Part shown: positions 1 to 43,055 of the stretch, piece after piece
How positions within the stretch are numbered: the first letter of the stretch is position 1
How the letters are laid out: each line of letters opens with the position of its first letter
NCBI GenBank assembly: GCA_029547605.1
Contig: JAKPPB010000050.1
Location: forward strand, 1-43,055
Length of the DNA: 43,055 bases
Direction: 5' to 3'
Source: Methanobacteriota archaeon
GTDB lineage: Archaea > Halobacteriota > Methanomicrobia > Methanomicrobiales > Methanospirillaceae
Translations under genes and position numbers: made by a program
Notes under the pieces: generated by a model
Databases searched by the model: none
What the model was told of the DNA's origin: nothing
Seen by the model: only the letters and a program-made list of their open reading frames with translations

Positions 1-1
1 C

Positions 2-139
2 GCAGAGGTCGTGCTGTCTGTAAACTCTCAGATACAACGGTTTATTGTGAATCTGGACGAGGATGTAACCGAAATCCTTGGTGTCCTCGGACCGTCTTTT
101 GAAAAATATTATTTTTTGAGGGAGACCTGCGAAATGTAG
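2..139 (+). CDS. C-terminal fragment of an unidentified protein (cut by window edge)
   Basis: An open frame enters from the left edge and runs 45 codons to a TAG at 137-139. The residues have normal protein composition and end in an aromatic-rich tail (EKYYFLRETCEM). I do not recognise the family. Ends of this kind occur in some insertion-sequence transposases, but too little is visible to claim that. It could also be a chance frame, since no start or upstream domain is available. Confidence 0.35.
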   Translation, partial: AEVVLSVNSQIQRFIVNLDEDVTEILGVLGPSFEKYYFLRETCEM

Positions 140-356
140 GAGGTATTATATTAGAGGTTGGAGGGGCGAACAACGAGTAAAACTCTGAAATATCCAGGGG
201 ATCATCGATAGCGGCACCAGACAGCGAAGAGCCTGGGTTTGGTGGAGTCGCTTACACGAGGCCCTCCGACACAATCGTTGGCTCGCATTCTCCTCCACAT
301 GCCTGCTCTTTCAGGAGAAGCAAATCCTGCGATGTTTGGAGATCCGAGAATCAAAT
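140..356. other. Non-coding stretch with no recognised feature
   Basis: This stretch separates the left-edge fragment from the hppA terminator. I looked for a tRNA (T-loop GGTTCRA pattern), long inverted repeats and short ORFs with ribosome sites and found none that I could support. It could hold the remains of an insertion element end, but no terminal repeat is seen. Confidence 0.4.
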
Positions 357-363
357 AAAAAAA
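357..363 (-). terminator. Oligo-T terminator of hppA
   Basis: Seven A on the plus strand, so seven T on the minus strand, lie five bases past the hppA stop codon, followed by further T-rich bases. Archaeal RNA polymerase terminates on such T-tracts without needing a hairpin. Confidence 0.55.
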
Positions 364-368
364 GGTGA

Positions 369-2399
369 TTAGACGAGGAACATCGGCGCAAAGACGACTG
401 AGACAATGGCCATCAGTTTCAGGAGGATGTTGAGCGCCGGCCCAGCGGTGTCCTTGAAGGGGTCACCGACCGTGTCACCGGTGACTGCTGCCTTGTGTGC
501 AGCAGAGCCCTTTCCGCCCAGGTGTCCCTGCTCGATGTACTTCTTTGCATTATCCCACGCTCCACCGGTGTTTGCCATCATCACGGCAACGATGAACCCT
601 GATGAGATTGAACCCATCAGGAGGCCGGCCAGGGCATGGGTACCGAGGATAAGGCCGACTGCGAGGGGCGCCGCGATGGCGAGCACACCAGGGGCGATCA
701 TCTGCTTGAGCGCCGCATTCGTGGAGATGGTGATGCATGCCCCGTAATCGGGGTCAGTCTTGCCCTCCATAAGGCCCGGGATCTCCTTGAACTGACGCCG
801 GACCTCCTGGACGATATAACCTGCCGCCTTTCCCACCGCTGTCATCGTGAAGGAGCAGAAGAGGAACGGCAGCATTGCGCCGATGAGGACACCAACGAAG
901 ACGACCGGCTCAAGCATGTTCACGATCTCCATGTTCACTGCCTGGGTATACGCGACGAAGAGGCCGAGGGCCGTCAGCGCAGCGCCGCCGATGGCAAAGC
1001 CCTTGCCGATGGCGGCAGTGGTGTTCCCCACCGCGTCAAGGGTGTCGGTGATGCCGCGGACTTCTTTTGGCTGGTGGGACATCTCGGCGATGCCGCCGGC
1101 GTTGTCTGCGACCGGGCCATAGGCATCGACAGAGAGGGTGATGCCAAGCGTTGCGAGCATCCCCACACCCGCAATTGCCACGCCATAGAGGCCTGCCTGC
1201 TGGGCGGCGATGAGGATTGCTGCGACGATGATGATGACGGGAAAGACCGTGCTCTCGAACCCGATAGCAAGCCCGGTGATGATGTTGGTTGCCGCTCCGG
1301 TCTCCGATGAATTTGCGATCCTCTGAGTCGGCGGGCGCTCGTAGGACGTATAATACTCAGTAATAAGCCCGATGAGGAACCCTGCGACGAGACCGGCTAT
1401 GGTCGCCACAAATACCCCGATATACTGGGGACCAAGGATCATGGTAACCATCGCATAGGCGGCGATCACGGTGAGGATAAGACTCACGAATGTCCCTGTA
1501 TTGAAGGCCTTGTGAATTGCACTGCTCTCGTTCTTTGAGGTCCGTACAAAGAAGCTCCCGATGATGGAGGCGACGATCCCAAGGCCCGCAATGAACATGG
1601 GCAGAAGGACCAGGTTAAGGGGCGCGATTCCCATGAACTGGGTAGTTGCGACAAGAGAGACTCCCATCAGCATGGTGGCGACGATAGAGCCCACGTACGA
1701 CTCGTAGAGGTCGGCACCCATGCCTGCGATGTCACCCACGTTGTCACCCACGTTGTCAGCGATGACTGCCGGGTTCCGGGGGTCGTCTTCGGGGATTCCC
1801 GCCTCAACTTTCCCGACCAGGTCGGCTCCCACATCGGCAGCCTTGGTAAAGATGCCGCCGCCGACACGGGCAAAGAGGGCAATCGAACTTGCACCGAGAG
1901 AGAACCCGGAGAGGATGCTGATTATCTCCGGAAGCCCGAGATTGGTAAGCGAGTTCAGCGCCAGGAAGAGTGTCGAGAGTCCGAGCAGGCCAAGGCCGAC
2001 AACGAGCAGCCCCATGACCATTCCCGAAGAGAATGAGACTTTAAACGCCCTCGCCATTCCTTCCCGGGCCGCATTTGTGGTCCGGACGTTAGCCATGGTG
2101 GCGGCGGTCATACCAACATAGCCGGCGAGTGCGGAGAGGACCGCACCTACCAGGAATGCAACCGATGTGAGGGGGTGGATCCCTGGTGCAAGGTAGAGCA
2201 CGACGGCGATTATTACAACAACGACTGCGATTGCCTTGTACTGGCTTTTGAGATACACCATTGACCCCAAACGGATAGCACTCGCAATCTTCTGCATCAG
2301 TTCAGTCCCTGTGCCCTCCCGCTTCATGAGCATGAAGGAGTACCCGGCAAAGACCAGGCCCAGCAGGGCACAGACGGGAACAATGAAGAACATATCCAT
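369..2399 (-). CDS. hppA: Membrane-bound (sodium/proton) pumping pyrophosphatase
   Basis: Hydrolyses cytoplasmic pyrophosphate and pumps cations outward. The 676-residue, roughly 16-helix protein carries the family signatures: a [11 protein letters not shown] substrate loop near residue 190, the [21 protein letters not shown] segment just after it, and a GNTTAA motif near residue 460. Alanine rather than lysine in GNTTAA is the mark of the potassium-dependent group. The gate helix reads DLYESY (near residue 233), with the glutamate where sodium-pumping enzymes such as the Thermotoga one have it, not four residues later as in plant proton pumps; I infer Na+ or Na+/H+ pumping. The ATG at 2397-2399 was chosen because GGAGG lies 10 bases before it; an upstream ATG at 2435 would sit inside a hairpin. 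The gene lies downstream of polB on the same strand but has its own TATA-like box near 2474-2482. Confidence 0.96.
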
Positions 2400-2409
2400 A
2401 CTTACAAAA

Positions 2410-2433
2410 CCTCCGGAGAATATCCGATTCTCC
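2410..2433 (-). promoter_or_regulatory. Leader hairpin abutting the hppA ribosome-binding site
   Basis: A perfect 7-bp inverted repeat (GGAGAAT at 2415-2421, ATTCTCC at 2427-2433, 5-base loop) lies in the hppA leader and ends exactly where the GGAGG ribosome site (2410-2414, minus strand) begins. The TTCTCC arm could alternatively pair with that GGAGG, so two exclusive structures are possible. A TATA-like box near 2474-2482 would place the hairpin inside the transcript. Regulatory function is inferred. Confidence 0.4.
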
Positions 2434-2624
2434 ATGCATACCAGATGATTATCTCAGATGAATCGACCCTGGCACATAAAAAACTACATGAAAGCAGTTG
2501 AGGGTGGATTCTGCAGTAAGGGGAGAAGACCAGCCTCTTCGATGACTGAAATCCCGTGAGACGATAAAGGACAGTGGAGGTCGAGGGGCTCCAGGATACG
2601 CAACAGGGAGCATCGGAGCATGCT

Positions 2625-4139
2625 TCAGGTAAAGTCAAGTACCCGCGTGGAGAGGGTCTGGAGGTCAAGAACAACTGCCCGTCCCGGCGTGGGTGTGATA
2701 TTCATCTGCTTCTGGAATGCAGTCTGGCCCTGCCACGTGCCTGAGTTCACGCATAGTACTCCGCGGTAATCGGTAATCCCCATGATATGCACGTGGCCGG
2801 TGTGCAACACCTCGGGAATGGGGTCAATGATCAGGGTGTCCTCTTTTCCCGCCGCGATCGGCGTCCTTTTTCCGTACGTGGGGGCAAGGTGCCGCCTCTG
2901 CAGCATCCCTATCATCATGGGTGCGGCATTCTCATATGAGGCGCCGGGGATGAGGCTGATGAAGTCGTCGATTGATCGGCCATGGTACATCTGCACCCTC
3001 ACCCCCTGGAGGCTGACGAGCGCAGGGTTCTCCACCATGATGCAGTTTGTAGGAAAATTCGCGGTAAAATCGGGGGGTATGGCGGGCTGGGGCTCAGCGG
3101 CCCTGACCACGTCGTGGTTGCCCGGGGAGATGACAATCTTCATGCGGGAGGGGAGGTCCCGGAGCATCGACCCGAAGACCTCGTACTGCTCGTAGATATT
3201 GGTGATAGTCAGCTCCTGCTCCTGGTTGGGGTAGACACCGATACCGTCCACGAGGTCCCCTGCGATGAGGAGGTAGGAGGCATCCGAGTCGGAGAGCCAG
3301 TCTGCGAAGCGGCTCCAGGCATCTTCGAGGAATGTATCACTTCCGACATGGACGTCGGATATAAGCACCGCAGACCCCGGGGTCTCACTCCTGAATGGAG
3401 CATGGGTGAGCGGGATATCCGGCCTGAAGAGCTGTTCGGCAAAAAAGAGTCGGCCGTCGCCCGAGAGCGTCCCTTTCACCCCCACGACTTCGTCGGGGAC
3501 CAGGGTCTCTGCTTCCTGGAACTGCGGGCGCTCTTTGTGGAACAGAACGGAGATTGAGCCGGATGAATCCTCGATCTCCACGATGCGGTGGCCGTTTGTG
3601 GTCGTCTTGGACTCCATGACGAGCCCCATGATGGAGCATGCCTCCTGGCGGTACCGGGAGCCTTTCTTGAGTGCCTCTATGGGCATGGGTGCAGCCCTTG
3701 GCCGGATACATTCACCAAGCCGCTGGTACCTGTCACGGAAATAATGGCAATAGTCCGTGATTTGCGAAATACTCTTTGTGTTACCCGCCGCCCCCCGTAT
3801 CACCTCGCATGAAGGGTCCGTAAGGAACCTGGCACCGTCACGGTCCTGGTGAAGGCCGGGTATGTGCTGCACGGACACGACGATGGTGTCACCGGGAACG
3901 CTTGCGATGATCTGGTCGATGAGGCCAGGGTCATCCTTCTCGGAGAGATAGCGGACCACCTCTGGGTGCACCTGCATCTTGGTTGCGAGGAACCGCTGCA
4001 CAATGGTGGCCGCATCGAGCATTGCATCTATATCGACGGGCCCGGATATAGGATTTTCACTCTTCTCTTCCGGTGCCTGATCTGCAGGGGTCAGGTATTT
4101 TGGTCCAGGTCGGATACATCCCATCCTGGGGGTGTGCAC
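2625..4139 (-). CDS. polB: DNA polymerase D small subunit DP1 (3'-5' exonuclease)
   Basis: Small subunit of the euryarchaeal replicative polymerase PolD; it gives proofreading and binds the DP2 catalytic subunit. The N-terminal part (to about residue 160) is poorly conserved, followed by an OB-fold region (about 165-240) and a calcineurin-like phosphoesterase domain. The metal-binding motifs SDVHVGS, AGDLVDG, SPGNHD and HTGHVH are all intact, so nuclease activity is expected. The length of 504 residues is usual. The frame opens at GTG 4137-4139; ATG at 4124 and ATG at 4022 are alternatives, none with a clear ribosome site. A TATA-like stretch near 4170-4178 would put transcription start about 10 bases before the GTG. 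It is divergent from the signal peptidase gene. Confidence 0.95.
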   Translation of the reverse strand: MHTPRMGCIRPGPKYLTPADQAPEEKSENPISGPVDIDAMLDAATIVQRFLATKMQVHPEVVRYLSEKDDPGLIDQIIASVPGDTIVVSVQHIPGLHQDRDGARFLTDPSCEVIRGAAGNTKSISQITDYCHYFRDRYQRLGECIRPRAAPMPIEALKKGSRYRQEACSIMGLVMESKTTTNGHRIVEIEDSSGSISVLFHKERPQFQEAETLVPDEVVGVKGTLSGDGRLFFAEQLFRPDIPLTHAPFRSETPGSAVLISDVHVGSDTFLEDAWSRFADWLSDSDASYLLIAGDLVDGIGVYPNQEQELTITNIYEQYEVFGSMLRDLPSRMKIVISPGNHDVVRAAEPQPAIPPDFTANFPTNCIMVENPALVSLQGVRVQMYHGRSIDDFISLIPGASYENAAPMMIGMLQRRHLAPTYGKRTPIAAGKEDTLIIDPIPEVLHTGHVHIMGITDYRGVLCVNSGTWQGQTAFQKQMNITPTPGRAVVLDLQTLSTRVLDFT

Positions 4140-4187
4140 CCGTGCAATCCCTTATTAGGCCCCGGAGGAAATATTCAAACTCCAACA

Positions 4188-5057
4188 ATGTCGCGCACAA
4201 AGCCCGAAGAGAGTAAACCCGGGCTATGGGAACAGTTCAAAACAAGCGGGAATCCCTGGGTATCGCTCGCAAGGGAGCTTGTGTGGGTCGCCGCGGTCGT
4301 GGGTGGAATCGCTCTTGCCCTCTTCCTTGTCTCCGGGACATGGCCCGCGGTTGTGACAATCGAGTCAGAGAGTATGGTCCCGCACATGCAGGTCGGGGAC
4401 CTGGTTTTCGTCGTCAGCGCCGACAGGTTTGGTGACCTGCAGAGCTGGGCCAGCGGGAAGGAAGTGGGGTACCAAAAATATGGTGATTACGGGGATGTCC
4501 TCATCTATCGGCCGAACGATGCCCCGAATCCCCCGGTCTACATCCCGTTTCTCACGACAGGAGTCCATCCCATCATCCACAGGGCGATGGACCGCATCAG
4601 TGCCGGGGAGAAGATCCCCAAGTATTACAACCTCTACCGCGGTCAGGTGACCCCCGTCCGGTACGTTCCGGCCACGATCCAGAACAACAGCCTTGTCCTT
4701 GAGGATGGGACCATCGTTACCCCGGAAAATGCCGATCCTGAAAACGGATACCTTGTGGAGACCTCCCTTATTACCACACATCCCGGCTATATCACGAAAG
4801 GGGACAACAACCTTGTCAGTGATCAGGGAGGATATCTCTCCTCGGTACCTGGCCAGATCATCATGCCTGTAAAAGACGAATGGATCGTCGGGAAGGCGCT
4901 CTTCTCCATCCCATTCCTCGGGTACCTCCCACTGAACATCGTGCCGGTCGCAATCATCCTCATCGCACTCATGCTCGTCTGGGAATACTATGCAGGGAAA
5001 AAGGAGAGGGAACCCAAGGAGCGAACGGTTCGCCTGAAAGGGAAGAAAGAGAAATGA
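4188..5057 (+). CDS. Signal peptidase I, archaeal/ER type (S26B)
   Basis: Membrane serine protease that removes signal peptides from exported proteins. It has 289 residues with an N-terminal membrane helix (about 30-52) and a C-terminal one (about 245-268), so both ends are cytoplasmic. The box B motif ESMVPHM holds the nucleophile Ser62, the box D motif IIHRAM has His131 in place of the bacterial lysine, and KGDNN (Asp206) is box E. This Ser/His pattern is that of Sec11 and archaeal enzymes. The frame is open far upstream, but the ATG at 4188 is the first start outside the divergent polB gene and gives a sensible N-terminus. A basic KKEREPKERTVRLKGKKEK tail follows the last helix. cofH follows 12 bases later, probably in the same transcript. 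Confidence 0.93.
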   Translation: MSRTKPEESKPGLWEQFKTSGNPWVSLARELVWVAAVVGGIALALFLVSGTWPAVVTIESESMVPHMQVGDLVFVVSADRFGDLQSWASGKEVGYQKYGDYGDVLIYRPNDAPNPPVYIPFLTTGVHPIIHRAMDRISAGEKIPKYYNLYRGQVTPVRYVPATIQNNSLVLEDGTIVTPENADPENGYLVETSLITTHPGYITKGDNNLVSDQGGYLSSVPGQIIMPVKDEWIVGKALFSIPFLGYLPLNIVPVAIILIALMLVWEYYAGKKEREPKERTVRLKGKKEK

Positions 5058-5069
5058 TATGGCAAGACG

Positions 5070-6176
5070 ATGAACCTTCGCTCTATTCTCTCCGATGCGG
5101 TCGCAGGGCACCGGCTCTCTGAAAAGGAAGCAGAATTTCTCCTCTCCACCAGGGGCAGGGCGGTCTTTGAGGTATGCAGTGCCGCAGACCAGGTGAGAGA
5201 GGAGAGGGCAGGGCCGGTGGTCACCTACGTCCGCAACCAGAACCTGCACCTCTCCAACATCTGCAAGAACCTCTGCGGCTTCTGTGCGTTTGGGAGAAAA
5301 GCCACAGACCCGGGCGCATTCTGCGATGATCGGGACACCGTCAGGAGGAAGGTGAGGCTCGCGCTCGGGCGCAATGTCAGCGAGATATGCCTCCTCTCGG
5401 GAGTGAACCCCGAGTTCGATGCTGCGCGCTACCTTGAGATCCTATCCTGGGTGAAGGAGGATGCACCCGGAGTGCATATCCATGCCTTCTCTCCCGACGA
5501 GGTGAGCCATGCTGCCGCCCGTTCGGGCCTCACTACCCGCGAGGTCATGGAGGCGATGAAGCGGGCAGGGCTTGGTTCTCTTCAGGGGACTGCCGCAGAG
5601 ATCCTGGTAGACAGCGTGCGGGCGGTAATCTGCCCGTCAAAGGTACCAACAGCGGAATGGGTGAGGATCATCAGAGAGGCCCATGGCCTCGGCATTCCCA
5701 CCACCGCCACCATCATGTACGGATCCTGCGAGACCCCAGCAGACAGGGTCGCCCACCTCTCAATCCTGAGGGAAATCCAGGATGATACTGGGGGATTTAC
5801 CGAGCTTGTGCCCCTCTCTTATCTCCACCAGAATACGCGTCTCTTTGTCGAGGGACGTGCTCCAGCAGGTGCGACAGGAAGGGAGGATCTTCTCTTCACG
5901 GCGGTCTCACGTCTCTTTCTTGACAATTTCAGGAATATCCAGGTCTCCTGGGGAAAACTGGGGGTGAAACTTGCCCAGATGGCCCTCCTCTCTGGAGGAA
6001 ATGATCTTGCGGGGACAATGTTCTCAGACGATGTCTCAGGCGAGGCAGGGGCCTCTGGAGCGGAGTATCTTGACCCTGCTGAGATGGAACGCATAGTTGC
6101 GGATATCGGCAGGGTGCTGCGGCGCAGGCTGACGGACTATACCCTGGCAGATGATCAGTCCCCTGCCCACGAGTAG
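5070..6176 (+). CDS. cofH: Fo synthase subunit 2, CofH (copy 1)
   Basis: Radical SAM enzyme that joins tyrosine to 5-amino-6-ribitylaminouracil, the first radical step to Fo, the deazaflavin core of coenzyme F420; CofG finishes the ring. The 368-residue protein has CX3CX2C at Cys65, Cys69 and Cys72 for the 4Fe-4S cluster. CofH signatures include TYVRNQN before the cluster, GTAAEILVD in the middle, and VSWGKLGVKLAQ and GGNDLAGTM near the end. It overlaps the convergent radical SAM gene by 22 bases at the 3' ends. A closely similar second copy lies at 7979. No cofG is in the window. Copy 1 differs at several otherwise shared positions (CAFGRK for CGFSRK; HAFSPDE for HASNPME), so it may be the more diverged paralogue. 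Confidence 0.93.
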   Translation: MNLRSILSDAVAGHRLSEKEAEFLLSTRGRAVFEVCSAADQVREERAGPVVTYVRNQNLHLSNICKNLCGFCAFGRKATDPGAFCDDRDTVRRKVRLALGRNVSEICLLSGVNPEFDAARYLEILSWVKEDAPGVHIHAFSPDEVSHAAARSGLTTREVMEAMKRAGLGSLQGTAAEILVDSVRAVICPSKVPTAEWVRIIREAHGLGIPTTATIMYGSCETPADRVAHLSILREIQDDTGGFTELVPLSYLHQNTRLFVEGRAPAGATGREDLLFTAVSRLFLDNFRNIQVSWGKLGVKLAQMALLSGGNDLAGTMFSDDVSGEAGASGAEYLDPAEMERIVADIGRVLRRRLTDYTLADDQSPAHE

Positions 6177-7096
6177 AAGATTCCGCGCTCCCCTCTCTTC
6201 ATCTTCAGGCGGGGGTCGACGGAGAGCATCCTCAACAGTTTTCCCACCTCCTCGCGGTGTAGCCCCGTTGACTCGGAAATCTCCCCTATGGTGCAGGGAC
6301 GGCGAATGATCATCTCCACGATCACCGATGCAGGATCAGGGGATGAGTCCCCCCTGTGACCATGAGTGGCAGCGGGAGGGATGGATTCCACATAGGGAAG
6401 ACCGAGCATCCGGGCAGCGTCCTGTAGCTCCTGCGGGCTCGCCGGGCGGACCCATTGTTCCGTTCCCGGGCGATCCAGAGTGTTCAACTGGACCCTGTCT
6501 GGGTGGATTCTCCCGATCTCGGCTCCAAGCGCTGCAAGGTGATCCCGGCTCATGTTCACGCCCGGGATGAGGAAGACCTCGAGCCAGATCTCCCCGTGAT
6601 AGACCGTGCGGAACTCCCGGAGCCCTTCTCGCAGTCTCCTGATCGTAAGGCCAGGGGAAGGCCTGTGCATCCGCTGGAATATCTCTTCGTCCACGGTAGA
6701 GAGCGTGGGAATGACCACGTCTGCGAAGAGAAGCTCATGCTGTACCTGCCGGTCCCAGAGGAGGGTTCCATTGGTGAGGACTGCGAGTGGATAGGCGGGA
6801 AAGTTGGTCTTGATGAATCCGATCACCCTGCCGAGGGAGAGCGAAAGAGTCGGTTCTCCTGAACCGGAGAGGGTGACGTAATCGAGCACCGGGTTGCCGG
6901 AAAAGAACTGTCTCAGTTCCTCTTCGATCTCGGATGGAGGGAAAAACTCCTGCCTTTGGAGGTTCTTTGCAGTGGTATGCCCGACTTCACAATACACGCA
7001 GTCGAAGGTGCACACCTTGTAGGGAACAAGGTCTACGCCAAGAGATCGTCCCAGGCGACGGGACAAGACAGGTCCGAAGAGGTGGGAATATCCCAT
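6155..7096 (-). CDS. Radical SAM protein with C-terminal winged helix (COG0731-like)
   Basis: A 313-residue radical SAM protein of unknown substrate. The cluster motif CTFDCVYC (Cys29, Cys33, Cys36; CX3CX2C) is followed by the GSGEPTLS motif typical of the SAM-binding GGE region. About residues 245-313 read as a winged-helix DNA-binding or protein-binding module (TIGEISESTGLHREEVGKLL). The family is widespread in archaea and resembles COG0731 Fe-S oxidoreductases. It lies between two cofH copies and converges on the first with a 22-base overlap, but nothing in the sequence links it to F420 synthesis. The wHTH suggests a regulatory or tethering role; this is inference. Confidence 0.82.
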   Translation of the reverse strand: MGYSHLFGPVLSRRLGRSLGVDLVPYKVCTFDCVYCEVGHTTAKNLQRQEFFPPSEIEEELRQFFSGNPVLDYVTLSGSGEPTLSLSLGRVIGFIKTNFPAYPLAVLTNGTLLWDRQVQHELLFADVVIPTLSTVDEEIFQRMHRPSPGLTIRRLREGLREFRTVYHGEIWLEVFLIPGVNMSRDHLAALGAEIGRIHPDRVQLNTLDRPGTEQWVRPASPQELQDAARMLGLPYVESIPPAATHGHRGDSSPDPASVIVEMIIRRPCTIGEISESTGLHREEVGKLLRMLSVDPRLKMKRGERGIFYSWAGD

Positions 7097-7590
7097 TGGT
7101 GTACTACTTCATGCCGGGTGTTTCTTTAATTGTTGGTTGGTCACATCTGTGTGAAAAAATACGCAGGCAACGCTGAATCAGGGCGCCATTCCAAGTCTCC
7201 ATGCTGTTTTATGTGGCAGACTGATCTGAGTGTGTCCTCTGCATACCTGCCCAGTCTTGAAACCGCTGCGGGAGACCCCTTACTGTGGCAGCAGCGTGTC
7301 ACCGCATACGGTGAGTATGGGTGGATAGTTCCCGCAGAATATACCTGGGTCGGCAATCCTGCCTATTCCATACAGAGAAGAGCCCTTTTCAAGTGCCAGG
7401 GGACTAAAAGACTCCCAGGAGGACTCTTTAGAGAGACCTGCAGGATTCCAGGAGAAAATGTGCGGATGTATTGATCTACGACAAGAAGATACCCCTGGAC
7501 ATACATTCCGGGAATTCGAAAGGATGGTGCAGGACGAGGGGCAATGGTATGGCGGGAGAGGGATTCCAGGATGCAGGAGAAAAAAGATGA
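7097..7590. other. 494-base gap without a supported gene
   Basis: Open frames exist here, the longest on the plus strand at 7130-7474, but it has no ribosome site, no recognisable family and no clear start. A stretch of that frame (about 7210-7390) has protein-like composition, so a decayed gene cannot be excluded. I see no RNA gene, repeat or T-tract terminator. Confidence 0.4.
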
Positions 7591-7911
7591 TCAGGAGAGG
7601 AGGTCAAGTGCATCCTTTCCTGTCATCCCTACGGAGACACCCAGTCTTTGCGCCCCTTCGTTTGCCTCCTTCACCACGCCCGCCAGCAGATCGGCAATGG
7701 TTGACACAGATGAACCGCGAGAAGGCCTGACACGAGCGGCCGGATAGCCGAACTTCTCAAGGGCTGCGACGTCGATCGCACCGCATCCCACAAGTCCTCC
7801 CGCTGCGACGACCCCGACAAGGCTCACCGGCCCGAGCGGGACCACGAATCCCTTCCCCACCGAATTCCTGAGCAAGACCTGTTCTTCCTGCATGTAAGAG
7901 AGATCTGTCAC
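7591..7911 (-). CDS. DUF1805 domain protein (YunC-like)
   Basis: Small protein of 106 residues covering the whole DUF1805 domain, a family of unknown function found in archaea and in Bacillus (YunC). Visible signatures are the glycine-rich GFVVPLGPVSLVGVVAAGG strand region, KFGYPAARVR near residue 80, and the helix TIADLLAGVVKEANEGAQRLG leading to GMTGKDALDLL at the end. No catalytic motif is evident. It is divergent from cofH copy 2 with 67 bases between starts, and may or may not be functionally linked. Confidence 0.85.
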   Translation of the reverse strand: MTDLSYMQEEQVLLRNSVGKGFVVPLGPVSLVGVVAAGGLVGCGAIDVAALEKFGYPAARVRPSRGSSVSTIADLLAGVVKEANEGAQRLGVSVGMTGKDALDLLS

Positions 7912-7940
7912 GGATTGGTTATGAATGCCATGGAGTGGGG

Positions 7941-7947
7941 TTTTATA
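7941..7947 (+). promoter_or_regulatory. TATA box of cofH copy 2
   Basis: TTTTATA lies about 34 bases before the cofH start codon, in the divergent gap with the DUF1805 gene. Transcription would start roughly 10 bases before the ATG, giving a very short leader. Confidence 0.45.
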
Positions 7948-7978
7948 GTCATGACCGCACTACTCTGTCAGAGGACCC

Positions 7979-9112
7979 ATGTCAATTGGGAGCACGGTCG
8001 CATCACCCCCGTTCCGGGGAAGGAGCCTTGAGGTGTTGCTTGGCGATGTGCGGGAGGGCCACAGGCTCACCCAGGAGGAAGCGGCAGGACTGTTCAAGGT
8101 GAAGGGAAGAGATGTCTGGCGGGTGGCGGGCGCAGCGGACGAACAGAGGGAGCGCCTTGTCGGAGATGAGGTCACGTACGTGCGCAACCAGAACATCAAT
8201 GTCACAAATCTCTGTATCAATTCCTGCGGGTTCTGCGGGTTCTCCCGGAAACCCGGCGACGAGGATGCGTACCACTTTCCTGCCCAGGTAGTCAGAGAGA
8301 AGGCAGCGCTCGCCCACGCGAGAGGTGTGACCGAGATCTGCACCGTCTCCGGGCTTCACCCGGATTTTGATGCAGGATCGTATCTTGAGATCATCTCCTC
8401 TATCCGCGAGGCTGCGCCCGGCGTCCACATCCACGCGAGCAACCCGATGGAAGTCGCATACGGGGCGAGGAAGAGTGGCATCACCACGGTCGAGATGCTT
8501 GGGATGATGAAGGAGGTGGGGCTTGGATCCCTCTGCGGGACTGCGGCAGAGATCCTGGTTGACGAGGTCCGGGATATTATCTGTCCGGGAAAGGTCTCGA
8601 CTGCGGAATGGGTGCGAATTATCAGGGAGGCCCATTCTCTCGGCATCCCATCAACGGCGACCATCATGTACGGCCACTGCGAGACCGCGGAGGACCGGGC
8701 ACGGCACCTTGAGATCATCAGGGATATCCAGGACGAGACCGAAGGGTTCACCGAGTTCGTCCCGCTCAGTTTCATCCACCGCGAGACACCGCTCTTTCGC
8801 AGGGGGCTGGCCCGTGCCGGGGCGACGGGAAGAGAAGACATCCTGATGACCGCCGTCTCCCGCCTTTTCCTGGACAATATCCCGCACATTCAGGTCTCCT
8901 GGGTGAAGCTCGGGCTTAAAATGGCGCAGATGTGCCTTATCGCAGGGGGAGACGACCTCGGGGGAACGATGTTCGAGGAGAGCATATCAAAAGGTGCCGG
9001 GGCAACGGACACCGACTACCTGGACCCCGCGGAGATGCGCCGCATGGCCGAGGACATCGGCAGGACGCTCCGGCAGAGGACCACTCTCTATACCCCTCCA
9101 GGGGAGACCTGA
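7979..9112 (+). CDS. cofH: Fo synthase subunit 2, CofH (copy 2)
   Basis: Second CofH, catalysing the radical coupling of tyrosine with 5-amino-6-ribitylaminouracil on the way to Fo/F420. It has 377 residues with CX3CX2C at Cys79, Cys83 and Cys86 and the same framework as copy 1 (TYVRNQN, GTAAEILVD, STAEWVRIIREAH, VSWVKLGLKMAQ, GGDDLGGTM). The N-terminus is about 13 residues longer than copy 1. Two CofH paralogues are known in other Methanomicrobia and Methanosarcinales; why both are kept is not settled. It has its own promoter and ends in a convergent gap with two hairpins before the flavoprotein gene. Confidence 0.94.
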   Translation: MSIGSTVASPPFRGRSLEVLLGDVREGHRLTQEEAAGLFKVKGRDVWRVAGAADEQRERLVGDEVTYVRNQNINVTNLCINSCGFCGFSRKPGDEDAYHFPAQVVREKAALAHARGVTEICTVSGLHPDFDAGSYLEIISSIREAAPGVHIHASNPMEVAYGARKSGITTVEMLGMMKEVGLGSLCGTAAEILVDEVRDIICPGKVSTAEWVRIIREAHSLGIPSTATIMYGHCETAEDRARHLEIIRDIQDETEGFTEFVPLSFIHRETPLFRRGLARAGATGREDILMTAVSRLFLDNIPHIQVSWVKLGLKMAQMCLIAGGDDLGGTMFEESISKGAGATDTDYLDPAEMRRMAEDIGRTLRQRTTLYTPPGET

Positions 9113-9175
9113 TCAGGGGTCCTCCATCCATTTCTGCGCAGAAGGTCTCAAACCCCGCGTACAGTTCGCATCCAA

Positions 9176-9242
9176 CCCCTCCTCTCTTTAAGAGACAGGG
9201 GATGTGCTCCTTGCCATCGTCCTCATGGGCGTCAGAACGCCC
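9176..9242. terminator. Tandem hairpins between convergent genes
   Basis: Two hairpins lie between cofH and the flavoprotein gene. The first (9176-9201) has an outer CCCCT/AGGGG stem and an inner TCTCTT/AAGAGA stem. The second (9227-9242) is GGGCGT, loop CAGA, ACGCCC. Neither has a T-tract, so a role in bidirectional termination or RNA stability is inferred only from position. Confidence 0.4.
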
Positions 9243-9260
9243 CTACGAATGAAAACAAGG

Positions 9261-9812
9261 TTAATCGTGAGGGCTCAGGAGCTGCACAATCTTGTCCCCG
9301 ATTTCCTGAGCCCTCTTCAGGCCTCGTGCGTCTTGTGTAACCTCTCCCTCAAGGTAGCCCTTACCGCGCACCCACCCAAGATAGGAGAACTCATGGGAGT
9401 TGAGGAAGCCCTCGAGTGTTTCGATGGTCCTCGCGCCACCCTTGTTGGCGCAGACAGCCACCGCGACCGCTTTTCTCCCGGCAAGTTTCCTCCTGTGGTA
9501 GAGCGAGTAACTGCGGTCGATGAAGTTCTTCAGGTGTCCGCAGACATCGAAGTAATAAGTGGGGGACCCGATTACAAGGACTTCGCAGTCGAGGACCATC
9601 TCCATGATCTCCCCCCAGTCGTCGTTCTTGACAACACACCAGTCCTTCTCCTTGCACTTCTCGCAGCCGAGGCATGGCTTGATCTCCTTGCCGGCAAGCG
9701 AGATGAACTCTGTCTTAATGCCCGCACGCTCGCAGCGCTCCAGCACGGCCTTGACCAGCAGTGAGGTGTTGCCATCCTTGCGCATGCTCCCCGAAATACC
9801 CAGCACGCTCAT
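9261..9812 (-). CDS. Iron-sulfur flavoprotein (Isf family, NADPH-dependent FMN reductase fold)
   Basis: Flavodoxin-fold electron carrier or reductase of 183 residues with FMN and a 4Fe-4S cluster. The N-terminal GISGSMRKDGNTS loop binds the FMN phosphate. Cys47, Cys50, Cys53 and Cys59 form the compact CX2CX2CX5C motif characteristic of methanogen Isf proteins, which take electrons from ferredoxin and can reduce oxygen or peroxide. GSPTYYFDVCGHLKNFIDR is the flavin-side loop, and CANKGGARTIETLEGF the second flavin-binding segment. It is a single gene between convergent cofH and the GIY-YIG/MBL pair; a role in oxidative stress defence is an inference from the family. Confidence 0.9.
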   Translation of the reverse strand: MSVLGISGSMRKDGNTSLLVKAVLERCERAGIKTEFISLAGKEIKPCLGCEKCKEKDWCVVKNDDWGEIMEMVLDCEVLVIGSPTYYFDVCGHLKNFIDRSYSLYHRRKLAGRKAVAVAVCANKGGARTIETLEGFLNSHEFSYLGWVRGKGYLEGEVTQDARGLKRAQEIGDKIVQLLSPHD

Positions 9813-9830
9813 GGACTAACAGTTCACCTC

Positions 9831-10265
9831 TTACGTTTTGATTGTTTTGCTATGAGCAGAAAGGCCGAGTATTGATGCAGCCCTGTCGATATGCTCTCGC
9901 GGATGGCTCAAAAAGGAGAAGAGGTGTGAAGTGCAGTTGCAGTCGCTGCACCCGAACCCTGGGACCGGCCGCCCCTGTATCAGTGATGCAAGCCTGCACT
10001 CGAGCCGGTCCCCTGTCGGGATACAGTACACGCTCTCGAGAGTGAATGCGTCGGAAGCAAGAAGGTAATCAACATGCCACCGCGGCCTTTCGATACCCTC
10101 TCTTGCGCACCGGATATGCCGTGAAACCCTCGCAAGCCCGGCGGGACCGAGCGCGGAGCCGATGTAGACATGGAATCCTCCCGGGAACTTGATAAAACCA
10201 AGCGCACCCACCTTCTCTGTGCAGGCGCCGTTTTGAAAGACAAGGCAGTAGATGCCCCTATGCAT
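9831..10265 (-). CDS. DUF123 GIY-YIG family protein
   Basis: A 144-residue protein of the DUF123 branch of the GIY-YIG nuclease fold. The first strand GIYCLVF and the VYIGSALGP strand make the paired GIY/YIG elements, followed by GLARVSRHIR and the RPRWHVDYLL motif with a conserved His-Asp. The C-terminal GCSDCNCTSHLF segment has several cysteines. In some archaea this domain is fused to endonuclease III, suggesting a DNA-repair link, but activity is unproved. The start at 10265 overlaps the end of the MBL gene by 8 bases, so the two are translationally coupled. A longer open frame extends upstream to 10625 but merely lies across the MBL gene. Confidence 0.85.
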   Translation of the reverse strand: MHRGIYCLVFQNGACTEKVGALGFIKFPGGFHVYIGSALGPAGLARVSRHIRCAREGIERPRWHVDYLLASDAFTLESVYCIPTGDRLECRLASLIQGRPVPGFGCSDCNCTSHLFSFLSHPREHIDRAASILGLSAHSKTIKT

Positions 10266-10860
10266 ACGTGATATCCAGGAGTTTTTTCGCGGCGAGGATA
10301 TGCCGCCTCCCCCCCTGTTCCACTGGCGACCCGTGGCCGGGATAGAGCCCCTCAATCTCGAGCGATGAGAGGCGGTCAAGTGACCTTGCCAGGTCGTCCC
10401 TGCTCCCGCCAGGGAAATCGAAACGTCCGAATCCGCCATCGCAAAAGACAGTATCTCCTGAAAGAAGGGCCCGCTCTTCCTCGTGGAGAAGGCAGATGCT
10501 CCCCGGGGTGTGGCCGGGCGTGTGCAGGACCAGGAGGTCCCCGACCCTGTCTCCCTCCTCGAGGAGCCGGCCGGGGGGATGCCGGGGAGCGCTGGACCCA
10601 AAGTGCATCGAGAGGGATATGGCATCGCTTGAGAGGCCGGGAGCGTCGAGCCGGTGAATGTTTACCGGAGCGTTGCATATCCTTGCGATCTCACGCACAT
10701 ACGCGATGTGGTCGAAGTGGCAGTGGGTAAGCACGATCTCCCTGACCTGCTCCCTGTACCGCTCAATTGAAGTGGGGAGGACTCCTGCGTCCACGAGAAC
10801 TCCTCCCACGAGGTAGGAGTTGCCCAGAAATCCCCCACCTGGTATCCACCGGACTGGCAT
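10258..10860 (-). CDS. Metallo-beta-lactamase fold hydrolase (glyoxalase II-like)
   Basis: A 200-residue single-domain MBL hydrolase. The zinc ligands are in THCHFDH (about residues 85-91), HTPGHTPGS (about 135-143), SGDTVF (about 158-163) and PGHGSP near 182. The pattern fits glyoxalase II and related thioester or phosphodiester hydrolases; the substrate is not identifiable. It heads a two-gene unit with the GIY-YIG gene and is divergent from thiC with only about 30 bases between starts. Confidence 0.88.
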   Translation of the reverse strand: MPVRWIPGGGFLGNSYLVGGVLVDAGVLPTSIERYREQVREIVLTHCHFDHIAYVREIARICNAPVNIHRLDAPGLSSDAISLSMHFGSSAPRHPPGRLLEEGDRVGDLLVLHTPGHTPGSICLLHEEERALLSGDTVFCDGGFGRFDFPGGSRDDLARSLDRLSSLEIEGLYPGHGSPVEQGGRRHILAAKKLLDITYA

Positions 10861-10889
10861 GGTAGAATAATTTAGGTTTGCAGACCAAA

Positions 10890-12176
10890 ATGTCTGTCAT
10901 GCCTAGCATCATCCGTGAATGCCTTACCGGGCTCCCACCCCACGTGGAGGCGGTGGCCAGGATGGAGGGAATCAAGCCCCGGACGGCAGCCCGATCCGTT
11001 GCGAGGGGAAGGCTGGTAATCCCTGCCAACCCGAGAAGGAGTCACCAGCCGTGCGGCATCGGGGAGGGATGCAGGGTGAAAGTCAACGTGAACGTCGGCA
11101 CCTCTGCACAGCGATGCGACCTGGCGCTGGAGGAGGCCAAGGCCAGGGCTGCCCTTCAGAACGGAGCCGACACTCTGATGGATCTCTCAACGGGAGGGGA
11201 CCTTCCGGCCGTGCGGCGGATGGTCCTCTCGATGGACGCGCCGGTCGGGACCGTCCCGGTCTACGAGGCGGTCCGCAGGGCAGGGAGCGCGGCTGATGTT
11301 GATGCCGATCTCCTCTTCTCCGTGATTAGGGATCACTGCCGTGCCGGAGTAGACTTCCTCACCCTCCACTGCGGAGTGAACCATGACGCGCTCGCAGCGC
11401 TTCACGCCGATCCCCGGGTGATGCCGGTGGTCTCGCGGGGAGGCGCGTTCCACGTGGCAATGATGGTCCAGCGCGGGGAGGAGAACCCACTTTACGCAGA
11501 GTATGACTATCTCCTGGAGATCCTTTCCGAATACGACGTCGTGGCGAGCCTGGGGGACGGCATGCGCCCCGGCTGCATACAGGACGCTGACAGGCACGCG
11601 AAGACGGTTGAGTACCTGACCCTTGGCCGGCTGGCGGGCAGGGCGCTGGACGCAGGAGTCCAGCGGATGATCGAGGGGCCGGGACATATCCCCCTGGGTC
11701 AGGTGGGGTACAATGTCCAGGTAATCAAGGAACTCTCGAATGACGCCCCGCTCTATCTCCTCGGCCCCCTTGTCACCGACATCGCACCAGGCTACGATCA
11801 CCTGGTCTCTGCGATTGGTGGCGCGGTCGCCGCGATGCACGGCGCCGACTTCCTCTGCATGGTCTCCCCGAGCGAGCACCTGGCCCTCCCGGATGTAAAC
11901 GACGTCGTGGAGGGGACCCGGACGGCAAAGATCGCCGCGCACATCGGGGACATATCGAGGACGAGGGAGGGCTTCAGGCACCCGCGGGAATTCCAGATGG
12001 CGCATGCCCGCCGGGACCTCGACTGGGAGACCCAGTTCTCACTGGCGCTCTTTGGCGAACATGCGAGGATTATCCACACGAGGGATGGCGACATTGATAC
12101 GTGCTCCATGTGCGGGGACCTCTGCGCGGTAAAGATGGTGCGTGAGGTATTTGAGAAAGAGAAGAAGAGAGATTAA
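10890..12176 (+). CDS. thiC: Phosphomethylpyrimidine synthase ThiC
   Basis: Radical SAM enzyme that rearranges aminoimidazole ribotide into hydroxymethylpyrimidine phosphate, the pyrimidine half of thiamine. The 428-residue protein shows CGIGEGCRVKVNVNVGTS near the N-terminus, TLMDLSTGGD, FLTLHCGVNH, EGPGHIPLGQV and LGPLVTDIAPGYDH, and ends with the ThiC cluster motif CSMCGDLC (CX2CX4C). The ATG at 10890 was preferred; TTG at 10878 and ATG at 10899 are in frame and also possible, as no ribosome site is visible. Archaeal ThiC lacks the long N-terminal domain of bacterial enzymes, as here. No other thiamine gene is adjacent and the 29-base divergent gap cannot hold a TPP riboswitch. Confidence 0.95.
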   Translation: MSVMPSIIRECLTGLPPHVEAVARMEGIKPRTAARSVARGRLVIPANPRRSHQPCGIGEGCRVKVNVNVGTSAQRCDLALEEAKARAALQNGADTLMDLSTGGDLPAVRRMVLSMDAPVGTVPVYEAVRRAGSAADVDADLLFSVIRDHCRAGVDFLTLHCGVNHDALAALHADPRVMPVVSRGGAFHVAMMVQRGEENPLYAEYDYLLEILSEYDVVASLGDGMRPGCIQDADRHAKTVEYLTLGRLAGRALDAGVQRMIEGPGHIPLGQVGYNVQVIKELSNDAPLYLLGPLVTDIAPGYDHLVSAIGGAVAAMHGADFLCMVSPSEHLALPDVNDVVEGTRTAKIAAHIGDISRTREGFRHPREFQMAHARRDLDWETQFSLALFGEHARIIHTRDGDIDTCSMCGDLCAVKMVREVFEKEKKRD

Positions 12177-12211
12177 GCGCCAAAACTCCCCTTTGTTATC
12201 GATCCGGGCCG

Positions 12212-12559
12212 TTATCTGCTTGTTTTCCTGGGACGAACCGGGGGACGGGATTTCCGTACACTCCTTTGCCGTAGTTCAGCTTCCATCTTGTGCAACACAG
12301 CCTGCGCTTCTTCTTCGCTCATGCCAGGATCCCGGTAGCGGGTGAAACGCTCGCATATCAATTCGGGACACTCCCCACAATGGGGCAGCATTCGATCATT
12401 CACACAGCAATCGTATACCGGGCACACCTCGATGCCTTCCACAGAGTCCTGAATGTTTTTCTGGGGGATTATTCCTGTGCAACCATTGGAATCGTTCCGG
12501 CGACAATCACGATTATTACTGGCGGAATCACGCGTCGTCTGCCTCCTGGTGCTGGTCAC
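12212..12559 (-). pseudogene. DUF3795-like remnant, N-terminus missing
   Basis: The C-terminal two thirds of this 115-codon frame match the pattern of DUF3795 cysteine-rich proteins: NGCTG, then CPVYDCCVNDRMLPHCGECPELICERF and RDPGMSEEEA. The usual first half, with its CGLxCxxCPAY motif, is absent; in its place are about 25 residues of low-quality sequence rich in arginine and asparagine. No matching sequence was found just upstream in other frames. I read it as a 5'-truncated remnant, although a short functional variant cannot be ruled out. DUF3795 proteins are common in methanogens and probably bind metal. Confidence 0.6.
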
Positions 12560-12685
12560 GAGTGCGGGATATGGTGGTAAGTGGATAAGAACTATTGCGT
12601 ATACGATGTGAAAGAGAGGGATTCGCTATTTACAATAGTGTCCTTTCCGAAGCGAAGGGACGCAGTCCACCTCTCCAGGATAGTA

Positions 12686-14107
12686 TTATTTCGGGGTGCG
12701 TGTCCTGCCGCGGGAGAAAGAGGCCCAGATGCCAATGAGGCCAAGGACAAAGAAGACCGAGAATGCGAGGTTCACACTCTCCTGGAGCTGCGGGTAAACC
12801 TCCGGCGAGATCTGAACATTTCCGATCACAAGGGAGAAGACCATCATTGCAATTGCAAGGCTGACCATCTGGCCAATTGCCCGCATTGTCGAGACCATTC
12901 CTGAAGCGATACCCAGGTGGCGGACGCTCACCGAGCTCATGATTGCGTTGGTGTTCGGGGAGGAAAAGAGTCCGTACCCGAGGCCAAGAATGACGAGGCC
13001 TCCGACAATCACGAGGACCGGGGTATCCGGGGAGAGGAGTGCCAGGATACCGAGACCAGCGGTAGAGAGACCCATTCCTACCGTTGCGAGGATCCGGGGG
13101 TCGATCGAGTCCGAGAGGTGACCTGCCGCCGGGGATACGAGAGTCTGGACCACCGGTTGAGCCACAAGGACGATCCCCGCAGTCTGGGGGTCCATGCCCC
13201 GGATGAACTGGAGGTAGAGCGAGAGGAGAAAGCCGACCGCGAAGACCACGGCATAGTTGATAAGGGCAGCGAGGTTCGAGTACAGGAAGATGGGATTCTT
13301 CGAGAAGAGGGAAGGGTCGAGGACCGGGTGCGATGATCGACGTTCCCACCACCAGAAGACAGAGAGAAGAAGGAGTCCTGCAGCCATCCAGAGGAGGCCA
13401 GAGAGGGAAGGCAGAAGCGTGAGCCCGTAGATGCACCCGATCAGCATCAGCCCATACAGGACAGACCCGGGGAAGTCGAACGCCCGCTCTTCGGATTCCG
13501 CCCACTCCCCCGGAACATGGAGGAGGGTAAGGGTGATGACGGCGAGACCGAGCGGGACGTTCACCAGGAAGATGCTCGGCCACCCGGCATGCTGCGTCAG
13601 GATTCCGCCAAGGAACGGTCCGAGCGAGAGCCCCGCGTAGACTGTGGCAGTCACGATACCTATCGCACGCCCGCGCTCACCAGGTGAGAAGACTGCCGTG
13701 ATGATGGCGATCGAGGTAGAGAAGACCATTGCCCCACCGAGGCCCTGGACGATGCGGGCGGCGATGAGGGCATACCCAGCCCAGGAGACCGCTGCAAAGA
13801 GAGATCCCGCCACGAAAAGCAGGTTTCCTGCAAGGAAGACCCTTTTCCTCCCGTAAATATCGGCGATTTTCCCGAACGGGACGATACAGACAGCTGCCGT
13901 GAGCATGTATACCGAGGTGACCCACCCGAGGGTGATGGCGTCAAGCCCGAACGCGCCCGATATTGCGGGGAGCGCCACGTTCAGGGATGAGACAGTATAA
14001 GGGACAAGGAACGAGGCGAGGGAGGAAACTATCAAGAGTATCCTCTTCTCTTCGGATCCTGCCATCAGAAGAGAAGTTGCGTTCGGAGGAGATGAGGATA
14101 GTGGCAT
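12686..14107 (-). CDS. MFS drug efflux transporter, DHA2 (EmrB/QacA) family
   Basis: Proton-driven efflux pump of 473 residues with about 14 predicted membrane helices. Motif A is in GKIADIYGRKRVF (about residue 75-90) and the antiporter motif C in GLSLGPFLGGILTQHAGW (about 155-172). The substrate is unknown; relatives export dyes, antibiotics or fatty acids. Two starts are possible, ATG 14107 and ATG 14065 (MAGSEEKRILL), neither with a ribosome site; the second gives a shorter cytoplasmic lead to helix 1. It lies downstream of purE on the same strand and may be co-transcribed with it. Confidence 0.92.
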   Translation of the reverse strand: MPLSSSPPNATSLLMAGSEEKRILLIVSSLASFLVPYTVSSLNVALPAISGAFGLDAITLGWVTSVYMLTAAVCIVPFGKIADIYGRKRVFLAGNLLFVAGSLFAAVSWAGYALIAARIVQGLGGAMVFSTSIAIITAVFSPGERGRAIGIVTATVYAGLSLGPFLGGILTQHAGWPSIFLVNVPLGLAVITLTLLHVPGEWAESEERAFDFPGSVLYGLMLIGCIYGLTLLPSLSGLLWMAAGLLLLSVFWWWERRSSHPVLDPSLFSKNPIFLYSNLAALINYAVVFAVGFLLSLYLQFIRGMDPQTAGIVLVAQPVVQTLVSPAAGHLSDSIDPRILATVGMGLSTAGLGILALLSPDTPVLVIVGGLVILGLGYGLFSSPNTNAIMSSVSVRHLGIASGMVSTMRAIGQMVSLAIAMMVFSLVIGNVQISPEVYPQLQESVNLAFSVFFVLGLIGIWASFSRGRTRTPK

Positions 14108-14177
14108 CGGGGGACCGATCGGGGTCGGAGACCGTTTCCGCGCAGGAATGCGGAATACCTGGAAAAAGGGAGTGTTC

Positions 14178-14579
14178 TTAATGGAGATGGAGGATTCTTA
14201 CCGCAAGCAGGGCTGCATTCTCTCCGTTGTCAACGCCGACGCAGGCAACAGGCACACCCTTTGGCATCTGCACGATGGAGAGGATTGCATCCAGCCCCCC
14301 CATCACTTTCCCGCTCACCGGAACACCGATGACCGGTCTTTCTGTCTTCGATGCGATCACACCCGGCAGAGCTGCGGAGAGACCCGCAATGGCGATATAG
14401 ACTTTACAGTCACTTGCCCTGATGTATTCGTCCAGCCTGTCGGGCTCGCGGTGGGCGGATATCACCCTCGCGTCATAGGTGAGACCGTGTGCGTCGAGGA
14501 CTGCCGCGGCCTTCTCCACAATGGCCGCATCTGAGGCCGATCCGCTGAGAATCGCTACGTCGACCATTGGATTCGCCAT
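14178..14579 (-). CDS. purE: AIR carboxylase-family protein PurE (N5-CAIR mutase)
   Basis: Purine synthesis enzyme converting AIR or N5-CAIR to CAIR. The 133-residue protein has the PurE core: [15 protein letters not shown] at the N-terminus, [11 protein letters not shown] for the ribotide phosphate and carboxylate, [25 protein letters not shown] and the [13 protein letters not shown] loop. Whether it works as class I mutase or class II carboxylase cannot be told from sequence alone. The ATG at 14579 lies about 24 bases after a TATA box shared with the divergent aminotransferase gene, so the transcript may be leaderless; ATG 14567 is an alternative. No purK is nearby. Confidence 0.92.
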
Positions 14580-14598
14580 CCACACTTATATGCCCGGG

Positions 14599-14608
14599 TT
14601 ATAAAAAT
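14599..14608. promoter_or_regulatory. Shared bidirectional TATA element (purE / aminotransferase-ribCH operon)
   Basis: The only strong AT-rich element in the 46-base divergent gap reads TTATAAAAAT on the plus strand and ATTTTTATAA on the minus strand. It lies about 22 bases before the plus-strand ATG (14626) and about 24 bases before the purE ATG, the distance expected for two leaderless transcripts from one TATA element. A CCCGGG palindrome (14593-14598) adjoins it. Confidence 0.45.
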
Positions 14609-14625
14609 ACTATGGGCTGGTAAGA

Positions 14626-16211
<1,586 letters not shown>

Positions 16212-16269
16212 ACCGCCTCAGGATACGGTTATGAGCCTATAGGAAGGAGAAAGATTACAGGAGGACATG

Positions 16270-16677
16270 ATGGCAATCAAGCTTGGGTTCGTGGTCTCGG
16301 AGTTCAACCGGGACATCACTTACATGATGGAAGTGGAAGGACGGGAGCACGCTGCATTTCTCGGCGCAGAAGTCACGGAATGCACGTATGTGCCCGGGGC
16401 ATACGACATGCCCCTTGCAATAAAAAGGATGCTGAAGAGAGGAAAGGTTGATGCAGTGGTCACCATCGGGTGCGTCATCGAAGGCGCCACTCAGCACGAT
16501 GAGATCGTGGTACAGCACGCGGCGCGGAAGATAATCGACCTCTCGCTTGAGTTCGACAAGCCCGTGAGCCTCGGTATCTCGGGTCCCGGCATGACGAGGC
16601 TCGAGGCCAACGAGCGGATTGATTATGCCCGCCGTGCAGTCGAGTCGGCAGTCAAGATGGTCCAGCGATCCCAATGA
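16270..16677 (+). CDS. ribH: 6,7-dimethyl-8-ribityllumazine synthase
   Basis: Condenses 5-amino-6-ribitylaminouracil with dihydroxybutanone phosphate to form lumazine. The 135-residue protein has GFVVSEFNRDIT (substrate aromatic stacking), VPGAYDMPLAIKRML, TIGCVIEGATQHDEIV with the catalytic histidine, and KPVSLGISGPGMT. Two adjacent ATG codons occur at 16267 and 16270; the second is preferred because AGGAGG at 16259-16264 is better spaced for it. The stop overlaps the next gene by four bases. Its uracil substrate is also used by CofH, so this operon and the cofH genes share a precursor. Confidence 0.95.
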   Translation: MAIKLGFVVSEFNRDITYMMEVEGREHAAFLGAEVTECTYVPGAYDMPLAIKRMLKRGKVDAVVTIGCVIEGATQHDEIVVQHAARKIIDLSLEFDKPVSLGISGPGMTRLEANERIDYARRAVESAVKMVQRSQ

Positions 16678-17807
16678 GGGAGCTCTCCCGCAAGGTCGCC
16701 GGTATCGCGACCTCAGCCACCATCGAGATCTCGAACCGTGCGAGGCAGATGGAGAAGCAGGGGATACCTGTGATCAGCCTCTCCATCGGCGAACCTGATT
16801 TTGACACCCCCCAGCACATCAAGGACGCCTGCATCGAGGCGCTCAACGCCGGGCAGACCCATTATGCACCGAGCAACGGGATCCCGGAACTCCTGAACGC
16901 CGTCTCTCAAAAGACCAACCGGGAGAACGGCTTTTCCTGCACGCCCGACCAGGTGCTGGTCACCTGTGGCGCCAAGGATGCCATCTACGATGCCATGGAA
17001 GCGGTCCTCAATCCTGGCGACGAGGTGATCATCCTTGACCCGGCATGGGTCTCATACGAACCCTGTGTCCAGGTTGCAGGCGGAAAGCCCGTCCACCACC
17101 CCCTTGATACCAGGACTTTCCAGGTAAAGGATACCATCCTTGACCGCATCACTCCCCGCACCAAGATGGTGGTGGTCAACTCCCCCTCGAATCCATCCGG
17201 TGCAATTCTTGACGATGCATCGATGAAGCTCATCTCCGACATGTGCGTGGACTATGATCTCTTCGCGCTTTCTGACGAGATCTATGAGAAGCTTGTCTAT
17301 GGGAAGACCCCCAGGTCACTTGCGTCGATTGGGGACATGGCCGAACGGACGATCACAGTAAACGGTTTCTCTAAGGCGTATGCCATGACGGGATGGCGAC
17401 TCGGCTACGCGATCGCTCCCCTCCCCGTTATCCGCCTGATGTCGAAGATCCAGCAGCACTCCATCAGCCACCCGACCACCTTTGCCATGTACGGCGGGGT
17501 GGCTGCGCTCTCCTGCGATCAGTCCTGCGTTGAGGTGATGCGAAAAGAGTTCAACCGGAGGAGGGACTACCTCGTTCAGGAGCTCCTCCTTATGGGGTTC
17601 GATATCGCCCCGGCCGACGGAGCATTTTATGCCTACGTGAAGGTGGAAGGGGATGACATGGAGATAGCCCGCCGCTGGCTCGAGGAGGCGCACGTTGCAG
17701 TCACACCCGGATCAGCGTTCCATACCCCGGGTTGGGAGCGCATCTCCTACGCCACCTCTATGGAAAACCTGCGTGAAGCGGTCCTTCGCATCCGGCGTTT
17801 TCGGTGA
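16674..17807 (+). CDS. Class I pyridoxal-phosphate aminotransferase (aspartate aminotransferase-like)
   Basis: Fold-type I aminotransferase of 377 residues. It shows SLSIGEPDFDTPQHI at the substrate arm, HYAPSNGIPEL, NSPSNPSGAI for the PLP ring, SDEIYEKLVY with the PLP-binding Asp and Tyr, and Lys234 in NGFSKAYAMTGWRLGY. The subgroup includes archaeal aspartate and broad-range aromatic aminotransferases; specificity cannot be assigned. It overlaps ribH by four bases (ATGA), so it is translated with the riboflavin genes although no riboflavin step needs it. A pyrimidine-rich tract after the stop (about 17811-17830) may end the operon. Confidence 0.92.
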   Translation: MRELSRKVAGIATSATIEISNRARQMEKQGIPVISLSIGEPDFDTPQHIKDACIEALNAGQTHYAPSNGIPELLNAVSQKTNRENGFSCTPDQVLVTCGAKDAIYDAMEAVLNPGDEVIILDPAWVSYEPCVQVAGGKPVHHPLDTRTFQVKDTILDRITPRTKMVVVNSPSNPSGAILDDASMKLISDMCVDYDLFALSDEIYEKLVYGKTPRSLASIGDMAERTITVNGFSKAYAMTGWRLGYAIAPLPVIRLMSKIQQHSISHPTTFAMYGGVAALSCDQSCVEVMRKEFNRRRDYLVQELLLMGFDIAPADGAFYAYVKVEGDDMEIARRWLEEAHVAVTPGSAFHTPGWERISYATSMENLREAVLRIRRFR

Positions 17808-17961
17808 GAGCCTCTCTTCTCTTTTCTCATCGTGTCTCGCATGACCACGAAGATACTCTTTGACTGTTCCCGGAATCCTGGTCGTTCACAGAAAGCCGAA
17901 GGGATGTCCTCGAAGGGTTTTGGGTTAACCGCGATCTCCTCTGGGAAGGAATCGCTGAGTA

Positions 17962-17981
17962 GGAACAGGAAGAGCTGTTCC
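17962..17981 (+). promoter_or_regulatory. Hairpin with ribosome-site-like loop before the CMD-family gene
   Basis: A perfect 7-bp inverted repeat (GGAACAG 17962-17968, CTGTTCC 17975-17981) ends two bases before the ATG at 17984. Its six-base loop, GAAGAG, continues the purine-rich AGGAAGAG that could act as ribosome site. If translation starts at 17984 the site would be exposed in a loop; if it starts at 18002 or 18035 the hairpin is simply in the leader. Confidence 0.3.
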
Positions 17982-17983
17982 AC

Positions 17984-18343
17984 ATGGAAGGCCCAGGGGA
18001 AATGATAGTCAGGTCATGGGTCCAAAATCATTCCATGGACCAGAATCCAATGGAACTTTTCTTCGCTGAAGCACCCGGAGTGGCCCGCGCCTTTGATAAC
18101 CTCGTTGATGCCATCCGGAAGGAGGAATGGCTTGATAAAAAGACTGCACAACTCATCAATATCTCCATCCAGACAGCGAACCGCAACCCCCGCGGTGTCT
18201 ACTTCCATGCCGGCATGGCCAGGGATAACGGGGCCCGCCGCGAGGAGGTGGTAGGGGCGGTCGTGATGAACCTCCACCTTTCAGGACTTGCAGCGGTGCT
18301 TGAATGCCTTTCACCCGCTCTCAAGGGGTTTGAAGGAGAGTGA
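17984..18343 (+). CDS. Carboxymuconolactone decarboxylase-family protein lacking the CxxC motif
   Basis: AhpD-fold helical protein of up to 119 residues. The helix QLINISIQTANRNPRGVYFHAGMARDNGARREEVVGAVVMNLHLSG follows the CMD core pattern, but where AhpD-type enzymes have the redox CxxC before the conserved His, this protein has RNPR. Hydroperoxide or disulfide chemistry is therefore unlikely. The first 17 residues look unlike the family and MDQNPMELFF at 18035 may be the real start; ATG 18002 is another choice. It is followed after four bases by a cytosine deaminase, so the two are probably co-expressed. The role is unknown. Confidence 0.78.
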   Translation: MEGPGEMIVRSWVQNHSMDQNPMELFFAEAPGVARAFDNLVDAIRKEEWLDKKTAQLINISIQTANRNPRGVYFHAGMARDNGARREEVVGAVVMNLHLSGLAAVLECLSPALKGFEGE

Positions 18344-18347
18344 GTGG

Positions 18348-18830
18348 ATGGATAGAGATGGCGGGGAGATCCGGGGAGGAAGAATAGAAACCAGGCACCA
18401 CCAGTGGATGGACTGTGCGGTCGCTGAAGCGAGGACCGGTCTCTCTGAAGGGGGCATACCTATCGGGGCGGTCCTGGTTGAAAACGGCCGCATCCTCGGC
18501 CGCGGGCACCACCAGAGGGTGCAGAAAGGCAACCCAGTGCTCCACGCAGAGATCGACTGCCTTCAGGATGCCGGAAGGACAGGGAATTTCCGCAACAGTG
18601 TGCTGTACTCAACCCTGATGCCCTGTTATTTCTGTGCAGGGGCCAAAGTCAAGTGTGGCATTCCCATGGTGGTGGCAGGCGAATCAGAGAACTTTGCCGG
18701 GGCACGGGAATTCCTGGAGTCGAAAGGGGTCCGGGTGATCGACCTCCGCAGGGAGGACTGCATATCCATGATGAAGGAGTTCATCCCCCGACACCCGGCG
18801 CCCTGGAACGAAGATATCGTAGAACTCTGA
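18348..18830 (+). CDS. Cytosine deaminase, fungal Fcy1-like (CMP/dCMP deaminase fold)
   Basis: Zinc deaminase that likely turns cytosine into uracil for salvage. The 160-residue protein has the zinc ligands in LHAEID (His66, Glu68 as the proton shuttle) and PCYFC (Cys93, Cys96). The surrounding sequence follows yeast cytosine deaminase closely: GGIPIGAVLVENGRILGRGHH, a GxRLxxF-like region, VVAGESENFAGAREFLESKG and the PAPWNEDI tail, which matches the yeast C-terminal lid. Residue numbers and length are within a few of the yeast enzyme. The ATG at 18348 was chosen over 18288 because GGAG lies about 10 bases before it and the upstream part overlaps the CMD gene. Guanine or other nucleobases remain possible substrates. 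Confidence 0.86.
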   Translation: MDRDGGEIRGGRIETRHHQWMDCAVAEARTGLSEGGIPIGAVLVENGRILGRGHHQRVQKGNPVLHAEIDCLQDAGRTGNFRNSVLYSTLMPCYFCAGAKVKCGIPMVVAGESENFAGAREFLESKGVRVIDLRREDCISMMKEFIPRHPAPWNEDIVEL

Positions 18831-18952
18831 CTCACACAATGAAGGGAGCGTATTGAGATGTATCGAGGCGAACACTGTCAGGAGCAAAAAGCAGGGGAAT
18901 GGAGCAGGGGAGGAGTCCCGGAAAACGCGTCGCACAAGGGGGTATACGCTGA

Positions 18953-19762
18953 ATGAATGGACGGATGGCCACCGCACTCTGTGTTCTCTGCCTGGTGTCC
19001 GGGTGTGCAGCGGGATTCTGGTTCGCTCGCATGCCCCTGCATGAGGTGGACCAGGACGTCATCTACCAGGTATCCACTATTGATGCCCTCCTTCAGGGGT
19101 CATTAGAAGGCACCATGACATATGGCGAGATGAAAAAACATGGCGATTTCGGCATTGCCACGTTCGACCGGCTGGACGGAGAGATGATCGCGTTCGGCGG
19201 TGATTTCTACCAGATCAAAGCGGACGGGAAGGTCGTTGCGGTCACCGATGACATGACAACGCCCTTTGGCACCGTCACGTTCTTCTCGCAGGACTATTCC
19301 TTCCCTGTCAGGCATGCGGCAAATTTCAGTGATTTCTCCAGACAGGTAGAAGAGGTCCTGCCTTCAAAAAACCACCTGTATGCGATTCAGATTCGCGGGG
19401 AGTTCCCTTACGTCATGACCCGGAGCATCCCTCGGCAGGAGACGCCAAACGCCCGGCTCGTGGATGCGGCTGCCAACCAGTCCATATTCGAATTCCGGCA
19501 GACAAGGGGGACAATCGTTGGTTTCTGGACCCCGGACCTCGTGCGCGGACTCAACGTTCCCGGGTTCCACCTCCACTTCCTCACCGAAGATCGGACTGGT
19601 GGAGGCCATATCCTGGATTTCATCGTCGAGAACGCAACCGTAGAGGTGGATATTACTCCCCGGTTCGCAATGGCACTCCCGGAAAGTGGAAGTTATACAA
19701 GTGCAGATCTCTCGGGCGACCTGAGCCACGAGCTGGATGTGGTGGAAAAGGGAAGCACCTAG
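18953..19762 (+). CDS. budA: Alpha-acetolactate decarboxylase, exported or membrane-anchored
   Basis: Converts acetolactate to acetoin. The 269-residue protein has the family regions VIYQVSTIDALLQGSLEGTMTYGEMKKHGDFGIATF, the central TPFGTVTFF and RGEFPYVMTRSIPRQ, and zinc ligands in GFHLHFLTEDRTGGGH; the spacing of the three histidines (+2, +13) equals that of the Bacillus brevis enzyme. An arginine and glutamate of the active site are also in place. The N-terminus is a hydrophobic segment ending in LVSGC, so it has a signal peptide or lipobox-like anchor. ATG 18965 is an alternative start. No acetolactate synthase or acetoin reductase gene is nearby. Confidence 0.92.
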   Translation: MNGRMATALCVLCLVSGCAAGFWFARMPLHEVDQDVIYQVSTIDALLQGSLEGTMTYGEMKKHGDFGIATFDRLDGEMIAFGGDFYQIKADGKVVAVTDDMTTPFGTVTFFSQDYSFPVRHAANFSDFSRQVEEVLPSKNHLYAIQIRGEFPYVMTRSIPRQETPNARLVDAAANQSIFEFRQTRGTIVGFWTPDLVRGLNVPGFHLHFLTEDRTGGGHILDFIVENATVEVDITPRFAMALPESGSYTSADLSGDLSHELDVVEKGST

Positions 19763-19771
19763 ATCCGGAGG

Positions 19772-19796
19772 AAAAAGCCCTCTCTCTGGCTTTTTT
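19772..19796 (+). terminator. Hairpin and T-tract after acetolactate decarboxylase
   Basis: AAAAAGCC (19772-19779) pairs with GGCTTTTT (19788-19795) across an eight-base pyrimidine loop, ending in a run of six T. It begins ten bases past the stop codon and fits an intrinsic-type terminator. Confidence 0.55.
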
Positions 19797-19957
19797 CGGG
19801 CGAAAGATCGAAAGTTATTTTGCAGATCCGGGAAAACGACCAGGATGGAGTAAATCCGGACAGTCGGACCGTGTGATCGGGGGAAATGCGCGGGAAATGT
19901 ACTCCCCTCTTTCAGACCGCCACGATCCTTCCAGCGGCCCGGGGATAGTGGGCAGCC

Positions 19958-20890
19958 ATGATAACTATTTATAAAGGCGGAACTGACGGGCTGGAGCGGA
20001 TCGACAACTACGAGAGCGGGGCTTGGATCAACGTCGTGAACCCGACCCCAAAGGAGATCGAGGAACTGGTATCGTGGTTCAATATCCCCTCGGACTTCCT
20101 CACCGATCCGCTCGATGTCGACGAGCGGGCCCGCATCGAACGTGAGGAGGGGTGTGTCCTCATACTGCTCCGAAGCCCGAAGCGTGAGCCTCCCGAGGCA
20201 GACATCCCCTTCACCACTCTCCCCATCGGCATCATCTTCACCCAGAACCTGCTCATCACCGTTTCACTCAACGAATCGGACGTCATCAGGGAATTTGTAA
20301 CCGGCAAGGTGAAGCACTTCTCGACTGACCAGCAGTCCCGGTTCGTCCTGCTCCTCTTCATGCGAAGCACGCTGGCATTCATACGCTACTTAAAGGAGAT
20401 CAACAGGATGACCACAAGCGTGGAGCGGGCACTCTACAAGGCATTGAAGAACGAACAGCTGATACGCCTGCTGATGCTTGAAAAGAGTCTTGTCTTCTTT
20501 GTAACCTCACTGAGGTCGAATGCCCTGATGATGGAGAAGTTCAACACGTCGTCATGTATGAAGATGAGTGAGGATGACAGGGATCTCTTTGAGGAACTTA
20601 CCATCGAGAACAAGCAGGCAATCGAGATGGCAAACATCTATAGCAGCATCCTCTCCGATATGATGGACGCTTTCGCTTCGGTCATCTCCAACAATTTGAA
20701 CGTGGTGATGAAACTCCTGACAACGGTGACCATTATCCTGATGATTCCAACCCTTGTGGCAAGCATCTATGGAATGAACGTCGAACTGCCCTACCAGCAT
20801 ACGCCCTACGCGTTCCTCGTCACCGTCATCATCTCCCTCGCCCTTTCAGCTGTCGGTATCATCATATTCTGGAGGAAGGAGTTCTTCTGA
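19958..20890 (+). CDS. corA: CorA family divalent cation transporter
   Basis: Pentameric Mg2+ (or Co2+/Ni2+) channel of 310 residues. A long cytoplasmic alpha/beta N-domain is followed by the stalk helix and two C-terminal membrane helices. The selectivity signature YGMNVELP lies near residue 270 at the end of the first helix, and a short basic tail (WRKEFF) ends the protein. The ATG at 19958 is the only sensible start. It is a single gene; the next operon has its own TATA element only 25 bases after the corA stop. Confidence 0.93.
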   Translation: MITIYKGGTDGLERIDNYESGAWINVVNPTPKEIEELVSWFNIPSDFLTDPLDVDERARIEREEGCVLILLRSPKREPPEADIPFTTLPIGIIFTQNLLITVSLNESDVIREFVTGKVKHFSTDQQSRFVLLLFMRSTLAFIRYLKEINRMTTSVERALYKALKNEQLIRLLMLEKSLVFFVTSLRSNALMMEKFNTSSCMKMSEDDRDLFEELTIENKQAIEMANIYSSILSDMMDAFASVISNNLNVVMKLLTTVTIILMIPTLVASIYGMNVELPYQHTPYAFLVTVIISLALSAVGIIIFWRKEFF

Positions 20891-20914
20891 ACACGGTAAC
20901 GGCGCAGAGAAAGG

Positions 20915-20923
20915 CCATATATC
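20915..20923 (+). promoter_or_regulatory. TATA box of the YIP1-ABC export operon
   Basis: CCATATATC lies about 26 bases before the ATG at 20945, in the short gap after corA. The distance implies a leaderless transcript for the first gene of the export operon. Confidence 0.4.
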
Positions 20924-20944
20924 AATTGACGAAGATTATATACC

Positions 20945-21634
20945 ATGATCAATCTGCTGGACCTCCTGGTCCACCCGGAACGTTTTTTTTCTGCCCTTGA
21001 AGGGAAGGAACCGGATCTGAAGATACCGGCGGCAATAGCCCTCGCGGGGGCTGTCGTCGCGGCGGTTGCAGGTTATGCGCAATCGTCTCTCTTCTCGGAG
21101 ATGTTTTCGGGAATGGGAGGGGGTGCAGGAGTGGGGGCATTCATTGGCATCATGGCTGCAGTCGGGGCATTTTTTGGATTTCTCGTGATTTGGTGGGTTT
21201 TGATGGCGGGAGTCTTCCATGTGATATCCATGATGTTCAAAGGGAGCGGGAACTTTACACGGACGCTGGCCAACACGGGGTACGGGTTGCTCCCGACATT
21301 GATCGGGAGTGTCATCACTACACTGATACTCTACACCTACCTGCCACGTATCGCAGTCCCTGTCATCAGAAACCTCCAGGACGCTGCAGCGGTCCAGAAA
21401 GCCATGCAGGAGATGATGCTCGATCCGGCAATGAAGGAGTTCACCCAGGTATCGATGGCAATCTCCATCCTATTCCTGGTCTGGAGCGCGAACATCTGGA
21501 TCTTCGGGGTCAGGCAGGCCCGGGGCCTTACACTGAAGCAGGCATGCATCACCGTCATCGTCCCTGTGACCATCTTCATCCTCTATATGGTGTATGTCAC
21601 TTTCAGCGGTTTTTCGATGCTGGGAGGTGCATAA
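20945..21634 (+). CDS. YIP1-domain integral membrane protein
   Basis: Membrane protein of 229 residues with about five helices, matching the YIP1 domain family. It starts with LLVHPERFFSALEGKEPDLKIPAAIALAG, the usual YIP1 opening, and has paired helices near residues 65-95, 105-130, 160-185 and 195-220. YIP1 proteins act in eukaryotic vesicle traffic; in archaea they often sit beside secreted-protein and ABC exporter genes, with no proven function. Here the stop at 21634 is two bases before the start of the COG1361-like gene, so both belong to one transcript with the ABC exporter. Confidence 0.85.
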   Translation: MINLLDLLVHPERFFSALEGKEPDLKIPAAIALAGAVVAAVAGYAQSSLFSEMFSGMGGGAGVGAFIGIMAAVGAFFGFLVIWWVLMAGVFHVISMMFKGSGNFTRTLANTGYGLLPTLIGSVITTLILYTYLPRIAVPVIRNLQDAAAVQKAMQEMMLDPAMKEFTQVSMAISILFLVWSANIWIFGVRQARGLTLKQACITVIVPVTIFILYMVYVTFSGFSMLGGA

Positions 21635-21636
21635 AG

Positions 21637-22773
21637 ATGAATCACCGGTGCGTGCTTTTCGTCATTATTGCCGCGATGGTGGCCATCATCCCCGTATCAG
21701 CGGTGGAGCAGCAGACAGCGGCTGCACAGGTCATGGTGACAAACGTGACACTCGACCCCCTGGTCTTCATGACCGACGATACCGGGACTGTCACCGTGGA
21801 AGTGATCAACAACGGAGCACAGAGCGTAGCCATCAGCAGGGTCACGATGTACGACGAGAAGATCAGGGTACAGTCCAGGGCCTATGATACGACGATGTAC
21901 CTGGGTGCGGGGAACCGCATGACCTTTACGTTCACTGTCAGCGCCCCCGTTCCGGACGGCATATATTATCCTGTCTTCTCAATGGACTTCCGCGATGCCG
22001 GGTATCTCCGGTATCCCGTGAAACTACAGGTCCAGGACAAGCCATTGAAGGTCTCAATCCTTTCAAAGCCCGATGTCTTCACCGGAGGAAAGAAGGAGCA
22101 GGTGGAAGTGCTTGTAGGGAATCCAAGGGATAACGGAGTCTCGGGGGTCATCGTGTATCCCACTGGCGAGGGGATCGACGCAAGCCCGTCGAGCATATTT
22201 ATTGGAATGATTGCCCCCGACCAGTCACAAAAAGTCAACTTCTCGATCACCCCCCGCCAGTCCACCACCCTCGAGATCCACGTCGACTACATGAACGGGA
22301 TCAATTCTCATGCCGAGGTGATCCGTCTCCCCATCGATCTCGGGAAGAGCAAGATAAGGGCCGAACCCATCCTCTCCAACATCCAGATCGAGAGGTCGGG
22401 GAACACCTACTCCCTCACGGGTGACGTGAACAATGCCGGCCTCGAAGTGGCAAACGCGGTAGTCATCACCACCGGCGATTCGGTGGTCCCGGTTGACCCC
22501 TATCGTAAATACGTCGTGGGAACTCTGCAGCCCGATGACTTCTCTGCCTTTGAGGTCACATTTACGGCAGAAGGGACAGACAGGGTCCCGGTGGAGGTCA
22601 GTTACAAGGACAATGACGGCAACCTCTATACCACGACGACGACAATCGATATCCCGCTGACAAAGCCCGGGGCACAGGGGACTGGTGAGTTTCCAATCGT
22701 AATTATTGCCGTGATCCTGGTGTGTGCAGCGGTGATAGGGGGCATCGTCTGGTATTCCTGGAGAAAGAGATGA
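21637..22773 (+). CDS. Secreted, C-terminally anchored COG1361/CARDB-like protein
   Basis: Extracytoplasmic protein of 378 residues. A signal peptide (LFVIIAAMVAIIPVSAVEQ) is followed by tandem beta-sandwich domains with the TVTVEVINNGAQSVAISRV pattern of CARDB/S-layer-like repeats, and it ends in a transmembrane helix (about 350-371) and a basic WRKR tail. The ATG at 21637 follows GGGAGG by 12 bases; the longer open frame from 21190 overlaps the YIP1 gene and is not real. Its stop overlaps the ATPase start by four bases. By position it could replace the MacA-type adaptor of bacterial MacB exporters, an inference from synteny. Confidence 0.88.
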   Translation: MNHRCVLFVIIAAMVAIIPVSAVEQQTAAAQVMVTNVTLDPLVFMTDDTGTVTVEVINNGAQSVAISRVTMYDEKIRVQSRAYDTTMYLGAGNRMTFTFTVSAPVPDGIYYPVFSMDFRDAGYLRYPVKLQVQDKPLKVSILSKPDVFTGGKKEQVEVLVGNPRDNGVSGVIVYPTGEGIDASPSSIFIGMIAPDQSQKVNFSITPRQSTTLEIHVDYMNGINSHAEVIRLPIDLGKSKIRAEPILSNIQIERSGNTYSLTGDVNNAGLEVANAVVITTGDSVVPVDPYRKYVVGTLQPDDFSAFEVTFTAEGTDRVPVEVSYKDNDGNLYTTTTTIDIPLTKPGAQGTGEFPIVIIAVILVCAAVIGGIVWYSWRKR

Positions 22774-23459
22774 TCACGTCGCCGGATGGAGAGGCGATTA
22801 TACAATTCCTGGAAGTATCCAAGGTGTATCCCCTTCCCGGGGGGGACGTCGTAGCCCTGGATCACGTGACCCTCGAGATCATGCAGGGCGATTTCATTGC
22901 GATAATGGGACCCTCGGGCTCCGGCAAGTCCACGCTCCTGAACCTGATGGGGTGCCTTGACACCCCTACTTCCGGCACCCTCTTCATCAGGGGGAGGGAT
23001 GTCAGCACCATGAGCGACGACGAGCTGACGGGCCTCCGGAGGGACCACATCGGGTTCATATTCCAGCAGTTCAACCTCATCCCTCTCCTCACCGCGCTCG
23101 AGAACGTCCAGTACCCCCTTATCCTGAAGACCGGGGATCGCACCTGCACGGCCCGTTGCATTGACGTCCTTAAGTCAATGGACCTCGACGAGCAGTTCTA
23201 TTCCCACAAGCCGAGTGAGCTCTCCGGCGGACAGCAGCAGCGGGTGGCAATCGCACGGGCACTTGTAAACGACCCCGAGATACTCCTTGCGGATGAGCCG
23301 ACCGGAAACCTTGACACCCGGACGGGCTCTGCGATCATGGAGCTCCTGAAGGAATTGAACGAGAAGAGGGGCAAGACTATCATCATGGTGACCCATGATC
23401 CCAACATCGCCAATTTTGCCCACCGTACCATCCGGATTGTTGATGGAAAGATCACGTGA
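22770..23459 (+). CDS. ABC transporter ATP-binding protein, LolD/MacB type
   Basis: Nucleotide-binding subunit of a type VII (MacB/FtsX/LolCDE-like) ABC system. The 229-residue protein has Walker [10 protein letters not shown], the Q-loop FQQFNLIP, the signature [15 protein letters not shown], Walker [10 protein letters not shown] and the switch histidine in VTHDP. The ATG at 22770 overlaps the preceding stop (ATGA), and the stop overlaps the GTG start of the permease pseudogene. The ATPase of this class drives a mechanotransmission pump for envelope proteins, lipids or peptides rather than a channel-type importer. Confidence 0.94.
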
Positions 23460-24654
23460 TCTTTTTTGACCTGGCAAAAAGAAAACTGAAGATTCACTGG
23501 GTTCGTTCATTTCCTGCAATTCTTGGAATAATCATCGGTGTGCTGGCAATCGCCTCCATGGGGATCCTCGGCCACAGCATCAGCCTTCTTGTGGCAAACC
23601 TCATCAGCGACGTGGGGGATACTCTCATCGTCACCCCGCACGCCGCAGCCGGACAGGGATTTTTCGGAAACCCCCGGGTGGCAGTCATGGCCAGGCTTCC
23701 CTTGTCGGACGTGGAGGCGATCAGGAAAGTCGCAGGCTCGAGCAGGGGCATTCCCGTCCTCATGCGTGCAGAGGAGATGACATTTGGCAACGAATCCGGC
23801 TACGTGACCCTTCTTGGGCTCCCTGCAGGGGAGGTAACCGGCCTCCTGCGGCTAGAGAAAGGCATGTATTTCAGGGAAAATGCCCCCAGATGCCTCGCAG
23901 GATTGTAACTGGCTCGGGAATTTGGCATCAGTCCCGGGAGCCGGATCGGTATCGGGAACCAGAGCCAGAGGGTATCCGGCGTGCTCGAGGAGAGGGGGTA
24001 TGCAGCCGATATCAATGCGGATTACGCAATCATCGTCACGGAGCGCTGATTCTTCCAGACATATTGAGAAAGGAAGGAATACGACCAGGTGGTCATGAAA
24101 GTTGCCGACATATCCCAGATCGACCAGGTGAAGAGGGATATCGACCAGAGCCTCAACCGGAGAGAGAAGGTGGTGGATATTTTCGGTTCGCGTAAGCTGC
24201 TGAGACAGTATGACAGGATTTACGACCAGATCTTACTCTTCCTCCTGGGTATAGGGGCGATCTCTCTCATTGTCTCCTCGGTGAGCATCCTGAACGTGAT
24301 GATAATCTCTGTCACCGAGAGGACAAAGGAGATTGGAATTCTCAGGAGCATTGGCACAAGGAGGGGTCAGGTGATGCGTATGTTCCTTTACGAAGCGCTG
24401 GTGATTGGATCTCTTGGAAGCATCACAGGAAGCGTCATCTCCATCGCGGGCGGGTACTACATGAGCACTGTGGAGGCTGCAACGCTCTATTCATCATTCA
24501 GCGCCGTTCCTGATGTGACGGTTTTTGACCTGCGGGGAGGGGGTATATCATGCTCGGTATTGTCTTTGGTGTCCTGGTAAGCTGCATATCCTGCCTTTAC
24601 CCCGCGATAAGGGCGGTCCGCATAAAGCCGATCTAAGTACTGCGCCATGAATGA
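23456..24654 (+). pseudogene. MacB/FtsX-type ABC permease, decayed copy
   Basis: The frame begins at GTG 23456, overlapping the ATPase stop, and reads as the intact downstream permease for 150 codons. An in-frame TAA (23906-23908) then interrupts it where the intact copy has lysine. Reading on in the same frame restores homology (PGSRIGIGNQSQRVSGVL, DINADYAIIV), with TGA at 24047 replacing the tryptophan of the intact copy and TGA at 24065 soon after. The last cytoplasmic domain and three helices follow. A frameshift near the G-run 24534-24543 moves the tail to another frame (LGIVFGVLVSCISCLYPAIRAV), where a TAA at 24634 replaces the conserved glutamate before LRHE and the final TGA at 24652. 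At least four stops and one frameshift make a functional product unlikely. Confidence 0.9.
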
Positions 24655-24728
24655 GTATGATATAGCACAGGAGACATACTACTCATAAGGAAAGGAGATT
24701 AGGCGGAAAGCTGGACCGGTGATACAAG

Positions 24729-25898
24729 GTGCAAAGAGGATTATTTTTTGATTTTGCAGTCAGAAACGTGCGGCTCCACTGGTTCCGTTCACTTCTTGCG
24801 GTGATCGGGATCATCATCGGGGTGGTTGCCATCGCATCCATGGGGATTCTCGGCAACAGCCTCGTGCTCGCAATCTCCGACAGCCTCTCGACGGTGGGAG
24901 ACAGCATCATCGTCACTCCACACGCTGGCACCCGCATGGGCCCTTCGATGGGTGGGAGCAGCGAACTCATCACGGAACGGAAGGTTGAGCAGATCAGGCG
25001 GGCGGTGGCGCCCGATATCACGATCCCGGTCTATTCCGGAACCGCCAGGATGAGGATCGGGACGGAGGATGCGGTGGGTGTGGTATATGCCTTAAAACCG
25101 GATGACATCCCCATCCTCCTCGAAGTCGAGGAGGGAACATTTCTCCGGGGGAGCTCGGGGGCCATGGCAGGGGCGAAGTTTGCCGCCGACAACAACCTGA
25201 AGGTCGGGTCTCGCATCACCATACGTGACAAGGGCTCGCTCCGGGTGGTAGGGATCCTCAAGGAACGGGGGATGGGCTTTGATATCAATCCCGATTATGG
25301 GATTGTCGTAGAAGACAGGTGGTACCAGCAGGCGTACGACCAGAAAGACTACGACATGGTCATCGTGAAGGTAAAGGATCTCACCCGGATCGAGCAGACA
25401 AAGGAGGCCATCGAGAAGCAGCTGAACCGCAGGGAGACCGAGGTGGACGTGATCGACACGAAGGCGATCCTCGAGACCATTCTCACGACATTCGGGCAGA
25501 TATCCACCTTTACAACTGCAATTGGCGGGATATCCCTCATCGTTGCAGGGGTGAGCATCCTCAACATCATGATGATGTCGGTCACCGAGCGGATCAAAGA
25601 GATCGGGGTGTTGCGGAGCATCGGCACGTTGCGAAAGGAGGTCCGGAGCATGTTCCTCTTCGAGGCATTGATCCTCGGGCTTATAGGCAGCATCATCGGG
25701 GGGGTGCTGAGCATTTTCGGAGGGTTTGCAGTGAGTCTTGTCATGCTTCAGACTACGGAGTACCTCTTCGTGCCGTCAAGCCTCGTTTATATCTTTTACG
25801 GTATGGCGTTCGGGGTGGGGACGAGCCTGCTCTCGGGGTTGTATCCAGCGTGGAAAGCCTCGAACCTGAACCCGATTGAGGCATTGCGGCACGAATAA
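24729..25898 (+). CDS. MacB/FtsX-type ABC transporter permease, intact copy
   Basis: Permease of 389 residues with the four-helix MacB/LolE topology: one helix at about 20-42, a large extracytoplasmic MacB_PCD domain, then three helices (about 265-290, 315-345, 352-375). The sequence SVTERIKEIGVLRSIGT is the coupling helix region that contacts the ATPase, and the tail NPIEALRHE is typical. GTG at 24729 is the only in-frame start near the expected N-terminus. It is the only working permease left beside this ATPase, so the exporter would be a homodimer unless another partner exists. It ends in a T-rich stretch (ACTTCTTTT) after the stop. Confidence 0.93.
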   Translation: MQRGLFFDFAVRNVRLHWFRSLLAVIGIIIGVVAIASMGILGNSLVLAISDSLSTVGDSIIVTPHAGTRMGPSMGGSSELITERKVEQIRRAVAPDITIPVYSGTARMRIGTEDAVGVVYALKPDDIPILLEVEEGTFLRGSSGAMAGAKFAADNNLKVGSRITIRDKGSLRVVGILKERGMGFDINPDYGIVVEDRWYQQAYDQKDYDMVIVKVKDLTRIEQTKEAIEKQLNRRETEVDVIDTKAILETILTTFGQISTFTTAIGGISLIVAGVSILNIMMMSVTERIKEIGVLRSIGTLRKEVRSMFLFEALILGLIGSIIGGVLSIFGGFAVSLVMLQTTEYLFVPSSLVYIFYGMAFGVGTSLLSGLYPAWKASNLNPIEALRHE

Positions 25899-25971
25899 TA
25901 CTTCTTTTAATAGCGGGTCGGCGACAAACACCCCCTTCCTATCCTGAAGGCATAAGAGAGTGCCTAGAGGA

Positions 25972-26241
25972 TCAGGCACACGACTGGGAGATTTTGGCAT
26001 CCTGGGTCAGAGTTTCGGAGATTGTGACGAGTGCCCCCTCGATCTCCTGCAGGGTGGCGCTGTTATCCAGTTGCCACACAGTGCACTCTTCAGCTTCCAC
26101 GATGACCAGTGCAACCGGAGTGCAGTTCCCTATATAACCCCCCGGCCACTTTATCGCGGTCCGCCGAAAGATCGCGAGTACGGTCCTGTCACCTGTCTTC
26201 AAAACAGGCCCAATCCGTAACTCCTGACTGTTATGCATCAT
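25972..26241 (-). CDS. Small GerW-like protein
   Basis: An 89-residue protein that looks like a short second member of the GerW (YtfJ) family: VLKTGDRTVLAIFRRTAIKWPGG corresponds to the GD-K-IPI strand region, and CTPVALVIVEAEECTVWQL to the conserved TPVALVLV strand and following loop. It lacks the long glycine-rich loop of the neighbouring GerW gene. The ATG overlaps the DUF2953 stop (ATGA at 26241-26238), so it is translated with it. The assignment rests on pattern similarity and position; a structural comparison would be needed to confirm it. Confidence 0.6.
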   Translation of the reverse strand: MMHNSQELRIGPVLKTGDRTVLAIFRRTAIKWPGGYIGNCTPVALVIVEAEECTVWQLDNSATLQEIEGALVTISETLTQDAKISQSCA

Positions 26242-26903
26242 GAAGTGGTCACGCTCGTCGTATGGCGTCTTTTATTCTGCTGGAAGAGGATGAAGAGGCG
26301 CGCAAGCCTCGCAACAAGGTTGAATGGACGGGAGATCCTGGCGTCCAGTTCGAGGCGGCCCTCAAGACGCTCTTTTGTGAAATCCGGCACCAACTCAATG
26401 TTGGTTCGCCCATTACTGAAGAGGAGGGGTTTCATGGCCCAGAAATACCCATAGAGCATCCCTGTCTCCGCAGGGCCAGAAAGGCCGACCACTGCCCTGC
26501 AGTCCAACCTCCTGAAAGAGAGAGACCTGATGGTGGCCCTGGCAATAGAGACCAGGTCAGGGAAATATTTGATAGCAGATTGAATGAATGACGGTATCAT
26601 GTGCGCCCGGCGGTCCTCTAAAGATTTATCCTCCATCACCTCTATGCCTGGAGTGGCTTTCCAGGGGAATGCGGGAAGAGGGAACAAGAGATCTCCAAGG
26701 AGGAGATGATAGCTCAGTTCTTCGCGGGAGAGCGTGCACCGGACACCCAGGCACAGCCAGCAGGCGGAGATGAACGCGGCTCTCCTGTCATGCGCACAGT
26801 CCACGTGGAGCCTGATCCGGATGGGGACCGCATATACGCAGAGTTCGAGGGATGCGAGCGCAAGGACTATGGCAGCGACGAAGATCACCGGGAAGAGATC
26901 CAT
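26238..26903 (-). CDS. DUF2953 membrane protein (YtfI-like)
   Basis: A 221-residue protein with one N-terminal membrane helix (about 4-27) and a soluble domain matching DUF2953. Signatures are FRRLDCRAVVGLSGPAETGMLYGYFWAMKPLL and IELVPDFTKERLEGRLELDARI near the C-terminus. In Bacillus and clostridia the homologue YtfI sits next to the GerW/YtfJ gene, the same pairing as here. It starts 15 bases after the GerW stop and overlaps the next gene by four bases, the middle of a three-gene operon. Function is unknown in any organism I can name. Confidence 0.82.
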   Translation of the reverse strand: MDLFPVIFVAAIVLALASLELCVYAVPIRIRLHVDCAHDRRAAFISACWLCLGVRCTLSREELSYHLLLGDLLFPLPAFPWKATPGIEVMEDKSLEDRRAHMIPSFIQSAIKYFPDLVSIARATIRSLSFRRLDCRAVVGLSGPAETGMLYGYFWAMKPLLFSNGRTNIELVPDFTKERLEGRLELDARISRPFNLVARLARLFILFQQNKRRHTTSVTTS

Positions 26904-26918
26904 GGGGCGGAACCCGCG

Positions 26919-27302
26919 TCACTCTTCCATTTTCGCGCCTTTTGAATCCGACATCGCCTTGATTGCTTTTATTACCTGGGGAGCAAGGGACTCGGAGAGG
27001 GCATTGATAATCTGGGCAACAGGGTTGTCCCGGTGAAGGGAGAGCACCTGGATTCCGTCAGGGCCTTTCACATCCTTGTGTACCAGCACAAGGGCCACGG
27101 GAGCAATCTTCCCCCCGCAACCGGCACCTTCACCCTCTCCCTCCTTTCCTTTCCCCCCTCCTGCTCCCATGCCGAATCCGAATTCCGCAATAGGGATAAC
27201 TGCCTTGTCACCGAGGTCGACTGCCTGGCCAACGACGTGGGCTGGCGAGAGAAGCCGGTCCAGTTCATCAGCGGTTATTTTGAGCATCTCTTCTCCTGTC
27301 AT
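26919..27302 (-). CDS. GerW (YtfJ) family protein
   Basis: A 127-residue protein of the GerW/YtfJ family, named after a spore germination factor of Bacillus but also common in methanogens, which do not sporulate. The N-terminal helix MLKITADELDRLL leads to VVGQAVDLGDKAVIPIAEFGFGMG, then a glycine-, lysine- and glutamate-rich loop (about residues 47-65), and the strand KIAPVALVLVHKDVKG with a helical C-terminus. ATG at 27287 with AGGAG just before it is an alternative start. It is the first gene of an operon with DUF2953 and a second GerW-like gene; a TATA-like ATATAGA near 27340-27350 may be the promoter. Confidence 0.88.
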   Translation of the reverse strand: MTGEEMLKITADELDRLLSPAHVVGQAVDLGDKAVIPIAEFGFGMGAGGGKGKEGEGEGAGCGGKIAPVALVLVHKDVKGPDGIQVLSLHRDNPVAQIINALSESLAPQVIKAIKAMSDSKGAKMEE

Positions 27303-27507
27303 GAGAGGTCCTCACCGGAGGAGTCATTCGGCGGAAGTCTATATCAATACTCCTGTAATGCAGGCGGGGTGAAGGGACTGGCGAATCTCCTTCCCGGAAG
27401 GAACGACTCGGTGCCATGCGGCGAGGGTGCGGGGGTCAGACCCGCACACTGGTTTCCTGCATGGGGTGGTGAGACGCACAATATCAATGGGCCTTTCGAT
27501 GGCTCTT

Positions 27508-28938
27508 TCACCCCCCGATGAAGAGAGTCCTCGTCCGGGTGTAGGAGGCAAGCGCCTGCGTCCCATTCTCACGACCGATCCCTGAGGCCTTCACCCCGCC
27601 GAAAGGAATCTCGGGTGGCAGGGAGAGGTGATAGTTCACCCAGACCATCCCTGCGCGCACTCGCGAGAAGACCTCCCTTGCGACAGAGAGATCATTGGTC
27701 CACACAGAGGCACCAAGGCCGAACCTGGTGTTGTTCGCGTTCCGTATTGCAGTCTCCACGTCTGGTACGCACATCACAGGGAGAACCGGGCCAAATACTT
27801 CCCGGGAGAGGAGAGATGATTCCGGGTGGACACCGGTGACGATGGTCGGGGCGTAAAAGTATCCGGCATCATACAGAGGGCCTTTCAGCGGCATTCCGCC
27901 CGTCAGAATTACTCCCTGGCCGCGGTTCCGCATGGTTTCGACCATCGCATGGATCCGGTCGCGCTGGAGTGCACCCCCTAAAGGCCCCATCTCGATACCG
28001 GGAGAGAGTCCATTTCCCACCTTCAACGCCTCTACCCGTGCGACGAGACGGCGGACGAACTCATCGCAGATGGCCTGGTGCACGAAGAGGCGTTTTACCG
28101 CAGTGCAGGTCTGGCCGGCATTGTAAAACCTTCCCCTCACTGCTCCCGCGACGGCCTTTCCGATATCCGCATCCTTCCAGACGATCATGGGGTCTGATCC
28201 CCCGAGCTCGAGCGTAACTTGCTTGAGGGACGCGGATGCGAGCTCCCGTACACGGAGACCCGTCTCTGCATCGCCGGTAAAAGAGATCTTCTCGATACCG
28301 GGATGCCGGACCAGCGCCTCGCCCACCACCTCCCCCTTACCGGTGACGACGTTCAGCACACCCGGCGGTAGACCCGCCTCTTCAAGGATATGGGCGAGGT
28401 GAAGACTCGTCAGGGGTGTCTGGGTTGCCGGCTTGAATACCATCGTGTTTCCCGCAACAAGTGCGGGTGCAAGTTTCCATGACATCAGGAGCGCGGGCAT
28501 GTTCCAGGGGGCGATCGCCCCGCAGACGCCGAGTGGCTCGGCCGCAACCACTGCATCCCCCGATTTTCCGAGAGGGACATACTTACCAGTCAGGCTGCCT
28601 GAGATCGCCGCGTAATATTCAAGGACATTCGCAAAACCCCTCACTTCGTCCACTGCCTCCTTCAAGGGCTTGCCCTGCTCCATGGTGAGGAGCCTCGCAA
28701 GGTCTTCATGCCGCTCCCTCACGAGTGCGGCACCGCGGAAGAGCAGGATGCCCCGCTCTCTCGCGCTCCGCTTCGCCCAGGAAGGAAACGCGGCCTCCGC
28801 GGCCTTCACGGCATCGTCCACCTCGTAGAGAGTCCCTTCCGGCACCCGGTCTATCTCTTCTCCAGTCGCAGGGTTTACGACGGGAATCCAGCGCTCGTCG
28901 GCTCCTGCGATCTCCTCGCCGCCAATCCGCATCTTCAT
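27508..28938 (-). CDS. NAD(P)-dependent aldehyde dehydrogenase (lactaldehyde/semialdehyde type)
   Basis: Aldehyde dehydrogenase of 476 residues. The cofactor and catalytic residues are present: PWNMP and FKPATQTPL for NAD(P), ELGG with general base Glu244, GQTC with nucleophile Cys278, and EVFGPVLPV near residue 375. The closest characterised types are lactaldehyde and succinate-semialdehyde dehydrogenases. In methanogens a family member (CofA) makes lactate for F420, so a link with the cofH genes is conceivable but only inferred. It has a promoter with a palindrome at 29002-29020 and a leader of about 50 bases. Confidence 0.92.
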   Translation of the reverse strand: MKMRIGGEEIAGADERWIPVVNPATGEEIDRVPEGTLYEVDDAVKAAEAAFPSWAKRSARERGILLFRGAALVRERHEDLARLLTMEQGKPLKEAVDEVRGFANVLEYYAAISGSLTGKYVPLGKSGDAVVAAEPLGVCGAIAPWNMPALLMSWKLAPALVAGNTMVFKPATQTPLTSLHLAHILEEAGLPPGVLNVVTGKGEVVGEALVRHPGIEKISFTGDAETGLRVRELASASLKQVTLELGGSDPMIVWKDADIGKAVAGAVRGRFYNAGQTCTAVKRLFVHQAICDEFVRRLVARVEALKVGNGLSPGIEMGPLGGALQRDRIHAMVETMRNRGQGVILTGGMPLKGPLYDAGYFYAPTIVTGVHPESSLLSREVFGPVLPVMCVPDVETAIRNANNTRFGLGASVWTNDLSVAREVFSRVRAGMVWVNYHLSLPPEIPFGGVKASGIGRENGTQALASYTRTRTLFIGG

Positions 28939-29001
28939 GGACGAAGAGTTATGGCCGATCCGTATTATGGTTCACGCTGCGCCAGCGGGTTTTTACCTCA
29001 C

Positions 29002-29020
29002 ATTCCCGGGAATTTTTATC
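29002..29020 (-). promoter_or_regulatory. TATA box and palindromic operator candidate of the aldehyde dehydrogenase gene
   Basis: On the minus strand GATAAAAATT (29020-29011) looks like a TATA box. It runs straight into a perfect 12-bp palindrome, ATTCCCGGGAAT (29013-29002), that lies between TATA and the expected transcription start near 28990. A protein bound there would block polymerase, so it is a repressor-operator candidate. Confidence 0.4.
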
Positions 29021-29073
29021 CCCACCACCCAATAAAAGGCTGTACCTGAATCCCTGAGACGGTTTTGACATCC

Positions 29074-29080
29074 AAAAAAA
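29074..29080 (-). terminator. Oligo-T terminator of the HEAT-repeat gene
   Basis: Seven A on the plus strand give seven T on the minus strand, ten bases past the HEAT-repeat gene stop and before the aldehyde dehydrogenase promoter. Confidence 0.5.
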
Positions 29081-29090
29081 TAGGAGGGGA

Positions 29091-29531
29091 TCAGCCCAGC
29101 TTGTCCAGGAACTTTTCGGCCATTGCCCTCACCGGGAGATAGGGGTCTTCCCTGAGGTGTGCGATGGCATTCCTGGCCCCTGTATTTTTCAGGTCCTCTG
29201 AATACCCGGAATCTGCCAGCCGTGAGAGTGCATGGACGGCGTGGAGGCGTATCTTCTCGTCCCTGTCTCTTGCAGCGGCGAGGAGGAGCCGTATCCCTCC
29301 ATGGGACACGAGCGCGGGTGCTGCAGTGTCGGTGGTGAAAAGGAGCACCACCAGGCGGTCGAGGAGCCTCCGCCTGGAAACCCGGTCGTTGCCGGTGATC
29401 GCCCGCTCAAGGCCGCAGACAATATCCCTCGCCTCCTCCCGTTCGGTCATCCTCTCCACATGGCATCCATGCGACAATAAGGCTTCCTTTATGTGGTCAT
29501 ACCTGCAGTGAGGATGTGGAGTATCCGACAT
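29091..29531 (-). CDS. HEAT/armadillo-repeat protein
   Basis: A 146-residue, largely helical protein. At least two HEAT-like repeats are visible in the C-terminal half: GIRLLLAAARDRDEKIRLHAVHALSRLAD and ARNAIAHLREDPYLPVRAMAEKFLDKL, with the typical D-x-V/I-R kink. The N-terminal half (REEARDIVCGLERAITGNDRVSRRRLLDRLVVLLF) is probably also repeat-like. Such proteins are scaffolds; no partner is suggested by the neighbours. ATG 29531 shares the CATG with the divergent phosphoesterase start; ATG 29543 would overlap that gene further. Confidence 0.75.
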   Translation of the reverse strand: MSDTPHPHCRYDHIKEALLSHGCHVERMTEREEARDIVCGLERAITGNDRVSRRRLLDRLVVLLFTTDTAAPALVSHGGIRLLLAAARDRDEKIRLHAVHALSRLADSGYSEDLKNTGARNAIAHLREDPYLPVRAMAEKFLDKLG

Positions 29532-30027
29532 GAAGATTGGCATTATTGGTGATACTCATGACCACCTTCCCAATATCACGCGCGCGGTGGAGGCGCTCAT
29601 TCGGCATGAGGTTGACGTGGTGCTCCACACTGGGGATTACATCGCGCCATTCGTCATTCCTATCCTTGGAAGTATCCCGGTACGGGTGGTCGGGGTGTTC
29701 GGAAACAACGACGGGGACCGGGAACTGCTCTCGACACGTTCCCGCGAGCAGCAGAACTTTGAGATTGCGGGGTATTTTGCCGACCTTCGGTTTGATGGCG
29801 AGCGGGTTGCGCTGATGCACGGCCATGACCGGGCGCTCCTTGCCGGGTGCGTCGGGAGCGGACTGTACGACATCGTCGTATCCGGCCACACTCACCAGCC
29901 CTCGGTATATCAGGAAGGAAGCATGCTTGGGATCAACCCCGGGGAGATATGCGGCTATCTTACCGGCAATCCCACATACGCCATATACGATACAGGGGAG
30001 AGGGTTGCCAGGATAATTCCCCTCTGA
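29530..30027 (+). CDS. YfcE/MJ0936-type metallophosphoesterase
   Basis: Small phosphodiesterase of 165 residues with a two-metal calcineurin-like site. All motifs are present: GIIGDTHDH at the N-terminus, HTGDYI, GNNDGD, LMHGHD and SGHTHQP. The family member MJ0936 hydrolyses model phosphodiesters; the cellular substrate is unknown. GGAG about ten bases upstream supports ATG 29530, which lies in the same CATG as the divergent HEAT gene start. It is followed by a decayed transporter gene. Confidence 0.92.
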   Translation: MKIGIIGDTHDHLPNITRAVEALIRHEVDVVLHTGDYIAPFVIPILGSIPVRVVGVFGNNDGDRELLSTRSREQQNFEIAGYFADLRFDGERVALMHGHDRALLAGCVGSGLYDIVVSGHTHQPSVYQEGSMLGINPGEICGYLTGNPTYAIYDTGERVARIIPL

Positions 30028-30077
30028 TCACAGGTGAGAAGAGAGACAGTTCCGCATATCCCTGTTAAATGAGCCGG

Positions 30078-30495
30078 AAGATCGGGTTGATGGCAGTATT
30101 TGGGGAATTTCTCTTCGTGTTCCTCATCCCGCGACCGGGTGTCCCTTAAGGAAGGACATGCGGCCGCCGCCGTAACCCCCATGCGGAGGAGTGTATTACC
30201 GACGCGGTCCCATCCGTTGCAACTGCGCTGGAGCCCCTGCTTCACTTCCCCCTGGTCGCAATGGCGATCGTTTCCATGGGCATCAACCCCATGTTCATCA
30301 TCGTTATCGTCGCCCGTGTATCATCATCTCCCGGGTTCATGCCACCCGCAGGCACTGCCACAGAATGTGACCTCTTACGGGACAGGGGATATACCGACAA
30401 GGGATCTGACACATGCAGGAATTGCCCTTGATATGCGGCCAGTCATGTTGCGGCTTACCCTGCGGATCTCGAGTATCGTTGCTGTGGTCCCTTAG
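30078..30495 (+). pseudogene. Remnant of a DASS/SLC13-type transporter (C-terminal part)
   Basis: Pieces of a dicarboxylate/sulfate:sodium symporter can be read in two frames. A helix-like piece (LMAVFGEFLFVFLIPRPG) ends at TAA 30147. The same frame then gives ITDAVPSVATALEPL, VAMAIVSMGINPMFIIVIVA and GFMPPAGTAT, which follow the DASS pattern TE-SNxAT, AMGINPxxxMxxxxxAS and AFMLPVxTPPN. A frameshift near 30345-30375 moves to the frame YGTGDIPTRDLTHAGIALDM, the next DASS segment (YGTGxIxxxDMxRAGxxLN), and a final hydrophobic helix ends at TAG 30493. The central part of the protein is missing. The intact SLC13 gene at 36911 is a different subtype. Confidence 0.75.
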
Positions 30496-30526
30496 ATCTC
30501 GCCTGATATCCCTGAGAGGGTGGTTC

Positions 30527-31837
30527 TCATTTGCTGGTGAGCGTCGAGAGGAACTCTTTCATCGAGGTCAATACCCTCTCCACCGCCCGGCCCGTGATCG
30601 GGCCATCGCAGTAGCTGCACGAGAGCGTAAGGGTGCGGTCGAATGTGCTCGCAGCGATCCCAAAACCCGGGGGGTACTCAACTGGAGGGATGACACAGGC
30701 TGCCATCGTTTGGGGATCCCCAAAGTCAACGCAGGGGTGGGGAAGTATCCCGATATTGCTGATGAACGGGTTTTTCGGATAGCCTTCGATCCGGCTGCGG
30801 CGTTTTGTCTCAAGGAGATGCTCCCGCACCGGGCCAAAGCCCGAAGAAAACATCTCTTCGAGCCGTATCGCAGATCCAATACCCGCGCGGAGGCGTTTCT
30901 TCTCATCCATTGCGCGATGTGCCTCCAGGACCAGATCATCTGGCCGGCCGGGAATTCCTGCAGGGAGCCATACCTCGAACGCAACAGAAAGGTTCGCGAC
31001 GGCAGGGCTCTCGATGCCAGGATGAACGCGGCGAAGGTCGGTGGAGGTGAGGACAGGATAATCGCGGTCTTCCTGGTGAGGGATCTCTCTTTTCACCGAT
31101 GCAAAGAAGGCGGCGAGGAGGATATCGTTCACAGAAACCCCGTGTGTCCGGGAATATGCCTTTACCGCAACAAAGAGCGGGGGTTCGATCGTCCTGACAG
31201 AGTATGCCGGGGTGCCCGGGACACCTGGCTCCCAGGGTAGGCCCCACTCCGCACTCTGGTCGTCGCAGCAGTCCCGTGCCACCGCGCGCTCTTCGGCGGA
31301 AAGCGCGGAAATGAGCGGCTGAAAGGACCTGTCGCAGGGAAACCTTCGGGAAGGGGAGAATACGGAATTTTTCCCAAGTGCCCGGTAAGCGCGAGCACAC
31401 AGGCTGGACACATGCTGGATGCCACGGGCATCGCAGACGGAATGGTTGACGGAGATTATCAGAAGGTCTGTATCTCCTTGAACGAGGTCGAAATGTGCCT
31501 GCGGCCCCGCTCCGGGGTCGATCCTTCCGGTAAGGACTTCCCGCAACGCCGGCTCGCTGTCCCCGCCCTGCCCTGCGACAGAGAAGACCGATTCCGGCCT
31601 AAAAGAGGGAATTGCTTCCCAGTACGGCTCTGCGGCCTCGACAAACCTGCAGGCGAGGAGGGGCTCGGCCTCCATTACACGCTCTGCGGCATGGCGGAGC
31701 CTCCCCTCATCAAGCCTGCCATCAAGTTTGACGACGAGATGCATCGTCTGGTTCCATATCGTGGAGAGCAGGTAGTTCCACTGGTCATTGACCGGCGCGG
31801 GGAACCGGCACTGCTGGCGGAGGTCGGGGTCCTGCAT
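30527..31837 (-). CDS. Stand-alone condensation-domain / alcohol acyltransferase-like protein
   Basis: A 436-residue protein with the two-lobed chloramphenicol acetyltransferase/condensation fold. The catalytic HxxxD is in SVNHSVCDARG (His132, Asp136), a variant of HHxxxDG whose first His is Asn. Further family features are NQTMHLVVKLDGRLDEGRLRHA at the N-terminus, SVNDILLAAFFASV, STDLRR, and SNIGILP near the C-terminus. Relatives include NRPS condensation domains and PapA/alcohol acetyltransferases that make esters or amides; there is no carrier protein or adenylation domain nearby. It is divergent from the MBL-STAS fusion gene. The acceptor and acyl donor are unknown. Confidence 0.8.
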   Translation of the reverse strand: MQDPDLRQQCRFPAPVNDQWNYLLSTIWNQTMHLVVKLDGRLDEGRLRHAAERVMEAEPLLACRFVEAAEPYWEAIPSFRPESVFSVAGQGGDSEPALREVLTGRIDPGAGPQAHFDLVQGDTDLLIISVNHSVCDARGIQHVSSLCARAYRALGKNSVFSPSRRFPCDRSFQPLISALSAEERAVARDCCDDQSAEWGLPWEPGVPGTPAYSVRTIEPPLFVAVKAYSRTHGVSVNDILLAAFFASVKREIPHQEDRDYPVLTSTDLRRVHPGIESPAVANLSVAFEVWLPAGIPGRPDDLVLEAHRAMDEKKRLRAGIGSAIRLEEMFSSGFGPVREHLLETKRRSRIEGYPKNPFISNIGILPHPCVDFGDPQTMAACVIPPVEYPPGFGIAASTFDRTLTLSCSYCDGPITGRAVERVLTSMKEFLSTLTSK

Positions 31838-31940
31838 GGTTACGCTCCTGTTGTGAGGAGATCAGATATCAGCTCCTGGGGAAGAGAATATGATCGCACG
31901 CATGATTTCCGTGTGCACCATATGAGGCAGGTGATGATAA

Positions 31941-34025
31941 TTGGCTGAAATGGAGAACCAGGTATGGCAGCCCCTTCCCGGAGTGGAGGGGGTGTCGATC
32001 TATCCATTCCTCCGCAAGGTGGATATCATATCCTCGAACTCGTACCTGGTCGCGGCTCCTGGACTCATTGTCCTGGTAGACCCGGGTGGCCTTCCCGGGC
32101 AGGCAGACGCTCTCCTCCGTGAGATAGGAACGCTCATCACAGAGAAGCCGCGCCCTGTGCTTGTCTGCCTCACGCACGTCCACCTCGATCACTGCCACCA
32201 GCTCCTCCACCACCCGGGGTTCCGGGCGATTCCCCGCATGCTGGTCGCGGTCCAGGAGTCAGGGGCGAGGGCTCTCGAGGCCCATGACCGCGCGGCAACC
32301 ATCGCGGACCTGATCCGCCAGGAGGTGGGGACGACAAGAATTGACATCAGGCTCCTTCCACCCGGCATGGGGGGAGAACACAGGGACGAATTGCTCAACT
32401 TTGCCGGGACCTCTGTGATCACCTGCCTTGACTCCCTCCCGCTGGGAGGGGGACTCACCATGCCAAGGCAGACCCTGCCGCTCGAAGGAGATGCGGCGAT
32501 CGAGTTCCTCCCTGCCCCCGGCCACAGCCCCGACAGTATCTGCATCCGGATAGGGGAGACGCTCTTTTTAGGAGACCTCCTCTTCTCCACTGCCCCGGGT
32601 GTTGCAGGGCTGAAGGGATGGGACCAGAAAGCACTCCTCTCCACCCTTGACCGGGTGATCGCGCTCCTGCAGAAAGGCTGCATCACGCTCTGCCTTCCAG
32701 GACATGGGCGGCCGCTCGATGCCGCAACCACCGTGCGCACGCTCCAGGCAATGAAGAAGGAAGCCTCCCGCCTGGAGGGGATCGAGAGCGTGAACCCTGA
32801 GTGGGCGAAGGACACCGCGGCATATGCAGGGGAACTCATGGGAGAAGTGGACCGCCTCTTCACGGTCATTGCCGGGAGGCTTGTGTACGTCGCCCATGTC
32901 CTCGACGAGCTTGAGGAGGCAGGGGAGGCGGAGAGGTTCCGGGGTATGATCGACAGTGACCTCGTCGACGAGCTGCTCTCTGATTTCAACCGGTTCTCTC
33001 TTGATTTCCACTCCGGGCAGTTACTCGATATACACCTGGCGCTCAAGGCGAACCAGATCTCCCAGAAACTTGAGAGAGTGTTCCGGGGAGAGGTGCTCGG
33101 GTCAGTTCTCGATCTCTCGCTTGTCAGCCGAGTGGGCAGGCTTCTTGAAGACTATACTGTCACGTTCCGTGGTTTCCGGCCGCGGATCGATCTCGCCGCA
33201 ACCGACCTCTCTGCTGCTGTCGGGGGTGTGGTCGCGGCGGTCTCCTGCCCCCCATACGAGGAGGATGGCATCACCGAGGCCCGGACAGAGGAGGAGTTTG
33301 CCCGGGCACTCGCGGTCAGGATCGCCTACGTCAACCCCTTCGAACATCTTGACATCGAATTTTCCCCTGGAGGGAACCTGCCACCTGCGATGATGGACAG
33401 GGAACGCTTCGGAGACATGTTGTTGTACCTCCTGGAGAAGGTCTCGGTCGGGGGAGCACGAAGCCTGCACATAGCGACCGGAGGGGTAAAAGATCGTGTC
33501 TGGGTGAAACTCCAGTTCCCGGTATCCTCTGCATTGATGGAAGAGAACGTGCGGCGTTTCGCAATCAGAAGCTGCAGCCTCTCCAACGGGGCCTGCAGCG
33601 TATCTTCGACGCGGGAGAATACCACTGTTCTCATAGAATATCCGGTAGCCGGACAGGGCCAGGATGCGGCAATGGGCGAAGTCACATCCGGGACAGAAGC
33701 CGCAATATCCAAAGGGCACCTTCTCATCGTCCCTTCTGGCAGGATCGACGGGGCCTCGGCGCCGGTGCTCGAAGGGGATATCTCAAGGGCGATCGATCAA
33801 GGAAACAGGAGGATCGTGATGAACCTCTCGTCTGTCGATTACATGAGCAGCGCAGGCCTGAGGGTCCTTCTCGCAGCAATGAAACGGTTGAAGAAGGAAA
33901 ACGGGAACCTGGTCCTCTGCGCCATGAAGCCCTTTGTACAGGAAGTCTTTGACCTGACCGGGTTCTCCCGGATCTTCACCATCTGCGAGTCCGAGGAAGA
34001 GGCAACCCGTCTCCTCGGCCCCTGA
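31941..34025 (+). CDS. Fusion protein: metallo-beta-lactamase, degenerate kinase-like and STAS domains
   Basis: A 694-residue soluble protein with an unusual order of domains. Residues about 15-275 are an MBL hydrolase with THVHLDHCH (near 78-86), PAPGHSPDS, LGDLLF and LPGHGRP. Residues about 370-425 are helical and resemble a dimerisation/His-phosphotransfer region without an obvious phospho-His. Residues about 495-575 (MDRERFGDMLLYLLEKV to TTVLIEYPV) look like the frame of a HATPase_c domain but lack the N-box asparagines and glycine boxes. Residues about 590-692 are a STAS domain with MSSAGLRVL, where Ser637 aligns with the serine phosphorylated in RsbV-type proteins. The TTG start at 31941 follows AGGTGAT by five bases; ATG 31950 is an alternative. 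It looks like a partner-switching regulator fused to a hydrolase. Confidence 0.85.
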   Translation: MAEMENQVWQPLPGVEGVSIYPFLRKVDIISSNSYLVAAPGLIVLVDPGGLPGQADALLREIGTLITEKPRPVLVCLTHVHLDHCHQLLHHPGFRAIPRMLVAVQESGARALEAHDRAATIADLIRQEVGTTRIDIRLLPPGMGGEHRDELLNFAGTSVITCLDSLPLGGGLTMPRQTLPLEGDAAIEFLPAPGHSPDSICIRIGETLFLGDLLFSTAPGVAGLKGWDQKALLSTLDRVIALLQKGCITLCLPGHGRPLDAATTVRTLQAMKKEASRLEGIESVNPEWAKDTAAYAGELMGEVDRLFTVIAGRLVYVAHVLDELEEAGEAERFRGMIDSDLVDELLSDFNRFSLDFHSGQLLDIHLALKANQISQKLERVFRGEVLGSVLDLSLVSRVGRLLEDYTVTFRGFRPRIDLAATDLSAAVGGVVAAVSCPPYEEDGITEARTEEEFARALAVRIAYVNPFEHLDIEFSPGGNLPPAMMDRERFGDMLLYLLEKVSVGGARSLHIATGGVKDRVWVKLQFPVSSALMEENVRRFAIRSCSLSNGACSVSSTRENTTVLIEYPVAGQGQDAAMGEVTSGTEAAISKGHLLIVPSGRIDGASAPVLEGDISRAIDQGNRRIVMNLSSVDYMSSAGLRVLLAAMKRLKKENGNLVLCAMKPFVQEVFDLTGFSRIFTICESEEEATRLLGP

Positions 34026-34090
34026 ATCACCCGTTATTTGGACATCCCATGGATAGGAGCGTGCGGTATTCCCCCGCCAATAAGCATAGT

Positions 34091-34116
34091 TGTACAACAA
34101 TGTATATATTTATACA
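34091..34116 (+). promoter_or_regulatory. trpB2 promoter with TRP-box-like operator
   Basis: TGTACA (34091-34096) is followed by TGTATA (34101-34106) and its mirror TATACA (34111-34116), which flank a TATA box (TATATATTTATA, 34103-34114). The TATA box is about 26 bases before the trpB2 ATG, so the transcript is probably leaderless. TGTACA is the TRP box recognised by the regulator TrpY in Methanothermobacter, where it controls trp genes including trpB2; that it acts so here is inference. Confidence 0.55.
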
Positions 34117-34131
34117 AAGTAAACGATATGC

Positions 34132-35496
34132 ATGCATACCAAGATCCCTCTCGATGAGGACCAGATGCCGAAGAGCTGGTATAACATCCTGCCAGACCTT
34201 CCGAGTCCCCTGGACCCGCCGCTCCACCCTGGGACAGGAAAGCCCCTGGTCCCCGATGACCTGACTCCTATCTTCCCAATGGAGCTGATCCTCCAGGAGA
34301 TGAGTTCGAAGCGCACGATTGACATTCCCGCAGAGGTCCAGGATGTCCTGCGGCTCTGGAGGCCGAGCCCGCTCTACCGCGCCCATCGCCTGGAGAAGCA
34401 TCTGAAGACTCCGGCGCACATCTATTACAAGTATGAAGGGGTGAGCCCTCCAGGGAGCCATAAGCCCAACACCGCTGTTCCGCAGGCCTATTACAACATG
34501 AAAGCTGGCATAGAGCGGATTGCGACCGAGACCGGCGCGGGCCAGTGGGGCTCGGCCCTTGCGTTCGCGACACAGATCTTCGGCCTTGAATGCACCATCT
34601 ACATGGTCAGGTCAAGTTACGCACAGAAGCCCTACCGCAAGTCGATGATGCAGGTGTGGGGAGCAGAGTGCATCCCGAGCCCGAGCACCAGGACAAAGGC
34701 AGGAAGCGCTGTGCTGCAGAAAGACCCGGAGACCACTGGAAGCCTTGGAATCGCGATATCGGAGGCGGTTGAGGATGCCGCCACTCACGGGAATACCAAC
34801 TACTCCCTTGGGTCTGTGCTGAATCATGTCTGCCTGCACCAGACCGTTATCGGGCTCGAGTGCCGGGAGCAACTCGCATCCGTGGACGAATACCCGGACG
34901 TGGTAATCGGCTGCGTGGGCGGGGGTTCCAATTTCGCCGGGATCTCGTTTCCCTTTGCCGGTGAGAAACTGAAAGGGACGCACAAGGAGACTGAGATCAT
35001 CGCAGTTGAACCTGCATCCTGCCCGACTCTCACGAAGGGGCTCTTCACGTACGACTATGGCGACGTGGCCGGACTGACACCCCTCTTGAAGATGTTTACC
35101 CTTGGCCACGATTTTGTACCGCCTTCCATCCATGCCGGCGGACTGCGCTACCACGGCGACAACCCGACCATCTCCAGGCTCGTATATGATGGGGTGATGA
35201 AAGCCGTCTCATACCACCAGAGCGAGGTCTTCGATGCCGCGCAGACCTTTGCCAGGACCGAGGGGATCATCGTTGCCCCCGAGACCTCTCATGCGGTCAG
35301 GGCCGCAATCGATGAGGCGCTCAAATGCCGAAAGAGCGGCGAGAAAAAGACCATCCTCTTCAACTGTTCAGGGCACGGCAACTTCGACATGTCCGCCTAT
35401 GATGCGTTCTATGCAAAACAGCTCGTGGATTACGAGTATCCCGAGCAGCTGATACGCGAGTCACTCTCCCGCCTCCCCAAGATCCCGGGCGCATAG
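34132..35496 (+). CDS. trpB2: Tryptophan synthase beta subunit, TrpB2 type
   Basis: PLP enzyme joining indole and serine to give tryptophan. The 454-residue length and N-terminal region ([17 protein letters not shown]) mark the TrpB2 class, which works without tight binding to TrpA. The PLP lysine is Lys111 in [23 protein letters not shown] corresponds to the E-TGAGQHG motif, [10 protein letters not shown] binds the phosphate, and [12 protein letters not shown] is the C-terminal cofactor region. No trpA or other trp gene is close. In some methanogens TrpB2 instead scavenges indole; this cannot be told from the sequence. A strong terminator follows. Confidence 0.94.
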
Positions 35497-35504
35497 GGCG
35501 CATT

Positions 35505-35527
35505 TAGGGGATCAACCCCCTATTTTT
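35505..35527 (+). terminator. Hairpin plus T5 terminator of trpB2
   Basis: TAGGGG (35505-35510) pairs with CCCCTA (35517-35522) over a six-base loop and is followed at once by five T. It starts nine bases past the stop of trpB2. Confidence 0.6.
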
Positions 35528-35584
35528 GCCCCCCTCTCTCATACCCAACACATATTAGCCCCCCTTCATCACCTATTCTCACGC

Positions 35585-36724
35585 ATGTGCACGCTTGGTT
35601 TCCTCATCAATCCCGTTGCGGGAATGGGCGGAGCTGTCGGCCTGAAAGGAACAGACGGGATGGTCGAGGCTGCCCTGTCACGGGGTGCAGTCCCCCGTGC
35701 ACCCGGGAGAGCGAAAGAGACGATCTCCCTTCTCAAAGGCCTTGACATTCATTTTCTCACCTGTTCGGGGGTCATGGGCGAGGATATCCTTTCAGAAGAG
35801 GGAATATCCGGATACGAGGTGGTGTATCACCCTGAAACAGTGCAGACGGGTGCACCGGACACCATGGCCGCATGCAGGGCATTTCTTGAGAGGAAGGCAG
35901 ATCTCATCCTCTTCTGCGGCGGGGACGGCACTGCAAGGGATATTTACTCCGTGATAGGGGATTCACTCCCGATGCTTGGAATCCCTGCAGGGGTGAAGAT
36001 GTACTCGGCGGTCTTTGCCATCACCCCCGGCGCAGCAGCAGGGATACTGCGCGATGGATGCACTCCGGGAGGAAAGTTCCTCTTCCGTGACGCGGAAGTG
36101 ATGGACGTGGACGAGGAGGCGTACAGGGAAGGATCGCTTCGGACCCGCCTCTTCGGTATTGCAAAGAGTCCATACCGGCCGGGCCTCGTGCAGGGGACGA
36201 AGCAGGTATTTGAAGATCATGACGAAGAACGGGCGAAAAAGGACATCGCCAGGTTTATAAAGGAAGTGATGGAGGGGACGCCGGATATCCTTTACATCCT
36301 TGGTCCAGGGAGCACCACGGCTGCGATCGCTGATGAGATAGGGATTCGCAAGACACTCCTTGGGTTCGATGCCGCGAAGGGAGGGACCCTGGTGGCAACC
36401 GACCTGAACGAGGAGGGGCTGCTCTCCCTCCTCGGTGGAGGTACCCGTGCCCGCCTGGTCATCAGTATCATCGGTGCACAGGGCTCTGTTCTTGGCAGGG
36501 GCACCCAGCAGGTGAGTCCGGCAGTCCTTCGGATCATCGGGAGAGAGAACATTATCGTCGTTGCCACGCCGCACAAGCTCGCTGAGACCCCCCTTGTCTT
36601 CCTGGATTCCGGGGACAGGGAGCTTGATGAAAGTTTTGGCGATTACATATCCGTGGTATCCGGATACCGGGTTGCACAGAGGAAACGCATTGGAAAGACA
36701 GCAGGCGTAGGGGAATTCCCGTGA
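35585..36724 (+). CDS. ATP-NAD kinase-fold protein, AcoX/COG3199 family
   Basis: A 379-residue protein with the NAD kinase/diacylglycerol kinase fold. LGFLINPVAGMGGAVGLKGTD opens the nucleotide-binding domain, and the signature GGDGTARD lies near residue 112. Further family segments are GIPAGVKMYSAVFA and GPGSTTAAIADEI. COG3199 proteins are named after AcoX of acetoin gene clusters, but their reaction is unproved; most are annotated as ATP-NAD kinase-like. It could phosphorylate NAD or another small metabolite. It stands alone between trpB2 and the SLC13 gene. Any link to the acetolactate decarboxylase 16 kb away is speculative. Confidence 0.85.
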   Translation: MCTLGFLINPVAGMGGAVGLKGTDGMVEAALSRGAVPRAPGRAKETISLLKGLDIHFLTCSGVMGEDILSEEGISGYEVVYHPETVQTGAPDTMAACRAFLERKADLILFCGGDGTARDIYSVIGDSLPMLGIPAGVKMYSAVFAITPGAAAGILRDGCTPGGKFLFRDAEVMDVDEEAYREGSLRTRLFGIAKSPYRPGLVQGTKQVFEDHDEERAKKDIARFIKEVMEGTPDILYILGPGSTTAAIADEIGIRKTLLGFDAAKGGTLVATDLNEEGLLSLLGGGTRARLVISIIGAQGSVLGRGTQQVSPAVLRIIGRENIIVVATPHKLAETPLVFLDSGDRELDESFGDYISVVSGYRVAQRKRIGKTAGVGEFP

Positions 36725-36793
36725 CTCCGTGGTGGACTGCTTCTCCCTGCACCGCAGAATGACACTCCTCATCTCACCGTAAATACTCCCGCG

Positions 36794-36826
36794 GTATTAT
36801 TATGTAAAGAGGGAGTGACTCTCCCT
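36794..36826 (+). promoter_or_regulatory. Promoter region and small hairpin before the SLC13 gene
   Basis: A TATA-like GTATTATTATG (36794-36804) is followed by a six-pair hairpin, AGGGAG (36810-36815) and CTCCCT (36821-36826) with loop TGACT, near the expected transcription start. The start codon is 85 bases downstream. The role of the hairpin is unknown; it could instead mark the end of the preceding gene. Confidence 0.3.
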
Positions 36827-36910
36827 ACATCCAGCCCCCTTCCCGGACAGTCTCTTTGTCCCGGCGGTCACATGCACAGAGGGCGTGATGGATGAAGGTG
36901 ACCGATCCCG

Positions 36911-38695
36911 ATGATCCCGCTGACCCTTGACCAGGGAATTGTCTTTTGTACCCTTGCCATTGCGCTCATATTGTTCGTATATGGCCGCTGGCGCTACGAC
37001 ATAGTCGCCCTTCTCGCACTCTTCATTGTCACACTCACCGGTGTGATCGGCTGGGAAGAGGCATTCCTGGGATTTGCCAACCCGGCAGTGATCACGGTCG
37101 CGGCCGTTTTGATTATCAGCCGCGGACTCCAGAATGCGGGGGTGGTAGACGTGATCTCACGATGGCTTACAAAGGCGGGTGAGAGGCCGACCGTGCAGGT
37201 ATCTGCCCTGACAGGGCTTGTCACGTCGCTCTCTGCTTTCATGAATAACATAGGAGCCCTTGCTCTCCTCCTGCCGGTGGGCATCAGGATGGCGCGAAAG
37301 AGCGGGGTGTCTTCGTCCCGGCTTCTCCTCCCCCTCGCGTTCGGGTCCTGTCTCGGGGGACTCATTACCCTCATCGGGACCCCCCCTAATATCATCATCG
37401 CGACATTCAGGGCCGCGCACAGCAGCGAACCGTTTACCATGTTCGATTTCACCCCGGTTGGACTCAGTGTCGCCCTTGCAGGCGTTCTCTTCATCTCTCT
37501 CGTCGGGTGGCGTCTCGTTCCTGAAAGGACGGGATCTCTCTCCCGCGAAGACCGCTTCGAGGTCAGGGACTACCTGACGGAACTGCGTGTCACTGAAGAG
37601 TCAAAATATGTGGGAAAGTCACTCCGGGCCATCGAAGAGACCACCGAGTCGGATGTGACGATCGTGCACCTTGTGAGGGATGAGTCGATCAGGCCCGCAC
37701 CGCACTATTACGAGGTCATCAGGCCTGGGGACATACTGATAATCCGTGCAGATTCGGATGATCTCCAGGGCTTCCTCGATGAATCGAAATTTGAACTGGT
37801 AAAGGATGCAGTGGTGAAAGGCGAATCACTCGGATCCGGGGATGTGATCTTCATGGAGGCGACAGTCAGGCCTGATTCACCCGTCATTGGGAGGACAGTC
37901 CAGGCCATCGATCCCCGCTGGTCATTTGGAGTCAACCTGATCGCAGTTGCCAGGCAGGGGGAACGTCTCAAACAGAGGCTCCGCTGGATCCGGCTGGGGG
38001 TGGGGGATGTCCTCCTCCTTCAGGGGACTGAAGGCACACTGCAGCAGGCAGTGAAAGCCCTCGGCCTTCTGCCTCTTGCCGAACGGGGATTGAGGATTGG
38101 AGAACCGCGCCGCATATTCCTCGCCCTGGGCATCTTTGGATGTGCGATTGCTCTCGCAGCCTTCAATCTCATCCCCATCCAGGTCATCTTCCCCATCGCA
38201 GCAGTTGCCATGGTGGTCGTAAGGCTCATCCCTTTCAGGGAGACCTACGAGAGTGTTGACTGGCCGGTGATAGTCCTTCTCGGAGCAATGATACCGGTAG
38301 GCCAGGCATTCGAGAGCACGGGGGGCGCACAGATGATCGCCTCCGCCCTCCTTTCTTTCCAGGCGCACCTCTCCCCAACGGTCGTGCTCATCATACTTTT
38401 GGTTGCGACGATGTTTCTCTCTGACCTGATCAACAATGCCGCGTGTGCAGTCCTGATGGCGCCAATAGCCATCAGCCTCGCCAGCGGGCTGGGAGTCTCG
38501 GCGGATCCCTTCCTCATGGCGGCCGCTATTGGGGCATCGTGCGCATTTCTCACTCCCATCGGACACCAGTCCAACGCGCTTGTCATGGGGCCTGCAGGCC
38601 TTCGGTTCGGCGACTACTGGCGAATGGGGCTTCCACTCGAGATGATTATCGTGGCCGTGGCAGTCCCGTCAATCCTGTATTTCTGGCCCCTGTGA
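36911..38695 (+). CDS. SLC13 family permease with two TrkA-C (RCK_C) domains
   Basis: Sodium-coupled anion transporter of 594 residues in the SLC13/DASS superfamily. Membrane helices in residues 1-205 include the hairpin motif SAFMNNIGALALLLPV and IGTPPNIIIA. Two cytoplasmic TrkA-C domains follow (about 215-300 and 305-385; LRVTEESKYVGKSLRAIEE opens the first), and the second helix set from about 400 repeats the motif as SDLINNAACAVLMAPIA and TPIGHQSNALVMGP. This layout fits sulfate, phosphate or dicarboxylate carriers gated through TrkA-C by a nucleotide; the substrate is not resolved. GGTGA before the ATG supports the start. Confidence 0.9.
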   Translation: MIPLTLDQGIVFCTLAIALILFVYGRWRYDIVALLALFIVTLTGVIGWEEAFLGFANPAVITVAAVLIISRGLQNAGVVDVISRWLTKAGERPTVQVSALTGLVTSLSAFMNNIGALALLLPVGIRMARKSGVSSSRLLLPLAFGSCLGGLITLIGTPPNIIIATFRAAHSSEPFTMFDFTPVGLSVALAGVLFISLVGWRLVPERTGSLSREDRFEVRDYLTELRVTEESKYVGKSLRAIEETTESDVTIVHLVRDESIRPAPHYYEVIRPGDILIIRADSDDLQGFLDESKFELVKDAVVKGESLGSGDVIFMEATVRPDSPVIGRTVQAIDPRWSFGVNLIAVARQGERLKQRLRWIRLGVGDVLLLQGTEGTLQQAVKALGLLPLAERGLRIGEPRRIFLALGIFGCAIALAAFNLIPIQVIFPIAAVAMVVVRLIPFRETYESVDWPVIVLLGAMIPVGQAFESTGGAQMIASALLSFQAHLSPTVVLIILLVATMFLSDLINNAACAVLMAPIAISLASGLGVSADPFLMAAAIGASCAFLTPIGHQSNALVMGPAGLRFGDYWRMGLPLEMIIVAVAVPSILYFWPL

Positions 38696-38804
38696 GTACA
38701 TAGCGCAGGTCAAAACGTTGGTTTTCAGGAAGGAGCCGGCATGTGACTCCCTGACCGCGGGTTGAAAGCGGGTGGGGATATGGCCCGCCTTGCCTGCAGG
38801 AAAG

Positions 38805-38813
38805 TATTTTATC
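38805..38813 (+). promoter_or_regulatory. TATA box of the MEDS-PAS gene
   Basis: TATTTTATC lies 86 bases before the GTG start at 38891 and 59 before ATG 38864. Transcription would begin near 38832, which excludes the longest open-frame start at 38762 as the true one. Confidence 0.35.
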
Positions 38814-38890
38814 ACGGTATCTCCTCTCTCAACGTACCAAAAAACCGGCACCCTCTGAAGAGAATGGGTGCAGGAAAAGGGGGAGGAGAG

Positions 38891-40261
38891 GTGAACGCCA
38901 CAGGACAGGGAAACCCATGCGGCCTGGTGCCAGGAGACCACGCGGCAATTCTGTGCCGACATGAAGGAGAGATGGAGCAGGTGACCGTCTCTCTCCTGGA
39001 TCAGTGCCGCCGGGAGAGATGGCGACTCCTTTACATCGCAAGATCAACGCAGCAGAATCCAATTGTCGAGCGGTTGAAAAATCTCAAAGATTATGGTGAA
39101 GGAGTAATCGCGCTGTCCCACGAAGATACCGAGTTCCACAGGAGTTTTGTCAGTGCAAGGAGTGCACGCGCCTATATCCTGCGGCAGGTGGAAAGTGCAC
39201 GATCGGCCGGCTATTCTGCGCTGTGCATCATGCGGGAGGTTCCGCCTATTGCACCACGGCGCTCGAGCCAGCATCTCGTGAGTGACATGGCAGGACTCGA
39301 TGCACTCTTTGGCGAAAAAAGCCTCATCCTCCTCTGCTGCTACCAGATGGACCTCTTTTCGGCCCAGGTGCTCCAGGACGTCATGCGGACACACCCTTGC
39401 ATTTTGCTCGGGGGACGGGCGATTGAGAACCTCTTCTACATCCCGGCAACCGATGCTATGAAGTATAACCTCCCATCCCTTGAACTGCAGCACTGGCTGG
39501 ATACCCTCCTGAAGCTCTCCTTGGCGAAGGAAGAGCTTGCCGAGAGCGAGGACAGGTTCCGTGATCTCCTGGAGAATGCCAACGACCTTATCCAGAGCGT
39601 CGGTCCTGACGGGAAGTTCCTCTATGTCAACAGGGCCTGGCGGGAGACAATGGAGTACGGCCCTGATGAAATCCCCGGGCTCAATCTCTTCGATATCATC
39701 GACCCCTCATCGATGGAGCACTGCAGGGCCACGTTTGGCAGGGTGATGGCAGGGGATGATGCAGGGCGTATCGAGGCCACGTTCCGGTCCAAGTCAGGGC
39801 GGAAGGTGTACGTTGAAGGGAGAGTGAACTGCCACATCTTGAACGGAGTTCCGCAGTATACACGCGCGATATTCCGTGATGTAACGGATCTCAAGAGAGA
39901 GGAGATGGCCCGAAGGGAACGAGAGCAGGTGCTCGACGCAGTCCTGAACCTCACACCCCATGCAACGGTGGTGACCACTCCCGATGGCACCATGCTGTAT
40001 GCAAACAAGCCAGCCCGCGCAATCTCCCCTGCGACAGGAAGGGATGGCGTGCACGGGAAACCGTTCTGGTCGCTGCTCTCGCCCGGTGACGAGGAGGAGG
40101 TGAAACGGAGCATGGTAGAGGTGATGGAGGCCGGGGGAAATGCAATATCCTGCCGCGTCAGGGGGTGCGATGGGAGAGACTGGGAGGTAGAGTGGAGCAG
40201 GGCACGTTTTGGATCAAGGGAGAGCAATTATCTTATGGCAGTTTTCAGGAGGGCCGAATAG
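38891..40261 (+). CDS. Sensor protein with MEDS domain and two PAS domains
   Basis: A 456-residue cytoplasmic protein. Residues about 10-190 form a MEDS (methanogen/methylotroph DcmR sensory) domain, with PGDHAAILCRHEGEMEQVTVSLL and YSALCIMREVPP. A short helix leads to PAS 1 (about 220-330: DRFRDLLENANDLIQSVGPDG to AIFRDVTDLKREE) and PAS 2 (about 348-456). There is no histidine kinase, HATPase or DNA-binding domain, so output must pass to another protein. The GTG at 38891 was chosen because GGAGG (38882-38886) lies four bases before it and it follows the TATA box; ATG 38864 is an alternative. DcmR-type sensors respond to small organic compounds; the ligand here is unknown. Confidence 0.83.
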   Translation: MNATGQGNPCGLVPGDHAAILCRHEGEMEQVTVSLLDQCRRERWRLLYIARSTQQNPIVERLKNLKDYGEGVIALSHEDTEFHRSFVSARSARAYILRQVESARSAGYSALCIMREVPPIAPRRSSQHLVSDMAGLDALFGEKSLILLCCYQMDLFSAQVLQDVMRTHPCILLGGRAIENLFYIPATDAMKYNLPSLELQHWLDTLLKLSLAKEELAESEDRFRDLLENANDLIQSVGPDGKFLYVNRAWRETMEYGPDEIPGLNLFDIIDPSSMEHCRATFGRVMAGDDAGRIEATFRSKSGRKVYVEGRVNCHILNGVPQYTRAIFRDVTDLKREEMARREREQVLDAVLNLTPHATVVTTPDGTMLYANKPARAISPATGRDGVHGKPFWSLLSPGDEEEVKRSMVEVMEAGGNAISCRVRGCDGRDWEVEWSRARFGSRESNYLMAVFRRAE

Positions 40262-40455
40262 CGAAAAATGTTGGATTATAATGTCAGGGGGGATCCATCG
40301 TTTCCCCCACGTCTTTGTCACCGAAATGCCTCCTGAATAAAGACAGGGGGAAAAGACGGGGAATAAAACCATCAGGGCAGTGCCGACGCAAAGACCGTAA
40401 TGGGTTCTGAATATGCCTCTGGCGGGGCCACCGATGCATACCTGGGTCGGATACC

Positions 40456-40483
40456 AGGTGAGGGTGACTGTTCCCTCTCACCT
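40456..40483. terminator. Strong hairpin at the end of convergent genes
   Basis: AGGTGAG (40456-40462) pairs with CTCACCT (40477-40483); an inner AGGG/CCCT pairing is also possible. The hairpin covers the stop codon of the minus-strand methyltransferase and lies in the convergent gap after the MEDS-PAS gene. No T-tract follows. Confidence 0.35.
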
Positions 40484-41287
40484 CACCGCGAATGCCTTGA
40501 AGAACGTGTAGCAGAAGGTCCCGCCGCCTTCGCTCGTACGGTAAAGGTCGCGGATCCCGCGGTCGAAGTCCTCTTCTGCCAGCATTCCGGCGGTAATCAC
40601 CCTCTCCCGGACACCTTCCACCATTGCGGTGAACGTCTGTCTGGTGAAGCCTTCGATGAGGCCTGGTTTCGAGTCGTCGACGTACACCTGCCGCGGCGAG
40701 ACGCAGACATTGCGGAATCCCGATGAGGAGAGGAGGGGGTAGAGCTCGCGGCCGATACGAGGATTTCCCCCTGCAGCTCTCTGGACTCGCTCAAGTGCAA
40801 GGATCGCTGCTGTTGCATACCGGCTGTCGGGGTGGAAGAATGCAGACCCGTGATCACCCTCGATGACGGTCAGAGTGCCTCCTGGTTTCAGTACCCTCCG
40901 CAGGGAAATGAGGGCATTCAAGGGGGCCTGGAGGTGCTCGAGGACAAAGCAGACGAAGAGATGGTCGAATGCACCCTCCCTGAACGGGAGACAGTGGATG
41001 TCTCCCCTTGCAAACGTGACATCTTCCCACCTCCCGCTGGCTGCGCTGTCCCTTGCGCACGAGAGAGAGGTGAGCGAGAGATCGAGGGAGACGATACGAG
41101 CCCCCCCGCTCCTGGAGAGGAGTATCCCGGTCTGCGCCCCCACGCCGCACCCTGCTTCGAGGACTGTTGAACCCGCAGGATAGGCAGTGTCGTGGTGCAG
41201 GATCTCCGCAAGCGTATCAGCCTGGTCAGAGAGCCGGACAGCCTCGCGCTCCGAGTGGCCGTGGACATAGCCGGATGGATCACTCAT
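40478..41287 (-). CDS. Class I SAM-dependent methyltransferase
   Basis: A 269-residue methyltransferase. Motif I is VLEAGCGVGAQTGIL (about residue 45-60), followed by VSLDLSLTSLSCAR, FARGDIHCLPFREGAFDHLFVCFVLEHL and LRRVLKPGGTLTVIEGDHGS. The remaining C-terminal part (about 165-269) resembles that of UbiE/BioC-like enzymes and is of unknown specificity. ATG at 41287 was chosen over an upstream frame start at 41443 because GAGAGAGA precedes it and the upstream residues are not protein-like. It is divergent from a second methyltransferase gene. Confidence 0.85.
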   Translation of the reverse strand: MSDPSGYVHGHSEREAVRLSDQADTLAEILHHDTAYPAGSTVLEAGCGVGAQTGILLSRSGGARIVSLDLSLTSLSCARDSAASGRWEDVTFARGDIHCLPFREGAFDHLFVCFVLEHLQAPLNALISLRRVLKPGGTLTVIEGDHGSAFFHPDSRYATAAILALERVQRAAGGNPRIGRELYPLLSSSGFRNVCVSPRQVYVDDSKPGLIEGFTRQTFTAMVEGVRERVITAGMLAEEDFDRGIRDLYRTSEGGGTFCYTFFKAFAVR

Positions 41288-41452
41288 GGTTATTCTCTCT
41301 CTCATTTGGAAGGGAAGCGGAATGGGTGTTTCGGTACACAATCCATGCGCGACACATTCCGGAAGAGACCATTCTTCTGAACCTGGATAACCCCATCCGC
41401 CCCTCTTGAGAAAGGGAAGCGGGATATAGTATGCCCATTCCAATTTCTTTTC

Positions 41453-42130
41453 ATGGAGAATGTGAGGAAGGCATTTGATGCCATTGCTGACCGGTACGAT
41501 TCCCAGCGAAAATACGTGATCCCGCGGATGGAGGATTTTTACGAAGCAGCGGTCTGGGCGGCAGCCTGGCCTGGGTCAAGCCCTGCCATACTTGATATCG
41601 GTGCCGGGACCGGTCTCCTGTCGGCGCTCCTCCTGCAGAAATATCCCCTTGCAACCCTCTCCCTGCTGGATATCTCCAGGAATATGCTGGAGGTGGCCCG
41701 GGAACGTTTTACCGGGAACCCGCGGGTGAGCTTTCTGGTCGCAGATTACAGCAGGGAGGATATACCTGGCAGGTATGACCTCATCTGTTCCGCACTCTCC
41801 ATTCACCACCTTGAGCATGACGACAAGCGGCGGCTGTTCCGGCGGATATACCATGCCCTGAATCCCGGCGGGCTCTTTGTGAATGCGGACCAGGCAGAAG
41901 CCCAGTCTGGGTGGCTCAACCGGATGAACAGGGAATACTGGGACTCGTTCGTTGCCGCCAGCCCCATTTTAAGAGAAGAACTGGAGGCCGCGATGGCCCG
42001 GAGGGATACCCTGGACAAGAATGCGAAACTCCTGGACCAGATCTCCTGGCTCATTGAAGCGGGGTTCTCGGGGGTGGACATCGTGTATAAAAACAGAATT
42101 TTTTGCGTCTTCGTGGGGAAGAGAGAGTGA
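41453..42130 (+). CDS. Class I SAM-dependent methyltransferase
   Basis: A 225-residue methyltransferase unrelated in detail to its divergent neighbour. It opens with VRKAFDAIADRYDSQRKYVIP, typical of small archaeal and bacterial methyltransferases, then motif I ILDIGAGTGLLSALLL (about 46-61), LSLLDISRNML, VADYSRED, ICSALSIHHLE and LNPGGLFVNADQ. The substrate is unknown; no neighbour suggests one. The C-terminal half is helical and ends in FCVFVGKRE. Confidence 0.85.
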   Translation: MENVRKAFDAIADRYDSQRKYVIPRMEDFYEAAVWAAAWPGSSPAILDIGAGTGLLSALLLQKYPLATLSLLDISRNMLEVARERFTGNPRVSFLVADYSREDIPGRYDLICSALSIHHLEHDDKRRLFRRIYHALNPGGLFVNADQAEAQSGWLNRMNREYWDSFVAASPILREELEAAMARRDTLDKNAKLLDQISWLIEAGFSGVDIVYKNRIFCVFVGKRE

Positions 42131-42438
42131 AGGAAGAGGTTACTGGGTCCAACCCATGAAGACCCATTCATTGGATTCAAGGGGGAGACAATTGCGGTTC
42201 TCCTCCCCATTGAGTGCAAAAATTCTGAGGTTTGTAAGATCTATCAGTTCATCTTTCGGGTCCTACTGTCCGGCTCCTCCGAGCACCGACGAGACCAACC
42301 TCCTTGTGCGGCGGTGGATGCCCCGGGGAATCCCGTGAATGCCGCATATGTTCATAGAATACAACACCCTATGAACAGGACTACGAGGCTTTTTGTGCTT
42401 TTGGAAAAACAATCCTTCAGACATGGGAAACGTCCTGT
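42131..42438. other. 308-base convergent gap with a long-range inverted repeat
   Basis: No gene is supported here. One notable item is a perfect 9-bp inverted repeat, GAACAGGAC (42373-42381) and GTCCTGTTC (42432-42440), separated by 50 bases, whose right arm covers the stop of the peroxiredoxin gene. A small hairpin (TGGGT-CCA-ACCCA) lies just after the methyltransferase stop. Neither has a T-tract. Confidence 0.4.
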
Positions 42439-42951
42439 TCAGGTTCCGGCCAGCCTTGCAGAGAGCGCAGTCCTGACTTCATCCGCATGTCCCCTAGGCG
42501 AGACTTTCCTCCACACCTCAACCACTCTTCCCTCTGGGTCGATCAGGAAGGTATCTCTCTGGGTTCCAAGGACTTCCTTTCCAAATATCCTCTTCGGTTT
42601 CCATGAGTGGTAGGCTTCAATGACACGGTGACTGGGGTCAGAGAGGAGAATGATCGAGAGGTTGTGCCGGTCAGCAAACCGCTGGTGGCTCTCCGGGGTA
42701 TCGGTGCTCACGCCAAGGACCTGTGCTCCCATCTCCACGAATGACTCGAGTGCATTGTTGAAGAAGAGCGCCTCGAGTGTGCATCCGGGAGTGTTGTCCC
42801 GGGGATAGAAGTACAGGACCACCCATCTTCCGCGGTACTGTGCAAGGCATACCTCATCTCCCTGCGAGTCCGGCAGGCAGAAAGACGGGGCAGTCTGGCC
42901 GGATAATGGATCAGATAGCCCCCTTACAGAATCAAACTCAAAATAACGCAA
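42439..42951 (-). CDS. bcp: Peroxiredoxin, Bcp/PrxQ family
   Basis: Thiol peroxidase of 170 residues that reduces hydrogen peroxide or organic peroxides. The thioredoxin-fold core and the active motif YPRDNTPGCTLEA hold the peroxidatic Cys57. PrxQ/Bcp enzymes usually have a resolving cysteine five residues later; here that residue is leucine, so a 1-Cys mechanism or use of Cys25 or Cys35 is likely. The frame opens at TTG 42951; no ATG or GTG lies before the conserved part, so this start is provisional. The sequence upstream to the window end is AT-rich and may hold the promoter. Confidence 0.9.
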   Translation of the reverse strand: MRYFEFDSVRGLSDPLSGQTAPSFCLPDSQGDEVCLAQYRGRWVVLYFYPRDNTPGCTLEALFFNNALESFVEMGAQVLGVSTDTPESHQRFADRHNLSIILLSDPSHRVIEAYHSWKPKRIFGKEVLGTQRDTFLIDPEGRVVEVWRKVSPRGHADEVRTALSARLAGT

Positions 42952-43055
42952 AGTTATCTCTCAATTGACATTTGGGCACATATTTTACAATCCCGGATAA
43001 AAGTACACTTGGAAAAACTTCAAAATACAAAAATAACCAAGGATAAACCGTAAAA

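Follow-up and report, generated by a model that had tools for sequence, protein, structure and literature searches.

The window (the whole stretch of 43,055 nucleotides of archaeal DNA that was analysed, from a member of the Methanomicrobiales) carries three minus-strand genes in close succession, which are listed with the neighbouring features in Table 1. The ORF coordinates bore out the spacing given in the preliminary description: the first gene is separated from the second by a gap of 15 bases (26904-26918), and the second and third genes overlap by 4 bases, ATGA (26238-26241). The protein encoded by the first gene is a member of the GerW/YtfJ family (PF09579; TIGR02874; COG3874), with the glycine-rich stretch followed by a PVAL-type strand that is found in the PF09579 family, and its parts are an N-terminal helix, a beta sheet with a long glycine-faced hairpin, and C-terminal helices. 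Against the sporulation equivalog TIGR02874 it scored 35.3 bits, below the cut-off of 116.3. The second gene is a member of DUF2953 (PF11167) with an N-terminal membrane segment, the family called YtfI in Bacillus; it differs in being followed by a third gene, whose protein matched no Pfam or NCBIfam family. A TATA-box-like element lies 38-45 bases upstream of the GerW start codon. Scans of the window with Rfam and for tRNAs found none, PADLOC found no defence family, and the repeats around the locus were short and chance-like.

Table 1. Features of the three-gene locus and its surroundings in the window.
Feature	Position	Strand	Evidence
GerW/YtfJ-like gene, 127 aa, first of three	26919..27302	-	PF09579 (Spore_YtfJ), 52.6 bits, above the cut-off of 25
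Glycine-rich segment of GerW, residues 41-75 approximately	27077..27181	-	alternating glycines; two long strands in the AF2 model
Second gene, DUF2953, 221 aa, with a single transmembrane segment at the N-terminus	26238..26903	-	PF11167, 39.4 bits, above the cut-off of 22
GerW paralogue with trimmed hairpin, 89 aa, third of three	25972..26241	-	profile match, dN/dS, AF2 model
TATA-box-like TTGATATA, candidate operon promoter	27340..27347	-	pattern scan with 1 mismatch; consensus only
Hairpin resembling a terminator, with a T-rich tail, where the third gene ends	25960..25979	-	consensus scan only
MacB/FtsX-type permease gene, convergent to the three genes	24729-25898	+	conserved neighbourhood in the order

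The preliminary description had likened the third gene to a trimmed GerW copy with no glycine-rich loop. When the two proteins of the window were aligned as single sequences, the match was weak (30% over 54 residues, E 0.009). Profiles of the third protein (A1; 70 aligned of 97 representatives) and of GerW from the order (A2; 42 aligned of 45) were compared using hhalign, and these matched with 96% probability, a score of 51.9 and an E-value of 4.4e-9 over 65 columns, the glycine stretch of GerW appearing in the alignment as an insertion. By comparison, the score did not exceed 15.0 when the columns of the GerW alignment were permuted (60 controls), and was 13.3 for the reversed alignment and 11.4 for DUF2953, so the 89-residue protein is weakly connected to GerW when taken alone and strongly connected as a family. 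After removal of the glycine block from GerW the score was still 49.4, so composition does not account for the match. When the A1 profile was searched against genomes of another family (f8), the single match in each of 17 of 17 matched genomes overlapped the GerW gene found by Pfam. PF09579 in turn matched 10 of the 70 third proteins scanned singly (E up to 0.1; best 3.9e-6), while 60 had no match at this threshold, and no other family was matched by more than one of the 70. The third protein and the GerW/YtfJ family have a common core, G-x-P-(x3)-G-x-R/K-(x)-I-x-P ... P-V-A-L; unlike the family, the third protein is without the glycine-rich hairpin and is mostly missed by the family model. 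On this profile evidence, the third family is a real relative of GerW, far beyond chance. The permutation controls, the genome-wide specificity of the profile for GerW in f8 and the PF09579 matches make it very improbable that the likeness to GerW arose by convergence in an otherwise unrelated small beta protein, even though the single pair aligns weakly, no solved fold connects the two proteins, and a joint tree of 71 columns (27 of the 70 third proteins of the order, six rows from family f22 and 21 of the 42 GerW rows) did not resolve their origins, with a support of 0 for the split.

The spacing between the I-P and P-V-A-L motifs separates the two families. In GerW of the order it spans 29-42 residues (median 34.5; 40% glycine; n = 42), as compared to 20-22 residues with 10% glycine in 70 of 70 third proteins, and the long glycine-rich segment is thus missing from the third protein, as had been described. 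Glycine pairs at lag 2 were in strong excess in the 42 GerW sequences of the order (z 14.3; 500 shuffles), with lags 1 and 3 depleted, and the lag-2 excess was also present in GerW of f8, f10, f22 and f30/f36 (z 2.4 to 9.0); rows lacking the segment (2 of 10 in f8, 1 of 42 in the order and all 3 of f21/f17) were left out of this test. In the AF2 model of GerW (pLDDT 81.4; pTM 0.52, which is modest), the glycine stretch is predicted to form two strands, E33-52 and E55-75. Taken together, the alternating glycines and the predicted strand pair suggest that what had been called a loop is best interpreted as a beta hairpin, one face of which consists of glycine. The AF2 model of the third protein (pLDDT 88.6; pTM 0.72) has strands at residues 3-16, 19-32, 35-49 and 52-57 and a helix at 64-81, and the order of strands in the two models, compared without superposition, matches. 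The third protein is therefore best read, at the level of predicted structure, as keeping the hairpin of the glycine region, shortened to a fixed length. Searches of both models against the PDB with Foldseek gave unusable hits (best E 0.14 and 0.40), the best VIA-align Z-scores against the PDB, 5.3 (rmsd 2.9 over 80 aligned positions) and 3.5 (rmsd 3.5 over 45), were within the chance range, and sequence searches against solved structures found nothing related to GerW, to DUF2953 or to the third family.

Within the order, PF09579 was found in 136 and PF11167 in 130 of 232 genomes. The survey of gene order covered 135 genomes, with 138 loci and 139 DUF2953 ORFs; since loci were picked for matches to GerW, DUF2953 or the third gene, the gene orders are conditional on the pair. 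GerW lies upstream of DUF2953 at all loci except two where the contig ends close to DUF2953 (L147 and L148). The third gene was recognised at 125 of the 138 loci in the first pass, with two more (L029 and L047) added by profile, and in 126 of the 135 DUF2953-bearing genomes it is the gene immediately behind DUF2953. The nine genomes without it are two in which the contig ends (G003 and G133) and seven of family f3. The triad first described in the window is thus conserved elsewhere, both in these 126 genomes and in four of eight GerW-positive genomes of f22. In all seven f3 genomes (L108, L116, L119, L126, L129, L130 and L132), DUF2953 is followed at a distance of 38-64 bases not by the third gene but by one for an unrelated, conserved protein of 206-226 aa with one membrane segment. 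Among 13 genomes of the window's own genus, the GerW and DUF2953 genes are both present in nine and both absent in four, from which the unit appears to have been lost as a whole.

To relatives within the genus, the third gene showed 80, 73 and 62% identity, with dN/dS of 0.12/0.34, 0.15/0.45 and 0.28/0.78 (NG86), respectively, a ratio of about 0.33-0.36, and third codon positions hold most of the differences. These values indicate that the third gene encodes a protein under purifying selection. The third protein is short and diverges quickly (mean column identity of 19% versus 46% for GerW), which would fit a decaying GerW duplicate without function, but this reading is already contradicted by the dN/dS ratio, by the presence of the gene in nearly all DUF2953-bearing genomes of the order, by the hairpin length of 20-22 residues in every third protein aligned and by the confidently predicted fold, and we regard the chance that it is correct as negligible.

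Across a sample of the phylum (392 genomes, of which 168 were GerW-positive and 224 were without GerW), the A1 profile matched in 74 genomes, comprising 52 of the order, 17 of f8 and five of f22; all 74 were among the GerW-positive genomes, and none of the 224 GerW-less genomes had a match. Fifty-two of the 57 GerW-positive genomes of the order in this sample carry the third gene, and the other five belong to f3. Outside the order, GerW and DUF2953 are adjacent in loci of f8, f10, f30 and f36, and the pair of these families and of part of f22 has the same order and strand as in the window; no third gene was found behind DUF2953 at these loci. The absence of the third gene from f3 and from most other methanogen families indicates that it is dispensable for the core function. 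The f22 triads are those of L203, L206, L209 and L211, a count that leaves out a lone third-like ORF in L201 (20 bits) and a third-like ORF behind DUF2953 in L207 (14 bits). In the GerW tree, in which the rows from beyond the order were a selection of 35 and the columns were few, the GerW of the f22 triads is distinct from the other f22 copies, and GerW of the order forms one group (SH-aLRT 92) that excludes the f22 triad copies; a recent transfer from the order is therefore not indicated. At L209 and L211 the triad lies beside genes whose sequence patterns look like those of a MoxR ATPase and a DUF58 protein. DUF2953 is missing beside GerW at three loci of f17 and f21, and likewise beside the extra GerW copies at L229 and L230, both from one f8 genome. 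Some f8 genomes (L173-L175, L229 and L230) have three GerW copies, with the extra ones in long frames of 232-300 aa. The GerW-DUF2953 pair might be expected near ScpA/ScpB genes; inspection by eye of the gene calls at 12 loci gave no support for such a placement. No GerW match was found on plasmids and no relative on viral contigs.

The distribution of the third gene also bears on the partner of its product. Counted from the end of the DUF2953 stop codon, the gene starts at -4 in 57 of 125 cases and at -17 in another 37 (together 94), and this frequent overlap, along with the faster divergence of the third protein than of GerW, is what might be expected if this protein acted on its own as a partner of DUF2953, in specificity or regulation, with its position reflecting a separate contact, and not as a GerW subunit. 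Since in the phylum sample the third gene never occurs without GerW, though DUF2953 is equally constant there, we consider such an arrangement a serious contender but an unlikely one, and retain the reading of the third protein as a subunit that would join GerW.

Of the 128 loci for which 600 bases or more of downstream sequence were available, 71 have a MacB/FtsX-type permease gene convergent to the triad (by genomes, 16 of 48 in f1, one of three in f2, 35 of 36 in f4 and 19 of 22 in f6), raising the question of whether the triad is an accessory of this downstream ABC transporter, for example in export or resistance. The permease is encoded on the opposite strand, however, it was convergent in none of 12 f5 and none of seven f3 genomes, and inspection of gene calls at 12 loci of other families revealed no evident transporter, so that a role as transporter accessory seems improbable. 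In the window, the first of two MacB-like permease genes, at 23456-24580 on the plus strand, is broken into ORFs in different frames (23456-23908 and 24089-24580); in L002 and L003, which are close relatives, two long permease matches occupy this place, and the broken gene is either a pseudogene or an assembly error. On the other side of the triad, a small HEAT-repeat-like protein is encoded at 29091-29543 on the minus strand (HEAT_2, E 0.0013, below the cut-off), and its gene adjoins a metallophosphatase gene on the other strand.

A hydrophobic N-terminal segment was present in 131 of the 139 DUF2953 ORFs of the order and in none of 137 GerW proteins, and 17 of 125 third proteins passed a crude hydrophobicity cut. 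The mean charge around the DUF2953 segment was -0.24 before and +0.47 after it, and 57% of the proteins followed the expected direction; with so weak a balance, the topology of DUF2953 is unsure. The only paper found in the open literature that names DUF2953 lists it, in its available text, in membrane proteomics of B. cereus (PMC8624511). The constant gene order, the overlap and the joint absence of the genes suggest that their products belong to one membrane assembly. We put forward, as a reading whose chances we judge to be about even, that the three genes are an operon for a single membrane-associated assembly in which GerW and its trimmed paralogue form a hetero-oligomer and DUF2953 is the tether. 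The genes would then be co-transcribed and their products would form a complex. GerW would be a soluble cytoplasmic beta protein, and the all-glycine face of its hairpin would be suited to the stacking of subunits. DUF2953, as a single-pass membrane protein, would tether GerW at the cytoplasmic face of the membrane. The third protein, keeping the sheet core, would most likely join the GerW hetero-oligomer, either as a second type of subunit or as a non-stacking cap. As for expression, the one archaeal YtfJ datum found comes from a report on a 'Ca. Methanoperedens' culture, the available text of which states that the YtfJ protein was significantly lower under salt (PMC11337218); its detection counts for expression of the family in an archaeon. 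One may guess that the job of the triad is envelope or osmotic homeostasis in growing cells.

GerW and DUF2953 genes are adjacent in Bacillus, and of 14 control genomes only B. subtilis and M. acetivorans had both PF09579 and PF11167. Methanogenic archaea form no spores, and when the genome of the window was searched for Spo0A_C, SpoVAC/EB and SASP, it gave 0 matches to each, with the B. subtilis control positive every time. The statement in the preliminary description that GerW acts in germination is contradicted by work on two Bacillus species: GerW was named for germination with L-alanine, but Cruz-Mora et al. (2015), as far as the available text of their report goes, found no germination role for it in B. 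subtilis and B. megaterium, traced the earlier claim to strain background and called the function undetermined (PMC4366231). YtfJ has also been named in Ruminococcus flavefaciens, in the part of the source that was available. Fibrobacter succinogenes is a bacterium that is not known to sporulate. YtfJ is nevertheless named in it, in the accessible text of one report (PMC5442110), so the protein is not confined to endospore formers even within the bacteria. No description of the archaeal operon or of the third protein was found in the open literature, a search in which subscription journals were mostly outside; this agrees with the earlier remark that a trimmed GerW duplicate was undescribed, and points to a new subfamily and a new form of operon within a known but unexplained family.

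It is plausible that sporulation took over an older function of GerW and DUF2953. A fuller scenario, which we offer tentatively and regard as rather doubtful in its entirety, is that the two proteins are no sporulation device but an old membrane-tethered assembly of growing cells which occurs across methanogens, that a dedicated hairpin-less subunit capping or tuning the glycine-faced stack was gained in the Methanomicrobiales and in some members of a second methanogen family, and that endospore formers recruited the two-part form and express it in the forespore. Overall, these results suggest that the three proteins have a general membrane job that is not tied to spores. GerW/YtfJ is named as a spore protein, yet its knock-out is without a germination phenotype; the archaeal operon presents it in a spore-free setting with a fixed membrane partner and a previously unrecognised family of third subunits, and opens a way to the role of the GerW family and to the question of whether sporulation borrowed GerW.

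Follow-up and report, generated by a model that had tools for sequence, protein, structure and literature searches.

The window, that is, the whole 43,055-nucleotide stretch of archaeal DNA which was analysed, carries at 31941–34025 a single ORF of 694 codons specifying a metallo-β-lactamase (MBL) domain, a pseudo-kinase and a STAS domain; features of this gene all lie on the forward strand. We refer to the family of MBL–pseudo-kinase proteins as MBL-X. The product is 694 residues long if translation starts at a TTG and 691 if it starts at an in-frame ATG at 31950, which is the likely start codon; the domain layout is the same with either. Pfam matches were obtained to Lactamase_B [4.1e-12] at the N-terminus and to STAS [2.0e-23] at the C-terminus, with none between them. 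The AlphaFold2 model of the whole protein has a mean pLDDT of 90.2 and a pTM of 0.80. The closest named genomes belong to Methanolinea and other Methanomicrobiales.

The three-part ORF is uninterrupted in four further species (75–88% identity to the window protein); its length is kept, and the 23-codon linker preceding the STAS domain is free of stops in 5/5. A codon comparison of the five species revealed an excess of third-position change in every domain on either side of this linker, by which measure the domains on both sides are under purifying selection in one reading frame. Since the ORF is intact and this pattern holds across species, we take the fusion to be a genuine single gene and no accident of assembly. 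That the long ORF arose by chance or through a frameshift is ruled out by the same comparison. An earlier note on this DNA, made from the sequence alone, had placed MBL, kinase-like and STAS domains in one protein, as the five intact ORFs bear out; its proviso that the gene might prove to be two was examined as well, and with one reading frame under selection in five species its reading is not refuted on that count.

Divergent from this gene, on the reverse strand at 30527–31837, is a gene whose product weakly resembles PapA5-type acyltransferases [3e-5, under the Pfam cut-off]; the gene is kept beside MBL-X in close relatives. Some 4.7 kb downstream (38762–40261) lies a gene for a MEDS-PAS protein [MEDS, 1.2e-13] which also weakly matches an RsbA-type anti-sigma model and is possibly a further signalling protein.

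Residues 1–271 (31950–32762; numbered from the ATG) were identified through the Lactamase_B match and the model as an MBL-fold hydrolase domain of the GloB/glyoxalase II-like kind. Most of its residues have a pLDDT above 90, and VIA-align gave a Z of 20.9 to Staphylococcus aureus GloB [7l0b]. With GloB and other hydroxyacylglutathione hydrolase-like enzymes, among them BLEG-1 [7ev5], it has in common the fold (Z about 20) and the full set of metal ligands; unlike them it is fused to a pseudo-kinase. Numbered from the TTG, the ligands are H79, H81, D83 and H84 of an HxHxDH motif (32175–32192), H195 (32523–32525), D212 (32574–32576) and H255 (32703–32705). All seven are invariant in 35/35 aligned homologs, where they are among the family's only invariant columns, and the intact N-terminal HxHxDH hydrolase of the earlier note was thus well recognized. 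Judged from its sequence the metal motif, with HxHxDH, H, D and H all kept, is of the zinc-hydrolase kind that is typical of hydrolases. The intact ligands would fit a metal sensor and an enzyme equally, and no sequence feature pointing to a substrate of the MBL domain could be identified.

Because MBL entries swamped the fold search when the whole 691-residue model was used, residues 276–570 were modelled separately (mean pLDDT 87.5, pTM 0.84). On structural alignment the best 50 PDB rows were all of histidine-kinase type (Z 13.8–16.1), headed by ZraS [9jfj; Z 16.1, 132 residues at 2.3 Å]. Foldseek was concordant, returning kinase structures with pyruvate dehydrogenase kinases, which belong to the same fold class, lower in the list. 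HHalign related the middle region to the histidine kinases of its own genome [96%, 2e-9] over a span that begins at the second DHp helix and takes in the entire ATPase domain; by the same method no relation of the pseudo-kinase to RsbW-type kinases was seen (1.9%). Scanning this region of 35 homologs against Pfam yielded nothing convincing, and a sequence search of the PDB gave marginal kinase matches only (ZraS 0.04, AdeS 0.08 and ThkA 0.08).

The resemblance to the DHp-CA fold of histidine kinases is strong in the CA part, while the helical part superimposes merely loosely. The latter, a DHp-like region (residues 283–411, 32796–33182), contains extra helices compared with a plain DHp hairpin; F304, G309, R310, E323, A327, K366, Q369, D388 and R394 are near-invariant in it, and between the closest species it is among the best-conserved stretches of the protein. 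The CA-type (HATPase) pseudo-kinase domain (residues 412–570, 33183–33659) is the fastest-evolving folded domain in that comparison. Its N-box, NLLxNA in active kinases, aligns with YLLEKV, so that the asparagines are replaced by Y493 and K497 (ATG numbering). Among the 35 homologs E496 is nearly invariant and the position of the Mg-binding asparagine is occupied by K or D; the HHalign alignment shows the D-box to be lost and the ATP lid and G2 box to be deleted across the family. No phospho-acceptor histidine is conserved in the middle region of these 35 proteins, the best candidate being position 362 (ATG numbering), where 17 have H and 13 have Q. The domain at residues of about 412–570 therefore has its fold in common with the core of sensor histidine kinases such as ZraS [9jfj] and HK853 [2c2a], but differs from them in having no conserved phospho-acceptor histidine, N-box asparagine, D-box, lid or G2 box.

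On the model and the alignments we consider the middle region to be a pseudo-kinase which derives from a histidine kinase and has lost its ATP site. The earlier note had described a kinase-like HATPase without nucleotide-binding residues, and structure prediction, fold search, HHalign and the alignment of homologs all agree with it; modelling might have produced an unrelated fold and gave that of a histidine kinase. The outline of a dimerisation domain which it had also noted is correct as to the DHp-like helices, and needs refining in that no phospho-acceptor histidine is conserved and additional helices are present.

A disordered linker (pLDDT <50; residues 571–588 from the ATG, 33660–33713), whose sequence is free to change among the five species while its length is constant, leads to the STAS domain at 33711–34022. 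This is of the RsbV/SpoIIAA type according to Pfam [2e-23], TIGR00377 [5.5e-24] and its position in the tree. Ser637 (TTG numbering; codon 33849–33851), in the motif YMSSAGL, is the predicted phosphorylation site, as had been proposed from the sequence alone; it presumably holds the position of the serine phosphorylated in RsbV (Ser56) and SpoIIAA (Ser58). Its counterpart is kept in the separate STAS orthologs.

MBL-X is found in Methanomicrobiales and Methanothrix-type archaea, mostly as a separate gene specifying about 540–600 amino acids beside a separate STAS gene. The three-domain fusion occurs in five Methanolinea-type species, and the initial view of it as the basic unit has to be given up, since most species have MBL-X and STAS as separate adjacent genes. 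STAS is fused to MBL-X or lies less than 350 bp away in 28 of 36 loci, against a chance expectation of about 0.2%, given that the 2.26-Mb genome from which the window comes encodes four STAS domains. In a tree built on few columns, with 22 of its 63 branches drawn open and well-supported clades alone used, the fused STAS domains and the MBL-X-adjacent STAS genes form one clade (support 96/91), and the STAS genes that belong to PP2C-RsbW operons in these genomes fall outside it. From this clade we infer that the fused STAS domain is orthologous to the STAS gene adjoining MBL-X in relatives with split genes, and that the fusion is a recent joining of two adjacent genes in the Methanolinea group. 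A plasmid search revealed no relatives.

The genome of origin possesses an operon composed of genes for a STAS protein, a membrane PP2C phosphatase of the 5TMR-LYT type and an RsbW-type kinase (G000:C114:25568–27732, also L175:7521–9835), located on another contig than the window, far off, and with a STAS gene of its own. The kinase gene (G000:C114:25568–25942) has a HATPase_c_2 match of 8.7e-34; the SpoIIE/RsbU-type PP2C gene (G000:C114:25978–26550) is adjacent to STAS and RsbW, and its product joins a membrane sensor (5TM-5TMR_LYT) to a SpoIIE domain. In the RsbW-type kinases the ATP motifs are preserved, with N52, D82 and G107–G110 invariant in ten relatives including that of this genome.

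In 18 genomes MBL-X has a PP2C gene, an RsbW gene or both no more than about 7 kb away; many relatives have in the cluster a PP2C of the membrane type (5TMR-LYT plus SpoIIE) together with an RsbW-type kinase whose ATP motifs are intact. Order and orientation vary between lineages, Methanothrix (L122, L140) included, which argues against simple inherited synteny. Among 393 genomes of the phylum MBL-X is present in 46 and a strong SpoIIE PP2C match in 81; every one of the 46 has the PP2C, and a further 35 have the PP2C and no MBL-X (Fisher p 4e-38, a value which ignores kinship, the genomes being related so that the counts overstate independence). Within the order, five PP2C-negative genomes (G006, G022, G035, G040 and G045) are devoid of MBL-X though sister species have both; the first four, as species of one genus, are devoid of both alike. 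In one genome of 1.9 Mb (G354) MBL-X is represented by a fragment only and the PP2C gene contains an in-frame stop (C1:1784691–1785440 and C1:553379–553933), an apparent case of joint decay.

These associations bear directly on a proposal in the earlier note, namely that the MBL domain or its ligand stands in for the PP2C phosphatase with the pseudo-kinase as a scaffold. The idea was suggested by the presence of MBL, pseudo-kinase and STAS on one chain. A PP2C of the RsbU/SpoIIE type is always present where MBL-X is, often in the same gene cluster, and replacement of the phosphatase is thereby excluded as a general explanation. The complete STAS-PP2C-RsbW operon in the genome of origin and the intact ATP motifs of the RsbW-type kinases also speak against such a role, which we regard as highly improbable. 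The broader part of that proposal, a tie to partner switching, has fared much better: orthologs adjoin STAS, SpoIIE/RsbU-type PP2C and RsbW-type genes, and MBL-X is very probably linked in function to the partner-switch module.

A second type of protein is associated with the archaeal Rsb module. It is about 430 amino acids long and has an N-terminal STAS domain followed by a conserved domain of some 320 residues which has no Pfam match and carries the motifs SLGLGALG, TDG, LHNHGVVF and DMRHLLDST. It is present in 33 of 61 genomes, each of which has a SpoIIE PP2C, and often adjoins the RsbW gene; examples include L053:12147–13451, L056:5346–6653, L031:9547–10845 and, in the genome of origin, G000:C33:5082–6350 (L176). 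We regard it as a candidate output of the switch, in rivalry with MBL-X or alongside it.

MBL-X also occurs in Smithella-type bacteria, in three copies (L135, L138 and L139) with no STAS gene nearby. In two of these loci (L138:7730–11749 and L139:3937–7947) it follows, at a distance of 27 bp, a gene for a 746-residue protein, which we take to be a probable tungsten aldehyde ferredoxin oxidoreductase. The bacterial copies were probably acquired by horizontal transfer from methanogens, and their neighbourhood may hint at a metabolic context for MBL-X. Such copies, together with the freely evolving linker of the fusion, would suit a metabolic hydrolase that lies near signalling genes by history alone and was fused to STAS by neutral read-through. 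We think it improbable that the proteins share no function, for the linkage to STAS in 28/36 loci comes in differing orders and orientations, PP2C accompanies MBL-X in 46/46 genomes, and the fused STAS domain is itself under purifying selection in five species.

MBL-X requires the Rsb module and the module occurs without MBL-X, which makes it an accessory component and, most simply, an output; the gene counts, with PP2C often without MBL-X and never the reverse, fit such an accessory output. We consider it most likely that MBL-X is an output or a co-partner of the switch. As to the specific scheme, in which the MBL-X-STAS protein is the output of an archaeal Rsb-type switch and a hydrolase is gated by STAS via the pseudo-kinase, the chances appear about even. 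The membrane PP2C and the RsbW-type serine kinase, encoded elsewhere, would set the phosphorylation of the RsbV-like STAS domain. Unphosphorylated STAS would dock on MBL-X, at the histidine-kinase-like module that has no ATP site, and thereby presumably switch the attached MBL hydrolase, control running toward the MBL domain; once the RsbW-type kinase had phosphorylated Ser637, the contact between STAS and pseudo-kinase would be lost. In the Methanolinea-type species the STAS partner is fused to its receiver, which would make the switch intramolecular. A histidine-kinase fold with a lost ATP site, as model and alignments depict it, fits a docking module. Given the rapid evolution of the CA part, STAS may instead make its contact with the conserved helical part. 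Against the scheme count the siting of the PP2C-RsbW operon on a different contig with a STAS gene of its own, the Smithella-type copies with no STAS gene nearby, and metal ligands that would equally suit a sensor.

The same gene-linkage data could be read in the opposite direction. MBL-X would then be an input whose MBL domain responds to a metal, a ligand or the redox state, and its pseudo-kinase would sequester the STAS protein or free it to act on the RsbW-type kinase, in the way that components of the stressosome feed into the sigma-B switch. The metal site is intact, the architecture derives from a sensor kinase, and a diiron oxygen sensor influencing CheA arrays provides a precedent. 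We consider this unlikely, though less so than the other alternatives, as the metal ligands make up a zinc-hydrolase motif and a membrane sensor domain (5TM-5TMR_LYT) is already present on the PP2C. The oxygen-binding diiron protein ODP of Treponema denticola has an MBL fold. Like MBL-X it serves kinase signalling; it differs in acting on CheA as a separate protein without STAS, whereas the metal motif of MBL-X is of the hydrolase kind.

The output scheme has its closest counterparts in the Bacillus SpoIIAA/SpoIIAB/SpoIIE and RsbV/RsbW/RsbU systems, with which the archaeal module has in common a STAS protein with a phosphorylatable serine, a SpoIIE-type PP2C and an RsbW-type kinase whose ATP motifs are intact. 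As in Bacillus the genes are clustered, in relatives of the window species and as one operon in its own genome. Unlike Bacillus, archaea have no known sigma factor, and here an MBL-pseudo-kinase is attached to STAS, to which it is fused in the window species. A set of anti-sigma, anti-anti-sigma and serine phosphatase proteins, the same three components in the same group of organisms, was described for the Methanomicrobiales in 2009 (PMC2686161). Its authors noted that archaea have no known bona fide sigma factor and that the targets of the module cannot be deduced from sequence; their text makes no mention of a lactamase. We propose MBL-X as a candidate for the missing partner of this set. 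Outputs other than a simple sigma factor, such as those of SypA and BtrV, have been reviewed for bacterial STAS-only proteins (PMC8256260). Lactamase and STAS domains go unmentioned in a 2018 census of archaeal two-component proteins (PMC5847659), and no description of the MBL-pseudo-kinase family was found in the open-licence literature on MBL, STAS, partner switching, archaea and histidine kinases.

Methanomicrobiales carry a SpoIIA-type kinase, phosphatase and antagonist, and what these act on has been a standing question from 2009 or earlier (PMC2686161); MBL-X is a concrete, testable candidate target, tied to the module by fusion, neighbourhood and co-occurrence. We suggest, with slightly less than even confidence, that the partner switch of methanogens acts directly on an enzyme, the MBL domain being gated via an ATP-less kinase fold which serves as STAS receptor, in some species within a single chain. 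If this is true, a histidine-kinase fold would have been reused as a non-catalytic module between a serine-phosphorylated STAS domain and an enzyme.
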